The position numbers and the translations under genes were made by a program. The notes under the pieces are model-generated. The model made no database searches, had not been told where the DNA came from, and saw nothing but the letters and a program-made list of their open reading frames with translations. A stretch of DNA of 64,000 bases from Halorhabdus tiamatea SARL4B. GTDB taxonomy: Archaea; Halobacteriota; Halobacteria; Halobacteriales; Haloarculaceae. Below are positions 1 to 64,000 of the stretch, piece by piece. The first letter of the stretch is position 1, and each line of letters starts with the position of its first letter. Location: contig NC_021921.1 in NCBI RefSeq assembly GCF_000470655.1, positions 1,674,001 through 1,738,000 on the forward strand, given 5' to 3'.

Positions 1-463
1 TCGGCCCCGTCTCGATCCGGAGCAACTCACCAGCCAGATCGTCGATCGTCTCTCGACCGTAGCCGGCGAGTGGCGCGACGTACTGGACGCCGTGGCGATC
101 TTCGAGACTCTGGGCAACGGATCGCGACACCGTCGGCGCGCGGTCGTCCCGCCGGGTCCCGTCGCCGACGGCGTCGAACCCGGCCTCGGCGACCGCCTCC
201 AGCGTGGCCTCGTGGACTTCCTGGATACCGTTTCGAGGATAGCCATCGTGGACCATCCGCTCGACCGCGGTCTCGACGACGGCGCGGTCGAGTTCGATCG
301 TCTCGTGAGCGAATCCGATTCTCTCAGCGGCCGCGCGGGCGTTCTCGGCGGCGTCGGTCACGCCGAACGTGGCCGTCACGAGCGTGACATCAAAGAAGGG
401 GTCGGCGAGCAACGCCGCGAGCGCGGAGTCCTTCCCGCCGCTGAACGAGAGGCCGAGTTCCAT
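1..463 (-). CDS. PP-loop ATPase family protein (3' part off the window)
   Basis: The first 154 codons are visible and the rest lies beyond position 1. The protein opens with MELGLSFSGGKDSALAALL, the SGGKDS pyrophosphate loop that binds ATP in N-type ATPases related to asparagine synthase and tRNA-thiolation enzymes. This suggests adenylation of a substrate; which substrate cannot be read here. Its ATG (461-463) directly abuts the stop codon of the PDCD5 gene (464-466), so the two are very probably translated from one message. Similar short haloarchaeal proteins are usually annotated only as DUF7411 or 'alpha hydrolase'. Family call firm, function open. Confidence 0.8.
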   Translation of the reverse strand, partial: MELGLSFSGGKDSALAALLADPFFDVTLVTATFGVTDAAENARAAAERIGFAHETIELDRAVVETAVERMVHDGYPRNGIQEVHEATLEAVAEAGFDAVGDGTRRDDRAPTVSRSVAQSLEDRHGVQYVAPLAGYGRETIDDLAGELLRIETGP

Positions 464-814
464 CTACCGGCGTTTGATGTTGAAGCTCTTGGAGTCGGGC
501 GTCAGCTCCCGGAGGAGTTCTTCCATCTTCTCGTCGTCGATCTTTCCCTGGATCCGCCCACTCTGGGCGATGGCGACGAGTTGACTCTCGACCTGCTCGG
601 CGACGTCCGGTTTCGACATCTTGAGCGTGTTGAGTCGCTTGCGAGCGTCGTCGGTCAGGTGCTGACGGAGGACGGCCTTCTTCTGGGCGTCGGCACGCTG
701 CTGGGCGGCCTCGCGGGGGTTACCGCCTCCCTCTTCGCCGGCTTGCTCGCGGAGCTGCTCCATTTTCTTCTCGCGGAGCTGTTCGAGTTCGTCGTCGGAT
801 GGCTCGCCACTCAT
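464..814 (-). CDS. DNA-binding protein, PDCD5/TFAR19 family
   Basis: A 116-residue protein, normal for archaeal PDCD5 homologues. The N-terminal third is a charged helix rich in E, K and R ([16 protein letters not shown]). The core (roughly residues 45-105) carries the family pattern with [19 protein letters not shown] and [20 protein letters not shown]-like segments. Family members are small three-helix-bundle nucleic-acid-binding proteins whose archaeal role is not settled. It sits 82 bp downstream of the S19e ribosomal protein gene on the same strand, an arrangement conserved in archaea, and is immediately followed by the PP-loop gene. Confidence 0.93.
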
Positions 815-896
815 GGTTGTGGGTTGTTGTCGAGTCGGGGGGAAAACGATTTCGCTACTCGGCGGCTTGCGTGGTCACCACACCGGCAGTGCCGAC

Positions 897-1358
897 TTAC
901 GCGTAGCGTTCGAGTTCCGGTCGGTCGAGGTCTTCGAGGACGTCCTCGGCCGTCGAGTCGAGCAAGGCCTGGCCCTCGGCGGTGATGCGTCGGCCCTCGC
1001 CCTCGGCGGTCGAGACGTAGCCGGCCTCCTCGAGTTGCTGGAGCGCCGTCCGGATGATGTTGCGGCTCCCGTCGGACTGGTGTTTCGGGCGGACCTGATA
1101 GCGGTTGGTCCCCTGCTTGGTCCCGCCGTAGGCGGTCGCGAGCGCCCCGACGCCGACCGGGCTGTCGACGGCGACCTTCCGGAGGAGACTCGCGGCGCGA
1201 GTCTCCCAGAAGTCCGCCTGTTCGGGGGCGAGTTCGCGTCCGGTTCCGGTCGTGGTGAAAGTGAGCCACTCCGGCGCTTCGATCGCACTGTCCTCCGCGA
1301 GTTGCTCGGCCACGGCCTCGATGAGGTCCTCGGCCGGAACGTCGTAGAGCGTCGTCAT
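897..1358 (-). CDS. rps19e: 30S ribosomal protein S19e
   Basis: A 153-residue protein starting MTTLYDVPAEDLIEAVAEQL, matching archaeal S19e (small-subunit head protein, eukaryotic-type, winged-helix fold). Diagnostic stretches are WLTFTTTGTGRELAPEQ, the RAASLLRKV helix and VGVGALATAYGG near the middle. An open frame extends 32 codons further upstream. The start at 1358 is chosen because a TATA-like CTTAAATG lies about 29 bp upstream (around 1383-1390), placing the transcript start almost at this ATG, and because family members begin here. Likely co-transcribed with PDCD5. Confidence 0.96.
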   Translation of the reverse strand: MTTLYDVPAEDLIEAVAEQLAEDSAIEAPEWLTFTTTGTGRELAPEQADFWETRAASLLRKVAVDSPVGVGALATAYGGTKQGTNRYQVRPKHQSDGSRNIIRTALQQLEEAGYVSTAEGEGRRITAEGQALLDSTAEDVLEDLDRPELERYA

Positions 1359-1450
1359 TGACGTATCCTTCCCCGTGACGTCATTTAAGCGCATCGTTGT
1401 CCGGAAGGGCGTCTGGGCCGCGTTCACATGCGCACTCGGACGTGCAGCGG

Positions 1451-2476
1451 TCACGAGGACCGATAGCGTTCACCCAGAATGGCTGCCGTACTGCCCCCGA
1501 TGAGGAGGGTGAGCCAGTACGTCGAGAGTCGGTAGATGACGACGCCAGCGCCGGCGACCGACGCCGAGAGCCCCGTCGTCGAGACGACCAGCGCGATGAA
1601 GGCGGCCTCGATCCCGCCGAGCCCGCCAGGCAGGGGCGTAATCGCCGCGATCGAGGCGACCGGGACCACGACGAGCGTCGCGACGAACGGGACGACGTGA
1701 CCGAGCGAGAAAAGCGACAGCCACAGCGCCGTCGACAGCGACAACCACCCCGCCGTCGAGTACAGCGAGGCGACCAACAGCGTTCGACGACTCCCCGCGA
1801 CCCGGTCGATCGCCGTGAAAAAGCCCTCGATGCGGTCTTCGATGACGTTGCTGTCCGGCGGCTCGATGCGGGGAAGCACGAAACTGACGCGACGGATCAC
1901 CGGCGTCAGGAGGCCGACGACCACGCGTTCGATCTCGTAGCGATAGCGCCACCCGAGCAGTGCCGCACCCAGAAACGCTGCCGCAAGCAGCCCGACGGCA
2001 GCCGCCGCAAAATAGAGATTCTGATCCAGGTTGACCGACTCGACGGCGAAAGTCCCCAGCCCGATCGTCGCGAGTCCGATCGAGGGCACGAAGTGGAGCG
2101 TATCGACGCTCGCGATCGCGGCGAGACCGGTCTCGTACTCGCTGTCGGCAGCCTCCGAGACGAGCAACGCCGCGACAGGCTCACCGCCGGCCTGGCCGAA
2201 CGGCGTGATGGCGTTCGAAAAGACTGCCGAAGAGAACACCAGGATCGCCGTGTGGGCGGGGACCGGCGAGTCGAGGGCACCCAGAACCGTGTGCAGGGAC
2301 ATCCCCCAACAGGACAGCCAGACGAACGTCATCGTCACCACGGCGAGGACGATCGGCAGCCGAGCACGCGAGAGGTGGCCGAGCAGGGCGTCGATACCGA
2401 CGACCCAGAACAGCAACCCGAGCACGACGAGCGCGCCGGCGAACCCGGCGACGGTCGTCTTTCGATCGCCGTCCAT
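1451..2476 (-). CDS. UPF0104 / lysylphosphatidylglycerol-synthase-type transmembrane protein
   Basis: A 341-residue polytopic membrane protein with about eight hydrophobic segments, beginning MDGDRKTTVAGFAGALVVLGLL. It has hallmarks of the LPG_synthase_TM (UPF0104) family: SNAITPFGQAGGEPVAALL near residue 90 and AAITPLPGGLGGIEAAFIAL near residue 275. Bacterial relatives flip or modify lipids. The haloarchaeal relative AglD adds the final mannose in S-layer N-glycosylation, but AglD also has a glycosyltransferase domain that is absent here. The substrate is unknown. It is a single gene, convergent with nothing on its 3' side and divergent from thiL. Confidence 0.85.
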   Translation of the reverse strand: MDGDRKTTVAGFAGALVVLGLLFWVVGIDALLGHLSRARLPIVLAVVTMTFVWLSCWGMSLHTVLGALDSPVPAHTAILVFSSAVFSNAITPFGQAGGEPVAALLVSEAADSEYETGLAAIASVDTLHFVPSIGLATIGLGTFAVESVNLDQNLYFAAAAVGLLAAAFLGAALLGWRYRYEIERVVVGLLTPVIRRVSFVLPRIEPPDSNVIEDRIEGFFTAIDRVAGSRRTLLVASLYSTAGWLSLSTALWLSLFSLGHVVPFVATLVVVPVASIAAITPLPGGLGGIEAAFIALVVSTTGLSASVAGAGVVIYRLSTYWLTLLIGGSTAAILGERYRSS

Positions 2477-2608
2477 GCCTGGGACTCACGAGAGGGGTCG
2501 CTTTGAACCCACCGGAACCGGGTCAGGACCACTTCGACCGGACGTGCCAGCGACCCACCCGTCCCAGCCGATCGCCGGGCGTATTACGGCCGGGAGCGAA
2601 CCCGACCT

Positions 2609-3487
2609 ATGGACGAGCGGAGCGCACTGGGACTCATCGCCGACCGGCTCGAACCCGCGGGCGACGACGCGGCGATCGTCGACGGATTGGTCGTCACGAT
2701 CGACATGCTCCACGAGTCGACTGACTTCCCCGTCGGCACGACCCGATACACGGCCGGGTGGCGCGCCGTCGGGGCGTCGCTGTCGGACGTCGCCGCGATG
2801 GGGGCAGAGCCGACGGCGGCGGTCGCGGTCTACGGCGCGCCGACGTTCGACGGCGCGGAGATCACGGCGTTCGTCGACGGCGCGCGCGACGTCTGTGCGG
2901 CGGTCGACGGGGCCTACGTCGGCGGCGACTTAGACGAACACGAGGAGTTCACTGTCGCGACCGCCGCAGTCGGTCGGACGGACGATCCCGTGCTGCGCTC
3001 GGGTGCATCCCCCGGAGATATCGTCTGCGTGACCGGAACACTCGGCCGGAGTGCGGCCGCGCTCGGGCTGTTCGAGACCGGCGAGTACGAACGGGCAAAC
3101 GACCTCTTCCGGTTCGAGCCGCGGGTCGGTGCCGGGCGCGCACTCGCCCCGTACGCGAGCGCGATGATGGATTCGAGCGACGGGCTCGCGCGGTCGCTCC
3201 ACCAGCTCGCCGAAGCGAGCGACGTGGGCTTTGCCGTCGAGTCGCCGCTGCCGATCGACGAGGCGCTCGAAGAGGTCACCGCTCCCGAGGAACGCCAGGA
3301 AGTGGCTGTCTCCTTCGGTGAGGACTTCGAACTCGTGTGTACGATCCCACCCGAAAACCTCGACGCCGCGCGCGAAGCCTCGCCGACACGACTCACATCG
3401 ATCGGTCGAGTAACGGCCGACGGCGAAATCACGCTCGACGGGGAGCCACTCGCGGATCGAGGATTTACTCACGGCGAGTCGGCCTGA
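2609..3487 (+). CDS. thiL: thiamine-monophosphate kinase
   Basis: A 292-residue cytosolic enzyme that phosphorylates thiamine phosphate to thiamine diphosphate using ATP, the last step of vitamin B1 cofactor synthesis. It shows ThiL motifs in order: GDDAAIVDG (residues about 18-26), metal-binding DMLHESTDF (32-40), SLSDVAAMGAEPTA (about 63-76), YVGGDLDEHEEF (around residue 105), MMDSSDGLARSLHQLAE (about 188-204) and the C-terminal FGEDFEL. The start is set by family alignment (MDERSALGLIADRL). The last 20 bp separate it from a convergent sulfatase-like gene. Confidence 0.96.
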   Translation: MDERSALGLIADRLEPAGDDAAIVDGLVVTIDMLHESTDFPVGTTRYTAGWRAVGASLSDVAAMGAEPTAAVAVYGAPTFDGAEITAFVDGARDVCAAVDGAYVGGDLDEHEEFTVATAAVGRTDDPVLRSGASPGDIVCVTGTLGRSAAALGLFETGEYERANDLFRFEPRVGAGRALAPYASAMMDSSDGLARSLHQLAEASDVGFAVESPLPIDEALEEVTAPEERQEVAVSFGEDFELVCTIPPENLDAAREASPTRLTSIGRVTADGEITLDGEPLADRGFTHGESA

Positions 3488-3509
3488 GAAACGACCCAGG
3501 GTATCGCAC

Positions 3510-4433
3510 TCAGACGTAGCCCAGCGACTCCAAGCGCTCTTCGACGTCGCCGTCGTCTGTAGTCGCTGTTCGCGTCTCGCCGCCGTGAATCTCACGGCGC
3601 TCCTCGAAGGGGAGTTCGACCCAGGGGACGGCAGTGAGTTCTTCGTCGGCGATCCCGGGCGGGTGTCCGTAGATGTCGATCGGCAGCGCCGAGACGCGCT
3701 CGCCGAAGAGGTTGCCGTGGTCGCTGGTGACGACGGTCTTGCCCGTGAGTTCGCCGACGAGACGCTGTACTTCGGGGAGGGCGACCTGAAGATTCTCCTC
3801 GTAGGCGTCCCAGACCTGTGCTTCGTCGGCCACGCCGGCGTCGAGACGCTCCCAGGCGGAGGGGTAGGCCCGGTCTTCGCGGCCGTCGAGGAACGAGCCC
3901 TGCGCGGCGAGATCTTCGCCCGTCGAGCCGATGAAGGGGTAGTGGGGTTGCATGTAGTGGACGACGAGTCGTTTCTCGGGATAGGCCTCGGCGATCGCGA
4001 GTGCGCGGTCGGTCACCGTCTCGGGCAGGACCGTGTCAGTGGCGTCGTCCCAGCCGTCCGTCCAGACGTGTTCGACGTGGGCGAAGTCGCCGCCGTGGTT
4101 GGCCACCTGCGGGCTCGCGGTCACGTAGACGGTGTCGGGGTGATCGCCGGCGAAGTTCTTCGAGAGAAAGTCGCTGGTGTGACTCGCGTTCGAGTTGACG
4201 CGCTCGGCCGCCACGGGAAAGGGGTTGTTCGCTTCGAAGACGTCGTACCGGCAGGCGTCGAGGACGACGAGCGTGTCCCAATCGCGATCGGCGAAGGAGA
4301 TCGGCTCGTAGTCCTGGCGGACGAACGGCCTGACGAGCCGGGCCTTGAGTTCGCGTTTGAGGACGCTCGCCGTCGAGAACTCGCTGGGGAGCCACCGGCG
4401 GAACCCGGCGAGCGGTTCGGGGAGAGAGACCAC
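3510..4433 (-). CDS. sulfatase/alkaline-phosphatase-fold hydrolase
   Basis: A 307-residue protein. DWDTLVVLDACRYDVFE (about residues 51-67) carries the metal-binding Asp and likely nucleophile region. VVTSDHGNLFGE (about 234-245) is the second metal site typical of the alkaline phosphatase superfamily. No signal peptide or membrane span is evident, so it probably acts inside the cell. Haloarchaeal members are annotated as sulfatase-like hydrolase/transferase; some sit near cell-surface glycan genes, but this one has none beside it. Substrate unknown. Confidence 0.8.
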   Translation of the reverse strand: MVSLPEPLAGFRRWLPSEFSTASVLKRELKARLVRPFVRQDYEPISFADRDWDTLVVLDACRYDVFEANNPFPVAAERVNSNASHTSDFLSKNFAGDHPDTVYVTASPQVANHGGDFAHVEHVWTDGWDDATDTVLPETVTDRALAIAEAYPEKRLVVHYMQPHYPFIGSTGEDLAAQGSFLDGREDRAYPSAWERLDAGVADEAQVWDAYEENLQVALPEVQRLVGELTGKTVVTSDHGNLFGERVSALPIDIYGHPPGIADEELTAVPWVELPFEERREIHGGETRTATTDDGDVEERLESLGYV

Positions 4434-4519
4434 GGGTATCGGGAGAATCTACCGCATGCCGAGGAAAAAGCGTATCGCGTTCGAGCCAGGATCGGGGAGA
4501 GCCCCACGCAATCGGCCAC

Positions 4520-5659
4520 TCACGCCATCACGATCTCGATCGGGACCGGCATGAAACACAGCGCACCGGCCAGGAAGGTGAGCCCGGCGAGCGCGAGACG
4601 CTTGTTGCCGATCGAGCCTTCCCGGAGCGGTGTCGCCGAGCCGGCCCGGACCATCACCAGCGCGATCACGCCCCAGATCCCCCAGAGGATCGTCGACTGG
4701 GTGTACTCCGTCAGGAAGTACAGCCCGCCCGCCATCGCGAAGAGGACGCCGGGGACCGCCGCGGCGACCGTCTCCTGGCGTCGCCCAAGCGCGGCCCGGA
4801 GGATGTGCCCGCCGTCGAGTTGGCCGACCGGGATCAGGTTGAGGAAGGTCACGAACATGCCGACCCATCCGCCGAAGACGACCGGGTTGACGGCTTTCGT
4901 CGGGTCGTCGTACGTGAGCGGTTGGCCGACCAGCTCGGCGAGCAGCGTGAGCAGGGGCGGGTCGTTGAACTGGATCGACGCGGCCCCCTCTGCCGGTTGG
5001 GCGGCCGCGGCTGGGACCGAAATGGGATCGAGATGGAGTCCGACCACCGTCACGACGATCGTCGCGGCGAGGCCGGCCAACGGGCCGGCGACACCGATGT
5101 CGAAGAGGGCTTTTCGGGACGGGATCTGCCCACGCATCCGGATGATCGCACCCATCGTCCCGATCGGCGGTGGAACGGGGATGAAGTACGGAAGGCTCGC
5201 GTCGACACCGTGGTAGCGACTCAACACGTAGTGACCGAGTTCGTGCGTGGCGAGGACGCCGAGCACGGCGGCGGTGAACGGCCAGGCTTCGAGGAGGTTC
5301 AGGGGATCGCCGGCGAGGTCGATGTGATACCACCACGTGCCCGCGTATAGCGTCGTGGCGACCGTGAGGACGAACATCACGAGGTTGCCCCACGGGATTC
5401 CGTCGATTCCGACCGACTCCGGTTGGGCGACCAGTGCGTAGGGCGCGGGGCCGCCGTCGCCGTGACGCCGCGTTACCTCGACGTCGTACCCTCGCTGGGC
5501 GAACAGGGGCGTGACCTCCTTCGAGAGGGTGCCCGGCGGGATCAGTGGCTCGCCGACGAATTGGATCTCTTCACCGTCGCGTTCGACGCGATAGACGTGA
5601 AAGACCGACGAAAGCGCTCCGACGCCGGGAGGATCGCTCGACAGCTCCTCGGGTGACAT
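4520..5659 (-). CDS. site-2-type intramembrane metalloprotease (M50)
   Basis: A 379-residue membrane protein. After a soluble N-terminal domain of about 125 residues it has several membrane segments. The zinc motif THELGHYVLSRYHG is near residue 160. The second M50 motif NLIPVGQLDGGHILRAALG is near residue 285, with the third zinc ligand in LDGG. The PYFIPVPPPIGTMGAIIRMRG loop is typical of plant EGY-like and archaeal S2P homologues. Such proteases cleave membrane-bound substrates; no substrate is suggested by the neighbours. It is one of two M50 proteins in this window (see 8827-10587) and has no PDZ domains. Confidence 0.92.
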   Translation of the reverse strand: MSPEELSSDPPGVGALSSVFHVYRVERDGEEIQFVGEPLIPPGTLSKEVTPLFAQRGYDVEVTRRHGDGGPAPYALVAQPESVGIDGIPWGNLVMFVLTVATTLYAGTWWYHIDLAGDPLNLLEAWPFTAAVLGVLATHELGHYVLSRYHGVDASLPYFIPVPPPIGTMGAIIRMRGQIPSRKALFDIGVAGPLAGLAATIVVTVVGLHLDPISVPAAAAQPAEGAASIQFNDPPLLTLLAELVGQPLTYDDPTKAVNPVVFGGWVGMFVTFLNLIPVGQLDGGHILRAALGRRQETVAAAVPGVLFAMAGGLYFLTEYTQSTILWGIWGVIALVMVRAGSATPLREGSIGNKRLALAGLTFLAGALCFMPVPIEIVMA

Positions 5660-5747
5660 CTACGCGTCTCTGAAGGGTTGGCGACGTAAAACACCGACGC
5701 CCGCGGGCAGGGGACCAGGTGATCGCGGGTGTGAAGCGATCTCCGCG

Positions 5748-6005
5748 TCAGGCGGGCTCGACGCGCCAGGTGGTCGCGCTCGTATACGACCACTTCTCGA
5801 CGTCGAGATCGGGGGCCGAATCGCTGAGTTTGACCATGATCGCGCCGATCTCCTTCGGCGAGAGGCCGACCTCGTCGGCGATGAACTTGCTCTTGAAGTA
5901 CATCTCACCGTCGTCGGCTTTGCGCTTCAAGAACGCGCGTAGCCGCTGTTCCTTGCTGGCAGTCGACTCCTCGCGTTCCGGGGAGGGCGTTGCTTTGGTG
6001 CTCAT
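5748..6005 (-). CDS. DUF7123 family protein
   Basis: An 85-residue soluble protein. The conserved core is KEQRLRAFLKRKADDGEMY followed by FKSKFIADEVGLSPKEIGAIM, which reads like a winged-helix DNA-binding unit, then a tail ending SYTSATTWRVEPA. Function unknown; the helical core suggests a small regulator. Alternative starts exist at 6023 and 6044. The chosen ATG lies about 14 nt inside the transcript predicted from the TATA box CCTTATATG at 6042-6050, whereas 6023 would lie just upstream of the expected start site. Confidence 0.8.
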   Translation of the reverse strand: MSTKATPSPEREESTASKEQRLRAFLKRKADDGEMYFKSKFIADEVGLSPKEIGAIMVKLSDSAPDLDVEKWSYTSATTWRVEPA

Positions 6006-6040
6006 GTGAACCACTTCGCTCATCTCTATCCCCTGGAGGG

Positions 6041-6050
6041 GCATATAAGG
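6041..6050 (-). promoter_or_regulatory. TATA box for the DUF7123 gene
   Basis: Read on the minus strand, CCTTATATGC is a good haloarchaeal box A. Its centre is about 40 bp upstream of the preferred ATG at 6005, predicting a transcript with a very short leader. Confidence 0.5.
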
Positions 6051-6059
6051 GAGCGAACA

Positions 6060-6295
6060 TTCGAGTCACTTCGTGCCGTTTCAGCCGTTTTGGGAGTTAA
6101 ATCCGATATTTCACGACGTTTTGAGAGGGGCTGAAATATTTTATAAATAGATCTTAGAGATTATTTCTGAGTTCAGAAAAAGAATATAATAACCGGCGAG
6201 ACAGCCGCGAGTCGCCGTCCCAGACCGGAGTGAGTGCGTCAGACGCGGCCGATCGTCGGTCGCGCGACGAGACGCACGGAACGCGCTTGACAACC
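6060..6295. other. AT-rich intergenic region
   Basis: No gene is seen. Positions about 6100-6190 form a strikingly AT-rich patch (runs such as AATATTTTATAAATAGATC) in an otherwise GC-rich neighbourhood. The pyrH promoter is separate: CCCTTAAGAG at 6293-6302 sits the right distance from the pyrH ATG for a leaderless transcript. The purpose of the AT-rich patch is not clear. Confidence 0.5.
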
Positions 6296-6326
6296 CTTAA
6301 GAGCCAATCGGGGTTACGCCGACCCA

Positions 6327-7019
6327 ATGAAAGTCGTCGTCTCTATCGGCGGAAGCGTGCTCGCGCCGGATCTGGACGCGGATCGCGTCGCTGGCTACGC
6401 CGACGCACTTGCGGACCTCGAGGCAGCCGGCCACGAGGTCGGCGTCGTCACCGGTGGTGGAACCGTCGCCCGGGAGTACATCGAGGCAGCCCGGGCACTC
6501 GACGCCAACGAGATGGAACTCGACCACATGGGGATCGCGGTGACGCGGTTGAACGCCCGACTCCTGATCGCAGCGCTCGGCGAACTCGCCGCGCCCGAGC
6601 CCTCGGAAACCTACGAGGAAGGCCGAGAAGCACTCAGACGCGGCGATGTCCCAGTCCTGGGCGGGACCGTCGCCGGCCAGACGACCGACGCCGTCAGCGC
6701 CGCCTTCGCCGAGTACGTCAACGCGGACCTGCTGGTGTACGCCACGAGCGTCCCGGGCGTCTTCGACGCCGACCCAGACGTCGACGCCGACGCGAGCAAA
6801 TTCGAGACGCTCTCCGTGGGCGAACTCGTCGACGTGATCGCCGGCATCGAGATGAACGCCGGGTCCAACGCGCCGGTCGACCTGCTCGCGGCGAAACTCA
6901 TCGAACGCTCGGGCATCCGGGCGATCGTCCTCGACGGCAGCGATCCACAGCGAGTCCGCGATGCGGTCGAAGACGACGTCCACGACGGGACCGAGATCGT
7001 CCCGAACGGGCAGGCGTGA
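6327..7019 (+). CDS. pyrH: UMP kinase (archaeal type)
   Basis: A 230-residue amino-acid-kinase-fold enzyme converting UMP plus ATP to UDP in pyrimidine nucleotide synthesis. It begins MKVVVSIGGSVLAPDLD (phosphate-binding GGS loop), has VVTGGGTVAREYIEAAR near residue 50, PVLGGTVAGQTTDAVSA near 110 and the YATSVPGVFDADP segment near 145, all typical of archaeal PyrH. The start is supported by a TATA box at 6293-6302, about 26 bp upstream, implying a leaderless message. lysS follows 54 bp downstream on the same strand. Confidence 0.96.
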   Translation: MKVVVSIGGSVLAPDLDADRVAGYADALADLEAAGHEVGVVTGGGTVAREYIEAARALDANEMELDHMGIAVTRLNARLLIAALGELAAPEPSETYEEGREALRRGDVPVLGGTVAGQTTDAVSAAFAEYVNADLLVYATSVPGVFDADPDVDADASKFETLSVGELVDVIAGIEMNAGSNAPVDLLAAKLIERSGIRAIVLDGSDPQRVRDAVEDDVHDGTEIVPNGQA

Positions 7020-7073
7020 GGCGTATACGATGAGATACATCATATACACCCCGAACGTAGCGGTGACCCGGAG

Positions 7074-8714
7074 ATGACCGACGACAATCCATACGCCACG
7101 ATCGAGGACGGAACGGCGACGTTCTGGGCCGACGCCGTCGCCGACGCGATCGAGGCGCGCGACCCCGACGACCCGATCGTGATCAAGGGCGGCGTCTCGC
7201 CCTCTGGCGTGCCCCACATCGGTCATCTGAACGAGATCGTCCGTGGGTACGTCGTCGCCGAAGTGCTTCGCGAGCGCGGCCACGAGGTCCGGCAGGTGTT
7301 CACCAGCGACGACACGGACCGCCTCCGGAAGATCCCCCGACGGCTCGCCGATCTGGAGTGGAACGTCGTCGGGCTTGGTGAGGTCGACGCCGGAGCGCTC
7401 GGCCGGAACCTGGGCAAGCCATACACGTCGGTTCCCGATCCCTTCGGATGCTGTGACTCGTATGGCGCGCACTTCACGACCCTGCTGGCGGAAAGTGCGG
7501 AGCTACTCGACGTCCCGATCGAGGTCGTCTCGAACACCGAGCGCTACGCCGAGGGCGACTTCGAGGACCTGACGCGCCACGTGCTGGCAAACCAGGAGCG
7601 CGCACGCGAGGTTCTCGGCGAGTACCAGGCGAGCGTCGACGACGACTACGTCCCCTTCCAGGTCGAATGTGCGTCCTGTGGCATCCTGACCGACGGGATC
7701 ACCGACGTCGATCCGGCCGACGGCACCGTTACCTACGAGTGTCGGGACGTCAATGTGGGCGAGGAGACCATCGAAGGGTGTGGCCACGAGGGCGAGGTGA
7801 GCCTCCGCGAAGGGAAGCTTCCCTGGCGCTTCGAGTGGCCGGCACAGTGGGCGGTTCTGGGCGTGGACTTCGAGCCCTTCGGCAAGGACCACGCCGAAGG
7901 ATCCTGGCCCTCCGGCGTCGACGTCGCCCGAAACGTCTTCGAGGTCGAGCCCCCGGTGCCGATGGTCTACGAGTGGTTCACCCTCGACGGCGAGGCGCTG
8001 TCCTCGTCGTCGGGCAACATCGTCACCGCCGCCGAAGTGCTGGAGCTCGTTGATCCGGCCGTGCTCAGGTATTTCTTCACCAAGGACCCGCGCAAACAGC
8101 GGGACTTCTCCATCGCCCACCTCGACCAGCTCGTCGAGGAGTTCGACCGGCTCGAAGCCGTCTACTTCGGCAGGGAAGACGCCGACGAGCAAGAGCGCGA
8201 ACGCGCCGAGCGCGTCTACCCGATCGCGGTCGACGAACCGCGCGAGGAGCGGATTCGCATCCCCTACACGTTCGCCGCAGTGCTCGGGATGACCGACGAC
8301 CCCGATCTCCGCGAGGAGATCGCCCGCCGCGAGGGCCACATCCCCGATGACGCCCCGGAGTGGGCGGTCGAGGAGGCGCTCGGGCGGGTCGATCGCGCCC
8401 GCGCGTGGGCGCGACGGACGGACAACGCGTTCAACTACGACCTCAAACGCGAGGAGTTGCCGGACGTGGACTTCGACACCGGAACGGGGGCCGCCCTCGA
8501 CGACCTCGCGGAGTTCGTCGCAGCCGGCAACGACGGCGAGGCGATCCAGGCAAAGATCTACGAACTCGCCGACGAATACGACCTCGAAGTGAGTGAGTTT
8601 TTCGCGGCTGGCTATCGATTGCTGTTCGGGCTCGAGGAAGGACCCAAGCTCGGGCCGTTCCTGGCGAAACTCGATCAGGCGTTCGTCGTGGATCGGCTGC
8701 GACGCGACCGATAA
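7074..8714 (+). CDS. lysS: lysyl-tRNA synthetase, class I
   Basis: A 546-residue class I LysRS, the archaeal form unrelated to the class II bacterial enzyme; it charges tRNA-Lys (a tRNA-Lys gene lies at 32060). The HIGH signature appears as SPSGVPHIGHLNEIVRGY (about residues 42-59) and the KMSKS equivalent as ALSSSSGNIVTA (about 309-320). A Cys-containing insertion (VECASCGILTD, then YECRDVNVG and GCGHEG, about 197-243) is consistent with the family zinc site. The start MTDDNPYATIEDGT agrees with halophile homologues. Confidence 0.97.
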   Translation: MTDDNPYATIEDGTATFWADAVADAIEARDPDDPIVIKGGVSPSGVPHIGHLNEIVRGYVVAEVLRERGHEVRQVFTSDDTDRLRKIPRRLADLEWNVVGLGEVDAGALGRNLGKPYTSVPDPFGCCDSYGAHFTTLLAESAELLDVPIEVVSNTERYAEGDFEDLTRHVLANQERAREVLGEYQASVDDDYVPFQVECASCGILTDGITDVDPADGTVTYECRDVNVGEETIEGCGHEGEVSLREGKLPWRFEWPAQWAVLGVDFEPFGKDHAEGSWPSGVDVARNVFEVEPPVPMVYEWFTLDGEALSSSSGNIVTAAEVLELVDPAVLRYFFTKDPRKQRDFSIAHLDQLVEEFDRLEAVYFGREDADEQERERAERVYPIAVDEPREERIRIPYTFAAVLGMTDDPDLREEIARREGHIPDDAPEWAVEEALGRVDRARAWARRTDNAFNYDLKREELPDVDFDTGTGAALDDLAEFVAAGNDGEAIQAKIYELADEYDLEVSEFFAAGYRLLFGLEEGPKLGPFLAKLDQAFVVDRLRRDR

Positions 8715-8826
8715 CGGTCGGTTAGACGTATCGTCACACGGGTCAGGTTCGTGTCGTCGCCGCCGGGTTGTGGAATGTGAATTCGTAACGCAATCCTCTT
8801 TGCGGGAGAGGGCATCCCCACACGTA

Positions 8827-10587
8827 ATGGTCGATACGCTCACGCTGGTCCTCGCGGGCGTTCTTGCGTACTCCCTGGGAGCGATGGCCTTGCAGCGTCG
8901 CGGCTTTCTGCCATCCTTTCTCCACGTCTCGGGGCCGATCACCACGATCCATACCAAGCGTGGCCGGGCGTTTCTCGACTGGCTCGCCGGTCCCAAGCGG
9001 TTCTGGCGAGCTTTCGCGAACGTGGGGGTCGGATTCGCGTTGTTCGTCCTGGTCGGGATGTTCCTGACAGTCCTGTTTTCGGGATTCATGAGCCTCCAGC
9101 AACCGGGTGCGAACCCGATCCAGGAGCCGAAAAACGCCCTGGTCATCCCGGGCCTCAACGACTTCCTCCCGCCCGCGGCCGCGCCGGAGATCATCTTCGG
9201 GTTGCTCGTCGGCATGGTGGTTCACGAAGGGGGCCACGGCTTGCTCTGTCGGGTCGAAAACATCGACATCGACTCGATGGGCGTTGCCCTCCTGACGATC
9301 ATCCCGCTGGGCGCGTTCGTCGAACCCGACGAGGAGAGTCGGGCCGAAGCCGACCGCGGCGCCCAGACCCGAATGTTCGCAGCCGGGGTGACCAACAACT
9401 TCGTCGTCACGGCGCTCGCCTTTCTCCTGCTCTTTGGCCCGGTCGCGGGCTCGATCCAGGCCGTCGGGGGCGTCGCCGTCGGCGGCACATTCCCGGGATC
9501 GCCGGCCGCCGACGCGTCCCTCGGGGAGGGTGACGTGATCACGGGGATCAATGGGACCGAAGTGACCAACCAGTCGACGCTGACCGACGCACTCGGGAAC
9601 ACCGAGAGCCGGACGGTCGCGATGTCCCTCCACGGCGGCGAGACCAAATATATTCAGCGGTCGGTGTTCGTCACCGTGGCCCTCCTCGAGGGGCCGCTTG
9701 CCGTCGATGAGGGCGACACGATCACGAGCGTCAACGGGACGAGTGTCCACACCGTCAGCGGGCTGGAAGAGGTCGTCGAGAACCGGTCGGTTGCGACACT
9801 CGAAACGGCCGATGGAAACCGGACGACCGGGCCGATCGGCGCGTACGTCAGCCGCGTCGCCGAGGACGGCCCCTTCGCCGAGGACGGCGGCCCGGCGGGC
9901 GAATCAGTCGTCATCACTCACTTCGATGGGGAGCGGATCGTCGGGCAGAGTCAACTCACCGAAGCGCTCGACGGGACTGCACCCGGCGACGAGGTCGACC
10001 TCGTCGCGTACGTCGACGGCGAACGCCGAACGTACACGGTCACGCTCGGGGAGAACCCACGTGACGACACCGGGTTTCTCGGCGTCGTCGGCATTCAGCC
10101 CGGGATCAGCGGCCTCGACGTCAACGACTTCGGCATCCAATCGTACCCCGCCGAGACCTACCTCGGCATCCTCGGCGGCGACGTCGGCCTGGACAGCTCG
10201 CTCGCCCAGCAGATCCTCTGGATCGTGACGCTACCCTTCGCGAGCGTGGTCAACCCCAACATCGCGTTCAACTTCGCCGGCTTCCTCGGGCCGATCGCTG
10301 ACTTCTATACCATCCAGGGGCCGCTCGGCGGCCTCGGCGGCGGGGTGTTCGTCGCGGCGAACCTGCTGTTCTGGACTGCCTGGATCAACCTCAATCTCGC
10401 CGTGTTCAACCTGATCCCGCTGTTTCCGCTGGACGGCGGCCACTTGCTCCGGACGGGAACGGAAGCAATCGTGTCTCGAACACCGATCAACAAGCGCTGG
10501 GCTGTCCGCACCGTGACTGTCTCGGTCGGACTCGTGATGTTCGGAAGCCTCATGTTGATGTTGTTCGGCCCGCAGTTGCTTGCCTGA
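8827..10587 (+). CDS. M50 site-2 protease with PDZ domains
   Basis: A 586-residue polytopic membrane protease. The zinc motif MVVHEGGHGLLCRV lies near residue 135 and the third-ligand motif NLIPLFPLDGGHLLRT near 540. Between them are PDZ-like repeats, for example GGTFPGSPAADASLGEGDVITGING (about 220-245) and VDEGDTITSVNGT (about 295), which usually bind protein C-termini and gate cleavage. An open frame runs 78 codons upstream into the end of lysS; ATG 8827 is chosen because MVDTLTLVLAGVLAYSLG starts the first membrane helix. It is larger than the other M50 protein at 4520. Confidence 0.92.
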   Translation: MVDTLTLVLAGVLAYSLGAMALQRRGFLPSFLHVSGPITTIHTKRGRAFLDWLAGPKRFWRAFANVGVGFALFVLVGMFLTVLFSGFMSLQQPGANPIQEPKNALVIPGLNDFLPPAAAPEIIFGLLVGMVVHEGGHGLLCRVENIDIDSMGVALLTIIPLGAFVEPDEESRAEADRGAQTRMFAAGVTNNFVVTALAFLLLFGPVAGSIQAVGGVAVGGTFPGSPAADASLGEGDVITGINGTEVTNQSTLTDALGNTESRTVAMSLHGGETKYIQRSVFVTVALLEGPLAVDEGDTITSVNGTSVHTVSGLEEVVENRSVATLETADGNRTTGPIGAYVSRVAEDGPFAEDGGPAGESVVITHFDGERIVGQSQLTEALDGTAPGDEVDLVAYVDGERRTYTVTLGENPRDDTGFLGVVGIQPGISGLDVNDFGIQSYPAETYLGILGGDVGLDSSLAQQILWIVTLPFASVVNPNIAFNFAGFLGPIADFYTIQGPLGGLGGGVFVAANLLFWTAWINLNLAVFNLIPLFPLDGGHLLRTGTEAIVSRTPINKRWAVRTVTVSVGLVMFGSLMLMLFGPQLLA

Positions 10588-10978
10588 ACGGTATTTAACT
10601 CTTTTCCCGACCTGCCGTCCCGGAAGGTCTGGATCGGGTAATAAGTACTACCGCCCGGTACGTGCTATTGCGAGGTTCCCGGTGAACACCGGCCCACCAA
10701 GGATTCGGTGCCTCTGACAGCGCCGGTCCTCCTTGCTTTCCCGTTGACCGCGACGGCCCACTGACCAAAGGTCCCCGACGTGACGGCCCTCCGGCGGATC
10801 CGTCGTGGTCGTGAATACTCTGGGACTCGATCCGAGTGTATGGACCTCCGACTCGCGAGAAGCGGTGGACCCGAAGCGAGCGAACCACCGCCGCAGCTGT
10901 CGCTGACCAGCGCGGCACGTCGCTCGTGCAGTCCGTCGTTCCGTAGATTCATACTTCTCGTCGTCATAGTTCCGATAG
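10588..10978. other. 391-bp intergenic region without a recognised gene
   Basis: A T-rich stretch (ACTCTTTT, about 10599-10606) just after the M50 gene may serve as its terminator. The rest is GC-rich. Two overlapping minus-strand frames (10595-10918 and 10665-10967) have Arg/Ser-rich translations lacking the acidic composition of the neighbours, so they are probably not genes. Short hairpins such as CACCAAGGATTCGGTG are present. It does not match SRP or RNase P RNA features I can recall. Confidence 0.4.
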
Positions 10979-12259
10979 ATGCGGCTCGACGACTATATCG
11001 AAGGCTTCGAGCGCGACGAGGCCGCCGAGAAGCGCCGCCTCGCCGAGGAGAAGTCCTATGCGATCACCGATCACCTCGAAGACGTCGAGCGACAGCTCGA
11101 GGAGACCCTCCAGGGCGACGCGCTCTTTGGCTCGACCGCGCCCGAGATCTTCGTCGGGCGCTCGGGCTACCCGAACGTCTCCTCCGGCGTGCTCTCGCCG
11201 GTCGCCGACGAGCAGGACCCCACCGACTTTGCGACCAGCGGCCAGTGGTACGCCAACGGCCTGGGGATCGAGGACGTCCTCCAGCGCCGGACGGGCCTGC
11301 TGAACTCCCAGCGCTCGGCGAAGGTGGACGTCAACGACGTCTGGGATGGGTTCGTCGGCACCCAGCGCGAGGTCGCGATCGCCGACCGGCCCGTCGATGT
11401 CGAGATCGGGCTGGACGGAACGCCCGATTTCGACCTGACCACTGACGACATCTCCACGCCCACGGGCCCGCGGGCGCGGGCGACCGAAGCCACGCTCGCC
11501 GAGAATCCTCACGTGCCACGCCCGGTCGAGAAGACCCTCGAGGACGACGACTGGCGCGCGGAGGGCGCGATGACCTACCTCTACCGGAAGGGCTTCGACG
11601 TCTACGATGTCAACACCATCCTCTCGGCGGGCGCGCTCGGACAGGGCCGAAACCGGCGACTCGTCCCGACGCGGTGGTCGATCACCGCCGTCGACGACAC
11701 GGTCGGGCAGTATCTCCACGGGGGGATCCGCAACGCGAACACCATCGACGAGACCCAGGTCTGGTACAACGAATACATGGGCAATCGCTACTGGATCATC
11801 CTCACGCCGGGCGACTGGGAGTTCGAACTCGTCGAGATGAAAGCCCCCGAGAGCGTCTGGAACCCCCTCGGCGAGACCCACTACCTCGCCAGCGCCCACG
11901 AGGGCTACGGGGGGCGATCGAGTTACGTCGAGGAAACCGCCGGGGCGTACTACGCCTCGCGACTCGGCGTCCTTGAGCACCTCGTCGACATCGATCGACA
12001 GGCCAAGTGTCTCGTCCTTCGGGAGGTGACCGACGACTACTGGGCCCCGGTCGGCGTCTGGCAGGTCCGTGAGGGCGTCCGCAATGCTTTCGAGGATCCG
12101 GAGGGCCTCCCCGACACGCTTTCGGGCCGATACGGCGAGGCCGGAAGTTTCCGCGACGCCGTGACGAGCGTGACCGAGCAACTACCCGTGTCGCTGACGG
12201 CACTGCGCCGGAAGTCAGAGATGGTGGCCGGCCTTCAGGCGACGCTGTCTGACTTCTGA
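10979..12259 (+). CDS. nreA: DNA repair protein NreA
   Basis: A 426-residue archaeal NreA, an accessory factor in nucleotide-excision-type repair. It begins MRLDDYIEGFERDEAAEKRR, as halophile NreA proteins do, and contains conserved blocks APEIFVGRSGYPNV (about 60), GRNRRLVPTRWSITAVDD (about 225) and NRYWIILTPGDWEFEL (about 265). The last seven residues, QATLSDF, fit the PCNA-interacting PIP pattern Q-x-x-L-x-x-F, in line with the known binding of NreA to the sliding clamp. It stands alone on its strand, and immediately downstream lies the palindromic element at 12263. Confidence 0.96.
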   Translation: MRLDDYIEGFERDEAAEKRRLAEEKSYAITDHLEDVERQLEETLQGDALFGSTAPEIFVGRSGYPNVSSGVLSPVADEQDPTDFATSGQWYANGLGIEDVLQRRTGLLNSQRSAKVDVNDVWDGFVGTQREVAIADRPVDVEIGLDGTPDFDLTTDDISTPTGPRARATEATLAENPHVPRPVEKTLEDDDWRAEGAMTYLYRKGFDVYDVNTILSAGALGQGRNRRLVPTRWSITAVDDTVGQYLHGGIRNANTIDETQVWYNEYMGNRYWIILTPGDWEFELVEMKAPESVWNPLGETHYLASAHEGYGGRSSYVEETAGAYYASRLGVLEHLVDIDRQAKCLVLREVTDDYWAPVGVWQVREGVRNAFEDPEGLPDTLSGRYGEAGSFRDAVTSVTEQLPVSLTALRRKSEMVAGLQATLSDF

Positions 12260-12262
12260 GAC

Positions 12263-12342
12263 GGACGGGTGTGCGTTCGTGGCGACATTCGCTACCTCGG
12301 GGTTGGGAATTCCGTCAGGGAGGTACAGCCGACAGTATCGAC
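12263..12342. repeat. degenerate copy of an 80-bp palindromic element
   Basis: This stretch aligns over its whole length with 58678-58757, sharing GTTCGT, ATTCG, CGGGG, GAATTCCGTCAG and TACAGCC.ACAGTATC blocks at roughly 70 percent identity by eye. In the other copy the ends form a perfect 16-bp inverted repeat; here the left arm has decayed. It lies directly after nreA. It could be a small palindromic mobile remnant or a conserved 3' processing or terminator element. Confidence 0.6.
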
Positions 12343-12399
12343 AACAGTACTGTTCGTCAATTCATCGCTGATCCACACTGGGAATCTGGTCAAGGTGGA

Positions 12400-12683
12400 T
12401 CGTCATTAGCTCCTCAAATGCTGAATGCGAATCTAGTGATTAGAGTCCGTCTAGAACGCAAGTCCGTTGCGGCCCCCGCTTTCATGATACTCCGTCGCGG
12501 TGTAGAGGCCGGTGGACTGATTGTAACATTCTCCGGTGTTTCGTCAATTCCGTCAGCATTATCTGGATCTTCACTCCCCCCTGTAGACTTCGTAGGCGTG
12601 CTCGCCGACTAGTCCTCCGATAGTTGGGATCGGCGCGTCGTCCGCCCAGCCGATCGAAAGCGTATGACTCAATTCCAACATTT
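12400..12683 (-). pseudogene. Dead C-terminal metalloprotease cassette (cassette E)
   Basis: Fragments in several frames align with the C-terminal protease domain at 14933-16123. Reading on the minus strand: SHTLSIGWADDAPIPT and IGGLVGEHAYEVY, then (after a frame change) GIDETPENVTI and SIMKAG, then FEEL near 12410. The zinc motif has become LELSH instead of HELGH, so the catalytic His is lost, and stops and frameshifts interrupt it. It begins directly after the stop of the lipoprotein gene at 12684, keeping the alternating order. This is the most decayed cassette and the farthest from the main gene. Confidence 0.8.
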
Positions 12684-13217
12684 TCAATCCGTTGTTGTTG
12701 CATTCGGAGCGGTCTCCGTCGGCCCTAATCCATTTGGGAGGAACTCTGCTGGCGGGAGATTCTCATCGCATCGGCGAGGCCTCCCGTCCCAAACCCGACT
12801 GAAGTCATCGTTTTCCTTCGCTCGTTGATCTTTGGTCCCGGTCCAATAGAGCAAGGCGATACTCACGTTTTTATCGCAGACAGATTCGTCGGCTGTAGCT
12901 GTGATTACAAATGGGAACGCATCTGTGTGAAGAACGGTGGATCTTGTACCTCCTCCAGTGATGTTTCCTATACTGTGAGACCGGATCAGTTCCCCTCGGT
13001 GATCGTATAAGATCATCTCAATATTGTGGAATGTCGCGCCCCAGAAACCGTTTTTTATGGAAAGCTCTACTTCCCATTCGGAGTTTGATTTCTTGACAAA
13101 TGGATGGATGCTCAGCTCCCATTCTTTTCCAGGGGTCTCAACATCTCCATTGCTGAGACAACCGCCTCCGGCAACTAACAGACCGGACAACCACTGGAGG
13201 TAGTAACGACGATTCAT
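12684..13217 (-). CDS. Tat-type lipoprotein, candidate immunity/partner protein (LP-D)
   Basis: A 177-residue secreted lipoprotein beginning MNRRYYLQWLSGLLVAGGGC, a twin-arginine signal with a lipobox ending in Cys about residue 20. The mature part shares with LP-B and LP-C the motifs GKEW.LSI, TFHNIEMILYDHRGEL, a PFVITATA strand, ESVCDKNVSIALLYWTG, and a C-terminal RPRRCDENLPP. Two conserved Cys could form a disulfide. No function is known. The start is chosen at the signal peptide; it begins 1 nt after the stop of the decayed protease cassette (13219). The frame is fully intact although both flanking protease cassettes are broken. Confidence 0.8.
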   Translation of the reverse strand: MNRRYYLQWLSGLLVAGGGCLSNGDVETPGKEWELSIHPFVKKSNSEWEVELSIKNGFWGATFHNIEMILYDHRGELIRSHSIGNITGGGTRSTVLHTDAFPFVITATADESVCDKNVSIALLYWTGTKDQRAKENDDFSRVWDGRPRRCDENLPPAEFLPNGLGPTETAPNATTTD

Positions 13218-13218
13218 A

Positions 13219-13564
13219 TTAAGACTCGCGGGATGGGACTCCCTTGAGGTCAACTGTACTCAGTTCCTCGATACTAAAGTGTAGGAGTGGAATCGAGCCA
13301 GGATGACCGATATCGGTCGTATCGAACGCCGTTCCACGTTTCATGATACTCCACCACGGATAGGCAGAAGCAGTAATCCCTCGCTTGGGCAATGAGACGT
13401 TCTCGGGCGTGGGATCGATACTGCCGGCCCACTCTGGGTGGCCCATGTTCCCACTGTAGACTTCATACGCTTTCTGACCGACGAGATCGCCCAATCGGGA
13501 ATCTTCGTGTCGTCGTTCCAGCCGACAGAGAGCAATATGTTGTACATGCTCAACACACTTGCAC
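13219..13564 (-). pseudogene. Frameshifted C-terminal metalloprotease cassette (cassette D)
   Basis: The 3' part reads GDLVGQKAYEVYSGNMGHPEW, then GIDPTPENVSLP-like sequence, YPWWSIMKRGTAFDTT and LHFSIEELSTVDLKGVPSRES. The upstream part lies in another frame (ILLSVGWNDDTKIPDW), and where HELGHAFSIG is expected the sequence reads MYNILLSVG, so the HExxH zinc site is gone. Its N-terminal part is also missing; it starts just after the LP-C stop. The C-terminal end and the 1-nt spacing to LP-D are perfectly kept. Confidence 0.82.
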
Positions 13565-14062
13565 CTACCGCGCATCATTCTCAGCTGGGAGAAATTCTTT
13601 TGGGGGCAGCTCTTGATCACATTTTCGTCCGTCAAATACCCAGACATCTCTGGGATCGTCAAATTGATCACCCATCTGAGAACGATCCCCTTCCCAGTAG
13701 ACTAATCCGATATTTACGTGTTCATTACAGGGGGATTCCTTTGCTTTCGCTGTGATCAAATATGGGAACGCTTCAGTGCTGAGTGCGACAGTTTTCTCAC
13801 TGTCCACGGTCCCGACTTGCTGACTAATTAATTGTTCTCCCGACTTCCCAAAGAGGAGTATTTCGACATCGTGGAACGCAGATTCGAAAGAGTCGTTCTG
13901 GAGAGTGAGTTCTACTTCCCACGCTGAATCGTCAGCAAAAACATTGGGCCATATCATGAGATTCCACTGTTTTGCTGGCGTCTGCGTATTCGATGGCAAT
14001 ACACAGCCCGCCATCGGGAGAGATATGCAAAACAGACCACCGATTACCCGTCTGCGTCTCAT
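13565..14062 (-). CDS. Lipoprotein, candidate immunity/partner protein (LP-C)
   Basis: 165 residues, beginning MRRRRVIGGLFCISLPMAGC: basic N-terminus, short hydrophobic core and a lipobox (MAGC). The mature part resembles LP-B and LP-D: AKQWNLMIWP, AFHDVEILLFGKSGEQL, AFPYLITAKAKESPC, NEHVNIGLVYWEG, and RKCDQELPPKEFLP at the end. It begins 1 nt after the stop of protease cassette C (14064). Anchoring outside the membrane would put it where a secreted protease would act. Function inferred only from context. Confidence 0.8.
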   Translation of the reverse strand: MRRRRVIGGLFCISLPMAGCVLPSNTQTPAKQWNLMIWPNVFADDSAWEVELTLQNDSFESAFHDVEILLFGKSGEQLISQQVGTVDSEKTVALSTEAFPYLITAKAKESPCNEHVNIGLVYWEGDRSQMGDQFDDPRDVWVFDGRKCDQELPPKEFLPAENDAR

Positions 14063-14063
14063 A

Positions 14064-14423
14064 TTATGAGTTACGTGAGGGAATCTCTTCGAAGTCAACT
14101 GTACTCAATTCCTCAATGCTAAAGTGTAATAGTGGGAATTGGTCCGGATGGCCAATTCTCCCGCTGTCGAACGCTTCTCCTCGCTTCATCACACTCCACC
14201 AGGGATACGTGGGGGTTGGGGTTGGATTCGGCAACGAGACGTTCTCGGGCGTGGGATCGATACCGCCGGCCCACTCCGGGTGGCCCAGGTTCCCACTGTA
14301 GACTTCGTAGGCGTGTTCGCCGACCAGTCCTCCGATCGTGGGGATCGGCGCGTCGTCCGCCCAGCCGATCGAGACCGCGTGACCGAGTTCGTGCATCCCT
14401 CGTTGCGTTTCACTCAGTACCAT
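14064..14423 (-). CDS. Truncated C-terminal metalloprotease cassette with intact HELGH (cassette C)
   Basis: 119 residues, containing MHELGHAVSIGWADD (zinc motif), EHAYEVYSG, GIDPTPENVSLP, the Met-turn-like YPWWSVMKRG and the conserved end LHFSIEELSTVDFEEIPS. Relative to cassette B it has lost about 275 N-terminal residues, so it lacks most of the domain and any signal peptide. Its possible start (14423) overlaps the end of LP-B by 14 nt. It may be a translated remnant or a reservoir sequence that becomes functional only when recombined onto the main gene. Confidence 0.65.
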   Translation of the reverse strand: MVLSETQRGMHELGHAVSIGWADDAPIPTIGGLVGEHAYEVYSGNLGHPEWAGGIDPTPENVSLPNPTPTPTYPWWSVMKRGEAFDSGRIGHPDQFPLLHFSIEELSTVDFEEIPSRNS

Positions 14424-14931
14424 TGTCTAATTTTGTCGTGGCGTCGTCTGGTAGTAGCTGTTCTGGCGGCAGTTCCTCATCACAGCGACGGGGCCGCCCT
14501 TCCCAGACGCGTTCGAACTCGACGGATCCCTCTCCGCGCTGCTCACTTGTCCCATTCCAATAGGTCAGACCGATATGTACGTTCTCGTCACATGGAGACT
14601 CTCGAGCCCTTGCTGTAATGATATATGGGAATTGTTCCGTTTCGAGAGTTACATCTATCGTTCCAGAAAGACTCCCTATCGAGGAAGACTGCAGCAAGTC
14701 CCCATTTTCGTCGTACACTACTATTTCTAAATCATGAAATGTTATATCCCATCCAATCTCGCTTACGACTCGAATAGTTGTCCTAAAACCGTCACTAGTT
14801 CGACTCATGTCCTCCGGTAAAATACTGAGTCTCCATTCTTTCTCCGGCGTTTCATCGTCTCTATTAGTAACACAACCCGCAGTAAAGGTCACTGGTATAA
14901 TGAACCACGTGAGTACTTCACGACGTAACAT
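14410..14931 (-). CDS. Lipoprotein, candidate immunity/partner protein (LP-B)
   Basis: 173 residues, starting MLRREVLTWFIIPVTFTAGC (signal plus lipobox TAGC). The mature domain has EKEWRLSI, TFHDLEIVVYDENGDLL, QFPYIITARARESPC, DENVHIGLTYWNG and RPRRCDEELPPEQLLP, the motif set shared by the downstream lipoproteins. It starts 1 nt after the stop of cassette B (14933), the same spacing as in the other cassettes, suggesting translational coupling. No enzyme motif is seen. Confidence 0.82.
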   Translation of the reverse strand: MLRREVLTWFIIPVTFTAGCVTNRDDETPEKEWRLSILPEDMSRTSDGFRTTIRVVSEIGWDITFHDLEIVVYDENGDLLQSSSIGSLSGTIDVTLETEQFPYIITARARESPCDENVHIGLTYWNGTSEQRGEGSVEFERVWEGRPRRCDEELPPEQLLPDDATTKLDNGTE

Positions 14932-14932
14932 A

Positions 14933-16123
14933 TCAATCTTCTTTTGAAGGGATCGCTTCGAAGTCAACCGTACTCAATTCTTCTAGGCTGAAATGTAATA
15001 CTGGGATCTCGCCTGGATGTCTCACACCAGTGGTATCGAATGCCGGGCCGAATTTCATCAGACTCCACCATGGATACGTGGGTGACGCAACTGACGAGTT
15101 CGGCAACGAAACGTTCTCGGGCGTCGGATCGATACCGCCTGCCCGATTTGGCATGCCGATGTTCCCACTGTAGACTTCGTAGGCGTGCTCGCCGACCAGT
15201 CCTCCGATCGTGGGGATCGGCGCATCGTCCGCCCAGCCGATCGAAAACGCGTGGCCCAGTTCGTGCATTCCAACGGATTGGAGTCCGTGGAAGTCATTCT
15301 TGGAGAAGTCATCTCGTGCGATCATGATCCCGAAGCCGGTCTCGTAAGGCAACTGGTTGACGAGGGGGCCGTCCGGCGAACCGACGTGCATCGCCATGCC
15401 GGTGGCACCACTGAGAGACGTTCGTTCATCGATTTCCGAACTGGGCTCGTCCGGTTGATCGCCCAGTGACGTTCCCCAGAGCATGTGCAACGCGTCCGTA
15501 TCGTTGTGGTACTCATCTTCGATCTTCCCGAGTTCCCATCTGTTGAGTTGGCTGGGATCGGTTTGGTTCATGGGAATATCCTCGGGGTCATAAATCCGTG
15601 TGCCCGGATCAGGTAGATATCCTGGATACTGGAACGTGATGTCCTCTCGGGTGAGTTCGTCGCTTTCGACGAACTCCAGATCAACCCCATACAGAGCGTA
15701 GTTCCGTTCGATCGCTTCGATGAGCGCCACGTTGTTCGTGTTGTTAATCTCGAACGGCGAGCCGTTCGCGGGCCAACTCTCGTTTCGGACGTAATCGACT
15801 TCGACCGTCAATTGGGTCTGTGCTTCGGGGGTTGATGCCTCGCTAGTCGGATCCGTATCCCAGTGCAATTCGCCGACGTGGACGTTCGAGTGATACTTCG
15901 GCCCGTTGTCGGTCAGCTGTGCACCCGGATCGTCGTCATCCACCTCGTGAATACCAACCTGCTCGTCGACGCGTTCGTCAGCACCGCTAGTGCCGTTGCC
16001 CGACTGTAAGTGCTCCCGATAGAGGATCACGTTGTCCGAATACCCGACACCGTGAACGCCGACCAGCCATTCATGGACCATCACTGTCAAAATATACATG
16101 AACACCCTGGCAGGCATCTTCAA
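14933..16123 (-). CDS. Orphan C-terminal metalloprotease-like cassette (cassette B)
   Basis: 396 residues and no convincing signal peptide. From about residue 18 it aligns with the C-terminus of the 1477-residue protein at 16685-21118: GVHGVGYSDNVILYREHLQ, SNVHVGELHWDTDP, NYALYGVDLEFVE, the zinc motif HELGHAFSIGWADD (287-300), EVYSGN, the Met-turn-like WWSLMKFG (352-359) and FSLEELSTVDF (378-388). Homology starts exactly where the TSP3 repeats of the main protein end, so this is a stand-alone effector domain. ATG 16081 is an alternative start. An LP-A gene precedes it and LP-B follows. Confidence 0.8.
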   Translation of the reverse strand: MKMPARVFMYILTVMVHEWLVGVHGVGYSDNVILYREHLQSGNGTSGADERVDEQVGIHEVDDDDPGAQLTDNGPKYHSNVHVGELHWDTDPTSEASTPEAQTQLTVEVDYVRNESWPANGSPFEINNTNNVALIEAIERNYALYGVDLEFVESDELTREDITFQYPGYLPDPGTRIYDPEDIPMNQTDPSQLNRWELGKIEDEYHNDTDALHMLWGTSLGDQPDEPSSEIDERTSLSGATGMAMHVGSPDGPLVNQLPYETGFGIMIARDDFSKNDFHGLQSVGMHELGHAFSIGWADDAPIPTIGGLVGEHAYEVYSGNIGMPNRAGGIDPTPENVSLPNSSVASPTYPWWSLMKFGPAFDTTGVRHPGEIPVLHFSLEELSTVDFEAIPSKED

Positions 16124-16163
16124 TATAGGGGAGTTGACACGTCTCGATAATCTGGACAGAGTG

Positions 16164-16688
16164 TCACATGCATTTCCCAGTCTCGTTGTGCCGTGGATAG
16201 GGGAACGGCGGATCGAGTTCTTCTAGTGGGCCCACAGTATAGGCGTATACCTGAGATTCGTTCTGCCAAACCCCAACATTCTGGTATATTTGGCCATACG
16301 TTCTGAATCGAGGATGGTCGATGACAATATATTTTGGAATAGATTGTGAACGAATAGACACTGTTTCGTGGTCGGTCGGTGTTTCGAAATCCCCGACGAT
16401 GGTCGAATTGAGAACCGTTCCGTTCAAACCGTACAAGCACAACGTGACGTCGTGAAAGGTAGTGGGCTTGAGAGACTGATTTGGCGGCGCTTTGAAGCGA
16501 ACTGTCCCGCGGTAGTAGAAGCCGGACTCGTTCGCATAATACGCTTCGATATCACCAAATCGGACATGCCCATCGACGGGTCCATCTTCGGTACCTGTTG
16601 TTGTAGTATTCGCGGTTTCTAGGGTACTGCATCCGGAAAATACACCACTTGTGATCAGTAGGATCACTATTGCAATTGTTTTCCTCAT
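16164..16688 (-). CDS. Lipoprotein paired with the main secreted protein (LP-A)
   Basis: 174 residues, beginning MRKTIAIVILLITSGVFSGC, a classical lipoprotein signal (lipobox FSGC). It keeps the TFHDVTLCLYGLNGTVL motif of the other lipoproteins but is otherwise divergent, for example in its C-terminal half around YQNVGVW and ELDPPFPYPRHNETGKCM. Its ATG overlaps the stop of the 1477-residue gene (ATGA, 16685-16688), so the two are almost certainly co-translated. This pairing of a specific C-terminal domain with a specific lipoprotein is the basis for suggesting immunity or inhibition. Confidence 0.82.
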   Translation of the reverse strand: MRKTIAIVILLITSGVFSGCSTLETANTTTTGTEDGPVDGHVRFGDIEAYYANESGFYYRGTVRFKAPPNQSLKPTTFHDVTLCLYGLNGTVLNSTIVGDFETPTDHETVSIRSQSIPKYIVIDHPRFRTYGQIYQNVGVWQNESQVYAYTVGPLEELDPPFPYPRHNETGKCM

Positions 16689-19600
16689 CGGTTTGTCGAA
16701 TTTGTAGAGACTGTGAACAGTTCCTCGATGCTGAATCCTGTGTACGTTGTATTTGTTGGCGGAAGGAATATCCATGTTGAATGTCCACCACTCATCACAC
16801 TCCATTCCTCTTTTGCTTGACCAAATCTATCGTAGACCTGCTCTGTAGTCGAATCTCTCCTTCCGCCACTATACACTTCTGTCCAGCAACAGTCGTCGTC
16901 GGCTTCGCCAGTCCGAAGGTGGTGGCCGATCTCGTGGACGGCAGTCTTCGTGGTGAGAACGCGCAAGCGTTCGCTCCGGTTGAGCGAGAACCGCGAGGGG
17001 ACATCGCTCGGATTGTGCTCGTCAGTAAAGACGGCCAGCCAATGGGTATGCGTGCGATTACCTGAATGCCTGCGGACGCCACCGCCATACCGGGTGAGAG
17101 GACCGGTAGAATCGGGGCCAACGGCCATGTAAACGGCATCAGTTTGATGGAACTCATCGGACAGGTGATAAATATTTGACCTATTCCATGGTGGCGAATG
17201 ATCGTAATAGGTGTGGCTACTCACTGGCCCGATTGTCGTCGTATCGTACCCTTCTAAATCGTCGTTGGTGACAGTATCCATATAGCGATCTTCGACGAAA
17301 TCGATATTTATGCCATACAGCGCGTAGTTATCACTGATTGCTTCTCGCCACTCTTCGGATCGAACTGACTCCGGGACATCCTCGTGATAGTCGACTTCGA
17401 TGCGGACCGTCGGGTCGGGCGTCTCGGCGGCTGACCCGTCGTTCGGATCGGTTCCCCACTGCAACTCGCCGACGTGAACGTTCGAATGGTCCGGCGTCCC
17501 GTCGCCATTGATGTCGGTACTGAGAGCCGAGGGGGCCGCTGAAGCGTTGTGGAAATCAACCTGTTGTTGAACGATTTCGTCGCCAGTGACGCCACCACCG
17601 TTTTGGAGGTTCTCCCGATACAGGATCACGTTATCCGAGTAGTTGACCCCATAGACGCCGATCCAGCCGTCCCAGTAGCCGTCATCGTCCGTGTCAGGAT
17701 CCAATGGATCAGTATCGACCGACTCGTCTCGAGCAAGGGTCTGTCGATTGCCTTCGGTCAGATACCGTGCTTCCTGGCCGTCCGTGAGTCCATCGTCGTC
17801 GGTGTCGGGATCCCACGGATCCGTCCCGGTGGCGATCTCATCGCCGTTCGAGAAGAACGTATCCGAACGCGTCGTCCCATCTAAAGCGATAAATAGCAAC
17901 CGCTCTCTGGCTTCCCGAGGCCCTAATCGATCATCCGATTCGAGGGGGATCGACCCGTTCGTGACGAAATCAAAATCCGCAGTCTTGTCCGTGTACGCCT
18001 CCTCGAGGGGCAACCCGACGTTGTGCTTTGCCGCCGAGGACGAGCCGTACCCGTCCTCGATCAATCGCTCGACACCACCCGCTATTCCATACGTCACGGG
18101 ATCCCGTGGATCCGTATGCGTCTCTTCTTTCTCTTCGGCATCCGTCAGTCCGTCGCCGTCCGTATCTTTCAGCATGGGATTGGACGTGACGGTGATATTA
18201 GCGTCCGGATTCTCCTCGACACTGCCGGCCCACCGGTAGGGCTGGCCGCTCTCGTTGATCACCGAGATGTTCCAGCCGTCGGCCTCCGAGTTGTTGTCCA
18301 GAGAGACTTCCTCGTGATCCTCGAGACCATCACCGTCCGAATCGGCGAGCGTCGGATTGGATCGTAGCTCGAAGTACGAGACGATGTACTCGTGCTCGAG
18401 GTCGTTGACGACGAAGTCGATCGGGTATTCTCTGTACTCCTCGGCCTCTTCGCCGTCCGCGAGTTCGTCGCCGTCAGTGTGCTTGTCGGTCGCATTGGTC
18501 GGAAGCCGGCGGAGATCCGAGCCAGTGTGACCAATCGGCAGTCCGTTTTCTTCGAGGACATCCGGCAGTCCGTCGCCGTCGGTGTCTTTCGGCTCGACCT
18601 CTTCGGCGACCCGCGAGAAGACGTTCGGCAAGTCCGAGGCGTCGTCGACGTAATTGTACGTCCCATTGGTGATCGATGCGATATCCGAGAGTTTGTTCCC
18701 GTCGGCACCGCCGAACCCAATCGTGTGGATCGTGATATTCCGGTCGGCAGCCGTCCGTGCCTGAGCCCGGCCGCCCGAGCCCTGGCCGTCGGTCAACAGG
18801 ATCGCGACCTTCGCTCGCGTGTTGTTGCTCGCACTCGCGAAGTGCTGGTTTGCCCGCGCGACGCCCGCGCCAATGTTCGTTCCACCGGCGGCGTCGAGGT
18901 TCTCGATCGTGACGTTGACCGCCCCGAAGTCCGTCGTCAACTGTTGGGCAACGTGGGCGTCGCCGTCGAAGTCAACGACGCCCGCCCGGTCGCCTGGAAC
19001 GAGTGCGCCGACGAACTCTTTGGCCGCTTGCTTACGGAATTCCTGGGGATCGTTCCAGCCCATCGATCCTGAGGAGTCGATGATGAACTGGACGTCCACG
19101 GACTGGATCGTCTCCTCGCCGCCCGTCCCGTTCGACGGTCGCTCGGCGGTGACGTCGGTCGCCCAGTTCGAAATCGAGAAGACGGCAAAGGTCGAGAAGT
19201 GCTCTGTTTCGGCCGTCACTGTGTTGTTCTCGGCGTCGATCGTCGAGTTGATCGGGACGTAGAGTTGTTTCTCGGGGTCGTACGTGACGACTGCCAGATC
19301 CGACTCGTTGCTTGCGGCCGGCAGCGAATCGTCGTAGGAGATGGTGACGTTCGCCGATTCGAAGTCCTCCGTGGATTCGATCTCGACGATCTCCGAGACA
19401 CTCATGTTCTCGACGCGGTCGCCCCCTGCGAAGCGCTCGGTCTCCTCGCCGACGGACACACCACCAGCCACGTTCCCCTCGCCAGTCAACTCGACATCGA
19501 CGCCCAGACTCTCGTTGCCCGCCGTCGTCGTATACGTCTCGTTGCCGTCTTCGATACCGTCGTCGTCGGTGTCCGGATCGAGCGGATCCGTCTCGAACGG

Positions 19601-21118
19601 GTCGGTCGGTTCGACGCCATCGTCGAGGCCGTCGTCGTCAGTGTCGGCCTGCCACGGATCCGTCCCGTTGGCGAGTTCCTGGGGATCAGTCAGCCCGTCA
19701 CCGTCGATGTCGGCATACTGGGGCGACGTCTCAGCGTCGTATTCCTCGGCGTTGGTCAAGCCATCGCCGTCGAGGTCCTCCTCGCCGTCAGGTGTACCGT
19801 CATCTGTGTCGGCGTCGAGTGGATCCGTCCCGATCACGAACTCCTCGAAGCCATCAGGTAGATCGTCACCGTCTGTATCAGCTTCGAGTGGATCCGTCCC
19901 GAGTTCCCGTTCTCGGATCGTCGACAACCCATCTCCGTCGAAGTCCTCGTTGCCGTCGGTCGTGCCATTGTTGGCCTCGTTCACCTCGGTCGACGGTGCA
20001 TCGCTATCGGGATCCAGCGGATCCGTGCCCGTTACGTTCGCTTCGTAGGTGTCCGGGAGGCCATCACCGTCCAGGCGAAGCACCACCCTGCTCGCCTGGC
20101 TCTGCCCGGATGACGCATCACTGTTGCCGTTGTTTCTCTTCTTCTTGCCCTTCTGCTTGCCGTTGTTCGACTGCTGACCGTCGTCACTTTCGACAGCAGT
20201 GATTTCGATCGTGTTTACACGCTCGGAGAGGTTGATCGTTTTCGCGAAGGTTCCGTTGGCGTAGCCACGGCGAAGTGGGAGGTCGACTGTGCGGTCTTCG
20301 TTGACCGTCGCGGTCACGTTCACGGCGTCCAGCCCGGTCGGGTTCGTCACATTCCCAACCAACGTATACTGTGCCCGCTCGCTTCCATTGCGGATCGGAT
20401 CCGCTCGCCGGGTGAGCGTCACCTCCGGACCGACCTCGCCATCGATCATTCGCAAGACAGTGTGGGCCTGGTTGACCGCCTGGCCGTACGTCCGGACGGC
20501 CCGTGCGGTCGTCCGAATCGACTGCGCGCCCGATTGCTCGCCAGCGCGATCGCGGATCCGCTCGGCGCGGGCGAGTTGCCGCCGAGCATTGTCGATGTGC
20601 GCTTCGACACTGTTGGTCTTTCCTGGGCCGAGGTCCGTTTCAGTCGCTGCGAAGGCATACTCGGCATCGCGGATGACTTGCCGAGCCGAGCGGTTGTCTG
20701 CTGTCGTCACTAATTCGACGATCTGGTCGAGTCGCTTGCTCTGATTCGTCCCGTCGAAGTCAGTCAGCGCTCGGAGCACTTCTGCATCGCGAATGAACGC
20801 GTGCTGGTCACCGATCCGTGTCGGATCCTGGTAAAACGCAAAGGAATCGTTCAGTCGCGAGCGAGCCCGTTCCTTAGCCGACTCGAGTTGGTTCGACGAG
20901 GCCGAGAAGTTCTCGATTCGCTCCATGGCCTGGGCTTTCAATATCACCGGCGGCCCGTCGGTCGGCTCCTCGAGCGCTGTCTCTCCATCCGACGGCGCAT
21001 TCCCGGCGTTCTGTGCGGCCGTGTCGGCAGCCACTACTCCCGCCGGTAGCATCGAGATGACCATCAAAAGCGATGCGACGATTGCGAATAGTTGCCCCCA
21101 TCCACCATTTAAGGACAT
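16685..21118 (-). CDS. Secreted TSP3-repeat/VWA protein with C-terminal metalloprotease-like domain
   Basis: 1477 residues. Order: signal peptide (about 1-31), helical region (60-230), calcium-binding TSP3-type DxDxDG repeats (about 349-525), a beta-rich segment (540-650), a VWA domain (about 673-840) with MIDAS residues DSSGS (681-685), T747 and D777, more TSP3 repeats (845-1150), then a 327-residue metalloprotease-like domain with HEIGHHLRTGEADD (1395-1408), EVYSGG and EWSVM. The Ca-binding rod and VWA suggest surface attachment or delivery. The start at 21118 is preferred over 21172 because a TATA-like TTATTTTAA lies about 26 bp upstream. Bases encoding the C-terminal domain are visibly AT-richer than those encoding the rest. 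Confidence 0.88.
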   Translation of the reverse strand: MSLNGGWGQLFAIVASLLMVISMLPAGVVAADTAAQNAGNAPSDGETALEEPTDGPPVILKAQAMERIENFSASSNQLESAKERARSRLNDSFAFYQDPTRIGDQHAFIRDAEVLRALTDFDGTNQSKRLDQIVELVTTADNRSARQVIRDAEYAFAATETDLGPGKTNSVEAHIDNARRQLARAERIRDRAGEQSGAQSIRTTARAVRTYGQAVNQAHTVLRMIDGEVGPEVTLTRRADPIRNGSERAQYTLVGNVTNPTGLDAVNVTATVNEDRTVDLPLRRGYANGTFAKTINLSERVNTIEITAVESDDGQQSNNGKQKGKKKRNNGNSDASSGQSQASRVVLRLDGDGLPDTYEANVTGTDPLDPDSDAPSTEVNEANNGTTDGNEDFDGDGLSTIRERELGTDPLEADTDGDDLPDGFEEFVIGTDPLDADTDDGTPDGEEDLDGDGLTNAEEYDAETSPQYADIDGDGLTDPQELANGTDPWQADTDDDGLDDGVEPTDPFETDPLDPDTDDDGIEDGNETYTTTAGNESLGVDVELTGEGNVAGGVSVGEETERFAGGDRVENMSVSEIVEIESTEDFESANVTISYDDSLPAASNESDLAVVTYDPEKQLYVPINSTIDAENNTVTAETEHFSTFAVFSISNWATDVTAERPSNGTGGEETIQSVDVQFIIDSSGSMGWNDPQEFRKQAAKEFVGALVPGDRAGVVDFDGDAHVAQQLTTDFGAVNVTIENLDAAGGTNIGAGVARANQHFASASNNTRAKVAILLTDGQGSGGRAQARTAADRNITIHTIGFGGADGNKLSDIASITNGTYNYVDDASDLPNVFSRVAEEVEPKDTDGDGLPDVLEENGLPIGHTGSDLRRLPTNATDKHTDGDELADGEEAEEYREYPIDFVVNDLEHEYIVSYFELRSNPTLADSDGDGLEDHEEVSLDNNSEADGWNISVINESGQPYRWAGSVEENPDANITVTSNPMLKDTDGDGLTDAEEKEETHTDPRDPVTYGIAGGVERLIEDGYGSSSAAKHNVGLPLEEAYTDKTADFDFVTNGSIPLESDDRLGPREARERLLFIALDGTTRSDTFFSNGDEIATGTDPWDPDTDDDGLTDGQEARYLTEGNRQTLARDESVDTDPLDPDTDDDGYWDGWIGVYGVNYSDNVILYRENLQNGGGVTGDEIVQQQVDFHNASAAPSALSTDINGDGTPDHSNVHVGELQWGTDPNDGSAAETPDPTVRIEVDYHEDVPESVRSEEWREAISDNYALYGINIDFVEDRYMDTVTNDDLEGYDTTTIGPVSSHTYYDHSPPWNRSNIYHLSDEFHQTDAVYMAVGPDSTGPLTRYGGGVRRHSGNRTHTHWLAVFTDEHNPSDVPSRFSLNRSERLRVLTTKTAVHEIGHHLRTGEADDDCCWTEVYSGGRRDSTTEQVYDRFGQAKEEWSVMSGGHSTWIFLPPTNTTYTGFSIEELFTVSTNSTNR

Positions 21119-21142
21119 ATCTGCTGGAATTGCATACCGGGT

Positions 21143-21151
21143 TAAAATAAT
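21143..21151 (-). promoter_or_regulatory. TATA box of the 1477-residue secreted protein gene
   Basis: On the minus strand the sequence reads ATTATTTTA, centred about 29 bp upstream of ATG 21118, predicting a leaderless transcript. No other good promoter is seen inside the downstream cassette array, so this may drive the whole array. Confidence 0.45.
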
Positions 21152-21455
21152 TTCTGGTAGATAACTTTCCACATTGATACCTACGACGCGATCACTGTCA
21201 ATTACGACAGCATCACGTCGCCACGCCTGTTGGACAAACTCGGCTGCCGTCGTGCTTCAAAAGTGACTGACAAGCAGGAACTCGTAGGGGCCAAAATGCG
21301 GAATCTCTCCTGATCAGGCGGATCGGGACGCTGTCTCTGCACGTGGCCCCTCCATCACAGGGTATGAAATAACGCCCGGGGTATCGTTCCGACGACGCCC
21401 GGTGGTCCAACGGTGACTCGTGGAAAGCCGACAGTCCGGGGCCCATAGCGAGTCC
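21152..21455. other. Intergenic region upstream of the TrmB-like gene
   Basis: No gene is supported in this roughly 300-bp stretch. Open frames on both strands are Arg/Ser-rich shadows. At 21459-21467, just beyond it, ACCCTTATTT resembles a TATA box for the gene starting at 21492. Confidence 0.4.
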
Positions 21456-21491
21456 CGACCCTTATTTGTCCGTCGGCGCGAACGCCGACCC

Positions 21492-22358
21492 ATGACCGAC
21501 GACACCGCCGAGGATCTCGGGGAGACCCTGGACCTGCGGGAGTACGAATCCACGGCACTGACCCAGTTGCTCACGCTCGGCCGGACGACCGCGCCGAACC
21601 TCGCCGAGGCGACGGGGATCCCACGCGCCCGGATCTACGACGTGCTCGAGACGCTGTCGAACGCCGGCTACGTCAAGGTGATCCCGGGGCGACCCAAGGA
21701 GTACGAGGCCAAACACCCCGAGACGATCCTCGAGCGGGCGATCGAGAACCGCCGACAGTCCTTCGAATCGGCCCGGGCCGAGATCGACTCGTTTCGCGAC
21801 CGGTTCGTCACCGAGTTCGGGCCCGTCTACGAGCGGGCGGGCGAGGACGTCACCCCCACTGAGGACCTGTTTCACGTCGTCGACGTCGGCGAGGCGAGCG
21901 AGACCGAGACCCGACGACTCTACGGTGCGGCCGACGACGGGATCGACGTCATCACGAAGAGCTTTGCGTACTTCGAGTCGGTCCGCCCGGCGTTCGAAGC
22001 TGCTTACGATCGCGGCGTCCCGATCCGGGTCTTACTCCTCGATCCCGAGCATCTCTCGGCCGAGAACCGCCCCGTCCAGGCCGACATGATCGAGCGCCTC
22101 CGGGCGGACTTCCCGGACGTCGAGTTGCGCTACAGCGAGAAGCTCCTGCCCTGGCGCGGGACGATTGTCGACCCGAGCATGGACTACGAGACCGGTGAGG
22201 CGATCATGCTGGTCGAGGAGAAGGACGTTCCGCTGTCGATGCGACAGGCCGCCGTCACCGAGAACGGCTCCTTTGTCGCCGGGCTGGGCCGGTACTTCGA
22301 GTTGATCTGGGAGTACGACAGCCGGCCGGTGAGTGACGAGACAGACGGTTCGATCTGA
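21492..22358 (+). CDS. TrmB family transcriptional regulator
   Basis: 288 residues. The N-terminal winged-helix domain (about 15-95) has ESTALTQLLTLGRTTAPNLAEA, GIPRARIYDVLETLSNAGYV and IPGRPKEYEA, the hallmark of TrmB/Sugar-specific regulators. The C-terminal half (about 120-280) is the ligand-sensing, PLD-like domain, with ITKSFAYFESVRPAFEAAYDRG and the segment before the C-terminus WEYDSRP. ATG 21492 is chosen over an in-frame start 24 codons upstream because a TATA box at 21459-21467 predicts a leaderless message there. It precedes hemL by 72 bp; a regulatory link with heme synthesis is possible but unproven. Confidence 0.9.
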   Translation: MTDDTAEDLGETLDLREYESTALTQLLTLGRTTAPNLAEATGIPRARIYDVLETLSNAGYVKVIPGRPKEYEAKHPETILERAIENRRQSFESARAEIDSFRDRFVTEFGPVYERAGEDVTPTEDLFHVVDVGEASETETRRLYGAADDGIDVITKSFAYFESVRPAFEAAYDRGVPIRVLLLDPEHLSAENRPVQADMIERLRADFPDVELRYSEKLLPWRGTIVDPSMDYETGEAIMLVEEKDVPLSMRQAAVTENGSFVAGLGRYFELIWEYDSRPVSDETDGSI

Positions 22359-22430
22359 ACCGACGGCCCAAGGGTCGCCACGTCCCACAGAATCCACACC
22401 TACTTTTCTCCCCGGCGGCAACGACCGGCC

Positions 22431-23765
22431 ATGAACCACGAGCGCTCCCGCGAGCTGTACGATCGCGCGCTATCGGTCGCCCCGGGCGGGGTCAACTCCT
22501 CCGTGCGGGCGATTCAACCGTATCCCTTCTTCGTCGAGAAGGGCGACGGCGGCCACGTCATCGACGCCGACGGCAACCGCTATCTGGACTTCGTGATGGG
22601 TTACGGGCCGCTCCTGCTCGGCCACGACCTGCCCGAACAGGTCCAGTCAGCGATCCAGCAGCGCGCCGCCGAGGGGCCGATGTACGGCGCGCCCACCGAG
22701 GTCGAGGTCGAACTCGCGGAGTTCGTCGCCCGCCACGTCCCGAGCGTCGAGATGGTTCGGTTCGTCAATTCGGGGACGGAGGCGACCGTCTCGGCCGTTC
22801 GCCTCGCTCGCGGGTACACCGGCCGGGACAAGATCGTCATCATGCAGGGCTCCTATCACGGCGCGCAGGAATCCACCCTCGTCGAGGGCGAGGGGACGCA
22901 CACGAGCCCGTCGAGTCCCGGCATTCCCGAGAGCTTCGCCGAGCATACGATCACCGTCCCGTTCAACGACGAAGAATACGTCGAGGCCGTCTTCGAAGAA
23001 CACGGCGACGAGATTGCGGCCGTCCTGACGGAGCCGATCCTCGGCAACCACGGCATCGTCCACCCCGTCGAGGGGTACCACGACACGCTGCGGGACCTCT
23101 GTGACGACTACGGCTCCCTCCTGATTTTCGACGAGGTGATCACCGGCTTCCGGGTCGGCGGTCCCCAGTGCGCCCAGGGCAAGTTCGGCATCGAACCCGA
23201 CGTGACCACGTTCGGGAAGATCGTCGGCGGCGGGTTCCCGGTCGGTGCGATCGGTGGGAGAAGCGAGATCATCGAGCAGTTCACGCCCGCGGGCGAGGTC
23301 TTCCAGTCGGGCACCTTCTCGGGTCACCCGGTGACGATGGCCGCCGGCCTGGAGACGCTCCGGTACGCCGCCGAGAACGACGTCTGGGCGCAGGTGAACG
23401 ATCTGGGAGCGCAAATGCGCGAGGGGCTGACCGACATCGTCGCGAATCGCGCCCCCGAGTACACCGTCGTCGGGTCGGACTCGATGTTCAAGGTGATCTT
23501 CACCCGCGACGGGGCGAGCGGCGAGAACCACTGTGGATCGGGGTGTCGCCAGCGCGAGTCCTGTCCGAGCTACGACGCCTGTCCGAAGAACGGGGCCGAC
23601 GTGGATCGGGCCGAGACCGAGCGCTGGGAACGGCTGTTCTGGCCGGCGATGAAGGAGGAGGGCGTGTTCCTGACGCCCAACCAGTTCGAATCGCAGTTCG
23701 TCTCGGCGGCTCACACCGAGGAAGACATCGAGGAAGCGTTGGAAGCGTACAAGGAAGCGCTGTAG
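22431..23765 (+). CDS. hemL: glutamate-1-semialdehyde 2,1-aminomutase
   Basis: A 444-residue PLP-dependent class III aminotransferase that converts glutamate-1-semialdehyde to 5-aminolevulinate, the committed tetrapyrrole precursor. Motifs: [22 protein letters not shown] at the start, [17 protein letters not shown] (about 107-123), the [10 protein letters not shown] cofactor segment (about 234-243) and the PLP lysine in [18 protein letters not shown] (about 260-277). A Cys-rich insert [17 protein letters not shown] lies around residues 366-382, a feature I recall from halophile HemL but not from most bacterial enzymes. Confidence 0.96.
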
Positions 23766-23859
23766 CGCGGCGTCTCCTTCCTCAAGCCCCGCCGTCATCG
23801 AGTCGTCGTTCGTCGCAATAGAACGGACGATTCAGTTCCGTCTGATTCACGATGGTGCA

Positions 23860-24102
23860 ATGGAGGCCTCCGAAGTAATCAGCAGTCACCGGCGACTGTA
23901 CCAGCGGGGTGCCGAGGTCGGACTCTACGACGAAGCGTGTGGGGAGCGCCTCGCCGAACTGTGGACCCAGAACCGGACAAAGACCTACTATCGGCTCGGA
24001 GTTGCCACCGAAGCACAAGCAAAGACGATGCACGATCTTGCCACCGCGATTCATAACGAGCTCGTCAATGCGAGTCGAGTCCAACACGAGTGTCTCTGTT
24101 AA
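23860..24102 (+). CDS. hypothetical protein, 80 aa
   Basis: Short soluble protein beginning MEASEVISSHRRLYQRGAEV and ending VQHECLC. The sequence ALATAIHNELV-like C-terminal helix is mildly acidic with three Cys (one mid-protein, two at the end). No family recognised. It lies just after hemL on the same strand at the edge of an IS-rich patch. Codon use resembles neighbours, which supports a real gene, but this is uncertain. Confidence 0.5.
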   Translation: MEASEVISSHRRLYQRGAEVGLYDEACGERLAELWTQNRTKTYYRLGVATEAQAKTMHDLATAIHNELVNASRVQHECLC

Positions 24103-24306
24103 TCGATGTTCTCCGCAAGCTCTTGCCGAAAATAGTGACACAGCAGTATCTGTTTCAGAGTTGGTAGGCATAGCCGTGAAAGATACAGAGGATGAAGTCA
24201 GCATTGGTCTCTGTTTGTTTTGATTGGTGACACTGAATCAGTCGCTCACTGCGAGAATAAGTGAAGCTCCGAAAAACTCTTAAGCCAGAAAGTACTTTGA
24301 TTCGAT

Positions 24307-24522
24307 ATGCCTCCCTCCGTATCCAATACAGAAAAATTGGTGTCATCACTTCATCGTGGTATTTTGGGGCTGTTACTCGGAATGTTCGGCTTGCTCGGTG
24401 TCGGTCTGGCGAAGAAACTCCTGATGGGTGACTACCTTCTTGGTACTGTGGGTGTGGTTCTTGCACTCGGGGCAGGTTACTGGATACTCTCGCTTTTTCA
24501 GGAAGGACTTCGTGAGCGATGA
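24307..24522 (+). CDS. small two-helix membrane protein, 71 aa
   Basis: Begins MPPSVSNTEKLVSSLHRGIL and contains two hydrophobic spans, GLLLGMFGLLGVGLAKKLL (about 20-38) and LLGTVGVVLALGAGYWILSL (about 44-63), ending QEGLRER. A TATA-like ACTCTTAAGC at about 24277-24286 is placed for a leaderless transcript starting at this ATG, which supports the gene. Function unknown. Confidence 0.6.
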   Translation: MPPSVSNTEKLVSSLHRGILGLLLGMFGLLGVGLAKKLLMGDYLLGTVGVVLALGAGYWILSLFQEGLRER

Positions 24523-24710
24523 GTGCGCGCGCTCTATTCACCGCTGCGAGTTCTGACAGTCTTCATAGACGACAATTCACGGTGTACAACACTCAGAGGG
24601 TCAGTTTAGCAAAAGAAGACGAGTTAATTCATGAATTCAAAAACCAACAAATTTCTAATGCTGCCTCTGTCCAGTCATGATTGGTTATTTTCCATTTTCC
24701 TATCAAGCGT

Positions 24711-24854
24711 TCAATTAATCCTCGACCGCGAGTCTTCTCGACGATCAAGCGTACGCTCGGCGACGCCGTGCGTGCGCGAGCGTGGTTTCGTGAGTTCCGT
24801 GAAATTGTCCTGAACTGTGTTTTTCATAACATCAAACGAGCAGTGACACCATGA
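24711..24854 (+). pseudogene. IS5-like transposase C-terminal remnant
   Basis: One frame reads PRVFSTIKRTLGDAVRARAW followed by FREFREIVLNCVFHNIKRAV and a stop at 24852-24854. This closely matches the C-terminal end of haloarchaeal IS5-group transposases (KRTLGDAVRAR, FREFREIVL, NIKRAV). The upstream catalytic region is missing, so this is a leftover of a deleted insertion sequence. Confidence 0.8.
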
Positions 24855-24875
24855 AATTACGTCACGTCCGGCGAT

Positions 24876-25018
24876 TCACCACGGCCGTTCGGTCGCAAAC
24901 CGACAGATAAGTTCAAACGTCGCCTCGATATCCTGTCGATAGTCATCGACATCAATGCCGTCGGTTTCGGGGTAAACCATCCTTACAAATTGAAAACCGG
25001 CTCGTCTGGTGAACTATC
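24876..25018 (-). pseudogene. 3' remnant of a disrupted gene beside the ISH3-type element
   Basis: A minus-strand frame reads FTRRAGFQFVRMVYPETDGI then DVDDYRQDIEATFELICRFA and ends TERPW at 24876. The acidic composition looks like a genuine halophile protein end. It abuts the inverted repeat of the ISH3-type element at 25019. It may be the tail of the reading frame broken at the other end of the element (26398-26673), but no target duplication proves this. Confidence 0.4.
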
Positions 25019-26397
25019 CTCAGTCGATCACATTGACAGCCGCGTAATCTCGTCAGATGACGCTAAATCAGATCGAACTGGTCGTGGAACATCTTCGAGG
25101 CGCTGGTGAGCGTGATCTTCGGGATGGACCGTCGCTGTCGGCGGCGGATTGCCGCCGACGCGACAGCGTCGCCACTCACGACGGCTGTCCGGATCGGTGG
25201 ACAGCTACCGGAAGAACCGGTCGTCGAGTGGCTGGTTCGCTGGAACTGCCCTGCGCACACCAAGCGCTGTCCAGGCTGCCCGCAGCACCATCTCGCAGAA
25301 CTCAGTGAACGACCACTGCCAGAGGCGGCGCCCCCCGCGGCGGGGCGCCGCCACGTACCTCCAGTGGAGATACCGCCAGCTGTTCTGGAGCAGCAGGCTC
25401 ACGACAAACATCACCAGCCGTAGACCAGCGTCCTGAGAGCTGGTGAATGCGAGGCTCTGCTTGGCTAAGCGGTAACTCGACTCGATGCCGAAGCGCTTGC
25501 TGTAATGCTCTCGGGCATCCCGCGGCGTGTCGATAAACGGCGCGTCAGCGGCGTAGCCGTGACGCGCCACCCCGTGTTCGTCGTATCGGCCCTGCTGGTA
25601 GACGCAGTCGATGAACACGGGAAAGGTCACCTCGCCAACGAGATCGTGTTCGATCTCGCGGCTCCAGCCCCTGCTGAGTTCGTTTTGAATCGTCTCGCCC
25701 CACTTGACGATCGGCATCACGTAGGCGTAGTTGTGTGCGTACAGCAGTCCGAGACAGGTGCTGTTGTAGAATCCGTGATCGAGGTAGACGGCCTTGACGC
25801 CGAGGTCAAGGCCGTCAAGGAGTTCGAGGAACTCAGCGAGGACATCGCTGGTGGTGTCGCCAGCGACAAGCTGGCGCACCGCCAGTGTGTACCGCTTGTT
25901 GCGTACCCGCGCGTAGAGAGTCGCATACGCGTGAAACGTCGTTGTACCCCGCTTCGCCTCCGAGAAGTACAGCGCTTCTGTCTCGTCTTCGTCGCCGTAG
26001 TAGGGATCGAGGTGGAGGTCTGCGCAGACCTCCACCGGTCGATCTGGGAGTGTCTCAAGTGCATCTCGCTGCAAGAGCGTGTCTCCAACTACCTCAACAG
26101 TGTCAAGGTCGAACTGATCGGTGAGATGTCCCCGGACAGTGTTGGCGTGCGGTGAGTCGTCTGTCGTTTCGCAGACGTGGTTGATCGAGGTCCCGCCGGC
26201 GCTGGCGCCGGCGAGGACCTCATACAGCTTCTCCGTGGTGACTTCGACGTTTTCGCCGAGATCTATCGCAAGCTCCTCGTCAAGGCTGTTGACGACAAAA
26301 TTAAGCAGGTGCTCTTCCTCTATCTCGTTGTCTGCTTCGGGTTCTTGCACATCCTCCCAAAGCAGACACTTCCTCTAACCCGATGTGATCGACTGAG
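25019..26397 (-). mobile_element. ISH3-family insertion sequence
   Basis: A complete-looking element of about 1.38 kb, the size expected for ISH3-type elements. Its ends carry a perfect 15-bp inverted repeat: CTCAGTCGATCACAT at 25019-25033 and its complement at 26383-26397. One transposase gene fills it. The 5 bp outside each end do not match, so the target-site duplication is absent or my end assignment is off by a few bases. Confidence 0.85.
25205..26350 (-). CDS. ISH3 family transposase
   Basis: 381 residues, full length. Conserved ISH3-type blocks: HLLNFVVNSLDEELAIDLGE near the start, ADLHLDPYYGDEDETEALYF around residue 110, SEAKRGTTTFHAYATLYARV, KAVYLDHGFYNSTCL, YSKRFGIESSYRLAKQSLAF (the DDE-type C-terminal acidic residue) and VRRAVPANQPLDDRFFR at the end. 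No frameshift is visible, so the enzyme is probably active. It lies between 15-bp inverted repeats in a patch of older, broken IS remains. Confidence 0.95.
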   Translation of the reverse strand: MQEPEADNEIEEEHLLNFVVNSLDEELAIDLGENVEVTTEKLYEVLAGASAGGTSINHVCETTDDSPHANTVRGHLTDQFDLDTVEVVGDTLLQRDALETLPDRPVEVCADLHLDPYYGDEDETEALYFSEAKRGTTTFHAYATLYARVRNKRYTLAVRQLVAGDTTSDVLAEFLELLDGLDLGVKAVYLDHGFYNSTCLGLLYAHNYAYVMPIVKWGETIQNELSRGWSREIEHDLVGEVTFPVFIDCVYQQGRYDEHGVARHGYAADAPFIDTPRDAREHYSKRFGIESSYRLAKQSLAFTSSQDAGLRLVMFVVSLLLQNSWRYLHWRYVAAPRRGGRRLWQWSFTEFCEMVLRAAWTALGVRRAVPANQPLDDRFFR

Positions 26398-26673
26398 TCT
26401 CGTTCACCCGGGCAGACCTGAACCGCCAGTAGGTGCGGTCGCCTTTCTTCTTGCTTCCGCGAGCTTTTGGAACTCGGACTCGGTAGTCGGTCGTGGCCAG
26501 CACCTCGCCGTCTCTGCTGATGTAGTGCGGCTGGTTATGCGCAGAGACGTAGGCTTTTGTCGAGGGGTGGACGGCGAAGATGGTGATTGCTGCATCCCGG
26601 ATGAATCCACTTCCAGAGATGGGTGTACCTGCGGGGTGAATCGCTTTCGACCGCCCCATCCTGGGCAGGTCTC
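26398..26673 (-). pseudogene. Gene fragment of unknown family cut by the ISH3-type element
   Basis: The minus-strand frame (possible start 26659) reads MGRSKAIHPAGTPISGSGFI, then AAITIFAVHPSTKAYVSAHN, DYRVRVPKARGSKKK and TYWRFRSARVNE, ending at the inverted repeat. The translation is protein-like but I do not recognise the family. The downstream part may continue at 24876-25018 on the far side of the element. Confidence 0.45.
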
Positions 26674-27126
26674 CGAGGTCGCCACGATTGCTTTCTGTGA
26701 GTTCTTCCGGCTTGCTAGCCGCTCGTAGAAGCGACTCAGATACTTATCGTTACAGGTGTGTACTGCATTGTGAGCAGGTTGGACGAGCAGCCACCGAACT
26801 CTTCCTGATACACGTTTCGAGATGCCACCCTCGATCCGCGAGTCCGGCGACTCGCGGATCACCGGGTTCAACCCAACGTAGCTGACGACCTCCTTACCAC
26901 CGTCAAATCGGTCAATTTCGCCTAACTCCGCGTAGATTGTCAACGCCGTATAGTAACTCACGCCGGGAACCGTCATCAGCAGCTGAGTCTCTGAAGGAGA
27001 CCCAGCGCGTTCTTCGATTGTCTTCTCAAGTTTCTGAATCTCCTCGGTAAGCGTCACAACCAACTCAAGATACGATTCCAGCAACGTGTCCCATGGTGTC
27101 GGGAGCGAGAGTTCCCGGAGTGATCA
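26674..27126 (-). pseudogene. IS110-family transposase remnant
   Basis: A frame without its N-terminal DEDD catalytic half reads LRELSLPTPWDTLLESYLEL, then MTVPGVSYYTALTIYAELG, DRFDGGKEVVSYVGLNPVIR, SGRVRWLLVQPAHNAV and RLASRKNSQKAIVAT, the Transposase_20-type C-terminal region of IS110 elements. An in-frame stop precedes it, and after AIVAT the frame runs into unrelated sequence instead of the normal end. It is therefore truncated at both ends. Confidence 0.8.
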
Positions 27127-27250
27127 GCATAACCTCTGAACATCCGGAAGGAATGTCTCGATCCAGTCACTAGCGAAGCGTAGCCGATGATCGCGTCTCG
27201 CCCGTCGTCAAGCCAACCACGTCGATCTCGTGAATAATCGTACTCTGGAG

Positions 27251-27295
27251 TATGATACTTTGAAGTATGATACTTTGAAGTATGATACTCTAAAG
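27251..27295. repeat. three tandem 15-bp repeats (TATGATACTTTGAAG)
   Basis: Two perfect copies of TATGATACTTTGAAG (27251-27280) and a third with two changes (TATGATACTCTAAAG, 27281-27295), followed by TATCAT and preceded by a degenerate TACTCTGGAG. Within each unit GATACT and AGTATC halves form short palindromes, so the block looks like clustered operator or iteron sites. Confidence 0.75.
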
Positions 27296-27725
27296 TATCA
27301 TCGTCACCTCAGCAGGTGGTGTTCAGATAAGAGATCCAAACTGGAGACAACGCACCGAAAGCCCTCGCGGGGCTCGACCGCTCCGGGACTCTCACGGCTC
27401 ACTCCGTTCGCCGTTCGAGCGATCCGAGACGCTCACACAGTTCGCGTCTCGCGCTCGCTGCGCTCCGGTAGGTGCTTGCGTCGTCCGGGAGGGTTCGAGT
27501 GCAGTTCCGGGAACCCCGGCGAAGTAAGGACCGCAACGCAGTGAGGACCGCAACGAGCCGCGGAACTGGAACTGCACGAGGGCTTTCGGTGTCTGCATCC
27601 CAAGGGCCAGTGTTTGTCTGAACACCACCCTTAAGCAACTGCCAGACGCCCCGAGAGACAGACGCCGTCGCGACGGCCGGTCCGTCGCTCTTTTTGCTCC
27701 CACCGCCCTACCCGCCGTAACTCGC
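27296..27725. other. 430-bp region without a recognised gene
   Basis: No gene is supported; open frames on both strands are Arg/Ser-rich. It contains short repeated words such as GGACCGCAACG (twice around 27530-27556) and GC-rich sequence. The methyltransferase gene begins right after it. Confidence 0.4.
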
Positions 27726-28343
27726 ATGGACCCGGAGGACAACCGCCGGAGTTGGGCCGAGCGCGACGGCGCCTACTCGCCGGAGTACTACGCCCACATC
27801 GGCGAGAACGAGGTGAGCGAGACGCTCGCGACCGTCATCGAGTACTACGCGCCGGAGGACGCGAGCATCCTCGAGATCGGGTGTGGCTCGGGTCGCCACC
27901 TGGACCACTTACTCGGCGTCGGCTACAAGGACCTCGCCGGGATCGACATCAACGACGACTCCTTCGAGGTGATGGCCGAGGCGTACCCACGGCTCGCCGA
28001 CACCGGGACGTTCCTCAGCGGCGCGATCGAAGATCATCTGCCGGATTTCCCAGACGACGCCTACGACGTGGTCTACTCGGTCGAGACGCTCCAGCACGTC
28101 CACCCCGACGACGAGTGGGTCTTCGAGGAACTGGTCCGGGTCACCGGCGATCTGCTGATCACGGCCGAGAACGAGGGCAACCGACCGAATCGCGGGCCCG
28201 ATGCCGAGGACGTGAGCTACGTCGACGACGACTTCCCGCTGTATCACCGCGACTGGAAGGCCGTCTTCTCCGATCTGGGACTCGCCCAACTCCTCGTCGA
28301 GCGGACGAACCGCGACACGATACGGGTCTTTCGGGCCCCCTGA
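27726..28343 (+). CDS. class I SAM-dependent methyltransferase
   Basis: 205 residues with a Rossmann methyltransferase core: motif I ILEIGCGSGRHLDHLL (about 46-61), motif II around LAGIDINDDSFEVM (about 70-83), and motif IV DVVYSVETLQHV (about 115-126). The substrate is not indicated by the sequence; the small size suggests a metabolite or lipid-type substrate rather than nucleic acid. It is a single gene, convergent with the cupin gene. Confidence 0.88.
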   Translation: MDPEDNRRSWAERDGAYSPEYYAHIGENEVSETLATVIEYYAPEDASILEIGCGSGRHLDHLLGVGYKDLAGIDINDDSFEVMAEAYPRLADTGTFLSGAIEDHLPDFPDDAYDVVYSVETLQHVHPDDEWVFEELVRVTGDLLITAENEGNRPNRGPDAEDVSYVDDDFPLYHRDWKAVFSDLGLAQLLVERTNRDTIRVFRAP

Positions 28344-28373
28344 CGTCGTTCGGTGGCTGGCCGGCGAAGCGGC

Positions 28374-28706
28374 CTACCGAATCATCGTCAGCAACATCTT
28401 GAACCGTTCGTCCGCCGCGACCGCGTGGGGCGTCTCGGCCGGGAAGACGATCGACTCGCCCGCCGCAAGTTCGTGGTCGGTCCCGTCGATCGTGACCTCG
28501 GCCGTGCCATCGAGCACCTGCAGGAGTGCCTCGTGGGGCGCGGTGTGCTCACTGATCGTCTGGCCCTCGTCGCAGGCAAAGACCGTCAGCGTCGCGGCCT
28601 CTCGGTCGACTAGCGTTCGACTTACGATCGCCCCGTCCTGGTAGTCCAGTAGGTCTTCGAGTTCGAGTACAGATCCCGCGAGGTCCGCGAGTTGGTTGTC
28701 GCTCAT
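28374..28706 (-). CDS. cupin domain protein
   Basis: A 110-residue single-domain cupin. Barrel motif 1 is EGQTISEHTAPHEALLQVLDG (about 47-67; metal ligands H54, H58 and E59), and motif 2 is GESIVFPAETPHAVAADERF (about 83-102; H94). Small cupins of this type often act as metal-dependent sensors or isomerases; no substrate is evident. The frame is open far upstream, but ATG 28706 (MSDNQLADLAGSVLELEDLL) matches the expected family size. Confidence 0.9.
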   Translation of the reverse strand: MSDNQLADLAGSVLELEDLLDYQDGAIVSRTLVDREAATLTVFACDEGQTISEHTAPHEALLQVLDGTAEVTIDGTDHELAAGESIVFPAETPHAVAADERFKMLLTMIR

Positions 28707-28835
28707 ACCGACACTCGGGCCAGCCGACGCTTGGGGCTGGTGGCGAACATGTTCGGTCCAGATGAGCCGGCCGGGGCGATCGAGGCGAGGACGCGAACCG
28801 ACACCGCTACGGGCTGGCCGAGCGAGTCTCAGTCC

Positions 28836-29279
28836 ATGCGCGTCAGTGTCATCGGCGGGAGCAGCGTCGGCGACGAACGGTACGAACAGGCCCGCGAAGT
28901 CGGCCGGTTGCTGGCCGAGCGCGACTACGAGGTCGTCTGTGGCGGTCTCAGTGGGGTGATGGAGGCGGCGGCCCGGGGAGCGACGGAAGCAGGCGGGCAC
29001 ACGATCGGCATCCTCCCCGGCGAGGACCGCCAGGCGGCCAACGAGTATGTCGAGACGCCGATCGCCACGGGGCTGGGCAACGCACGCAACGCACTGGTCG
29101 TCGCCAACGGCGACGCGGCCATCGCGATCGACGGCTCGACGGGGACGCTCTCGGAGATCGCGCTGGCGCTCGACGCCGGGAAGCCGGTGGTCGGCCTGGA
29201 TACGCACGACGTTGCGGGCGTCGAAGCTGTCGAAACGCCACGAGCGGCCGTCGAGTACGTCGAGTCAGCGCGGCAGTGA
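28836..29279 (+). CDS. LOG-like Rossmann protein (TIGR00725 family)
   Basis: 147 residues, starting MRVSVIGGSSVGDERYEQAR. It has the family signature VVCGGLSGVMEAAARGATEAGG (about 35-56) and IAIDGSTGTLSEIALALDAG (about 97-116), equivalent to the PGGxGT motif of LOG phosphoribohydrolases. It may bind a nucleotide or cleave a nucleotide monophosphate; the archaeal role is not established. ATG 28836 is chosen because the Rossmann beta strand starts there. Confidence 0.87.
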   Translation: MRVSVIGGSSVGDERYEQAREVGRLLAERDYEVVCGGLSGVMEAAARGATEAGGHTIGILPGEDRQAANEYVETPIATGLGNARNALVVANGDAAIAIDGSTGTLSEIALALDAGKPVVGLDTHDVAGVEAVETPRAAVEYVESARQ

Positions 29280-29290
29280 CCGCTCTCACT

Positions 29291-30808
29291 CTACTGTAAC
29301 CAGTCGACGAAGATCCCTTCGAGGAGCGTCTCGCGCTGGCGGCTGATGTACTGCGATTGCATCCCCCAGATCGCCTCGCCGAGCGGGACGCCCTCCCGGA
29401 CCTGCCGACGAACGAAGTCGTGTTTGAACCGGGCCGGCGTCATCCGCCGGTCGAGGCGCTCACGCAGCGGTTTGATATATCGGTGCGCCTCGGCTGTCGA
29501 GAGTCCCCGCAACTCCAGCCCGTCGCGGGCGTGCTCGAAAAGATCGCCGTAGAGCTCGTCAGTGGCCGTCGTCTCACCACCGCCCGTGATCCAGGTCAGG
29601 TTGGCGTCCAATCCGTCGCGAGCGGCGGCGTAGAAGTTCTCACGCGCGCGCACCCAGTCGAGATCGCGCACGGGGTGTTCCCGACGCGGGAGACTCTCTA
29701 AGAGTCCAGCGAAGACGGCCGTAAAGGCGACGGCGTCACGGATCGTCGGCTGACCGGGCAACGGACGGAACTCGATGCGGGCGTTGGCCCCGGAGCGGGT
29801 TGCGCCGTCGAAGACTGGTCGGACCCACCGCCAGTAACTGCCGTGCTTGTGTCGAATGTGAGCGAAGCGATCGTCGAAGCGGCCGCCCGTCTCGACGTCC
29901 ATCGGGACGATTAGCGGGTCGTCGACGATCCGGTCGATCGCTTCCTCGACGGAATCGAGATCACGGGGAAAGCGAACCTTCGGTTCGGCGTCGCTTCCCG
30001 CGGGCGGGTTGAGGACGGACTCGAAGATCCCGATCCGGTGTTCCATGTGGGCGTCGGCGACGATCTCGCGGTCGTGAGCGTCGTCGTAACACTCCGGCGG
30101 GAAGAACGGCGAGTTGACGCCAAGCGCGAGGAGGGGGCCGGCCACACGGAGGGCGTACCGGAAGCGTTCGGGGAGGTCAGGAGCGTGGGGAACCTGGTAG
30201 TGTGGCTGGATCGACGTAATGAGACTCTCGGGCATCACGGTATCGGCCTGCAAGGAGACGTGCGGGGCGTCCAGGCGGAATTCAGATGGATACGCCGTAT
30301 TCGCCATCGCGTGATACCGGACGCTGTCGGACATGTTCGTCCCGATGCGGATCCCGTCCTGTTCGACAGAGTCGGTGAGATACTCGATAGCGGTCTCGCC
30401 ATTGGGTGGGACCGTCCACAGGCCGTCGCTGACGAGCCTGATGTTCTCGGCTCCCGTCCGCTCGGTCGCCGGTGCGAGGTTGGCCTGAAGTTGTCGGGTT
30501 TGGCCCTCGATGCCGTACTCGTTCAGCGGCAGGGGGGCCGTCTGCATCTCGGCGTTGTGGAGGCCGAGTTCCTGCTCGAAGCCGATGCGTTCGAGCAGCT
30601 GTCGGGGGACGCGCCGGAGGGCATCCGTCCGGTCGTCGGCCGCGTAGAGTTCGAACTCCAGGCCGACGATCGCCTGGCTGTTGTCGAAGGTTCCGTCCCG
30701 GACTTCGGCTTTGAGGGCTGTGGCCTCTTCCTCGGCGCGCTCTTGAAATCGCTCACGATCGACGGCCAACGCCTCGCTGACCGCAGCGGCGAGTTCCGAG
30801 GCCGACAT
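29291..30808 (-). CDS. glutamate-cysteine ligase-like protein (GCS2 family)
   Basis: 505 residues. The ATP-grasp-like GCS2 pattern includes AIVGLEFELYAADDRT (about 46-61), ELGLHNAEMQTAPLPLNEYG (about 79-98), MPESLITSIQPHYQVPH (about 190-206) and ARIEFRPLPGQPTIRDAVAF (about 345-364). Haloarchaea make gamma-glutamylcysteine rather than glutathione, and GshA belongs to this broader family. This longer, divergent paralogue has an unknown substrate, so the gshA symbol is not given. It is convergent with the LOG-like gene, 11 bp apart. Confidence 0.82.
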   Translation of the reverse strand: MSASELAAAVSEALAVDRERFQERAEEEATALKAEVRDGTFDNSQAIVGLEFELYAADDRTDALRRVPRQLLERIGFEQELGLHNAEMQTAPLPLNEYGIEGQTRQLQANLAPATERTGAENIRLVSDGLWTVPPNGETAIEYLTDSVEQDGIRIGTNMSDSVRYHAMANTAYPSEFRLDAPHVSLQADTVMPESLITSIQPHYQVPHAPDLPERFRYALRVAGPLLALGVNSPFFPPECYDDAHDREIVADAHMEHRIGIFESVLNPPAGSDAEPKVRFPRDLDSVEEAIDRIVDDPLIVPMDVETGGRFDDRFAHIRHKHGSYWRWVRPVFDGATRSGANARIEFRPLPGQPTIRDAVAFTAVFAGLLESLPRREHPVRDLDWVRARENFYAAARDGLDANLTWITGGGETTATDELYGDLFEHARDGLELRGLSTAEAHRYIKPLRERLDRRMTPARFKHDFVRRQVREGVPLGEAIWGMQSQYISRQRETLLEGIFVDWLQ

Positions 30809-31097
30809 GCCCCGGGATTACGGTCGGGGTATCTTGAACGTGGTGGCTGGGTTATCTCGTCGTGACCACCGGCCGAAACAGCGCCGACATCGATTGCTCG
30901 CCGAAACTGGCGCCGTTTGCTGGTTGTCCCTCGACTGGGTGGCCCTCTCGGCGAAGCCAGTGGCTCACGTCTGGTGCGCACGCGGAAGGACAGACTGTTC
31001 GTCGTAGCTATCGGAGAGTCTCGCCGCCAGGCGGGAGTTCGGGAAGGCATTACCACTGAGAGCGGCCTTTTAGGGCTGTGAGCGGTACGAAAACGCG
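30809..31097. other. 289-bp intergenic region
   Basis: No gene recognised. A TATA-like CTTTTAG at about 31067-31073 lies before the small open frames at 31098 and 31163 and may be their promoter. The rest shows nothing I can interpret. Confidence 0.35.
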
Positions 31098-31166
31098 ATG
31101 AGCCGACGTCAGCCAGTTGACGAGCGACCGTCGACGAGACGACCTCGCGGAGGGATCGATCGATGA
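31098..31166 (+). CDS. possible 22-aa leader peptide
   Basis: A short frame MSRRQPVDERPSTRRPRGGI ending DR-stop, whose stop overlaps the next ATG as ATGA (31163-31166). The overlap is typical of translational coupling, but the Arg-rich, non-acidic composition is unusual for this organism. It may be chance. Confidence 0.25.
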   Translation: MSRRQPVDERPSTRRPRGGIDR

Positions 31167-31279
31167 GTGACACCGACAGAGAGGCCGACCACCTCGAGGA
31201 CGTCGAGGACGGGTGTGGCTGTGCCGAAGTCTGGGAGCACCTCTCGGCGGAGCGCGACCGGACCAGCACGGATGAGTGA
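31163..31279 (+). CDS. small Cys-containing protein, 38 aa
   Basis: Reads MSDTDREADHLEDVEDGCGC then AEVWEHLSAERDRTSTDE. The acidic composition is right for a halophile, and the GCGCAEVWEHLS core is a pattern I recall from small conserved haloarchaeal proteins. The Cys-Gly-Cys could bind metal if paired in a dimer. It lies 47 bp upstream of the DUF7119 gene and is probably co-transcribed with it. Function unknown. Confidence 0.6.
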   Translation: MSDTDREADHLEDVEDGCGCAEVWEHLSAERDRTSTDE

Positions 31280-31326
31280 GCGGCGGCGGGACGCTTTTGG
31301 CAATCCAAACCCACCAACGAGTACGA

Positions 31327-32025
31327 ATGAGTGACGAATCGGCGGAACCGGACGTCCCCACCGATCGGGAATCGCCGGTCGGCCAGCCGGTGATCAGAGG
31401 GGATCCGGAGGCGACGGGCGAACACGCGGATCGGGCTGTCGAGTTCGATCCGAACGACGAGGAGAGTCTCGAAGCGGCGGCGATCACGGTCCGCGCGTTC
31501 GTCGAGAACACCGTCGGCGACGAGGACAGCGTCTACATGCTCCGGGGGGCGGCCGCCTGTGCGGCGCTGGTCCGCGGGGTCGGGTCCTACAAGGCCGCTG
31601 CCGAGCGGGCCGGCGGCGAGACGACGGTCTCGTTCATCCGGAAGTGGGCCCGGGTACACGATCTCCCGCGGGCGATCCGCCGGCACGTCGCGAAAGGCGA
31701 GATCGCGCCGACGGCGGCCAAGCATATCGCCCGCGTGAGTGGCACGTCCCGGTTCTTGCTGGCGTTCGCGATCCTGGATCACGGACTGACCGTTCGGGAG
31801 GTTCGGTCCTTAGCGAGCGAAATCGCCGACGGGACCGATCCCGCGGTCGCGCTCGGCGAGGCGGGGTATCCCCTCGGCGAACTCACGATCAGGTTGCCCG
31901 TCGACGCCTACTGTAAACTCCGTCGGCGAGCCTCTCTGGAGGACGAAGCGCTAGGTTCGCTGATCGCTACGGCGCTGGCCGAGCACTACGACGCGGTCGA
32001 GGAGCCTGATCGGCGCCAACCGTAA
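31327..32025 (+). CDS. DUF7119 family protein with ParB/KorB-like HTH
   Basis: A 232-residue soluble protein. The middle reads GSYKAAAERAGGETTVSFIR, KWARVHDLPRAIRRHVAKGE and IAPTAAKHIARVSGTSRFLL (about 100-160), resembling the helix-turn-helix of ParB/KorB-type DNA-binding proteins. The C-terminal part ELTIRLPVDAYCKLRRRASL with EDEALGSLIATALAEHY resembles a ribbon-helix-type segment. It is likely a DNA-binding protein of unknown target. It lies 34 bp upstream of tRNA-Lys. Confidence 0.75.
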   Translation: MSDESAEPDVPTDRESPVGQPVIRGDPEATGEHADRAVEFDPNDEESLEAAAITVRAFVENTVGDEDSVYMLRGAAACAALVRGVGSYKAAAERAGGETTVSFIRKWARVHDLPRAIRRHVAKGEIAPTAAKHIARVSGTSRFLLAFAILDHGLTVREVRSLASEIADGTDPAVALGEAGYPLGELTIRLPVDAYCKLRRRASLEDEALGSLIATALAEHYDAVEEPDRRQP

Positions 32026-32059
32026 GGACTTAGCCGACAACTCCCCCATAATCGAGTGA

Positions 32060-32133
<74 letters not shown>

Positions 32134-32137
32134 CTAT

Positions 32138-32252
32138 TGCGACGAACGGACGTGAGGAGCTATGCGGCCAAGGGAATCGAACCCTACCAGTGGCAGCCCG
32201 CGCAGCGTAGCGAGCAGGAACCTCTGGTTCCGGTTCAATTCTCACCGGCGAC
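32138..32252 (+). repeat. Conserved post-tRNA element (copy 1)
   Basis: This sequence shares ordered blocks with the stretch after tRNA-Pro (59430-59597): GCGA.GAACGGACGTGA.GAGC, GAACCCT..CAGT.GCAGC, and CCTCTGGTTC near the end. It ends with GGTTCAATTCTCACCGGC (32232-32249), an imperfect duplicate of the tRNA-Lys T-arm and 3' end (32112-32132). Nothing is encoded here. Confidence 0.65.
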
Positions 32253-32335
32253 GATTGTCACCAAGTATTCGACCAGCAGCTGTCGAAGCGTGGACGACAG
32301 CGAAAAATGAGTGGTCGATGATCTACCCGGTAGCC

Positions 32336-33547
32336 CTAGACGGACTCGAAGGTCCAGAGCTGGTTGTCGCCGCCGTGCCAGTCGTACTGCTGGACGTTCG
32401 CGCCGTCCGACGTCGAGGAACTCTCGACCTCGACGGCCTTCTGGCTGTGGACGGGCTGGATGTGGTACTGGCCGCCGCCCTGGTCGTGGAGGTAGAAGCG
32501 TTGGTTGTCGCTACCGCCGTCCGAATACTGCTGGACGTTCGCGCCATTGTCCGTCGACTGGTTGGCGACGTCGAGTACCTTCCCGCTGTTGATGTTCTGG
32601 ATGCGGAACTGGCCGCCGCCCGTGTCCTCGACATTCCACTGCTGGTTCTCGCCGCCCCAGTAGCTGTACTGCTGGACGTTCGCGCCATTGTCCGTCGACT
32701 GACCGGTCACGTCCATGCCCTTGGCGCTGTTGACGTTCTGGATGCTGTAGGTGCCGTTGGCTGGCGGATTCGAGGAACCACTCGTGCTGTCGGTCCCGTC
32801 GTCACTGCCGCCTCCGCCACCCGAGTCTCCGACTGTGACGCTGGAACTCCCGCTGGACTGGTAGCCCTCGGTGGCCAGGATCTGATAGTCGTGGGTACCG
32901 ATGTCCATACCGTTGGACGCCCACGCGTCGAAGTGGTTACCGACGGAGATGGTGCCACTCTGGCGCGTGTTCTGCCGGACACTCCAGTACTGCGGGAAGG
33001 TGGCCGTGCCTTCGATCGAGGGTTTGTTTTCCCGGAGCGACTCGTAGATGTCGTAGGTCCCGCCGTCGGTGTTGACGGTCCCCCTGTAGTCGTGCTCGGG
33101 CCGGTAGGAGCCGTGATCCTCGATGATGTAGTACTCGACGAGCGGGTCCGTCGTCCATCCATAGAGACACAGATAGCCGTTGGAGCCCCCGTTGAAGGAA
33201 GCCGAATACTCGACGTTCCGGCGGCCGCCGGTCTCCCAGCCCTTGCCACACACGAAGTTGCCTGTATCCGACCAGTCGACGCTGTAACTGCCGCCCGACT
33301 CCAGGTTCATCTCGACCGTCCCCTCGGAATCGGTCCAGAACGAGTAGTAGTACCCGTCGTGGGTGCCGGTCTGGTTCGAGGTGATGGCCGCAGCCGGACT
33401 TGCCAGACTGCCGATGCCGAGGCCAGCCGCCGCAGTGGCGGCGGCCCCTTTCAGGTAGCTCCGGCGGTCGAGCTGGCCAAGTGGTTCGCTTTCGTTCGAT
33501 TCGTCAACTGCCCCGTTGCGTACGTCCTCCGATTCGTATTGCCCCAT
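32336..33547 (-). CDS. secreted GH11 endo-1,4-beta-xylanase with ricin-type lectin domain
   Basis: 403 residues. A Tat signal ([18 protein letters not shown], about 27-44) precedes the GH11 jelly-roll domain (about 56-239). Nucleophile E138 is in PLVEYYIIE and acid/base E227 is in [10 protein letters not shown], both intact. A Gly/Ser/Asp linker leads to a C-terminal beta-trefoil (about 265-403) with three repeats carrying NQQW, NQRF and NQLW, a CBM13/ricin-type carbohydrate binder. It cleaves internal xylan bonds outside the cell. The start at 33547 gives the same TATA-to-ATG spacing as its paralogue at 33686-35248. Confidence 0.95.
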
Positions 33548-33583
33548 TGTGCTATACCACATACATATGCCATACGTCCAGTT

Positions 33584-33601
33584 ATATAAATCATTCTATT
33601 T
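33584..33601 (-). promoter_or_regulatory. Promoter block of xylanase 1 (shared 18-bp sequence)
   Basis: ATATAAATCATTCTATTT on the plus strand is identical to 35286-35303, including the TATA box (TTTATAT when read towards the gene). It lies 37 bp from ATG 33547, versus 38 bp for the paralogue, predicting a leader of about 13-15 nt and common regulation. Confidence 0.7.
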
Positions 33602-33685
33602 CTATGATTGATCCAGGGGGAACGTGAAAATACGAATGCGTGCGGAGAGATTTCGCAGCGTCGCTCGGGGAGTCGGCGCGGACGC

Positions 33686-35248
33686 TCAGGAGATCGTGAC
33701 GGTCACCTCGTCGGTGGTGGACGTCCCCTCGTTGTCGGTCGCGGTAAGGGAAACAGTGTAACTGCCGGCGGACTGGTAGCGCTCGTCGATGTACCAGCCG
33801 GTGCCGGTGACGCCGTTGCCCAGATCCCACTCGAGTGAGGTGATGTAGGAACCCGGACCAGTGGTGTCCGTGATGTTGAACTGGACCAGATCGCCGACGC
33901 TTGCCGACGTCGTGTTCGGGTCGATCTCCGCGACGAGACTCCCGGTGTCATTGCCATCGTCGCCGCCAGTGTCACCGCCGTCGTCACCACCGTTCCCGTC
34001 CAGCGAGAGGTCGAGGTAGTTGAGATCCCACCAGCTTTCGTCCATGGAAACGCGGATGACCTGCTGGCCTGCGTCGAGGGAGACCCCCGAGGTGGAGACG
34101 GTCTCCCAGGAATCCCAGCCACCAGTGGCACCGAAACTGAGGTCCCCGGAGACGTTTTGCCCGTTGACTTCGAGGTGGAACGAACCACCGCCGGAATCAG
34201 AAGCGACCAGCGCATCGAGCGTGTAATCGCCGGATTGCTGGACGTCGACGGTATACTCTACCCACTCGCCGGACTCGATGTAGCCGATCGAATACCCGGA
34301 GCCGGCAGAGTTCGAGGAGATGTCGACGCCCTCGCCAGTACGCATGGCACCGCCCTCGTTCTCGGCGGTATTGTCGCTGTAGGCGACGCCCGAGCCACCC
34401 TGATCGTACTCCTCGGCCTGGATCCGGCCGGGGACGGCGTGTGGGGTGCCGTTGTACGGCTGCTGGCTGCCAGTGTCACCGCCGGTGTCGCCGCCGTCGT
34501 CTCCACCGCCACCAGTATCGCCACCACCGCCGGACTCGCCGATGGTGACACTCGCGCTCCCGCTACTCTGGTAGCCCTCGGTCGCAAGAATCTGGTAGTC
34601 GTGGCTGCCCATGTTCAGCCCCACGCTCTCCCAGGCGTCGAAGTGGTTGCCAGTCGTGATCGTCCCGCTGGTCCGTGAGTTCTGCCGAATGGACCAGTAC
34701 TGCGTGAACGTCGCCGTCCCCTCGATCGAGGGCTTCTCGACCCGTTCGGACGTGTAGATCTCGTACGTGGAGCCGTCTGTGGTGTGAGTCCCTTGATAGG
34801 AGTCACCCGGCTTGTAGCTCCCGTAGTCCTCGATGATGTAGTACTCCACCAGTGGGTCTGTCGTCCACCCGTACAAACACAGGTAGGAGTTACCCTGCGG
34901 GTTGTAATCGGCTGTATACTCGATGTCCCGGCGCGCACCGGTTTCCCAGCCTTTCCCACAGACGAAATTACCCGTATTCGACCAGTCGACGCTGTAACTC
35001 CCACCTGACTCCAGCGTCATTTCGACCGAGCCCTGGTCGTTGGTCCAGAACGAGTAGAAGTACCCGTCGTGCGTCCCCGTCTGATTCTCCGTGATGGCTG
35101 CGGCCGGACTCGCGAGGGATCCGACCCCAAGCCCTGTCGCGACGGTGGCCGCGGCCCCTTTGAGGTAGCTCCGACGGTCGAACTGTCCGAACAGGTCGTT
35201 CTCACTCGATTCCGCGTCGGGATTGCGATCCGAATCGTGTTTTCTCAT
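33686..35248 (-). CDS. secreted GH11 xylanase with CBM6 and PKD domains
   Basis: 520 residues. Tat signal ([18 protein letters not shown], about 24-41), then a GH11 domain (about 52-237) with nucleophile E135 ([10 protein letters not shown]) and acid/base E224 ([10 protein letters not shown]). A Gly/Asp-rich linker is followed by a CBM6-type domain (about 268-400; [19 protein letters not shown], then NYLDLSLDG at its end) and, after a second linker, a PKD domain (about 430-520; [25 protein letters not shown]). The catalytic domain is about 75 percent identical by eye to the neighbour at 32336, so this is a tandem duplication with swapped accessory modules. Confidence 0.95.
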
Positions 35249-35285
35249 AGTGTTTTACCAACAGACAGATACCCAGATTCTAACC

Positions 35286-35303
35286 ATATAAATCATTCTA
35301 TTT
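35286..35303 (-). promoter_or_regulatory. Promoter block of xylanase 2 (shared 18-bp sequence)
   Basis: Exact copy of the 18-bp block at 33584-33601, placed 38 bp upstream of ATG 35248. It contains the TATA box and the bases immediately upstream of it, where the BRE and a regulator could bind. Confidence 0.7.
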
Positions 35304-35356
35304 AGTCTGAATGACCAGACAGGACATATAGTTCGGCGAGTGGGTGGTGGTATCGG

Positions 35357-36082
35357 TTAGACAGCGGAGACGATCGACGCCAGGCGTTCGATCCCATCGA
35401 GAAGCCGCGGACTCGGCTGATTCAACAGCGAGTCGTCGATGACATGCACGGTCGCGTCGAGGTCCCACTCACGTTCGACTAGCGGCTGAGTCGACGGCTC
35501 GCCGGCCCCGCAGTGGTGGACGATCGCGACGGCTGGATCGGTCGCTTCGACGGTCTCCCGTTCGACCTCCCGGGAGCGTTCGCCGGGCTCGACGAACGGA
35601 TAGCGGCCCCCGGCGACGCGGACGGCCTCGGGCACCCAGTTGCCGGCCGCCATCGGCGGATCGCCCCACTCCTCGCAGTAGACCACCGGCCGATCCTCAC
35701 CGTCAGGTGTGCCAGCCCGGATCCGGTCGATCCGATCCCTGGCGCGTGCTTCGAGAGACTGCCCGCGGTCCGACAGCCCGATCGCGTCGCCGATCGTCCG
35801 GAAGGTCGTCAAGACGTCATCAAGCGTGACCGGTTCTGCGTGGGCCACGGTGAATCCACGGTCGCACAACTCCTCGCGCAGGTCGGCCTGGAGGTGATCG
35901 TTCGTGAGCACGAGGTCCGGATCGAGGTCGGCAAGTCGATCGAGATCAGGATTCAGCCAGCCGCCGAGGCGGGGGACGCCCTCGACTTCGCAATGGGCGG
36001 TGACGCCGACCAGCCGATCGCCCGCGTCGAGCGCCCGGACGATCGCGGTGGCACTCGGGGCCAGTGAGACGATTCGGTGCAT
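35357..36082 (-). CDS. BtuF-like cobalamin/helical-backbone metal-receptor protein
   Basis: 241 residues starting MHRIVSLAPSATAIVRALDA, the classic opening of BtuF-type periplasmic-binding folds. LGGWLNPDLDRLADLDPDLVL (about 40-60) and CEEWGDPPMAAGNWVPEAVRVA (about 137-158) are further family blocks. It has no signal peptide, so unlike transporter-bound BtuF it probably acts in the cytoplasm, for example in corrinoid handling. No permease or ATPase gene is adjacent. Confidence 0.87.
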   Translation of the reverse strand: MHRIVSLAPSATAIVRALDAGDRLVGVTAHCEVEGVPRLGGWLNPDLDRLADLDPDLVLTNDHLQADLREELCDRGFTVAHAEPVTLDDVLTTFRTIGDAIGLSDRGQSLEARARDRIDRIRAGTPDGEDRPVVYCEEWGDPPMAAGNWVPEAVRVAGGRYPFVEPGERSREVERETVEATDPAVAIVHHCGAGEPSTQPLVEREWDLDATVHVIDDSLLNQPSPRLLDGIERLASIVSAV

Positions 36083-36166
36083 GCACGTCCGTCCGGGCTC
36101 TGGGTATTAAAACGCCTGTCCGACAGTTTCGAGAGGCGCGACTCTCGCGGGCCGATTGGGACCCGA

Positions 36167-36619
36167 TCAGTCCATCGAGAGCGTGATCGTCCCGTCGAAG
36201 TTCAGGATGATCTCCTGGGTGAGGTCACCGAACAGCGCCTTCCCGGTCGGTGAGCGCCGCTTGCCGGCGAGGAAGACGTGATCGACGCCGCGATCCTCGG
36301 CCACGTCGAAGACCGCCTCGGCCCGGTCGCCACGCTCTGCGATCTCCAGACGGACATCGTAGTCGCCGGGATCGTCGATGGCGTCTGCGATGAACGCCTC
36401 GACCTCCGCCTCGAAGCGGTGATCTGCCGGATCGACGAAGTCCTGCCTGTCGATGTCGCTCGTGACGTCGACGGAATCGACCGATTCGACGTCTTCGGGC
36501 GAGACCAGCCGTAACACGTCAAGCGGCGCGCTATGGCCCGCACTGTAGGCAGCCGCTTCCCGGAATAACTCTCGCTCTGTCTCGTTTGCCTCGAGTACGA
36601 CGAACAACCCTCGCTCCAT
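36167..36619 (-). CDS. universal stress protein (UspA family)
   Basis: 150 residues. It begins MERGLFVVLEANETERELFR, with a Rossmann-like alpha/beta fold; the C-terminal part DVAEDRGVDHVFLAGKRRSP then TGKALFGDLTQEIILNFDGT follows the G-x-x-x-x-x-G..G-x-x-x-x ATP-binding pattern of UspA in modified form. Typical of the many small stress-response proteins of haloarchaea. Single gene. Confidence 0.87.
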   Translation of the reverse strand: MERGLFVVLEANETERELFREAAAYSAGHSAPLDVLRLVSPEDVESVDSVDVTSDIDRQDFVDPADHRFEAEVEAFIADAIDDPGDYDVRLEIAERGDRAEAVFDVAEDRGVDHVFLAGKRRSPTGKALFGDLTQEIILNFDGTITLSMD

Positions 36620-36735
36620 ATCTGCTTATATAAGCGTCTCACTTATAAAATTAGGTCAGTGAGACCAGGTGCGGTGAAAGACTGTGGCGGCGAGACAGAC
36701 AGCCCACTATCCCGCGTCACGTCGATGGGACAACG

Positions 36736-38178
36736 TCAGTCCGACGGTTCGAACTCGATCGTCTCGACGATCTCACGGAGTTCCGAATCGGGGAGGTCGC
36801 CGGCGACAGCAACGGTCTGTCCGTTCTCGGTCCAGGTGGCGACGGATCCGCCAGCCGCGAGCCCCGGAACGTCGACTTGCCCGGTGTCGAGTTCGGCGAT
36901 AGCCACGGTACGCTCGCCCACGTCGGCAGTTTGGCCGTCACTTCTGAACGTCGAGAGGATCGCTGATTCGGACTGGAGGACGGTGATCGTCGTGCCGTCG
37001 GCGGCGTACTCGCCGACAGTCACGGAGACGGGACTGTCGAGGCTGCTCCCGCGCTGGAACGTCCAGTCGTCTCCGGGGACGGCGAGGGGACCGTCGACAC
37101 TCGCTCGAAGGTCAGCCAGCGAGTCGGCGGTCGACTCACTCCCGAGAGCCGACGAGGCCATCGGCGGCTCGAAAGTGCTGTCGGCCGGGGATACGTCGAA
37201 GCGAGTCTCCATCTCGACGGTCACGGTGGCGTGAGACGTCGATAGCTGCTGTTTGCGGACGGCCGCGTCGTCGGTGGTCACCCACAGCCGGAGTTCCCCG
37301 TCGCGTTCAGGGGCCGAGACGGTCACGACGTGGACTTCCTGGCCGTCGAGCGTCGTGGTTTCGACGCGCTCGGCGGTCAGGTTCGTCTCGGCGAAGAGTG
37401 TCGAGACCGACCACTCGGCGGGATCGAACGAGACGTTCTCGACCGTCCAGTCGCCGTCGCCCGGCGGGTAACTCCAGTTGTGGGTCTGGAACTCGCTGCC
37501 GTTCCAGTCTTCGAAGGAGTGGTTCCCATTCCAGTCCTCGAAGAGGTCGCTGTCGTTCCACGCTTCGGAAAACTTGCTCTCGTTCCACTCGGCAAGGAGT
37601 TCAGTGTCGCTCCACGCGTCCTGGAAGGTACTCTCGTTCCATTTGGTCGGGAGGCCACTCTCGTTGATCGCCTCGCGGAACTGTTCGACTGACGCGTTGT
37701 CGAGGCCCTCGTCCCACGTCAGGTTGGCGTCCATCTCGGAGGCGAGCGCCTCCAACCCAGCCATCGAGACAGTGCCGTTCGAACTCACGAACGAGCCATT
37801 GCCGAGCGCGGAACTGTCTGAGACGACGAGCGGCGAGGCGAGTTCGGAACTCGAGAGCCACGACGTGGTCCCGTCGTAGCCGGCGAGGACGAACCCGTCG
37901 CCGTCAGAGACGTTGACGCGCATCCGACCGTCCGCCGTGGCGACGCTATCGACGGAGAACGTCCGAGTTGCGTCGTCTCCCTCGACGGTCACGGTCGCAT
38001 CAACGACCGTCGAGTCGGCTGTTCGATACTGTTCCTCGACGTCGGCGAGGACAGCCTCGCCGGTCGGGTCGTCGTCGGCGACCACGAACCCGGCGGCGGC
38101 CGCGATCCCGACGACGCCGAGGACGAGCGCGGCCAGACCGGCGAGTCGGATCGCACCTCGCTGTGGTGATTCCATCAC
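36736..38178 (-). CDS. membrane-anchored LolA-like protein with tryptophan repeat
   Basis: 480 residues. An N-terminal signal/anchor (about 10-33, AGLAALVLGVVGIAAAAGFVV) is followed by LolA-like beta segments (EAVLADVEEQYRTADSTVVD, then FSVDSVATADGRMRVNV). Residues 171-233 insert six W-initiated nonapeptides (W180, W189, W198, W207, W216, W225) plus one degenerate unit. Then come FAETNLTAERVETTTLDGQE and a C-terminal DUF4367-like domain. It probably binds a lipid or hydrophobic ligand outside the membrane. It is divergent from a MacB-type exporter, with which it may work. A TATA box near 38199-38206 predicts a leaderless start. Confidence 0.75.
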   Translation of the reverse strand: MMESPQRGAIRLAGLAALVLGVVGIAAAAGFVVADDDPTGEAVLADVEEQYRTADSTVVDATVTVEGDDATRTFSVDSVATADGRMRVNVSDGDGFVLAGYDGTTSWLSSSELASPLVVSDSSALGNGSFVSSNGTVSMAGLEALASEMDANLTWDEGLDNASVEQFREAINESGLPTKWNESTFQDAWSDTELLAEWNESKFSEAWNDSDLFEDWNGNHSFEDWNGSEFQTHNWSYPPGDGDWTVENVSFDPAEWSVSTLFAETNLTAERVETTTLDGQEVHVVTVSAPERDGELRLWVTTDDAAVRKQQLSTSHATVTVEMETRFDVSPADSTFEPPMASSALGSESTADSLADLRASVDGPLAVPGDDWTFQRGSSLDSPVSVTVGEYAADGTTITVLQSESAILSTFRSDGQTADVGERTVAIAELDTGQVDVPGLAAGGSVATWTENGQTVAVAGDLPDSELREIVETIEFEPSD

Positions 38179-38273
38179 GATATATACGGGCCAGAGACCC
38201 TTAAACAGCGGGTCAGAGGGGACTCACAGCCCTGATCGAGGGTTCATGGGGATACAGCACGTAGGAACGCATC

Positions 38274-38984
38274 ATGGACGAGGCGACGGAACCCGACGCG
38301 GTCGTGTCGCTCGATGACGTGCGCAAGGAGTACGACCTCGGCGGGACGGTGACAGCCCTCGACGGCGTCGATCTGACGCTGCCGGCCGGTTCCTACACTG
38401 CCGTCATGGGGCCCAGCGGCTCCGGGAAGAGCACGCTGTTGAACCTCATCGGCGCACTCGATACGCCCACGTCGGGGACCGTCACCGTCAACGGAACTGA
38501 CGTCGGGACGCTCTCCGAGAGCGGACGAGCGCGACTCCGCGGCACTGAGATCGGGTTCGTCTTCCAGACGTTCAACCTGATGCCGCGGCTGAGTGCCGTC
38601 GAGAACGTCGAACTCCCGCTGGTGTTCGCCGAGTGGAATCGTCACGATCGAGGCGAGCGTGCCCGGGACCTCCTCGAACGCGTCGGCCTCGGTGATCGTC
38701 TCGATCACCTCCCACAGGAACTCAGCGGGGGTCAGCGCCAGCGGGTCGCGATCGCTCGTGCCCTGGCGGCCGACCCCGCGCTCGTGCTGGCCGACGAGCC
38801 GACCGGGAACGTCGACACCGAGACCGGCGAGGAGATCATGTCGCTGTTCGCCGACGCCCACGACCGGGGCAACACGATCCTGCTGGTGACGCACGAACGC
38901 CGGATCGCCGAGCACGCGGACCGCATCATCCACGTCAGAGACGGCGTCCGTGAGCGGACCGAGCACCTGGGAGGTGAGGCGTGA
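38274..38984 (+). CDS. ABC transporter ATP-binding protein (LolD/MacB type)
   Basis: 236 residues. Walker [10 protein letters not shown] (about 44-52), Q-loop [11 protein letters not shown], signature [15 protein letters not shown] (about 144-158), Walker [14 protein letters not shown] (about 163-175) and switch His VTHERR. The family energises MacB/LolCDE-type permeases that extrude lipoproteins, peptides or lipids. It overlaps the permease gene at TGATG (38982-38986). Confidence 0.96.
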
Positions 38985-40225
38985 TGGACTGGCGCGAAGG
39001 GGTCCGAATGGCAGTCCGAGCGATCGCGGGCCACCGGCTCAGATCGGCACTGACGGTGGTCGGGATTGTCATCGGCATCGCGACGGTGATCGCGTTCGCG
39101 AGTTTCGGGACGAGCGTCCAGACCGACGTCGTCGGCGAGTTCCAATCAACATCGGCGAGTGAGATCTACGTCGTCTCCGGCGGCGGGTTCCTCTCGGGCG
39201 GTGGGCCGCCCGGGAGTGACGGAGGGCTGACGAGTCCGGTCGTCACGACCTACGACCTCGAGCAGTTGCGGGGGATCGACGGCACGCGAGCCGTGATTCC
39301 CAGAGGGTCGGTCCCGATCTCGTCGCTGACCTACGCGAATCAGACGGTCACGCCCGGGAGTCTGACGGCGACGACGGCCGCGTCCTTCGACGGCGAGATC
39401 GTCGCGGGACGGACTTTCGAGTCCGGGACGAACGAGATCGTACTCAACGAGATCGCGGCCGCCCAGTTCGACGCGAACGTGACCGTCGGAGACACGATCG
39501 AGGTCGCTCGCGAGGGGACGACCTCGTTCACGGTCGTCGGGATCACCGCTGGGGCCCGCGGCGGGCTCTCGGAGTTCGCCCCGCCCGGCCCCGAGTTCTA
39601 CGTTCCCGTCGATCCTCACTACCGGACCACCCAGGCGTCACCGACGCTCGGCGTCGATCAGCGGGCGTACTCCCAGGTGACGATCGTGGCCGACGCGGGC
39701 CGGGTCTCGGAGACGCGCGACGCGATCGAGACGTACATTCAGACCGAGTCGGACGCGATCCGGCTGGCCGGCGAGAACGGCCAGGTCACCGTTCAGTCGA
39801 CCGAAGACGTCGTCGGCGGGATCCAGGCCGTCCTCCAGGACATCACGCGACTCATCACCGGGATCGGCGTGCTCGCGCTGATCGTCGGCGCGTTCGGGAT
39901 CGCGAACATCATGCTCGTCAGCGTGACCGAGCGCACGCGGGAGATCGGGATCATGAAGTCGATGGGCGCGACCAACCGGGAGGTCCTCGGGCTGTTCATG
40001 ACCGAGTCCGTGCTGTTGGGATCGCTGGGTGCCGTGATCGGCATCCCGCTGGGTCTGGGCGTCGGGTACGCCGGCGCAAGCTACGCCGACGTCGGGTTCA
40101 CAATCCCCGTCGACTGGGTCGCCATCGCCATCGCGATGGGGATCACGATCGGCGTCGTCGCCGGGCTGTACCCGGCCTGGCGGGCCGCACGCGTCGATCC
40201 GATCGAGGCCCTGCGGTACGAGTGA
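38984..40225 (+). CDS. ABC transporter permease (MacB/FtsX type)
   Basis: 413 residues. One N-terminal membrane helix (about 15-45, HRLRSALTVVGIVIGIATVI), a large extracellular domain (about 50-270; MacB_PCD), then three helices near residues 285-310, 335-365 and 375-400, with TERTREIGIMKSMGATNREV between them (the conserved FtsX coupling region). It forms a dimer with the upstream ATPase. A GTG at 38981 is an alternative start. Confidence 0.94.
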   Translation: MDWREGVRMAVRAIAGHRLRSALTVVGIVIGIATVIAFASFGTSVQTDVVGEFQSTSASEIYVVSGGGFLSGGGPPGSDGGLTSPVVTTYDLEQLRGIDGTRAVIPRGSVPISSLTYANQTVTPGSLTATTAASFDGEIVAGRTFESGTNEIVLNEIAAAQFDANVTVGDTIEVAREGTTSFTVVGITAGARGGLSEFAPPGPEFYVPVDPHYRTTQASPTLGVDQRAYSQVTIVADAGRVSETRDAIETYIQTESDAIRLAGENGQVTVQSTEDVVGGIQAVLQDITRLITGIGVLALIVGAFGIANIMLVSVTERTREIGIMKSMGATNREVLGLFMTESVLLGSLGAVIGIPLGLGVGYAGASYADVGFTIPVDWVAIAIAMGITIGVVAGLYPAWRAARVDPIEALRYE

Positions 40226-40284
40226 CTCCTGATCGGCAAATTCGACCGCGGAATACTTGACCGGGGGTCGCCTACGACGAGCCA

Positions 40285-41295
40285 ATGGACGGGCCGCTGT
40301 GGACCGAGCGACACGCGCCGACGATCGATGAGTTGCCACAGCCCGAGGTCCGCGACCAGCTCCGCGGCGCGCTCGACGATCCGATGAACCTGCTGGTTCA
40401 CGGCCCCGCCGGCGCTGGCAAGACCGCCGCAGTCCGGGCGTTCGCCCGTGAGGCCCACGCCGACGTCGAGGCCGACCTCGTCGTGATCAACGTCGCGGAC
40501 TTCTTCGACCTGACCAAGAAGGAACTCGCGGCGGATCCCCGATTCGAGCGGTTCATCACGTCCAAGCGCCGCCGGGAGTCCTCGAAGGCCGATCTCATCA
40601 ACCACGTCCTCAAAGAGGCCGCGAGTTACACGCCGGTCTCGGGGTCCTATAAGACGATCCTGCTCGACAACGCCGAGCGCATGCGCGAGGACTTCCAGCA
40701 GGCGCTCCGGCGAGTCATGGAGCAGTACTACGAGGCGACACAGTTCGCGATCGCCACCCGGCAGTCCTCGACGCTGATCCCGCCGATCCGCTCGCGGTGT
40801 TTTCCCGTGACGGTGCGTGCACCGACCCACGACGAGATCGAGACCGTCCTCCGGCGGATCGTCGAGGCCGAGGACGCCGACTACGACGACGAGGGCCTCG
40901 AGTTCGTCGCGGGGTACGCCGGCGGCGACCTGCGGAAGGCGATCCTTGGGGCCCAGACGACCTACGAGGAGGCGGGCGAGATCACGATGAACGCGGCCTA
41001 CGAGGCGCTGGGCGAGGTCCGGACCGACGAGGCCGTCGAGGGGATGCTGTCCGCCGCCGAGGCGGGCGACGTCACCGACGCGCGATCGACGCTCGACGAT
41101 CTGCTCGTCGACGAGGGCCACAGCGGCGTCGAGGTGCTCGAGGCGCTGCTGCGAGTAGGGCGCTCGCGATATTCCGGCGATCGCCTGGCGCGGCTGCATC
41201 GGGTCGCCGGCGAGATCGACCTCGACCTCGCGGAGGGGACCAACGATCGACTCCACCTCTCGCACTTCCTGGCTGAACTCGCCGCCGGGGAGTAG
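40285..41295 (+). CDS. rfcC: replication factor C small subunit 2 (RfcC)
   Basis: A 336-residue AAA+ clamp-loader subunit that, with RfcA and the large subunit RfcB, loads PCNA onto DNA. Walker A is HGPAGAGKTA (about 39-48). The Walker B position reads ILLDNAERM rather than the DEAD-type of the main small subunit, as in other halophile RfcC. The arginine-finger SRC motif is IPPIRSRCFP (about 167-176). Starts MDGPLWTERHAPTIDELPQP, typical of RFC box II. Confidence 0.93.
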   Translation: MDGPLWTERHAPTIDELPQPEVRDQLRGALDDPMNLLVHGPAGAGKTAAVRAFAREAHADVEADLVVINVADFFDLTKKELAADPRFERFITSKRRRESSKADLINHVLKEAASYTPVSGSYKTILLDNAERMREDFQQALRRVMEQYYEATQFAIATRQSSTLIPPIRSRCFPVTVRAPTHDEIETVLRRIVEAEDADYDDEGLEFVAGYAGGDLRKAILGAQTTYEEAGEITMNAAYEALGEVRTDEAVEGMLSAAEAGDVTDARSTLDDLLVDEGHSGVEVLEALLRVGRSRYSGDRLARLHRVAGEIDLDLAEGTNDRLHLSHFLAELAAGE

Positions 41296-41406
41296 CCGAC
41301 CGACGGCGAAGGAGACGAACTGGCCCGCGAAGTGGGTCGACGGACAGTGCATCGACTTCTTCGAAATCCTTATACACGCTTGTAGGGGACATATGAACAA
41401 CGAACT

Positions 41407-41718
41407 ATGGACATCGACATTATCGAGGAAGAGGAAAATCCGATGTTGCATCGGACCGACGTCCGATTCGAGGTCTCCCACGAGGAGGCGACGCCGTCGC
41501 GGCTCTCCGTCCGGGATTCACTGGCTGCGATGCTGAACAAAGACGCCGAGGAAGTCGTCGTCCACGAACTCGATACGACCTTCGGCATGCGCAAGACCGT
41601 CGGCTACGCGAAGGTCTACGACGACCCGGAGTTCGCGCGTGAGGTCGAACAGGACCACATGCTCGAGCGCAACAAGATCGTCGCCGAGGACGGCGACGCC
41701 GAGCCAGAGGAGGCCTGA
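41407..41718 (+). CDS. rps24e: 30S ribosomal protein S24e
   Basis: 103 residues: [40 protein letters not shown], and [20 protein letters not shown], the S24e fingerprint. A TATA-like CTTATAC about 36 bp upstream of the ATG (near 41369) marks the promoter. S27ae follows 1 nt later, the archaeal rps24e-rps27ae operon. Confidence 0.97.
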
Positions 41719-41719
41719 G

Positions 41720-41854
41720 ATGGCGCGTCACGAACTCTACAACGACGACGGCACGACCGACCGCGAGACCTGCCCGCGGTGTGGCGACGCGTTCCTCGCC
41801 GACCACGGCGACCGCACGCACTGCGGTCGGTGTGGCTACACCGAGTGGAACTGA
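41720..41854 (+). CDS. rps27ae: 30S ribosomal protein S27ae
   Basis: 44 residues, [20 protein letters not shown] then [24 protein letters not shown]. Four cysteines (CPRC and CGRC) form the zinc ribbon. Normal length for halophile S27ae; starts just after the rps24e stop. Confidence 0.96.
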
Positions 41855-42028
41855 CGCGGGTCGACTGAACGCGCCGATCGAACCCGCCATCGAGAGACTT
41901 CTTTGTCCTCAGAAGGCACGCTTCTCGGGTTTTCGACCGCTAGCGAACGCTATGGCTGCTATTCTCACACAGTGGGAAATCGATCACTGTTCTTTGGGTG
42001 TGTCGCGGCAAGTATCCGCCGGAAGAGT

Positions 42029-42778
42029 ATGTCAGAACTACAGGACGGCGTCGCGATCGTGACGGGCGGCAGTACCGGTATCGGTGCGGCAACAGCCAAG
42101 CGCTTCGCCGACGAAGGAGCGAGTGTCGTCGTCGCGGACGTCAACGTCGAAGACGGCGAAGACACGGTCGCCGAGATCGTCGATGCCGGCGGGGAGGCGA
42201 CGTTCGTCGAGGTCGACGTCACCGACCCTGCCGAGGTCGAGGCGATGGTCGAAACGGCCGTCGACACCTACGGCGGGCTCGACTTCGCCGTCAACAACGC
42301 GGGGATCGAAGGCGAGAACGAACCCACGAGCGACCAGCCCCTCGACAACTGGGAGCAGGTTATCGACGTCAACCTGAAGGGCGTCTTCGTCGGCATGCAG
42401 GCCGAGATCGACGCGATGCTCGAGGACGGCGGTGGGGCGATCGTCAACATGTCCTCGATCGCGGGCCAGGTCGGGTTCCCCAACCTCACGCCGTACGTCG
42501 CGAGCAAGCACGGCGTGATCGGCCTGACCAAGACTGCCTCCCTGGAGTACAGCGAGGCGGGCGTCCGCGTCAACGCGATCTGTCCGGGCGTCATCGAGAC
42601 ACCGATGGTCGAGGCCACCGATCAGGCGAGCATCGAGCAGACGATCGCCGCGACGCCGATCGGGCGGCTGGGCGAACCGTCGGAGATCGGCGACGCTGCC
42701 GTCTGGCTGTGTTCGGAGGAGGCCTCCTTCGTCACTGGCGAATCGCTCGTCATCGACGGCGGGTACGTCTCCCAGTAG
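42029..42778 (+). CDS. short-chain dehydrogenase/reductase
   Basis: A 249-residue NAD(P)-dependent oxidoreductase. Cofactor loop VTGGSTGIGAATA (about 11-23; TGxxxGxG), acidic D37 region VVVADVNVEDG suggesting NAD preference, NNAG (about 88-91), catalytic S-Y-K as MSSIAGQVG, YVASKHG (Y155-like and K159-like), and the C-terminal VTGESLVIDGGY. FabG/glucose dehydrogenase-like; substrate unknown. ATG 42029 is chosen at the Rossmann strand; the upstream open frame is not conserved in composition. Confidence 0.92.
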   Translation: MSELQDGVAIVTGGSTGIGAATAKRFADEGASVVVADVNVEDGEDTVAEIVDAGGEATFVEVDVTDPAEVEAMVETAVDTYGGLDFAVNNAGIEGENEPTSDQPLDNWEQVIDVNLKGVFVGMQAEIDAMLEDGGGAIVNMSSIAGQVGFPNLTPYVASKHGVIGLTKTASLEYSEAGVRVNAICPGVIETPMVEATDQASIEQTIAATPIGRLGEPSEIGDAAVWLCSEEASFVTGESLVIDGGYVSQ

Positions 42779-42865
42779 CGTTGCCGAGCGCCGCCGTTCG
42801 CGGCCACGGCGGCGTCCCGAACCGAAGTCGTCTTTTCGGTCGGTCACGGAGACCGGGTAGATCGA

Positions 42866-44554
42866 ATGGTATCGACCGCGACAGCCGACGCGGACGCCAG
42901 ACGCGTCCTCGGCATCGAGGGGACCGCCTGGGCCGCGAGCGCGGCCGTCTACGACGTCGAGGCCGACGACGTCACGATCGAGACGGACGCCTACGAACCC
43001 GACAGCGGCGGGATCCACCCGCGGGAAGCCGCCGAACACATGCGCGAGGCGATCCCGCAGGTCGTCGAGCAGGCGCTCGACATCGCTCGCGAGCAGGCCG
43101 CCGACGCGGGCGAAGACCCCGAGGAGTCGCCGGTCGACGCCGTCGCCTTCTCCCGCGGTCCGGGCCTCGGCCCCTGTCTGCGGATCGTCGCGACGGCCGC
43201 CCGAGCGCTGGCCCAGCGGCTTTCCGTCCCGCTGGTCGGCGTCAACCACATGGTCGCCCACTTGGAGATCGGTCGCCACCGCTCGGGCTTTTCCGCGCCG
43301 GTCTGTCTGAACGCCTCCGGCGCGAACGCCCACGTTCTGGGCTATCGCAACGGGCGGTATCGCGTCCTCGGGGAGACGATGGACACCGGCGTCGGCAACG
43401 CCATCGACAAGTTCACCCGCCACCTCGGGTGGTCCCACCCCGGCGGGCCGAAGGTCGAGCAGCGCGCGAGCGAGGGCGAGTACGTCGACCTCCCCTACGT
43501 CGTCAAGGGGATGGACTTCTCCTTCTCGGGAATCATGAGCGCCGCCAAGCAAGCGATTGACGATGGGGAGGCAGTAGAGGACGTCTGCTATTCCCTGCAG
43601 GAAAACATCTTCGCGATGCTGACGGAAGTCGCGGAGCGCGCCCTCTCGCTGACGGACGCCGACGAACTCGTCCTGGGCGGCGGCGTCGGCCAGAACGACC
43701 GCCTCCGGGAGATGCTCGGCAAGATGTGCGACCAGCGTGGGGCCGATTTCTTCGCACCCGAACCGCGCTTCCTGCGTGATAACGCGGGGATGATCGCCGT
43801 CCTCGGCGCGAAGATGTACGACACGGGCGAGACGATCCCCGTCGAGGACTCCCGGGTCCGGCCGGACTTCCGGCCCGACGAGGTGGTCGTCACCTGGCGG
43901 TCCGGCGAGGCCGTCGGTTCGTGGGGCGGGTCGAGCGACGACGGGACGGTCGGTGCCCGGGACGGCGGAGGGGCCGGTGAGACCGTCCAGGGGGCCGAAG
44001 CGACCGTCACTGTCGAGGACGGGCGCGTCAGGAAGGAGCGCCATCCACGGACCTACCGCCATCCGACGCTCGACGAGCGCCTCCGCACGGAGCGGACGCG
44101 CGAGGAAGCCCGACTCACGAGCGAAGCGCGCCGCGTCGGCGTCCCGACGCCGGTCGTCCACGACGTCGATCCGAAGGAGGGTGTCCTGGTGTTCGAGCGC
44201 GTGGGCGAGCGGGATCTCCGTGAGGATTTGACCATCGATCGGGTTCGGGACGTCGGGCGACACCTGGCGACGATCCACGACGCGGGGTTCGTCCACGGCG
44301 ATCCGACGACGCGCAACGTCAGAGTTGCAGACGAACGAACGTTCCTCATCGACTTCGGACTGGGGTACTACACCGATCACGCCGAAGATCACGCGATGGA
44401 CCTCCACGTCCTCGCCCAGTCGCTTGCCGGGACAGCCGACGATGCTGAACCCCTCCAGGAGGCCGCCGAAGACGCTTATCGCGACGCGAGCGAGCGGGGT
44501 GAGCAGGTCCTGGATCGACTTCGCGAGGTCGAGGGCCGGGGTCGGTATCAGTGA
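42866..44554 (+). CDS. Kae1-Bud32 fusion: tRNA t6A synthase / KEOPS kinase
   Basis: 562 residues. Kae1 domain (about 11-345): FSRGPGLGPCLRI (96-108), metal ligands H128 and H132 in NHMVAHLEIG, NASGANAHVLGYRNGRYRVLG, and LGGGVGQNDRLR (about 270-281). A Gly-rich linker (about 350-375) leads to Bud32, a small atypical kinase: FVHGDPTTRNV (catalytic D479, N484 region) and LIDFGLG (D496). The fusion is the KEOPS core that makes N6-threonylcarbamoyladenosine at tRNA position 37; the natural fusion is known in several archaea. Confidence 0.97.
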   Translation: MVSTATADADARRVLGIEGTAWAASAAVYDVEADDVTIETDAYEPDSGGIHPREAAEHMREAIPQVVEQALDIAREQAADAGEDPEESPVDAVAFSRGPGLGPCLRIVATAARALAQRLSVPLVGVNHMVAHLEIGRHRSGFSAPVCLNASGANAHVLGYRNGRYRVLGETMDTGVGNAIDKFTRHLGWSHPGGPKVEQRASEGEYVDLPYVVKGMDFSFSGIMSAAKQAIDDGEAVEDVCYSLQENIFAMLTEVAERALSLTDADELVLGGGVGQNDRLREMLGKMCDQRGADFFAPEPRFLRDNAGMIAVLGAKMYDTGETIPVEDSRVRPDFRPDEVVVTWRSGEAVGSWGGSSDDGTVGARDGGGAGETVQGAEATVTVEDGRVRKERHPRTYRHPTLDERLRTERTREEARLTSEARRVGVPTPVVHDVDPKEGVLVFERVGERDLREDLTIDRVRDVGRHLATIHDAGFVHGDPTTRNVRVADERTFLIDFGLGYYTDHAEDHAMDLHVLAQSLAGTADDAEPLQEAAEDAYRDASERGEQVLDRLREVEGRGRYQ

Positions 44555-44632
44555 GGGTCCCCGGACGCTGTGCCGAGCGGGTGCTCCGCCGTCTCCGAGC
44601 GACTCAAGTACCGGCGTTGCCCTACGTAGGGT

Positions 44633-46741
44633 GTGTCCCAGCAGGTTACGCAGGTCGATACGCTGTTCCTCCACGAGGACGGCGAGGACTTTCAGGTGGT
44701 CGTCGGGCGCGACGGCGAGCGCGTCCTCGGCGGTCGCCTGGAGGTCAAAGAGACCGAGGCAGGCCCGCGACCGGCCCGCCTCCGGATCAAGCGAGGCAGC
44801 CAGGAAGACCTCCGCAGCCCCGATCAGTTCGTGGAACTCGCCCGCCGAGCGGGGCGAATCCGGGTTTCCGAGCAGACCTCTCCCCGCGGTCGTCGCGTCG
44901 TCCGCGAGCTGCTCGACGCCTACCAGCTGGAGGCGAAGGTCGTCCGGACCTGCCGGTACTGCGCGTCAGCCGGCAAATACTCGCCGATCACGAGCGAGAC
45001 GGCGATCGACGCCGACGGCGAGGACATCTGCCCGGAATGCGCGATCGCGGAACTCGAACGCGAACTCGCCTACCACGGCGACGTGACCGGGACGGCCCGC
45101 GACCGGCTGGAAGAACTCCTGCTGGAGGTCCAGGACCTCGAGCGCATCGTCAACCTCCTCTCGGGCGAACTCGACCCAGAGTTGACGAAGTTCGACGAGA
45201 TCAGCGCGACGGTCGACGACATCGATCTGGTGCCGACGGACTCGTTGAACCTCCACCCGGGGATGCAACAGAAGCTGGAATCGCAGTTCGACGAACTCCT
45301 GCCCGTCCAGAGCCTCGCCGTCGAGCACGGCGTCACCGACGGGCAAGACCAGCTGGTCGTCTCGGCGACGGCGACCGGCAAGACGCTGATCGGCGAGATG
45401 GCCGGCATCGACCGCGTGCTCAACGGGAAAGGGAAGCTGCTGTTTCTCGTGCCCCTCGTTGCGCTGGCGAACCAGAAGTACCAGGACTTCAAGGCTGAGT
45501 ACGGCGACATCGCCGACGTGAGCCTCCGGGTCGGGTCGAGCCGGATCCGCGGCGACGGCGGCGGGTTCGATCCCAGCGCCGACATCATCGTCGGGACCTA
45601 CGAGGGGATCGACCACGCGCTGCGGGTCGGCCACGACCTCGGGGACATCGGGACGGTCGTCATCGACGAGGTCCACACCCTCGGTGAGGGCGAGCGCGGC
45701 CACCGGCTGGACGGTCTCATCTCGCGACTGAAGTACTACTGCGAGGAGGGCGGGCAGACGGCGGCCCGATCGAGCCGCTCCGGTGGAGGCGATGAACGGG
45801 GCGGCTCACCTTCGAGCGCCCAGTCGGGCGACACCCAGTGGATCTACCTCTCGGCGACCGTGGGCAACCCGGGATCGCTCGCCGAATCCCTGTCGGCCAA
45901 ACTCATCGAGTTCGAGGAACGCCCGGTTCCGATCGAGCGCCACGTCACCTTCGCCGACGACTACGAGAAGGTCGACATCGAGAACAAGCTCGTCAAGCGG
46001 GCCTTCGACACGAAATCCTCGAAGGGGTATCGCGGCCAGACGATCATCTTCACCAACTCCCGGCGGCGGTGTCACGAGATTTCCCGACGGCTGGAGTACT
46101 CTTCGGCCCCCTATCACGCCGGGCTGGACAACAAGCGCCGCGGCGAGGTCGAATCGCTGTTCGCCGATCAGGAGCTCTCGGCCGTGGTCACGACTGCGGC
46201 CCTCGCGGCGGGCGTCGACTTCCCGGCCTCCCAGGTCATCTTCGACTCGCTGGCGATGGGGATCGAGTGGCTGACCGTCCAGGAGTTCTCCCAGATGCTC
46301 GGGCGGGCTGGCCGGCCCGATTACCACGACAAGGGCACGGTGTATCTGCTGGTCGAACCCGACGGCGTCTATCACAACAGTCAGGAGATGACCGAAGACG
46401 AGGTCGCGTTCAAGCTGTTGAAGGGTGAGATGGAACCCGTCAGGAGTCGCTACGACGAGAGCGCGGCCGTCGAGGAGACACTGGCGAACGTCGTCGTCGG
46501 CGGGAGTGCCGCCAAGCGCCTCAACGACCGGATGCTCGGCGAAGTGCCGACCAAGCACGCCATCGGCAAGCTCCTGGAGTACGAGTTCATCGACGGGCTG
46601 GAACCGACGCCGCTGGGTCGGGCCGTCACGCGGCACTTCCTCTCGCCCGACCGGGCGTTCCTGTTGCTCGATGGCATCCGGAAGGGTAGAGATCCCTTCG
46701 ACATCGTCGCCGAAGTCGAGTTCGCCGACGAAGAGCTGTGA
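44633..46741 (+). CDS. DUF5814-containing DEAD/DEAH-box helicase
   Basis: 702 residues with a GTG start. An N-terminal domain includes a zinc ribbon C107-C110...C133-C136 (CRYC, CPEC). Helicase core: Q-like LLPVQSLAV (223-231), Walker A SATATGKTL (244-252), DEVH (345-348), LSATVGNP, and C-terminal-domain motif VI FSQMLGRAGRPDY. The architecture resembles Hel308-like SF2 helicases but with an archaeal-specific N-terminus. Its nucleic-acid role is unknown. It lies 78 bp after kae1-bud32 on the same strand. Confidence 0.9.
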   Translation: MSQQVTQVDTLFLHEDGEDFQVVVGRDGERVLGGRLEVKETEAGPRPARLRIKRGSQEDLRSPDQFVELARRAGRIRVSEQTSPRGRRVVRELLDAYQLEAKVVRTCRYCASAGKYSPITSETAIDADGEDICPECAIAELERELAYHGDVTGTARDRLEELLLEVQDLERIVNLLSGELDPELTKFDEISATVDDIDLVPTDSLNLHPGMQQKLESQFDELLPVQSLAVEHGVTDGQDQLVVSATATGKTLIGEMAGIDRVLNGKGKLLFLVPLVALANQKYQDFKAEYGDIADVSLRVGSSRIRGDGGGFDPSADIIVGTYEGIDHALRVGHDLGDIGTVVIDEVHTLGEGERGHRLDGLISRLKYYCEEGGQTAARSSRSGGGDERGGSPSSAQSGDTQWIYLSATVGNPGSLAESLSAKLIEFEERPVPIERHVTFADDYEKVDIENKLVKRAFDTKSSKGYRGQTIIFTNSRRRCHEISRRLEYSSAPYHAGLDNKRRGEVESLFADQELSAVVTTAALAAGVDFPASQVIFDSLAMGIEWLTVQEFSQMLGRAGRPDYHDKGTVYLLVEPDGVYHNSQEMTEDEVAFKLLKGEMEPVRSRYDESAAVEETLANVVVGGSAAKRLNDRMLGEVPTKHAIGKLLEYEFIDGLEPTPLGRAVTRHFLSPDRAFLLLDGIRKGRDPFDIVAEVEFADEEL

Positions 46742-46843
46742 CGCCGCTCGGTGCACCGGTCTTCGACGGGCAAGGGTGTCGGCCTGACGACCAGAGATAA
46801 AAACTTTTGCGGGAGACAGGGCAAGGTTCGAACAATCCCCTCC

Positions 46844-47974
46844 ATGCACAACCGAACACGGATCGGTGCCGTCCTCGCGGTCCTCGTCGCGATGAACGTC
46901 CTGTTCGTGGTGGCGATCCTGTGGGCGTACGGCGTCCTGCTGCCCGGGGTCGTCGCGGGCGCGATCGTCTTCGCACGTCACGGGACCGTACGTTTCGACC
47001 TCCTCCAGCTTCCCGTCTCGTGGTCGACTGTCGCCGTCCTCGTCGCCGGCTTCCTCGGGGCACAGCTGTACTACGGCTACAAGCGCGTCCTCGCACACAC
47101 CCAGCGCGGGCGCGAGGACGCGGATCACGCTGTCGCGGGGATCGTCCGGCGGCTGGCGATGACGGCCGACATTCCCGAACCCGGTGTCCGGGTCGTCGAC
47201 GCCGAGGAGCCGAGTTGCTATACGGTCGGCCGGTTCACCGACGCGACGATCGTGGTGACGACCGGATTGATCGAGCGACTCGACGCCGACGAACTCGCGG
47301 CCGTCCTCGCCCACGAAGTGGCCCACGTCGGAAACCGGGACGTGACGCTGATGACCGTCGCAACGCTGTTCTTAGAGATCGCCGAGCGAGCCTATCGTTC
47401 GGCACGACTCGCCCGCCGGGCGATCCAGTCGCCCGGTGACGTCTCCGTCCGTGGAAAGGTCGCCCTCTACTGGTTCCTCCCGCTGGTCGCGCTGACGTAT
47501 GTCTTCGTCGCGCCGATCCTGTGGCTCTTCCCGACCGTCGCCGACTGGGCGACGCGAACGCTTTCCCACGCCCGGGAGTACGCCGCCGACGCCGCGGCCG
47601 CCCACATCACCGGCCGACCGCTGGCGCTGGCGACCGCGCTCTCCTCGCTGACAGAATCGGGCCATCACACGCCCGAGCGAGACTTGCGGACGGCCACGAT
47701 GCAGGCGCTGTCGATCGTCCCGTCGCCGTTGATCGACAGTCGGGCAGTTCGATCAGTGCCGACGCCCGCCCGACCGCCGGACGACCGCGAGCGTCACGAC
47801 CGCTTGCGGGCGTGGCTCGAGGGCGAAACGCCCGGGGTCGAGGCGGGTGAGCAACGCAGCGGCGCAACGGGACACACCCACCCGCCGGTCGGCGAGCGGA
47901 TCCGCCGGTTACAGCAACTGGCCGCGGACGCCGAGCGGGAGGGTGGAACGGCTGAACGGAGGGGGAAGCGATGA
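46844..47974 (+). CDS. M48-family membrane metallopeptidase
   Basis: 376 residues. Two N-terminal membrane spans (about 8-45 and 60-75), then ELAAVLAHEVAHVGNRDVTL carrying the HEVAH zinc motif, further spans around residues 206-232, and the third ligand region in ATRTLSHAREYAADAAAAHI (the E of REYAAD). HtpX/Ste24-like, with a membrane-facing active site, suggesting quality control or protein maturation. It overlaps the next gene at GATGA (ATG 47971), so it is part of the DUF4129/DUF58 operon. Confidence 0.9.
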   Translation: MHNRTRIGAVLAVLVAMNVLFVVAILWAYGVLLPGVVAGAIVFARHGTVRFDLLQLPVSWSTVAVLVAGFLGAQLYYGYKRVLAHTQRGREDADHAVAGIVRRLAMTADIPEPGVRVVDAEEPSCYTVGRFTDATIVVTTGLIERLDADELAAVLAHEVAHVGNRDVTLMTVATLFLEIAERAYRSARLARRAIQSPGDVSVRGKVALYWFLPLVALTYVFVAPILWLFPTVADWATRTLSHAREYAADAAAAHITGRPLALATALSSLTESGHHTPERDLRTATMQALSIVPSPLIDSRAVRSVPTPARPPDDRERHDRLRAWLEGETPGVEAGEQRSGATGHTHPPVGERIRRLQQLAADAEREGGTAERRGKR

Positions 47975-49662
47975 CGGACGCCCGCCGCGCGCTGTTCGCG
48001 CTGGGTGCCGTCGTCTGTCTGATCGTCGTCGCGAGTGCGCTCCCGGCCGCCGACCCGCGGCTCGATCCGCCCGGGACCGACGGCGGGGACGTCGTCGCCG
48101 GGCAGTGGGATGCGGGCGAGCGCAACACGACCGATCCCGCCCAGCAGGCAGCCGATGCCAGTACTGACGAACAGCCGAGCGACGACGAGACGGACACCGA
48201 ACGCGATATCCAGGTCTCCGGGTCGCCGGTGCCGGGGACTCGCCTGACCGTCCGGACCGAGAGTCCCGATCCCTTCGACACGAACACGATCACCGTCGAC
48301 GACGACGTAGTCGGCGACACCGATCCGTTCGGAAACCTCGATGTCCCCGTCCCCTACGCCGAGGAGATGACGATCGGTATCCGGGGCGAGGAAACGAGTC
48401 GAACGGTAGACATCGAGACGAACGCGACGATCTACGAGCAGTCCCCAGCGGTCCCGAACGGGACGCTGTCGATCACCGCCAGCGTCGAGACGGAGCCAGT
48501 CCCCGGCGCGGTCGTGACTGTCGACGGTGAGCGGGCCGGCTCGACGGACAGCGAGGGAGACGCAACGGTCCCGTTGCCGCCCTCGGCAGGACCCGTCGAG
48601 ATCGGCGTCGAGCGGGGGCCAGTCACCGCCGAGCGGGTCGTGGACGTCCCCGACCCGACAGTCTCCTTCGCCACACCCATGCTGTTCCCCGGGTTCCCCG
48701 CGCACGTCGTCGTCTCGGCCGACGGCGCACCGGTCAGGGACGCACGCGTCGAGATCGGCGGTGAGTCGGCGGCCACGACTGGGGGCGACGGCAGGGCGAT
48801 GGTCTGGTTGCCGGTCGAAGATTCGGCGACCGTGCGGGCGACAGTCGGGACGGAATCGGCGACGACGACGGTCGGCAACCTGTACTTCCGGCTGGCGGCC
48901 GTGGTCGTGATCGTCCCCGGACTCGTCATCGGCGGCGTCCTGACGTACCTCAAACTCGCCGCGCTCCGGCAGCGCCGCCGTGCCGAAGGCGTCGTCGCCG
49001 TCTTCGTCGGACTCGCGGGTGTCCTCGAAGGACTGTCCGGCGCGATCGGTCGCCTGCGCCGTTCGCTCGCCGACTGGCCCAAGGCCGTCGCGTCGATCGG
49101 CCGTCCGTCGCTGTCCGGACTCGGCGGGTGGCGCTTGCCCGCCCTCGGAACGGCCATCGCGATGCCGTCGCTGGGTGGGATCGCGGCGTCACTGCCGTCG
49201 TTCGGCTCGCTGCGAGACGCCGTCAGCGGCTCGCCAAACAACTCCAGCACATCGAGTTTGGGCCCCAATCGGCTCGTCGCGTGGCTCAACGGCGACGAGA
49301 GCGAGGAAGCCGACGACGCCGTCGAAGAGCCCACAGACACGGACGAGCCCGCCGTCTCGCTCACCCCGAGAGAGGAGATTCGGGCGGCCTGGCACGCGTT
49401 CGTCGACCGGCTCGACGTGGGCCGCCGCGAGACAGTAACGCCCGGGACGGTCGCTCGCCGGGCCATCAGAGACGGGTTCCCCGCCGACAGCGTCCGGCGA
49501 CTCCTCGCGGTTGTGCGCGAAGTCGAGTACGGCGGGCGAGAGCCCTCACCCGATCGCGTCGCCAGCGCTCGGGCGGCGGCTGGCGATCTGATCACTTTCG
49601 AGGAGGACGAGGCGGACCCACCGAGAGCGGAGGACGGCTCGACAGGGGGGAGCGGGGAATGA
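47971..49662 (+). CDS. membrane protein with C-terminal DUF4129 domain
   Basis: 563 residues. N-terminal signal/anchor (about 6-26), an extracellular region with Ig-like or carboxypeptidase-regulatory-like repeats (GTRLTVRTESPDPF..., ITASVETEPVPGAVVTVDGE), one membrane helix near residue 310 (FRLAAVVVIVPGLVIGGVLT), then a cytosolic tail ending in a DUF4129 domain (REEIRAAWHAFVDRLDVG...TVARRAIRDGF...VRRLLAVVREVEYGG). DUF4129 usually accompanies transglutaminase or DUF58/MoxR systems. Stop and next start overlap (ATGA). Confidence 0.85.
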   Translation: MTDARRALFALGAVVCLIVVASALPAADPRLDPPGTDGGDVVAGQWDAGERNTTDPAQQAADASTDEQPSDDETDTERDIQVSGSPVPGTRLTVRTESPDPFDTNTITVDDDVVGDTDPFGNLDVPVPYAEEMTIGIRGEETSRTVDIETNATIYEQSPAVPNGTLSITASVETEPVPGAVVTVDGERAGSTDSEGDATVPLPPSAGPVEIGVERGPVTAERVVDVPDPTVSFATPMLFPGFPAHVVVSADGAPVRDARVEIGGESAATTGGDGRAMVWLPVEDSATVRATVGTESATTTVGNLYFRLAAVVVIVPGLVIGGVLTYLKLAALRQRRRAEGVVAVFVGLAGVLEGLSGAIGRLRRSLADWPKAVASIGRPSLSGLGGWRLPALGTAIAMPSLGGIAASLPSFGSLRDAVSGSPNNSSTSSLGPNRLVAWLNGDESEEADDAVEEPTDTDEPAVSLTPREEIRAAWHAFVDRLDVGRRETVTPGTVARRAIRDGFPADSVRRLLAVVREVEYGGREPSPDRVASARAAAGDLITFEEDEADPPRAEDGSTGGSGE

Positions 49663-50417
49663 GCGGTCTCGGGTCGCTACTCGACACGGTGGGCCGCTTT
49701 CGTCCCGAGAACCCGGAGCGCGTCGGCGTCGGCGTCGTCCTCGTCGGTGGGATTGCGGCCGTCCTGACGCTGCTCGTCGGGAGTTTCGTCGCTGTCTCGG
49801 GGACGTTGCTGGGCGTGTTACACTTCCTGGCAGTGTTGTTGCCGCTGATCGGGACGACCCTCGTTCTGGTGACGGCCTGGTGGGGGCTGAAAGGAGCGGT
49901 GACTGGGGAAACCCGACCCGACCCGCTGGTAGACGGTGAGCCGCCGGAACGTGGCAGCATTCGGTCGGTTCGAGACGTCTCCGCCGGGAATCCGATCGAT
50001 CAGGCGGCGACCGACCGGTATCGCTGTCAGCGCGACGAGGCCGCGACGGACGTCCGGGGCCGATTGCGCGACGGGGCGATCCGGACGCTAGTCACGAGCA
50101 GCGGCCTCGGGCGGGCAGCCGCTCGGGACGCGATCCGGACGGGCGAGTGGACCGACGACCCTGTTGCGGCCGCATTTCTCTCGCCGACAGTCGCTCTGCC
50201 TCCCGCCGAACGACTCCGCGGCGCGATCGACCCGGGTGCAGCGTACACCCGCCGGGTTCGACGGACGCTCACGGCGATCGAGGCGTTCGGCGCGGCGACG
50301 CCAGCCGGATCAGAGCAGACACCGTCCGGCCCAGAGCGGTCCGCCGAGACGGCGGGGACCACGGCGGAGAGCGGCACAGACAGCACGAATGCAGCCGTTC
50401 AGGAGGGGGCGCGATGA
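49659..50417 (+). CDS. DUF7269 family membrane protein
   Basis: 252 residues starting MSGLGSLLDTVGRFRPENPE. Two close membrane helices (about 22-46 and 50-75) are followed by a soluble domain with TDRYRCQRDEAATDVRGRLR and AIRTLVTSSGLGRAAARDAI. It lies between the DUF4129 and DUF58 genes with ATGA overlaps on both sides, the usual order in haloarchaea. Role unknown, presumably in the same complex. Confidence 0.83.
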   Translation: MSGLGSLLDTVGRFRPENPERVGVGVVLVGGIAAVLTLLVGSFVAVSGTLLGVLHFLAVLLPLIGTTLVLVTAWWGLKGAVTGETRPDPLVDGEPPERGSIRSVRDVSAGNPIDQAATDRYRCQRDEAATDVRGRLRDGAIRTLVTSSGLGRAAARDAIRTGEWTDDPVAAAFLSPTVALPPAERLRGAIDPGAAYTRRVRRTLTAIEAFGAATPAGSEQTPSGPERSAETAGTTAESGTDSTNAAVQEGAR

Positions 50418-51751
50418 CCGGGCGCACGGTCGATCGGGTCGGGCGCTCCGAGTCGGCGTTCGCGGCGACGCTACTCGTCGCCGGCATCGGATTCGTCGCC
50501 GGGAGTCCATTCCTGATCGTCGCCGCGACGGTCCCGCTTTGGTATGCCGCCGCGAGCGTCATCGGCACCCGGGAAGACGCGGAAATTCGCGCCCACCGTG
50601 AGATGGTCCGCAATGGCGACGGTTGCGATAGCGACGGGACGGCGACACGCGAGGAGCCGCTCACCGGTGATCCGGGTGACGTCGTTGCCGTCCGGACGAC
50701 CGTCGAGAACGTCGGCTCGGAGCCGATCGTCGACCTCCGGGCCGTCGACGGCGTCCCGACGGAACTCCCGGTCGTCGAGGGGACCCCCCGGGCCTGCGTG
50801 AGTCTCGACGCCGGCGAGACCGTGACCCTCGAGTACGACCTGGAACTCCAGCGCGGCGAGCACACCTTCGGTCCGGTGACCGCGCGGACGCTGGACCTCA
50901 CCGGGAGCGTCGTCGAGACCTGGGACGTCGCGGCGACCGGCGCGGACGCACTCAGTTGTGAGCCGCCCATCGAGTCGGTGCCGCTGCGTGATGGGGCGAA
51001 CGACTTCGCCGGCACGGTGCCGACCGACGACGGGGGCAGCGGCGTCGAGTTCTACGCCGTGCGAGACTACGAGCCGGGCGACGCCGTCGGCTCGATCGAC
51101 TGGCGTCGCTACGCGCGGACGAGAGAGTTGACGACCGTCGAGTATCGCGCCGAGCGGGCGACCCGGATCGTCTGTCTCGTCGACGCACGGCGCAACCAGT
51201 TCCGCGGGGCGTCCCGGGACCGACTCGCCGCGGCCGAACTGTCAGTCGACGCCGCCGAACGAACTGTCGACACCCTCGTCGAGGCTGGCCACCCGACCGG
51301 GGTCGTCGCCGTCGCCGACGACGACCACGCCGCCGTCCCGCCGGGAACCGACTCGGGGACCCGGGAAGCCGCCGCGACGTTGCTCGAGTCGGCACGAGCG
51401 AGCGAGCGCCTCACCAACGGACGCTTCTGGCACTTCGGCGTCTCCACGGACCCGTTCGGGGAGATCGAACCCTCCCTTCCCGGTGAAGCACAGCTCTATC
51501 TGTTCTCGTCGTTCGTCGACGACAGGCCGGTCGAACTGGTCGAGCGCCTCCGGACCCGGGGATACACCGTTCGCGTCGTCTCGCCGGACCCGATCGACGA
51601 CGACAGCCTCGAGAACCGGTTCGAGGCTCTCGTCCGCCGGACCCGCCTCGCCCGTGCCCGGTCTGCGGGGGCCCGCGTCGTCGACTGGGGCCGGACGCGA
51701 CCGCTCGGAGTCGTCCTGCAGAACGCGATCAGTGGGGTGAGAACACGATGA
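50414..51751 (+). CDS. DUF58 domain protein
   Basis: 445 residues. Two N-terminal membrane helices (about 15-45), an extracytoplasmic beta domain (VVAVRTTVENVGSEPIVDLR ...EYDLELQRGEHTFGP), then the DUF58 signature VEFYAVRDYEPGDAVGSIDW RRYARTRELTTVEYRAE (about 215-250), followed by a VWA-like fold. DUF58 proteins partner MoxR ATPases (here at 53204) and may assemble or modify membrane complexes. Starts by ATGA overlap. Confidence 0.92.
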   Translation: MTGRTVDRVGRSESAFAATLLVAGIGFVAGSPFLIVAATVPLWYAAASVIGTREDAEIRAHREMVRNGDGCDSDGTATREEPLTGDPGDVVAVRTTVENVGSEPIVDLRAVDGVPTELPVVEGTPRACVSLDAGETVTLEYDLELQRGEHTFGPVTARTLDLTGSVVETWDVAATGADALSCEPPIESVPLRDGANDFAGTVPTDDGGSGVEFYAVRDYEPGDAVGSIDWRRYARTRELTTVEYRAERATRIVCLVDARRNQFRGASRDRLAAAELSVDAAERTVDTLVEAGHPTGVVAVADDDHAAVPPGTDSGTREAAATLLESARASERLTNGRFWHFGVSTDPFGEIEPSLPGEAQLYLFSSFVDDRPVELVERLRTRGYTVRVVSPDPIDDDSLENRFEALVRRTRLARARSAGARVVDWGRTRPLGVVLQNAISGVRTR

Positions 51752-53181
51752 CGGCACGACACGATCGGGACGGGGACCACACGACAGTTACCCTGGATCC
51801 CCGGATTCCGGAACCGATCACCGCGGCGGTCGTGATCGCCGGGATCGCCGGCGTGCTGTCGCTTGCTGTTCACGACGCCCTCGCGATTCCAGGGGCAGTG
51901 CTCGGCATCGGGCTCGTCGTCGGAGTGGCCGGACTCACGGGCTCGTACTGGCGGATCGGGCTCACGACGGGATTGTTCGTCGCGATCGCCGGGAGTAGCG
52001 TCGGGCTGGTCGGTGTCGGCGTGACGGGAGCGGACCCGATGGCCGGTGTCCTGGCACTGGTGGCGATCGTGATCGGCGCTGGGGTCGGGCTGCTCACCGT
52101 CGACGGACTCACGCCACAGTCGGTCGGGCGCGGGGGAGTGGCAGCGATGTACGGCGCGGTCGCCGCGACGGTCTGGGCGACGGTGGGATTCGCCGTCGAG
52201 ACGGTCGGCGGGATCGGGGCGGCGGTGTCGGAACTGGTGTGGCTCGGCGGGACGGGCAGCCTCGGTCTCAGAGTCTCGATCGTCCTCGCCGCACTCGCAG
52301 TCGCGGCGAGTGCGTTCGCGATCCCGCCCGCCGCGCTCACTCGCCCGGAGACCCTCGGGCGGTATCGGACGGTCAGACGCCAGGCTACTGTCGCGCTCAC
52401 GCTCGTCGCAGTGGTCCTCGCCGGCGGGGCGTCCGTGAGTCGGTACGTCCCCGTGATGGCTGACGTCGTTGGGGCCCTCGCCGGGAGCGCCGTCGTTCGC
52501 GTGGCCCTCGCGGTCACGATCGCGACCGGGACCGCACTCGCGGCGGTCGGGGCGGTCCTCAGGCAGATGTGGTCGCGAGCGAGCACGCCGCCGAACTTCG
52601 CCGTGCCGATGCTCGCAGGCGCGCTCCTCGGCGTCGGCGGCTTCGTCGCCCTCGCAGTCTGGTTCGGCGTCGCGACGGGGGACGTGCTCTCCGTTCTGGT
52701 GGGTACTGCCCTGGTCCTGAGTGTCGGCGGCAGCTTCGCGTGGGCCCACGGTGTCGAACGTACCGACGATAGGGCGGGCGCGGCGCTCTCCGCCGCGGCG
52801 ACGATCGCCGTCGCGATCGCGCTGGGGATCGGCGGGCTCGTGACCGGTGCGGACGTCGAACTCGAACGCGGGTTCAGCGTGGCGACCGCACTCGAAGCGA
52901 CCGCAGCGCTGGCCCTGTTCGCCACGGCCGCGTTCGTCACCGACGTCGGCAAGTACGGTCGAACCCTCGGCTGGGACGTCGGTCGCGACGGAGCCAGGCC
53001 CCTCCCGCAGTTCGTCCGCGTGGGCTGGAGTGGGGCGATCGTCGTCGTGGGGTTCGTGGTCGCGACCATCGGGTTCGTCGCCGCGGCGCTGTTCGCACCT
53101 GTCCTCTCGGCCCCGGCGATGCTGGCCGTGGTTCTCGCGCTCGGGGCGATCCTGCTCGGAAGCTGGCTACTGTTCGCCTGA
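51748..53181 (+). CDS. DUF7519 family polytopic membrane protein
   Basis: 477 residues, about 13 hydrophobic segments, rich in Gly, Ala and Val, for example AAVVIAGIAGVLSLAVHDAL. It is the last gene of the DUF58 operon, starting by ATGA overlap. No catalytic motif is visible. It is convergent with moxR, 22 bp apart. Confidence 0.83.
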   Translation: MTARHDRDGDHTTVTLDPRIPEPITAAVVIAGIAGVLSLAVHDALAIPGAVLGIGLVVGVAGLTGSYWRIGLTTGLFVAIAGSSVGLVGVGVTGADPMAGVLALVAIVIGAGVGLLTVDGLTPQSVGRGGVAAMYGAVAATVWATVGFAVETVGGIGAAVSELVWLGGTGSLGLRVSIVLAALAVAASAFAIPPAALTRPETLGRYRTVRRQATVALTLVAVVLAGGASVSRYVPVMADVVGALAGSAVVRVALAVTIATGTALAAVGAVLRQMWSRASTPPNFAVPMLAGALLGVGGFVALAVWFGVATGDVLSVLVGTALVLSVGGSFAWAHGVERTDDRAGAALSAAATIAVAIALGIGGLVTGADVELERGFSVATALEATAALALFATAAFVTDVGKYGRTLGWDVGRDGARPLPQFVRVGWSGAIVVVGFVVATIGFVAAALFAPVLSAPAMLAVVLALGAILLGSWLLFA

Positions 53182-53203
53182 TGAACGAGCCCTCGGAAGC
53201 TGG

Positions 53204-54172
53204 CTACTGTTCGGCCGGGAACTCCTCCATCGCCGGCACCGAGACGCGATCGAGGACCGACTCGATGATGGCCCGTCGGGAGACGCCTTCGACACTGGCC
53301 TCCGGGGTCAGGACGAGCCGGTGGGCGAGGACGGGCGGCGCGATCCGGCTGACGTCGTCGGGGACGACGAATTCGCGGCCGTCGAGGACGGCCCGGGCGC
53401 GAGCGGCCTCGAACAGCCGCTGGACGCCACGCGGGGAGACGCCGACCTCGACGCGGCCGTCCTCACGGGTCGCCCGACAGAGGTCGGCGATGTAGTCCCG
53501 AACTGGATCCTCGACAGTGATCGTCTCGGCTTCCCCCTGGAAGTCGAGGACGGCCGTCCGATCCACGACGCGATCGACCGTCGGGTCCGGGTGGTCGCGA
53601 TCCGCGCGGCGGTCGATCAACTCGCGGGTTCCATCGGCGTCGGGGTAGCCAAGCGAGGTCTTGATCATGAAGCGGTCGCGCTGGGCCTCGGGGAGTTCGA
53701 AGGTCCCCTCCTGTTCGACGGGGTTCTGGGTCGCGATGACGACGAAGGGCTCCGGGAGGACGTGGGTTTCGCCGTCGACCGTGACCTGGCCTTCCGCCAT
53801 CGCCTCGAGCAGCGCGGACTGAGTCTTCGGCGGCGCGCGGTTGATCTCGTCGGCGAGGACGACGTTCGCGAACACCGGGCCGGGGGTGAAGTGGAACTCC
53901 TCGGCTCCCTCTTCGAAGATGTACGACCCGGTGATGTCGGCGGGCATCAGGTCGGGCGTGAACTGAATCCGGGAGAACTCAAGGCCCAGCGCCGTCGCGA
54001 ACGATCGCGCGGTCAGCGTCTTGCCCGTTCCGGGGACGTCTTCTAAGAGGACGTGGCCGCGGGCGAGAATGGCGGTCGTGATCTCTTCGAGGACCGTCGG
54101 GTCGGCGATGACGGCCGATCGGATCTCGTCGATGACCGTCTGGACCGTCTCTGCGGTGTCGGGGACTCCCAT
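53204..54172 (-). CDS. MoxR family AAA+ ATPase
   Basis: 322 residues. Walker A EDVPGTGKT (about 44-52), Walker B with VVLADEINRAPPKTQSALLE (about 103-122), sensor 1 VVIATQNPVEQEGTF (about 145-159) and the sensor-2/arginine region SPRGVQRLFEAARA (about 249-262). MoxR chaperones activate VWA/DUF58 partners; the DUF58 gene lies on the opposite strand just across. ATG 54172 matches the family start; a longer frame begins at 54220. Confidence 0.94.
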   Translation of the reverse strand: MGVPDTAETVQTVIDEIRSAVIADPTVLEEITTAILARGHVLLEDVPGTGKTLTARSFATALGLEFSRIQFTPDLMPADITGSYIFEEGAEEFHFTPGPVFANVVLADEINRAPPKTQSALLEAMAEGQVTVDGETHVLPEPFVVIATQNPVEQEGTFELPEAQRDRFMIKTSLGYPDADGTRELIDRRADRDHPDPTVDRVVDRTAVLDFQGEAETITVEDPVRDYIADLCRATREDGRVEVGVSPRGVQRLFEAARARAVLDGREFVVPDDVSRIAPPVLAHRLVLTPEASVEGVSRRAIIESVLDRVSVPAMEEFPAEQ

Positions 54173-54321
54173 GCGTGTGTCGCCTCGCCACATCGACATA
54201 AAGTTCCTGATTGCGAACACGATTCCCGGCGGCGTGCTGGCGATGGAGACGACCGGATGGCGAACAGTGTCTGGTCGAAGGCAGGTGGGCCAGAGGTGGC
54301 TTTTTGTCCACAGGCGACTGT

Positions 54322-56226
54322 GTGACGGACGTGCTAGGTGGGCTGGACCCCGGGATGGTGATCGTCTTCGCGATCATCCTGGGGGCGCTGGTGTTGTTCG
54401 CGACCGAGGCCGTCCCGGTCGACGTCACGGCCATCGGGATCATGCTCTCGCTGCTGGTCGTCGAGCCGGTCTCGACGATGCTCGTCGAGTGGGGCGTCCT
54501 CGAGTCGGCCGTGTACGTCCTGCGCGCGCCGGGCAGCGAGGTGACGGCCGTCGAACGGGGCCTCTCGGGGTTCGCCAGCGTCGCGACGATCACCGTGCTG
54601 GCGATGTTCATCCTCAGCGCAGGCGTGCGACGGACCGGCGTGATCCAGATCCTCGGCCGGAAGGTCGGGGCGTTCACCGGCGAGGACGAGACCCGGCAAC
54701 TTGGCGCGACGATCGGGATCGTGAGCCCGATCTCCGGGTTCATCAACAACACCGCCGCGGTCGCGATCCTGTTGCCGATGGTCACCGATCTCGCCGAGAA
54801 GGGCAAGACCTCGCCCTCGAAGCTCCTCCTGCCGCTGTCGTACGCCTCGATGTTCGGCGGGACGCTCACACTGATCGGGACCTCGACGAACATCCTCGCC
54901 AGCGACCTCTCGGCCCGGCTCGGTCGCGATCTCGGTATCCCGGAACTCCACGCGTTCTCGATGTTCGAGTTTACCCACCTCGGCGCGATCATGATGGTCG
55001 TCGGGGTGGTGTACCTCATGACGATCGGGCGGCGGCTGGTTCCCGCCCGGATCAAACCCGCCGACGACCTCACGAGCGAGTACGAGATGGCCGAGTACCT
55101 GACCGAGGTCGTCGTCCGGCCGGACTCGCCGGTCGTCGGCCAGCGCGTCGGCGAGGCCCTGGAAGGCACGGAGTTCGACGTCGACGTCGTCCAGTTGATC
55201 CGCGAGGACGCGATCTTTCTGGAACCACTCGGGGGAAAAGTCATCCAGGCCAGCGACGTCTTCGCGCTCCGGACCGACCGTGATACCCTCGTCGAGTTGA
55301 TGGACGTCGAGGGGTTCGACCTGCTGGGGGACGTGGCCCTCACGGATGCAGATCTCGAGGCCCCCGAGGAAGGCCACAACCTGGTCGAGGTCGTCGTCGC
55401 CCCCGGATCGTTCCTGGTCGGCGAGACGCTCGCGAGCGTCAACTTCCGGCAGCGCTACGATACGACGGTGCTGGCCCTGCGACGCGGCGGCGACGTCATC
55501 CGCGATCGGATGGACCGGACGCGACTCCGGGTGGGCGACACCCTGCTCGTCCAGGGGGCGACCGACAGCATCGACCGACTCAACAACAACCGCCACTTCA
55601 TCGTGGCACAGGAGGTCGATCGTCCGGACTACCGCGAATCGAGGATCCCCGTCGCCGTCGGGATCGTCGCCGCCGTCGTGGGCGTGGCGGCGCTGACGCC
55701 GATCAACATCGCCGTGGCGGCGCTGGCGGGCGCGCTCGGGATGGTTCTCACCGGCTGTCTGAAACCCGCCGAGATGTACGACGCCGTCGAGTGGGACGTC
55801 ATCTTCCTGCTCGCGGGTGTGATCCCGCTCGGGATCGCCCTGGAGGTGACCGGCGGCGCGGCGCTGCTCGCCGACGGCATCGTCGCCGTTGCCCCCTCGC
55901 TGCCGCCGATCGTCGTCCTCGGGTTGCTGTACGTCGTGACGGCGCTGCTGACGAACGTCATCTCGAACAACGCGAGCGTGGTGTTGATGATTCCAGTCGC
56001 CGCCGAAGCGGCCGTGACCCTCGGGGCCAACCCCTTCTCGTTCGTGCTGTCGGTGACTTTCGCCGCCTCGACGGCGTTCATGACGCCCATCGGCTACCAG
56101 ACGAACCTCTTCGTCTACGGGCCCGGCGGCTACGAGTTCATGGACTACGTCAAGGCCGGTGCACCGCTCCAGGCGATCTTCGCCGTCGTCACGACGCTCG
56201 GAATCGCCGTCTTCTGGGGCGTGTGA
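54322..56226 (+). CDS. SLC13/DASS-type transporter with two TrkA_C (RCK_C) domains
   Basis: 634 residues from a GTG start (start uncertain; GTG 54331 also possible). The N-terminal half has about seven membrane spans including GIVSPISGFINNTAAVAILL and LLPLSYASMFGGTLTLIGTS (the ion-binding SNT-type motifs of DASS). Two cytosolic RCK_C domains (about 255-345 and 350-440, VVVRPDSPVVGQRVGEALEG and VVVAPGSFLVGETLASVNFR) are inserted in the middle. The C-terminal half repeats the fold with SNNASVVLMIPVA and TPIGYQTNLFVYG. Likely sodium-coupled uptake of an anion such as sulfate or dicarboxylate. Confidence 0.9.
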   Translation: MTDVLGGLDPGMVIVFAIILGALVLFATEAVPVDVTAIGIMLSLLVVEPVSTMLVEWGVLESAVYVLRAPGSEVTAVERGLSGFASVATITVLAMFILSAGVRRTGVIQILGRKVGAFTGEDETRQLGATIGIVSPISGFINNTAAVAILLPMVTDLAEKGKTSPSKLLLPLSYASMFGGTLTLIGTSTNILASDLSARLGRDLGIPELHAFSMFEFTHLGAIMMVVGVVYLMTIGRRLVPARIKPADDLTSEYEMAEYLTEVVVRPDSPVVGQRVGEALEGTEFDVDVVQLIREDAIFLEPLGGKVIQASDVFALRTDRDTLVELMDVEGFDLLGDVALTDADLEAPEEGHNLVEVVVAPGSFLVGETLASVNFRQRYDTTVLALRRGGDVIRDRMDRTRLRVGDTLLVQGATDSIDRLNNNRHFIVAQEVDRPDYRESRIPVAVGIVAAVVGVAALTPINIAVAALAGALGMVLTGCLKPAEMYDAVEWDVIFLLAGVIPLGIALEVTGGAALLADGIVAVAPSLPPIVVLGLLYVVTALLTNVISNNASVVLMIPVAAEAAVTLGANPFSFVLSVTFAASTAFMTPIGYQTNLFVYGPGGYEFMDYVKAGAPLQAIFAVVTTLGIAVFWGV

Positions 56227-56320
56227 TGGCTACCAGGAGCGTCGCTCGATTGTCAGCGGACGCCCTCGAGTCCCGCGATCGTGTCCGAAAAAGGCCGGGA
56301 CGGTGAGCGCCTGCTTGTCC

Positions 56321-58435
56321 TCAGTAGATCGACCGGAACAGCGCGAGGACGTCGCCGGCGTCGACTGCACCGTCGTCGTCGAAGTCGAAGGTGTCGACGT
56401 TGTTCTGGACGGCTGCGCTATGGCGGTTGTTCAACAGCGTCCGGACGTCGGTGACGTCGACCGCGCCGTCGCCGTCGACGTCTTCGGCCAGGCCGTCTCC
56501 GTCGTGGTCTTCGGAGACGTCAGGGCCGAGTGCGGGACCGGCATCGACCGCGAGCGTCGCGTCGGCGGCGAGGACCGAATCGTCGTGGCCGTTACGGACC
56601 GCGTCGACCTCGCTGTCGGCGTAGTGACCGTAGACTGTCACGGCGTCACTCGACGCCGAGAGGCTCTCCAGGGCTCCCGTCTCGACCGTGACGGTGAGCT
56701 GGCCGTCGGAAAGTGTGGCGTCGGCGACGGCGACCGTCTCGGAGTCCTCGTTCATGACGGTGAACGTCGACTCGTTGATCGACTCGACTGCCTCGGGAAC
56801 GTCGTAGGTGAGGGTCGTCATCTCGCCCTCGGACGCGATCGACGGGTCGTCGAGGGATCGGGTGACGCGTCGGATCCGGTCCTCCTCGGGCGGCGAGATC
56901 GTGCCGCGTTCCTCGATGTAGTTCACGACCGCGGTCCCATAGAGGGTGTAATCTTCATCGACCGTCGGGAGGGAAGCGAGGGAGTCCCAGCCGGCCATGT
57001 AGGAGTTGACCGTGACGTCGTAGGTCTCGTCCATCGCGATCGGTTCGCCGTCGACGTAGACGTCACCGATCGCCGGAGAGGCCTTCGGCTGGTCGAGGAA
57101 CTCGTAGGTTACACCGCCGACCTGCAACTGGGGCTGGCTGCCGTAGTTGTCGGTTGGCGGCGTGACCTGGCTGTCCAGCAGGTCGAGGAGTTGCTGGCCC
57201 GTCATCTCCTTCGTGACGAGCGTGTTACCGAACGGCAGCGAGGTGTAGACGTCGTTGTAGGTGATATTACCCTCGTCGATCACGAAATTGCCGCGGATGC
57301 CGCCCGCGTTGGTCACCGCGACGTCGGCACCGGTCTGTTCGACGAACGCGTCGCCGATGATCCGGCCCCAGTTCGTGTCGTCGGCGTAGTTCCCGCTGGT
57401 CGAGTCGAGCGCTTCGGTGGTCTCGCCGGCGACCTGCGAGAGGTCCTCGGCGAACCCGCGCTGGACGACCTCGTCGGCCGACTCGTTCATCGACCAGTTG
57501 CCCTCGCCGAGGTTGTAGCGACGACCGTCGGTGAAGCCGACGCCGTCCTCGGTGACGGTGAGGTTGACCTCGCCGAGGAACTCGGCGTTGGCACCCGCCT
57601 CGACGATGACCGACCCGGAGGTGACTTCGGGACCGTAGGTGACCTCGTCGTCACCGGAGACGATCACGTCGATGTTGTCGGTGTTGTTCGCGAGTTCGCG
57701 TGACTCGGGAATCCCGATGTGAGACAGTGCCACGACGACGTCGACGTTCTCCTCTTCCTCTAGGGTCTCGGCGACCTGCTGGCCGGCCGTCGAGAAGTCA
57801 GTGACTTCGTAGCCCTTCTCCTCGAAGTCGACGGCTGTCTTCGGCATGACGGCGTCGTCGACCAGCCCCATGATACCGATCTTCACGCCGTCGCGGGTGA
57901 CGGTCGTGTAGTTCTGCGTGCCGGGAATGTTCCCGCCGTCCTCGGCGCGGATGTTGGCGACGAGCCACGGGAACTCAGAGGCGTCACTGAAGTTCCCGAC
58001 CTCCGCGAAGCCGTAGTCGAGGTCGTGGTTGCCGATGGCCTCGGCGGCCGGGTTCAGGACGTTCAACACGTCGACCGGGACGCGCCACTCAGAGACCGCC
58101 GAGAGGGAACTCGGGCTGACCTCGTCCCCGCCGCCCACGACGAGCGTCGGGTTGTCGAGTGCCGCCTTGCGGTCGTTGATCGCGCCGACGAGCGTCGCCA
58201 TCGACTCGTTGCTCGCCATCGCCGTCTGAATGTCGTTGTACTGGACGATCGTCAGGTTGGTCCCGTCACCGGGATCGACTGACTCGTTGAGTTCGACCGG
58301 CTCGGCCGTCGGGGCGTCGGCCGCGACGGCTCCCGGAACCACAGCCACGGCGACGGCCGCCAGGGCCATCGCCGCGACGACGACCAGCGCAGCTGTTCGC
58401 CTCCCGTTCGACTCGGTCTCCCTTTTTAATAGCAT
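56321..58435 (-). CDS. secreted 5'-nucleotidase-like protein with dockerin-type domain
   Basis: 704 residues. Signal peptide (about 12-38). Calcineurin-like phosphoesterase domain (about 60-310): GNHDLDYG is intact, but the first metal motif reads YNDIQ where DxH is usual, and GHxH is replaced by SGDDEV. The 5'-nucleotidase C-terminal domain (about 330-510) has VTNAGGIRGNF, NDVYTSLPFGNTLVTKEMTG and NSYMAGWDS. The C-terminus (about 640-704) has two Ca-binding DxDGDGxxD repeats resembling a dockerin. Likely hydrolyses extracellular nucleotides or UDP-sugars, if active. Confidence 0.88.
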   Translation of the reverse strand: MLLKRETESNGRRTAALVVVAAMALAAVAVAVVPGAVAADAPTAEPVELNESVDPGDGTNLTIVQYNDIQTAMASNESMATLVGAINDRKAALDNPTLVVGGGDEVSPSSLSAVSEWRVPVDVLNVLNPAAEAIGNHDLDYGFAEVGNFSDASEFPWLVANIRAEDGGNIPGTQNYTTVTRDGVKIGIMGLVDDAVMPKTAVDFEEKGYEVTDFSTAGQQVAETLEEEENVDVVVALSHIGIPESRELANNTDNIDVIVSGDDEVTYGPEVTSGSVIVEAGANAEFLGEVNLTVTEDGVGFTDGRRYNLGEGNWSMNESADEVVQRGFAEDLSQVAGETTEALDSTSGNYADDTNWGRIIGDAFVEQTGADVAVTNAGGIRGNFVIDEGNITYNDVYTSLPFGNTLVTKEMTGQQLLDLLDSQVTPPTDNYGSQPQLQVGGVTYEFLDQPKASPAIGDVYVDGEPIAMDETYDVTVNSYMAGWDSLASLPTVDEDYTLYGTAVVNYIEERGTISPPEEDRIRRVTRSLDDPSIASEGEMTTLTYDVPEAVESINESTFTVMNEDSETVAVADATLSDGQLTVTVETGALESLSASSDAVTVYGHYADSEVDAVRNGHDDSVLAADATLAVDAGPALGPDVSEDHDGDGLAEDVDGDGAVDVTDVRTLLNNRHSAAVQNNVDTFDFDDDGAVDAGDVLALFRSIY

Positions 58436-58677
58436 TGCAATATAAGTAATACCCCGTCATATATATAATTGTTTTTGTGAGTGATTCTGAACAGCTTGTC
58501 AATAGGCTCCCTGTAGCGGTTTTACTCGACTTCAGGCGTACTCTCTCCGGTGTCACAAGGAGACATATCGACGAGTATACGACGCTATTTATATATCTAT
58601 ATTGTGCATATACTCCGGACGAGGTGAAAGCGATCGAGACAGAGCCCAGCCCGACGAGAACGGAACGCAGGTCACTC
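58436..58677. other. Intergenic region, AT-rich, no gene
   Basis: It contains promoter-like AT-rich stretches (TATATATAATTG near 58459-58470; TATTTATATATCTATATTG near 58589-58607) upstream of the nucleotidase gene. A GTG-started frame at 58477-58701 lacks halophile character and family resemblance and is not called. Confidence 0.4.
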
Positions 58678-58757
58678 ATACTGCCGGCTGTAAGTTCGTA
58701 AAGATATTCGCCACACCGGGGTGGCGAATTCCGTCAGTCTGTTACAGCCGGCAGTAT
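58678..58757. repeat. 80-bp palindromic element (intact copy)
   Basis: The ends form a perfect 16-bp inverted repeat, ATACTGCCGGCTGTAA (58678-58693) and TTACAGCCGGCAGTAT (58742-58757). Inside, ATTCGCCAC and GTGGCGAAT form a second hairpin (about 58714-58737). The same sequence in decayed form follows nreA at 12263-12342. It sits at the 3' end of the BofA-family gene. Confidence 0.75.
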
Positions 58758-59035
58758 CAGAGTCCGGCGAGGACCAATGCGGGGACGAACGCGACGTCAA
58801 GTACCGACAGCAGGATCACCAGAACTGCGCCCGGGAGTCCGCCGAGGGCGACCACCAGCAGCGCCAGTGGCGTCACCGCCACTTCCAGACCGAGGACGAT
58901 CTCGGCGACCAGAAACACGAGGAGTCCGATCACCGCGTTCCAGACGAACGGTTTGACCACTTTGACGATCCAGTACGCGCCGAGAACGACGCCGAGGACG
59001 ATCAGCAGCGCCGCGACTTCGATACCTGTTACCAT
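58757..59035 (-). CDS. BofA family small membrane protein
   Basis: 92 residues, MVTGIEVAALLIVLGVVLGA start; three hydrophobic segments (about 5-22, 30-52, 60-85) with the family-typical VVKPFVWNAVIGLLVFLVAE and GGLPGAVLVILLSVL. In Bacillus BofA inhibits sigma-K processing; in archaea, which lack sigma-K, the role is unknown. A frame continues upstream to 59275 but is not protein-like. Its last codons overlap the palindrome at 58678-58757. Confidence 0.85.
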   Translation of the reverse strand: MVTGIEVAALLIVLGVVLGAYWIVKVVKPFVWNAVIGLLVFLVAEIVLGLEVAVTPLALLVVALGGLPGAVLVILLSVLDVAFVPALVLAGL

Positions 59036-59122
59036 ATGCCCATTTCTCGGGGAGCGTGTATGTGTTTTCTGGCCAGTGGGATCGGGATGGGGATTGAACG
59101 GTAGGGCTGTTGGTGGAAACAG

Positions 59123-59276
59123 CGTGAAAGCCCCGAACTGTTCGAGTCGGGGGACCGCGACTGCGCTCCGCACTCCGTTGTGGTGCTTGTCGGGTCCGCC
59201 TTCCTCGAACAGTTCGCCCCTTTCAGTCCCACCCGCGTCTCCTGTTCGGGCAGCCGATTCAAATGGGGCTTTCACG
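59123..59276. repeat. nested inverted repeats upstream of BofA gene
   Basis: Outer arms CGTGAAAGCCCC (59123-59134) and GGGGCTTTCACG (59265-59276) are perfect complements. Inner arms CGAACTGTTCGAG (59134-59146) and CTCGAACAGTTCG (59204-59216) are also perfect complements. The transcript could fold into a long hairpin with a forked end. No protein is encoded. Confidence 0.65.
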
Positions 59277-59351
59277 TTGTCTGTGGTTGTCTTGACTTCG
59301 CAATATTACGAACGAAACGCTTTACCTCGCGTCGTCGTAACGTGTTGGTAC

Positions 59352-59424
59352 GGGACCGTGGGGTAGCTTGGTATCCTTGCGGCCTTGGGTGCCGTTGACC
59401 GCGGTTCAAATCCGCGCGGTCCCA
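59352..59424 (+). tRNA. tRNA-Pro (anticodon TGG)
   Basis: 73 nt: acceptor GGGACCG/CGGTCCC with discriminator A, D-arm GTAGCTTGGTATC, anticodon stem GCGGC/GCCGT with loop CTTGGGT (anticodon TGG), T-arm CGCGG-TTCAAAT-CCGCG. No encoded CCA, no intron. Confidence 0.96.
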
Positions 59425-59429
59425 TGCTT

Positions 59430-59597
59430 CTGCGAGGAACGGACGTGACGAGCGAAGCATGCAATAGCGAGGATTTGAACCCTGGCAGTCGCAGCGCGAA
59501 CGGCGCGAGGTCGCGAAGCGACCTCGATTGGCCGAACGGCGAAGCCGTGAGGCAGTGAGCGACCGTCTGCCTCTGGTTCACAATCCGCGCGGTCCCA
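59430..59597 (+). repeat. Conserved post-tRNA element with duplicated tRNA 3' end (copy 2)
   Basis: It shares ordered blocks with 32138-32252 after tRNA-Lys (GCGAGGAACGGACGTGACGA, GAACCCTGGCAGTCGCAGC, CCTCTGGTTC). It ends at 59575-59597 with GGTTCACAATCCGCGCGG plus TCCCA, which repeats the last 22 nt of tRNA-Pro (59403-59424) with one extra C. This has the appearance of an attachment-site duplication. Confidence 0.7.
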
Positions 59598-59974
59598 CTG
59601 CCACCTTTTTACTGCGAAGGGTTTCCTCGGTCGCCTTCGGCGACCTGCGGGAACCCCTCTTGCAAAAAGCTGGGCCAAAAACAGCTCGGCGCTCATTTCA
59701 TTCGCGCCGAGTGAAACGCGCTCGCTTCGCTCGCGCGCATCCTCACTCAAAACTAATCCAGTCGTCGACGCCCTCGTCGCGAGCGATACCCTTCACTGAC
59801 CGGGCGTGTGGGATCGAAGCGTTCCCCTCCGAGAAGTCGATCGCGTCTTTCTACGCTTCGGAGAGTCCGATTTGTCCGGCCGATGCCAGCGACGGCTTCG
59901 AGAGTTGGCTCGATCAGGGGACCGGAGCCATCGTCTTTCTGCCGGCTGAGTGATCGGCGAAACACCTACAACCC
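59598..59974. other. 377-bp region, possible gene remnant only
   Basis: No complete gene is recognised. A plus-strand frame ending at 59953 has an acidic tail (FESWLDQGTGAIVFLPAE) that looks protein-like but has no convincing start or family. It may be the end of a decayed island gene. Confidence 0.35.
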
Positions 59975-59993
59975 TGTATAATTGAATTATACA
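59975..59993. promoter_or_regulatory. 19-bp palindrome, probable VapBC operator
   Basis: TGTATAATTGAATTATACA is a perfect palindrome with a central G, ending one base before the ATG of the antitoxin gene (59995). VapB antitoxins typically repress their own operon by binding such sites over the promoter. Confidence 0.7.
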
Positions 59994-59994
59994 T

Positions 59995-60198
59995 ATGGGA
60001 AGCACAATCCGCGTTTCCGACAACACGAAAGAGCTTCTCAACCGGCTCAAGCAGGAGGACGAAACGTACGATGAGTTGCTCTCGCGACTCGCCCGCGAAA
60101 GCGATACGATGAATCCTGGCGTCTGGGACGAAGACCAGGTAGACGCCGCTCGTGAGGTTCTCAAGCAGTCCCGGAAGAGTTTCGAGCCTCACCGATGA
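59995..60198 (+). CDS. vapB: VapB-type antitoxin
   Basis: 67 residues: MGSTIRVSDNTKELLNRLKQ, EDETYDELLSRLARE, ending RKSFEPHR. The N-terminal strand-helix pattern is a ribbon-helix-helix/AbrB-like DNA-binding start typical of archaeal VapB (UPF0330-like) antitoxins; the C-terminus would wrap the toxin. It overlaps the toxin gene by ATGA (60195-60198) and sits under a palindromic operator. Confidence 0.85.
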   Translation: MGSTIRVSDNTKELLNRLKQEDETYDELLSRLARESDTMNPGVWDEDQVDAAREVLKQSRKSFEPHR

Positions 60199-60590
60199 GT
60201 TTTCTCGATACGTCCGTCATCATCGACTACTTGGGCGATGTCGACGACGTAGTCGCGTTCGTTGACGATCAGGATACACTTCTTACCTCGAGTATCTGCG
60301 TCTTCGAAGTGCTCGTCGGCGAGGTCCACGCGCCCGGTCCGACCGACATCTACCAGCGACGCCAGGACTTCGGCCGCGTGCAGGCCATAGAGTTCACCGA
60401 GACTGTCGCGATCGAGGCGGTGCGATTGCAACAGAAGATGATGGCAGACGGAGTACAACTGTCCCCCCGGGATATGATGATCGCTGCAACGGCACGCTCG
60501 ACGGGAGCCGAGTTGGTCGTCGCCGATTCGGACTTCCATGTCGATCCCCTCCGGGAGTACATGAACGTCCGCGATTTGCGCTCGGAGTAG
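60195..60590 (+). CDS. vapC: VapC toxin, PIN-domain ribonuclease
   Basis: 131 residues. PIN acidic residues: D5 in MSFLDTSVIIDYL, E38 region ICVFEVLVGE, D95 region SPRDMMIAATARS and the final ADSDFHVDP. Normal length for VapC. It would cleave RNA, often tRNA or rRNA, when released by VapB. All key acidic positions look intact. Confidence 0.88.
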   Translation: MSFLDTSVIIDYLGDVDDVVAFVDDQDTLLTSSICVFEVLVGEVHAPGPTDIYQRRQDFGRVQAIEFTETVAIEAVRLQQKMMADGVQLSPRDMMIAATARSTGAELVVADSDFHVDPLREYMNVRDLRSE

Positions 60591-60620
60591 TGTCCGGTTC
60601 TCGGCACATTACCGGACGGA

Positions 60621-60812
60621 ATGAACCTCGACGACGGAAAGACAGTCTGGCCGTCTCAGGAAGAAGTCGACCGTCTCCTCGACGCCGTCGACGACGCTGT
60701 GACAGGCGTCGCGATGTGCCTCGGCGTGCGGTGTGGCCTCCGGACCGAGGAGATCGTCTTCCTCCTCATGGTCGTCGCCCTCTTGTTGGTAGCGCGCCCG
60801 GGATTCCGATAG
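60621..60812 (+). pseudogene. Tyrosine recombinase (integrase) remnant
   Basis: The frame reads VWPSQEEVDRLLDAVDDAVT then AMCLGVRCGLRTEEIVFLLM. W.SQEEVDRLLDAVDD...LG.RCGLR..EI is the start of the phage-integrase catalytic core, including the first catalytic Arg region (CGLR). The rest of the catalytic domain is missing, so this is a truncated relic. It lies near tRNA-Pro with a duplicated 3' end, fitting a lost integrative element. Confidence 0.65.
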
Positions 60813-60900
60813 AACCCGTCGCCGTCCGCCGAGTGGATCGGGCAGTCTCACAACCGAGTGGCGGGGAATGGCGGCGTAACACTCTTAGACCCATATATCC

Positions 60901-60910
60901 CAATATATTG
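60901..60910. promoter_or_regulatory. palindrome at the second antitoxin start, probable operator
   Basis: CAATATATTG is a perfect 10-bp palindrome ending one base before ATG 60912, within an AT-rich CATATATCCCAATATATTG context that also supplies a TATA box. Placement mirrors the operator at 59975-59993. Confidence 0.5.
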
Positions 60911-60911
60911 T

Positions 60912-61160
60912 ATGGTCAAAACCATTCGCGTTTCCGAAGAGTACCACGAGTGGCTCAGCGCCCACAAGAAAAGCGACGAGACGATGGAAGAGACGTTGCG
61001 CCGGATGACGCGCGGCCCGCACCCGAGCGACGTTGCCGGTCTCCTGACCGAGGACGAAGCCGAGGACGCCAAAGCGGCGGTGGATCGCCTCCGCGGGCGT
61101 GACCGCGGCCGCCTCGAGGCCGCCCGTAGTGCCTTCGAACACGAGGACACCGGCGAATGA
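60912..61160 (+). CDS. VapB-type antitoxin (second pair)
   Basis: 82 residues: MVKTIRVSEEYHEWLSAHKK, SDETMEETLRRMTRGPHPSD, then VAGLLTEDEAEDAKAAVDRL. The start resembles the first antitoxin (TIRVS) with the same DNA-binding arrangement, followed by a longer helical tail. Overlaps the PIN toxin by ATGA (61157-61160). Confidence 0.82.
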   Translation: MVKTIRVSEEYHEWLSAHKKSDETMEETLRRMTRGPHPSDVAGLLTEDEAEDAKAAVDRLRGRDRGRLEAARSAFEHEDTGE

Positions 61161-61552
61161 TCATCGATTCCTCGTATCTCTTCGATCTGATGGCGGAGGA
61201 CCCGGCTGCGTTTTCGAAGGGCGCGGAACTCGTCGAGAAGGGTGAAATGCAGTGGTTGCCGACCCCCGTCGTCGCCGAAGCCTACTACTGCGTCGGGACG
61301 GTTCGTAGCGATACCACCGAGCAAGCGGTTCGCAATCGACTCCTCGGATACCCACGGATCGATGTCGACGAAGAGATCGCGCGAAAAGCCGGCGAGTTGC
61401 TCGCGGCGGCAGACGACCACGTGGGTGGGGACGCCGGCGTCGGCCCGAACGACGCGTACATCGCCGCGATGGCGGACGTCCTCGACGACGCAGTCCTGAC
61501 GGACAACGTCGAAGACTTCGAGGCGTTGGGTGTGCCAGTCGAAACCTACTGA
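61157..61552 (+). CDS. PIN-domain toxin (VapC-like, second pair)
   Basis: 131 residues: D4 in MIIDSSYLFDLM, E41 in PVVAEAYYCVG, D99-type in VGPNDAYIAAMA, and D115-type in VLTDNVEDFEALGV. The acidic quartet is intact. This pair is distantly related to the one at 59995-60590, so it is more likely a second acquisition than a recent duplication. Confidence 0.86.
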   Translation: MIIDSSYLFDLMAEDPAAFSKGAELVEKGEMQWLPTPVVAEAYYCVGTVRSDTTEQAVRNRLLGYPRIDVDEEIARKAGELLAAADDHVGGDAGVGPNDAYIAAMADVLDDAVLTDNVEDFEALGVPVETY

Positions 61553-61760
61553 CCCGGTGTGGGCGGCGATCGGAGATCCCTGGCCGCAGGCGAACAGCGA
61601 TCAAAGACAGAGCTCAGCATCCGATTAGTGAAATTCCCGGGACAAAACGAACCTCGACCACTACCCGCGCAAACCCAAACGATAGGTGAGACGGGCACCG
61701 ACATCTCGGTATGAGAAGCGACGTGAACCGGGGCGATCGACCGACCGACGACAGCGAGCC

Positions 61761-62552
61761 ATGATCGTCGCCGACCTCCACGTCCACACGACGCGATCCG
61801 ACGGCACCCTCCCACCTGAGGCCGTCAGCGACGCCGCTCGGGCAGTCGACCTCGAGGCGGTCGCCGTGACCGACCACGACCGCCTCCCGCCCGTCGACGC
61901 GCCGGTCGTCGAGCGCGACGGCGTGACCGTGATCGCCGGGATCGAACTCCGGGTGACGACCGGCGAGCAACGGCTGGATCTCCTCGGCTTTGGCGTCGAT
62001 CCGACGCCCGAGCTTCGCGCCGAGACCGACCGCCTCCAGGCCGACCGCATCGAGCGCGCCCGGCAGATCGTCGACTGCGTCGAGGACCGCCTCGGCGTCG
62101 ACCTGGACCTCGAAATGCACGACGGCATCGGCCGGCCACACATCGCGCGGGCGATCGCAGAGAGTTCCGCCCCTTACGACGCCCAGAGCGCGTTCGAGGC
62201 CCTCATCGGGACGGACAGACCCTGCTACGTCGCCCGGGACCTCCCCGCCTTCGAGCGCGGTCGGGCACTCCTCGCGGACGCGGCGGCGCTCGTCGGTCTG
62301 GCCCATCCCCTCCGATACGACGATCCGGAGGGCGCGCTGGCCCACGCCGCGGACCTCGACGCGGTCGAACGCAACTATCCCTACGACGGCGCGGTCGATA
62401 TGACATCAGTCGAGGACGTGATCGCGACCCACGACCTCCTCGCGACGGGCGGAAGCGACGCTCACGGGGAGACCCTCGGGAAGGCCGGGCTGGAACGGGA
62501 CGCGTACGAGCGCGTGCAGACAGCCCTCGGGGACGGATCTGCCGAGTCCTGA
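61761..62552 (+). CDS. PHP-domain metal-dependent phosphoesterase
   Basis: 263 residues. PHP motifs: DLHVHTTRSDGTLPPEAVSD (H7, H9 and D14 region), AVTDHDRLPPV (TDHD, about 37-40), IAGIELRV (E, about 62), GLAHPLRYDDPEGAL (H, about 176) and GGSDAHGETLG (DAH, about 232-234). Related proteins remove 3'-phosphate from nucleoside or histidinol phosphates. ATG 61761 starts exactly before the first metal motif. Confidence 0.92.
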   Translation: MIVADLHVHTTRSDGTLPPEAVSDAARAVDLEAVAVTDHDRLPPVDAPVVERDGVTVIAGIELRVTTGEQRLDLLGFGVDPTPELRAETDRLQADRIERARQIVDCVEDRLGVDLDLEMHDGIGRPHIARAIAESSAPYDAQSAFEALIGTDRPCYVARDLPAFERGRALLADAAALVGLAHPLRYDDPEGALAHAADLDAVERNYPYDGAVDMTSVEDVIATHDLLATGGSDAHGETLGKAGLERDAYERVQTALGDGSAES

Positions 62553-62643
62553 CACTGGCGTCACTGGGCCGTCAACGGCGATCGTCTGCCGTCCGTCGGA
62601 CGAGAACGGTGGGTTCAATGCCGCGGCCCACGTAGATGCAGGT

Positions 62644-62808
62644 ATGCAGTGTCACTACTGCGATCGGGACGCGGACGTCGCGGTCGAGAAAGACGGCGTC
62701 ACGGTGGGTCTCTGTGAGGATCACTTCCGCGAGCGGATGTCGGAACTGGCCGACAGCGAGTGGCTCGAAGGTGTCAGCGACGACCTCGACGTCGAAGGCA
62801 TCGAGTGA
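62644..62808 (+). CDS. small zinc-finger protein (DUF6757-like)
   Basis: 54 residues, MQCHYCDRDADVAVEKDGVT then VGLCEDHFRERMSELADSEW. CxxC (C3, C6) and C24 with H27 can bind one zinc. Acidic, halophile-like tail. Function unknown; similar short zinc proteins are widespread in haloarchaea. Confidence 0.8.
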   Translation: MQCHYCDRDADVAVEKDGVTVGLCEDHFRERMSELADSEWLEGVSDDLDVEGIE

Positions 62809-62874
62809 GCGCCGCCGTGCCCGAATTTCGAACGGTCTCCAGACCAAGTCGGACTGGATCGCTACCTGTGCTCG

Positions 62875-63657
62875 TCACTTCTCTAGGGTGTGTTCTTCCA
62901 GCCACGCGAGCAACTCGTCGGAGACGGCCCCGCTCTCGCTGAGGAAAAAGAGATGCCCGCCCTCGACCCGGCGATGCTCCCCGCGCGGAAGCTCTTCGGC
63001 CAGCCGGGCCGTCGCCGCAGGGTCGACCACGGCGTCGTCGGTGCCACTCATCACGAGCGCCGGCGTCGTGATCTCGTAGAGATCCTCGAGATCGGCTCCG
63101 AGCCACGCCGCCTGCTGGTCACGAAAGCGCGCCGGTTCGGCGTCGTCTGTCGATCGCCACTCGGCGATCTGCTCGATCGTTTCTGGATGGGCTGTCGGGA
63201 CGCCGGGACCGAAGGCAAGGTCGAGCGAGTCTCGCAGGGCGTCAGGGTCCTCGGTTGGCGCAGCCAGGGCCGAGAGAGCGTCCTCGTCGACGGCCGCGCC
63301 GGGGGCCGTCCCGAGGAGCGTGAGGCTCGCAACCCGATCGTGCCGACGGGCGTACTCCAGTGCGATCGCGCCGCCCAGTCCCGCGCCGACGAGGTGGACG
63401 CGCCGCGAGCCGACGGCGGAGACGACCGTCTCCAGATCGGCGACGAGCGTCGAGAGCGCATAGGGGCCGGCAGGCGTGTCGGACTCGCCAGTCCCGCGCA
63501 GGTCCCAGACGACGGCCTCGTAGGGGCCGGCGACGGCGGCGTGCTGGTAACTCCAGAGCCACGCGCCGAACCCGATGTCGTTGACGAAGACGACAGTCGG
63601 GCCGGAACCGGTCACGTCGTACCGAAGGGTCACGCCGTCGCGATCGACTGTCGGCAT
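62875..63657 (-). CDS. alpha/beta-hydrolase-fold protein lacking the nucleophile Ser
   Basis: 260 residues, MPTVDRDGVTLRYDVTGSGP start. Oxyanion region VVFVNDIGFGAWLW, nucleophile-elbow RRVHLVGAGLGGAIALEYARRHDR where GxSxG reads GAGLG (Gly instead of Ser), acid Asp in VMSGTDDAVVDPAA and catalytic His in VEGGHLFFLSES. The rest of the fold is normal, so it may be a pseudoenzyme, a cofactor-free dioxygenase-like protein or a binding protein. ATG 63657 fits the fold; the upstream frame is not conserved in character. Confidence 0.85.
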   Translation of the reverse strand: MPTVDRDGVTLRYDVTGSGPTVVFVNDIGFGAWLWSYQHAAVAGPYEAVVWDLRGTGESDTPAGPYALSTLVADLETVVSAVGSRRVHLVGAGLGGAIALEYARRHDRVASLTLLGTAPGAAVDEDALSALAAPTEDPDALRDSLDLAFGPGVPTAHPETIEQIAEWRSTDDAEPARFRDQQAAWLGADLEDLYEITTPALVMSGTDDAVVDPAATARLAEELPRGEHRRVEGGHLFFLSESGAVSDELLAWLEEHTLEK

Positions 63658-63757
63658 AGTCGAGTGGTGCGAGCGCCCGCTCAAAGGGCTACCGGTGACG
63701 ACCGCGTGATTGCGGGGACCACCGAAGCTAAAACCCCTCGTGTCCAATCCGGCGGTA

Positions 63758-64000
63758 ATGGGGATTGCAGCGTTTATCGACGCCGTCGAGGACCAGCAGA
63801 AGACGGTGACTGTCCTCAACCGTGAGTCGGTCGATCCGCTCTATCGCATGCTTGAAGGGATGTTCGACGACGACAGCGTCACCGTCACCGAGAGCCAGGA
63901 CCCCGACGCACCGGGCGACGTCGTCCTCCTCCGTGACGAACAGACGGGGTCGCTGGCGATCTCACAGCTGGGCGAGATCAGCGAGACGCTGTTGCTCGTC
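63758..64000 (+). CDS. DICT sensory domain protein (3' part off the window)
   Basis: The first 81 codons: MGIAAFIDAVEDQQKTVTVL, NRESVDPLYRMLEGMFDDDS, and VVLLRDEQTGSLAISQLGEI. This matches the start of DICT-domain proteins, archaeal/cyanobacterial sensors linked to light or redox. Whether other domains follow cannot be seen. The gene continues beyond 64000. Confidence 0.75.
   Translation, partial: MGIAAFIDAVEDQQKTVTVLNRESVDPLYRMLEGMFDDDSVTVTESQDPDAPGDVVLLRDEQTGSLAISQLGEISETLLLV

What the first reader, a model, noticed from the sequence alone, without database searches (positions are those of the whole stretch)
12400..14931. Protease cassettes decay with distance while lipoprotein genes stay intact
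B is full length. C lacks about 275 N-terminal residues but keeps HELGH. D is frameshifted and has lost HExxH (MYNILLSVG). E has multiple breaks and LELSH. In between, LP-B, LP-C and LP-D are all open, each with signal peptide, lipobox and conserved motifs. The asymmetry suggests selection keeps the lipoproteins (continued protection against relatives carrying those effectors) but not the old effectors.
Basis: partly seen in the sequence, partly recalled or inferred. Interest (0 to 1): 0.7.

Follow-up and report, generated by a model that had tools for sequence, protein, structure and literature searches.

The report
Orphan protease-tip and lipoprotein gene array
A salt-loving archaeon carries a row of leftover pieces of a secreted protease-tipped protein, each followed by an intact small surface lipoprotein gene; the row looks like the spare toxin-and-antidote arrays of bacteria, with antidotes kept and most old toxin pieces no longer usable.

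Summary
The asymmetry is real and general; "decay with distance" is only partly right. The window is Halorhabdus. Gene A (vWA/TSP3 stalk, HEIGH zincin tip) is followed by LP-A, B, LP-B, C, LP-C, D, LP-D and E. B has a whole tip but no signal peptide. C keeps HELGH but lacks the front half of the catalytic domain. D has lost HExxH and carries a +1/-1 frame shift. E has many stops. LP-A to LP-D are open. A colinear array in a sister genome shows LP-B and LP-D under purifying selection (dN/dS 0.18, 0.16); LP-C has 4 synonymous and 0 replacement changes. Dead tip remnants are also constrained (0.18-0.53). In the sister array the furthest tip keeps HExxH and nearer ones have lost it. Across 28 loci, 24 orphan pairs have an incomplete tip with an intact LP; one has the reverse. 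Truncated tips often start at the active-site motif, beside the preceding LP stop; that segment is homogenised within genomes, so much truncation looks like recombination, not decay. In 48 of 49 pairs the LP start lies within 16 nt of the tip stop. Best reading: an archaeal polymorphic-toxin-like system with an orphan tip/immunity array, lipoproteins probably being surface-anchored inhibitors. Function is untested.

The parts
16685..21172 (-). Gene A, main effector: signal region, TSP3-type repeats, vWA domain, stem, C-terminal HExxHxxxxGxxDD metalloprotease-like tip
   Evidence: ORF of 1495 aa; Pfam VWA 1.8e-21, TSP3_bac 6.1e-20, Zincin_1 0.016
16922..16936 (-). HEIGH active-site motif of the A tip
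   Evidence: sequence; column conserved
16164..16688 (-). LP-A, lipoprotein (lipobox FSGC); start overlaps the A stop (ATGA)
14933..16123 (-). B, orphan tip: stem plus whole catalytic domain (HELGH 15251-15265), no stalk, no signal peptide
14410..14931 (-). LP-B, lipoprotein (lipobox TAGC); start 1 nt after the B stop
14064..14423 (-). C, orphan half-tip beginning at HELGH (14379-14393); ORF start overlaps the LP-B stop
13565..14062 (-). LP-C, lipoprotein (lipobox MAGC); protein identical in the sister genome
13219..13671 (-). D, tip remnant without HExxH, compensated +1/-1 frame shift; open frame overlaps the LP-C end
12684..13217 (-). LP-D, lipoprotein (lipobox GGGC); start 1 nt after the D stop
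12350..12681 (-). E, broken tip remnant (LELSH, many stops in the tip frame); its LP is absent here but present in the sister genome
14287..14393 (-). Segment HExxH to YEVYSG of C (with 15159-15265 of B and the equivalent part of E): homogenised within the genome, proposed crossover anchor
13306..14304 (-). Block about 98-99% identical to the sister genome (C 3' half, LP-C, most of D), flanked by 71-86% identity

Best explanation
The region is the orphan-module tail of a haloarchaeal polymorphic-toxin-like system. Gene A is a secreted or surface protein with a constant vWA/TSP3 stalk and an exchangeable metalloprotease-like tip. Each small lipoprotein (a predicted beta-sandwich on a lipid anchor) is most likely the inhibitor, or immunity protein, of the tip encoded just before it, held on the outer face of the membrane where a secreted protease would strike. 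When a new tip-plus-lipoprotein unit recombines into the end of gene A, the old unit is pushed downstream. Two junctions recur. One lies in the stem and leaves a whole but unsecreted tip (B). The other lies at the active-site motif and leaves a half tip that can never act as a protease (C, D, E). The displaced lipoproteins stay expressed through a chain of overlapping stop and start codons and are kept by selection; the tip remnants lose activity. Shown: the arrangement, truncation points, gene-conversion pattern, constraint on LP-B and LP-D, and excess of intact LPs. Inferred: proteolytic activity, inhibition, surface location, order of events, translational coupling and protection against relatives.
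For: Main genes of the same and sister genomes share N-terminal parts (84% within the genome, 59-76% in sisters) but carry different tips, and in two sister genomes quite unrelated C-termini. Each tip is followed by its own LP: 48 of 49 start within -14 to +16 nt of the tip stop, in several genera. LP divergence follows the protease domain (Mantel r 0.65 front half, 0.51 back half) more than the shared stem (0.23). LPs have a signal region plus lipobox or N-terminal TM and a confident beta-sandwich model (pLDDT about 94-98 over most of residues 31-160). dN/dS of LP-B and LP-D is 0.16-0.18. Discordant orphan pairs are 24:1. 13 of 32 truncated tips start at profile 253-269 (2.7e-8 under a uniform model; 4 of 13 lineages, p=0.007). 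HExxH-YSG DNA is 84-94% alike among B, C, E within the genome but 73-74% between B-B' and C-C' orthologs, while C 3' halves are 98% alike between genomes. In CDI systems orphan toxin fragments lack start signals, their immunity genes are expressed, and near-identical blocks run from one VENN motif to the next (PMC3150448).
Against: No activity of tip or LP is known. Pfam and PDB sequence matches to the tip are weak and its AlphaFold model failed (pLDDT 37). The LP fold has no significant PDB match and no known immunity-family hit. Dead tips also show dN/dS below 1. In complete pairs LP variation follows the front half of the protease domain more than the back half, so a half tip may not be reusable with its LP. 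Some full tips have EExxH in place of HExxH yet keep their LP.
Confidence: 0.62

Rival explanations
1. The lipoproteins are accessory partners of the tip (folding, anchoring or activation), not inhibitors; orphan copies persist because they still serve the A tip.
For: LPs co-vary with the protease domain; membrane anchoring fits either role; start/stop overlap gives equal production.
Against: Orphan LPs persist without a working cognate tip, including loci with runs of LPs and in a genome whose main gene is broken. LP-A is only about 20% identical to LP-B, so orphans are unlikely spares for the A tip.
Confidence: 0.15
2. No continuing selection on orphan LPs: they look intact because they are short, arrived recently by recombination, or are fragments of recently displaced functional units.
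For: A block holding LP-C, part of C and the dead D is about 98-99% identical to the sister genome, above the 90% of one core gene, so LP-C intactness says little. Close pairs (1-2% divergence) have uninformative dN/dS.
Against: LP-B and LP-D have diverged 26% and 14% at DNA level with dN/dS 0.16-0.18 and no stop or frame shift. Broken LPs are found (G088, G091, G092) but are few.
Confidence: 0.13
3. The array is mainly a store of silent donor segments that vary the tip of gene A by gene conversion; LPs travel along.
For: Homogenised HExxH-YSG segment within each genome; several main genes in one genome with different tips.
Against: The A tip itself is not homogenised with B, C or E (45-55%). 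Most donors have lost HExxH or are open only in part. In complete pairs LPs follow the half of the domain that the truncated donors lack.
Confidence: 0.1

Closest known systems
CDI and Rhs orphan toxin/immunity modules (Poole et al. 2011, PMC3150448)
   Same: Long surface protein with exchangeable C-terminus, immunity gene behind it, downstream array of N-terminally cut tips each with its immunity gene, short conserved junction motif, near-identical blocks shared between strains.
   Different: Archaeal; vWA/TSP3 stalk instead of haemagglutinin or Rhs repeats; no CdiB partner or VENN motif seen; tip is a metalloprotease-like domain; partner is a lipoprotein; junction lies at the active-site motif inside the toxin domain.
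Archaeal polymorphic toxin systems (Makarova et al. 2019, cited in PMC8416519; paper not held)
   Same: Predicted in haloarchaea, large secreted multidomain protein first in a co-directed array with C-terminal paralogs and small partner genes.
   Different: PMC8416519 says nuclease tips are the commonest there; whether this metalloprotease/lipoprotein branch was described could not be checked.
VARTIG modules of Thermococcales (PMC8416519)
   Same: Hypervariable archaeal surface-protein array with partial copies downstream and membrane-anchored partners.
   Different: VARTIG proteins have Ig domains and no recognised toxin; here the tip has a zincin motif and the partners have lipoboxes.
Orphan immunity arrays of Bacteroidales (AID/rAID; PMC12247911)
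   Same: Immunity genes kept without a working cognate effector.
   Different: rAID has a tyrosine recombinase and conserved intergenic motifs, not seen here; its genes show positive selection at the interface, ours purifying selection overall.
Protease bacteriocins of Xanthomonas perforans (Bcn-C, PMC7259588)
   Same: Extracellular metalloprotease that inhibits relatives.
   Different: Stand-alone secreted M35-like protein without a polymorphic array.

Membership tests
Polymorphic toxin system | Constant N-terminal delivery part with exchangeable C-terminal domain | tested here: met
   N-terminal parts 84% alike within the genome with different tips; two sister genomes join the same N-terminal part to unrelated C-termini
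Polymorphic toxin system | Partner gene directly behind each tip, co-varying with it | tested here: met
   48 of 49 LP starts within -14 to +16 nt of the tip stop; Mantel r 0.51-0.65 with the protease domain against 0.23 with the stem
Polymorphic toxin system | Orphan tip/partner modules downstream | tested here: met
   about 50 orphan tips in 28 loci
Polymorphic toxin system | Tip is toxic and partner neutralises it | not testable with these tools
   no assay possible
CDI (CdiA/CdiI) | CdiB partner, VENN motif, haemagglutinin repeats | tested here: not met
   Pfam on gene A gives VWA and TSP3 only; no VENN in the tips
Rhs | YD/Rhs repeats | tested here: not met
   no Rhs match in Pfam or NCBIfam
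Metzincin/zincin metallopeptidase | HExxH with downstream third ligand and Met after it | tested here: inconclusive
   HExxHxxxxGxxDD and W[SP]xM conserved; Zincin_1 best E 5e-4; PDB E about 0.25 or more; model too poor
Known immunity families | Profile match | tested here: not met
   no Pfam or NCBIfam match for the window LPs; only stray single-member hits in the wider set
rAID | Recombinase and intergenic motif in the array | tested here: not met
   no recombinase ORF recognised among the ORFs between 12350 and 21172; genes overlap, so no intergenic motif

The most novel reading that the evidence does not exclude
The exchange unit of this archaeal weapon is cut inside the catalytic domain, at the DNA encoding the zinc-binding motif, so every displaced tip of that class is dead on arrival while its lipoprotein antidote survives; the dead half-tips then persist as short open frames that carry ribosomes from one antidote gene to the next.
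Probability: 0.3. Interest if true: 0.65.

Novelty: new variant of a known kind. Interest (0 to 1): 0.52.

Why it matters
Archaeal contact weapons are barely tested. This locus gives a compact model: a protease-like tip, small lipoprotein partners that look like surface antidotes, and a fossil record of past tips. It would let one ask whether archaea, like bacteria, hoard immunity genes against neighbours, and whether dead toxin pieces are kept only to keep antidote genes translated.

Tried and rejected
AlphaFold of the tip (12 sequences) failed (pLDDT 37), so no fold search was made with it. Fold search of LP-B in the PDB gave no match with E <= 0.001. Plasmid search with the array found nothing. 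My idea that the back half of the tip alone sets LP specificity was not supported: LP variation follows the front half better (partial r 0.47 against 0.07). Shine-Dalgarno differences between coupled and uncoupled LPs were not clear (mean match 3.1 and 2.5 nt). Parts of some relatives are withheld and read N, so their upstream genes could not be read. The 2019 survey of archaeal polymorphic toxins is not in the held library.

Full report
WHAT IS THERE. The window lies in a Halorhabdus genome: G003 of the same genus has a contig of the same length (548,300 bases) as one named Halorhabdus salina; the genome size suggests H. tiamatea, from memory. On the minus strand gene A (16685-21172, 1495 aa) has TSP3-type repeats, a vWA domain and a C-terminal tip with HEIGH. 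It is followed by LP-A, B, LP-B, C, LP-C, D, LP-D, E. All four LPs are open with signal region and lipobox. B contains stem and whole catalytic domain but no signal peptide or stalk. C begins at HELGH. D lacks HExxH. E has many stops. Alignment of 14 full tips shows invariant or near-invariant HExxH, G, DD, YSG, W[SP]xM and S.EE positions, a zincin-like pattern, with the catalytic domain starting well before HExxH. A tip cut at HExxH therefore lacks about half of its domain.

SISTER ARRAY. G005 (same genus) has a colinear array at another chromosomal place. Window 15263-12626 aligns with it over 2,658 bp at 85.6%, but as a mosaic: LP-B about 73%, a block from the middle of C through LP-C into D at about 98-99%, LP-D about 86%; one core gene (LysS-like) is 90%. 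In G005 B', C' and D' have lost HExxH and the last tip E' keeps HELNH and is followed by an intact anchored protein; in the window E is broken and that partner is absent. The G005 main gene has a stop or frame shift between signal peptide and stalk and lacks the vWA part, yet all five of its LPs are intact. Decay is thus not a simple function of distance.

SELECTION. NG86 dN/dS between the two genomes: LP-B 0.18 (0.10-0.29), LP-D 0.16 (0.09-0.26), LP-C 4 synonymous and 0 non-synonymous; tips B 3' half 0.19 (0.09-0.34), C 0.53 (0.28-1.10), D 0.18 (0.04-0.54). Other genome pairs are mostly too close; a Halosimplex tip remnant without HExxH gives 0.30 (0.16-0.53). LPs are constrained, but so are some dead remnants. 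Constraint from the time before displacement and gene conversion can produce the latter.

SURVEY. Of 391 Halobacteria genomes sampled, 22 hold the tip; LP relatives were found in 21 of 23 genomes checked. HMM annotation of 28 loci plus the window gave 24 orphan pairs with incomplete tip and intact LP, 14 with both complete and intact, 1 with complete tip and LP not scored intact, and 11 with neither (sign test 1.5e-6, not corrected for shared ancestry; broken LPs are harder to detect than broken tips). One Halosimplex locus has at least six intact LPs with a single tip remnant.

RECOMBINATION. The HExxH-YSG segment is 94% (B-C), 85% (B-E) and 84% (C-E) alike within the window genome but only 73-74% between B-B' and C-C'; downstream of YSG the pattern reverses (C-C' 98%, B-C 70%). 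In 13 of 32 truncated tips the homology starts at profile 253-269, at or just before HExxH, usually 50 nt or less from the preceding LP stop, in at least four array lineages. Local profile alignments tend to start at conserved blocks, but the short distance to the LP stop is independent of that. I conclude that HExxH is a junction of module exchange, as VENN is in CDI (PMC3150448).

COUPLING. In 48 of 49 tip-LP pairs the LP start lies -14 to +16 nt from the tip stop, whole or remnant. In the window LP-B/C, LP-C/D and LP-D/E also overlap (-14, -11, -4), giving one near-continuous run of ORFs, the LP-A/B gap (about 40 nt) being the exception. Coupling itself is inferred.

LP STRUCTURE AND PAIRING. 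The LP-B model is a confident beta-sandwich without a significant PDB match. LP distances track the protease domain rather than the stem. This supports cognate pairing; immunity is the most economical role but is untested.

VERDICT. Observation partly confirmed, interpretation partly supported. It works like a polymorphic-toxin orphan array and meets its genomic criteria; toxin and immunity activities could not be tested.

Noticed in passing
L156 (G066), L158 (G038), L155 (G052), L147 9706-10776 (G092), L027 14145-14690 (G006): Tips in several genera have EExxH (MEEIGH type) in place of HExxH while the aligned ones keep the other motifs; three are leading main genes. Possibly inactive or differently liganded tips that still have an LP.
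   Followed up: partly
L181 3548-7681, L183 2386-6408: Two sister Halorhabdus main genes share the stalk and a common later part but differ in roughly the last 80 residues and in the next gene, a tip swap of another type; weak PBECR3 nuclease-like match in one.
   Followed up: partly
L160 (G088, Halosimplex aquaticum contig): A run of at least six intact LP genes with only one tip remnant; no intact main tip of this family was found in the stretch.
   Followed up: no
G000:C2:1258112-1259338 (L185) and L026: The same genome holds further main genes and arrays, an N-terminal stalk orphan, and an array with a transposase-like ORF inside it.
   Followed up: no
window 25131-26367: A stretch 72% identical to DNA that also lies near the G005 array (L022 2114-3371, transposase-like ORFs there); might have moved the array.
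   Followed up: no
L147 8176-10779: In G092 an LP is in one open frame with the following stem and tip (about 870 aa), an LP-tip fusion.
   Followed up: no

What the first reader, a model, noticed from the sequence alone, without database searches (positions are those of the whole stretch)
59352..61552. Relic integrative island at tRNA-Pro carrying two toxin-antitoxin pairs
The last 22 nt of tRNA-Pro are repeated 170 bp downstream (59575-59597, one inserted base), as an att duplication would be. A tyrosine-recombinase fragment lies at 60621-60812, flanked by two VapBC-type pairs. Together they look like what remains after loss of an integrated element, with the toxin-antitoxin genes retained.
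Basis: partly seen in the sequence, partly recalled or inferred. Interest (0 to 1): 0.5.

Follow-up and report, generated by a model that had tools for sequence, protein, structure and literature searches.

The report
Hairpin mini-elements inserted behind tRNA genes
The repeat behind this tRNA is not the edge of a lost gene island but one of many tiny, gene-less, hairpin-forming DNA pieces that salt-loving archaea gain and lose exactly at the ends of most of their tRNA genes, each carrying copies of its own tRNA's end.

Summary
The tRNA-Pro 3'-end duplication (59575-59597) is real, but it closes a 173-bp gene-less module (59425-59597), not a relic island. The module holds a hairpin (H1), an inverted copy of the tRNA's T-arm, a variable palindromic stem, and the direct copy. 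Modules follow most tRNAs of this genome (direct copy at 31 of 44, inverted at 27; shuffles 26 and 10 of 2580), fitted to their own tRNA. Hairpin patterns recur across the haloarchaeal class; one pattern found none in 241 other genomes of the phylum. Congeners show precise occupied/empty sites with shared flanks; up to three class-I modules stand in a row; 12 module pairs are >=98% identical between species. Hairpin tips are GNA triloops, a DNA-stabilising motif, in 46 of 91 units (1 of 85 shuffled). Best reading: non-autonomous integrative mini-elements acting through folded single-stranded DNA, probably moved by a tyrosine recombinase. Precise gain/loss is shown; enzyme and strand state are inferred. 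The two VapBC pairs are real but separate: one is shared with congener G005; the other lies with a weak integrase-like fragment on a 1,026-bp segment absent there.

The parts
59352..59424 (+). tRNA-Pro (anticodon TGG): host gene and target site
   Evidence: ARAGORN; Rfam RF00005 55 bits
59425..59597 (+). tRNA-anchored mini-element (module), 173 bp, gene-less, from the base after the tRNA to the end of the direct copy
   Evidence: segmentation, coordinates; G006 lacks a module here and G005 has one before the same flank as G006
59428..59459 (+). left hairpin H1; the stretch before the inverted arm is ~93% identical to that of a tRNA-Met module in G006
   Evidence: H1 sharing
59469..59481 (+). 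inverted copy of the tRNA-Pro T-arm (GGATTTGAACC within it)
59484..59492 (+). left half of second paired box (L''-like)
   Evidence: covariation of this box over 68 unique cores
59493..59560 (+). variable palindromic tip of hairpin H2
59561..59571 (+). right half of second paired box (L'-like)
59575..59597 (+). direct copy of the tRNA-Pro 3' end with one extra C in the T-loop
32060..32134 (+). tRNA-Lys (anticodon TTT), second host gene in the window
32135..32249 (+). second module of the family, decayed at its right end: H1 32135-32164, inverted T-arm 32172-32184, direct copy 32232-32249
59995..60590 (+). VapBC pair 1 (VapB 59995-60198, VapC/PIN 60195-60590); outside the module, shared with G005
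60623..60635 (+). left copy of a 13-bp imperfect direct repeat bounding the 1,026-bp indel
60621..60812 (+). weak tyrosine-integrase-like fragment (63 aa)
60912..61552 (+). VapBC pair 2 (VapB-like 60912-61160, PIN 61157-61552); absent from the same place in G005
61649..61661 (+). right copy of the 13-bp imperfect direct repeat

Best explanation
[quoted passage not shown] Each unit carries one copy of its tRNA's 3' end, so the tRNA stays intact and a copy is left at the unit's far end. New units can be added, giving arrays. The unit also carries an inverted copy of that tRNA's T-arm. On a single strand (or in a small excised circle) the inverted copy pairs with the direct copy and closes a hairpin of paired arm, unpaired spacer, second paired box and variable tip, beside a second hairpin H1. 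I propose that this folded DNA, rather than linear sequence, is what a recombinase handles, as an integron integrase handles a folded attC site. Pairing with the unit's own tRNA-end copy would tie each unit to one tRNA. A trans-acting tyrosine recombinase is the likeliest enzyme: either the mostly single-copy chromosomal one found in every haloarchaeal genome tested, or the integrases of islands that use the same tRNA ends. SHOWN: the family, the tRNA-specific arms, precise occupied/empty sites, the arrays, the paired architecture, the class-wide spread. INFERRED: single-stranded substrate, attC-like chemistry, the enzyme.
For: Family: direct copy behind 31 of 44, 30 of 42 and 24 of 43 tRNAs of three congeners, inverted copy behind 27, 25 and 22; shuffled control 26 and 10 of 2580. 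tRNA-specific arms: at tRNAs with a non-consensus T-loop the inverted copy is closer to its own tRNA in 32 of 33 modules found by a generic motif (1 closer to consensus; 20 further modules had no motif hit). Precise sites: 48 of 134 ortholog pairs share the flank after the array, 23 of them differ in module number, over 16 tRNA types. tRNA-Ile: G000, G001 and G002 empty, G005 occupied, similar flank, so a gain in G005 is the simplest reading; G003, G004 and G006 have other flanks and do not bear on it. Up to 3 class-I units in a row. Recent spread: 12 module pairs >=98% identical across species (three of them one Gly module in three genomes; three are not class I by eye) where aligned neighbouring DNA is 77-92%. 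Folded DNA: GNA triloop at the tip of 46 of 91 units against 1 of 85 shuffled, no GNRA, no TTCG; GNA in 14 of 17 strong module hairpins against 0 of 30 elsewhere in the window. GNA loops on at least two G-C pairs are described as extraordinarily stable mini-hairpin DNA (passages of PMC4686876). Second box covaries: 15 of 68 perfect against a null mean of 2.9, maximum 12. Circular DNA fold: median z -4.2, arms paired in 64 of 72. Polarity: 0 reversed. Enzyme candidate in 145 of 145 class genomes; [quoted passage not shown]
Against: No excised circle, no enzyme and no strand state was observed. No autonomous partner with an integrase between the same ends was found, and no module was recognised in the 41 viral stretches matched or in phage and plasmid records, with only one T-loop pattern or one module as query. 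Gain and loss could partly be ordinary recombination or slippage between 22-bp repeats; only one gain (tRNA-Ile) was polarised. The window module scores z -4.3 but the G005 Pro module only -1.7, and 10 of 72 modules have z of -2 or higher. Modules rarely move between different tRNAs: 0 of 91 cores and 3 of 91 H1 are shared at >=90% with a tRNA for another amino acid, and those 3 join tRNA-Met and tRNA-Pro(tgg), whose 3' ends are nearly identical. How arms came to fit some 36 tRNA types is unexplained. 29 of 120 segmented modules are not of this type. The extra T-loop base, the nearest thing to an attC extrahelical base, is in only 14 of 79 units and on the opposite arm.
Confidence: 0.5

Rival explanations
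1. The modules are ordinary att-flanked satellites or scars of large islands: island integrases act on the tRNA acceptor end, and the hairpins are incidental.
For: Islands use the same tRNA ends: a ~62-kb island at tRNA-Met with tyrosine-recombinase genes 5-9 kb inside its far end. Three of the haloarchaeal modules without a tRNA beside them (L208, L235, L239) follow a partial tRNA-end copy and have an integrase match ending only 42-115 bp before the inverted arm. In G006 the left-end sequence of that island follows a module's direct copy.
Against: Neither end of the tRNA-Met island has a direct or inverted copy above the shuffle level within 350 bp. The hairpin pattern recurs across the class. 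PF00589 matches range from 2 (G005) to 13 (G001) in congeners, yet G005 has as many class-I units as the others read (30 against 31 and 30).
Confidence: 0.2
2. IS200/IS605-like (PATE) elements: a Y1 HUH transposase cuts single strands, and the inverted T-arm is a long guide pairing with the cleavage site, so target choice is set by base pairing.
For: Two hairpins near the ends, no terminal inverted repeats, a guide-like segment 5' of the right hairpin that pairs 3' of it (by reading; IS608 logic recalled). PATEs are described in Haloquadratum (passages of PMC3119063).
Against: No Y1_Tnp match in G003 and G005 although both have modules; the other 5 of 7 congeners have 2-4. The shared segment is about 22 nt of tRNA, not the 4-6 nt target described for IS605 types.
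Confidence: 0.12
3. No dedicated enzyme: modules are spread by homologous recombination of tRNA-plus-module segments after DNA uptake and lost by deletion between the direct repeats.
For: Modules stay with one tRNA, and near-identical ones occur in different species. Repeat-mediated deletions, two of them at partial tRNA duplications tied to prophage integration, are described in Haloquadratum (passages of PMC3119063).
Against: Does not explain the fixed polarity, the GNA tips, the covarying second box or the match of the inverted arm to each tRNA. At tRNA-Ile the flank behind the G005 module continues as in empty congeners; I did not test exchange of markers farther out.
Confidence: 0.2
4. 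RNA-level function: the module is a structured 3' trailer of the tRNA transcript, regulating tRNA maturation or termination, and selected as RNA.
For: Strand and nearness to the tRNA (73 of 84 loci within 700 bp); stems covary. Two RNA 3' ends are reported downstream of tRNA-Pro in Haloferax volcanii (passages of PMC7237163); whether a module stands there was not checked.
Against: Presence/absence at the same tRNA between close relatives, 7 tRNA types with neither copy in three genomes, no GNRA or TTCG RNA loops but GNA DNA loops, no Rfam family besides tRNA at its gathering score.
Confidence: 0.08

Closest known systems
Integron attC sites and cassette arrays
   Same: Folded hairpin with two paired boxes separated by an unpaired spacer and a variable tip; fixed orientation; tandem arrays behind an anchor site (attC features from passages of PMC2727003)
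   Different: No genes in the units, no integron integrase or attI identified, arms are the host tRNA's T-arm instead of attC R boxes, many anchors (tRNAs) instead of one
Genomic islands and proviruses integrated at tRNA 3' ends by archaeal tyrosine integrases (e.g. SNJ2 family; passages of PMC8371274)
   Same: Target and direct copy of the tRNA end; tRNA kept intact
   Different: About 100-240 bp, no integrase, inverted T-arm and hairpins absent from the ends of the one island examined
IS200/IS605-derived PATEs of haloarchaea (passages of PMC3119063)
   Same: Short, non-coding, near-terminal palindromes, no terminal inverted repeats
   Different: Target is a tRNA end of about 22 nt; Y1 enzyme absent from two congeners that have modules
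MITEs
   Same: Small non-autonomous repeats with presence/absence variation
   Different: No terminal inverted repeats or transposase-type target duplication seen; the ends are made of the target tRNA's own sequence

Membership tests
tRNA-integrated genomic island (tyrosine integrase) | Direct repeat of the tRNA 3' end at both ends | tested here: met
   59403-59424 and 59575-59597
tRNA-integrated genomic island (tyrosine integrase) | Integrase gene and cargo between the repeats | tested here: not met
   173 bp; the one frame tested that runs through its right end (59528-59950) has no Pfam hit; integrase-like fragment and TA pairs lie outside
Integron attC cassette | Hairpin with R''-spacer-L''-tip-L'-spacer-R' arrangement | tested here: met
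   folds (64 of 72 with arms paired), covarying second box; definition read in passages
Integron attC cassette | R box consensus GTTRRRY / RYYYAAC (recalled; RYYYAAC not found in the paper searched) | tested here: not met
   By reading: the arms are tRNA T-arm sequence (GTTCAAATCC and variants)
Integron attC cassette | Extrahelical bases on the R''-L'' arm that set the strand | tested here: inconclusive
   14 of 79 direct copies have an extra or changed T-loop base, but on the R' side; no strand test possible
Integron attC cassette | Integron integrase and attI next to the array | tested here: inconclusive
Integron attC cassette | Units carry genes | tested here: not met
   Too short for ordinary genes: 107-237 bp among 79 units measured
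IS200/IS605 PATE | Y1 transposase available in the genome | tested here: not met
   0 matches in G003 and G005, 2 of 7 genomes, both with modules; present in 5 of 7
IS200/IS605 PATE | Short (4-6 nt) target, no longer duplication | tested here: not met
   About 22-nt tRNA-end copy
MITE | Terminal inverted repeats and target-site duplication by a transposase | tested here: not met
   By reading: unit ends differ between modules; the repeat is the tRNA end
Known RNA family | Match to an Rfam model | tested here: not met
   Only the tRNA model reaches its gathering score in window 59300-59700
VapBC toxin-antitoxin pairs | RHH/VapB-type antitoxin followed by PIN toxin, overlapping | tested here: met
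   (antitoxin 2 below Pfam's cut-off), coordinates

The most novel reading that the evidence does not exclude
Haloarchaea host a class-wide recombination system in which gene-less DNA cassettes fold as single strands into hairpins whose arms are copies of the host tRNA's own T-arm, so that base pairing with one particular tRNA end addresses each cassette to that tRNA. It would be an attC-like system with tRNA genes as dozens of parallel attachment sites, possibly served by the universal chromosomal tyrosine recombinase.
Probability: 0.25. Interest if true: 0.9.

Novelty: new variant of a known kind. Interest (0 to 1): 0.7.

Why it matters
tRNA 3' ends are preferred docking sites for archaeal mobile DNA (passages of PMC8371274). 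In the three genomes read, most of them are occupied by a class of tiny elements, not found described in my searches, that add spare tRNA ends (one of which marks an island boundary in G006) and that turn over between close relatives. If they recombine as folded single strands, that would be integron-like chemistry at archaeal tRNA genes with host-templated target choice, directly testable in Haloferax-type laboratory strains. It also warns that a tRNA-end repeat in a haloarchaeal genome is not by itself evidence of a genomic island.

Tried and rejected
Relic island bounded at tRNA-Pro: rejected, no further copy of the Pro end in the window, and module and TA genes vary independently. A match to the module's direct copy 74 kb downstream looked like a Pro att site but proved to be part of a tRNA-Met module stranded by a ~62-kb island.

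Viral origin: an IMG/VR scan with the hairpin pattern gave 41 stretches; reading the matches showed no module. Phages and plasmids gave no match to the window module. Rfam gave no family at its gathering score beyond tRNA.

Y1 transposase as the required resident enzyme: weakened. Frequent movement between tRNAs: not seen. Inversion of H2: 0 reversed. I planned a covariance model and did not build one, because the pattern and pairing tests were enough.

Weaknesses of my own tests: the '39 of 39' own-tRNA match is biased, because units were chosen by similarity to their own tRNA; the 32 of 33 is fairer (20 of 53 modules dropped for want of the motif). Segmentation required at most 1 mismatch in the last 10 nt, so decayed modules are missed (for instance the window's Lys module counts as none). 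The control shuffles keep base composition only. In one search, three ARAGORN rows judged false (Arg-tcg in L101 and L132, Gln-ctg in L120) were dropped, as would be rows without a T-loop at the expected place. The flank threshold of 0.75 is passed by 6 of 500 random pairs. Array counts include class-II and doubtful short segments (29 of 120 units are not class I). Units sharing an ancestor are counted separately. Class and phylum are those of the tool's unnamed grouping; I call the class Halobacteria from the record titles.

Literature: full-text searches listed no paper that, from title and start of abstract, describes such modules (listed 20 of 45, 13 of 13, 10 of 27, 12 of 75, 12 of 15, 6 of 6 and 10 of 16). 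Of papers opened I saw passages only. The library lacks most subscription journals.

Full report
WHAT IS THERE. tRNA-Pro(TGG) lies at 59352-59424 and its last 22 nt recur at 59575-59597 with one inserted C. Between them are a hairpin at 59428-59459, an inverted copy of the same T-arm at 59469-59481 and, between the inverted and the direct copy, a long palindromic stem. The window's other tRNA, tRNA-Lys at 32060-32134, is followed by the same build (32135-32249). A search of the own genome with the tRNA and its downstream DNA gave 26 places at E <= 1, several of which lie at other tRNAs. I therefore read the DNA behind the tRNA genes of the own genome and of two congeners, G005 and G006.

A GENOME-WIDE FAMILY. 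A direct copy of the tRNA's own 3' end lies within 350 bp downstream at 31 of 44, 30 of 42 and 24 of 43 tRNAs of G000, G005 and G006, an inverted T-arm copy at 27, 25 and 22, both at 25, 24 and 19. Shuffled downstream DNA exceeds the thresholds in 26 and 10 of 2580 cases. Seven tRNA types have neither in any of the three; 23 have one or the other in all; 13 vary. By the stricter segmentation a tRNA has 0 to 4 segments, with up to 3 class-I units in a row. Of 120 segments cut out in the three genomes, 91 have an inverted arm with at most 2 mismatches (class I: 31, 30, 30). The rest include a second type inserted in the T-stem, without the inverted T-arm.

SPREAD. One T-loop version of the hairpin pattern occurs in 97 of 145 genomes of the own class (46 of 58 genera), the reversed control pattern in none. 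A second version occurs in 29 of 294 genomes of the phylum, all 29 among the 53 genomes of the own class drawn and none among the 241 others; at least one of the 29 (locus L264) looks like chance. A scan of the 84,980-species collection with one core motif gave 55 stretches, 51 from Halobacteria by their titles and 4 from bacteria. Of 84 loci from these two searches, 73 have the motif within 700 bp downstream of a tRNA on the same strand. Of the 11 others, 4 are the bacteria and L264 is the chance match; L196 and L207 look as if the tRNA is cut by the end of the stored stretch; L208, L235 and L239 are modules behind a partial tRNA end and an integrase gene; L273 is unclear.

PRECISE AND RECENT. 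In 48 of 134 ortholog pairs the flank behind the array is shared, and in 23 of these the number of modules differs, over 16 tRNA types (random flank pairs pass in 6 of 500). Examples: tRNA-Pro(tgg), G005 occupied and G006 empty with the same flank; tRNA-Pro(cgg), 0, 1, 1 and 3 modules before the same flank in G001, G005, G006 and G000. For tRNA-Ile, G000, G001 and G002 are empty and G005 has one module before a similar flank, which makes a gain in G005 the simplest reading; G003 has another module before another flank, G004 an H1-like start without the rest, G006 another flank. Twelve module pairs are at least 98% identical between species, among them a 154-bp Gly module identical in three (three of the 12 pairs); six regions compared between G005 and G006 are 77-92% identical where they align, and window DNA is 81% and 78% identical to G005 and G006.

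ARCHITECTURE. At tRNAs with an unusual T-loop the inverted arm fits its own tRNA better than the consensus in 32 of 33 modules found with a generic motif (20 of 53 had no motif). In tRNA-Val(cac) the T-arm itself differs between G000 and G005/G006, and the inverted copy differs with it (seen). Inside the arms a second box pairs: 15 of 68 unique cores pair perfectly over 6 bp against a null mean of 2.9 and maximum of 12, and the mean pairing of 5.04 exceeds the null maximum of 4.56. Orientation is fixed, with 0 reversed. The tip is a GNA triloop in 46 of 91 units against 1 of 85 shuffled cores, with no GNRA or TTCG tetraloop; among strong hairpins GNA loops are 14 of 17 in modules and 0 of 30 elsewhere in the window. 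GNA loops closed by G-C pairs are described as extraordinarily stable mini-hairpin DNA (passages of PMC4686876). Folded as circular DNA, 72 unique modules of at most 180 nt have median z -4.2; 62 lie below -2 and 53 below -3, and in 64 the inverted and direct arms pair; the window module has z -4.3, its G005 counterpart -1.7. The order arm, spacer, box, variable tip, box, spacer, arm is that of an integron attC site (features from passages of PMC2727003), but the arms are tRNA sequence, the units are too short for ordinary genes, and no integron integrase was identified.

LINK TO ISLANDS. The own genome has a 61.8-kb segment between tRNA-Met(cat) (end 1745725 on C2) and a partial tRNA-Met end at 1807532, behind which stands a Met module. 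Tyrosine-recombinase genes lie 5-9 kb inside that end. Within 350 bp of either end neither direct nor inverted copies exceed the shuffle level. In G006 the same left-end sequence follows the second of two modules, so a module's direct copy marks an island boundary there. In L208, L235 and L239 an integrase match ends 104, 42 and 115 bp before the module's inverted arm.

ENZYME. Tyrosine-recombinase matches exist in all 7 congeners, 2 to 13 per genome. Y1 transposases are absent from G003 and G005 although both have modules. A chromosomal tyrosine recombinase (G000:C2:166028-167089) has a match at E <= 1e-60 in 145 of 145 class genomes, in most of them one. Calling it the XerA-type enzyme is my inference. 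[quoted passage not shown] Which enzyme moves the modules is not shown.

THE TOXIN-ANTITOXIN PAIRS. Pair 1 is shared with G005 (VapB 100%, VapC 97% aa identity). The integrase-like fragment and pair 2 lie on a 1,026-bp segment between 13-bp imperfect direct repeats (60623-60635 and 61649-61661), of which G005 has a single copy. G006 has a divergent VapBC pair in the same interval (43% and 51%), and the stretches of about 7 kb read in G001-G004 gave no hit to them at E 1e-3. The interval looks like a place of TA turnover next to the tRNA, not the inside of the module.

VERDICT. Observation partly confirmed, interpretation partly supported. The duplication is the end of a member of a class-wide family of tRNA-anchored hairpin mini-elements that I did not find described in seven full-text searches (listings, partly cut) of an open-access library that lacks most subscription journals.

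Noticed in passing
G000:C2:1745726-1807546 (loci L282, L283, L016; outside the window): A ~62-kb integrated island at tRNA-Met(cat), bounded by about 14-15 bp of the tRNA end, with tyrosine-recombinase genes near its far end; it separated a tRNA-Met module from its tRNA.
   Followed up: partly
window 60621-61661: 1,026-bp segment with an integrase-like fragment and a second VapBC pair, between 13-bp imperfect direct repeats, absent from G005, which has a single repeat copy.
   Followed up: yes
window 59600-59690; also behind Ile, Pro-ggg, Arg-tct and Gln-ttg tRNAs or their modules: Another recurrent stretch (CCACCTTTTTACT, a hairpin, then GCAAAAA.CTGG.CCAAAAA) follows several tRNAs or their modules; similar places recur in congeners. 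Function unknown.
   Followed up: no
L026, L028, L032, L050 and Val/Asp arrays in L106, L083, L129: A second class of insert in the T-stem (between AATCC and CCGC), with its own hairpins; in some an inverted acceptor instead of an inverted T-arm.
   Followed up: partly
L023, downstream of tRNA-Lys(ctt): A palindromic MITE-like insert with inverted ends (TACTGCCGGCTGTAA ... TTACAGCCGGCAGTA) sits inside the left part of a module.
   Followed up: no
window 59753-59965, minus strand: By eye, looks like the decayed end of a small gene; similar DNA stands behind tRNA-Pro in G005 and G006.
   Followed up: no
G000:C2:166028-167089 (locus L281): A chromosomal tyrosine recombinase with a match in 145 of 145 class genomes, mostly single copy.
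   Followed up: partly
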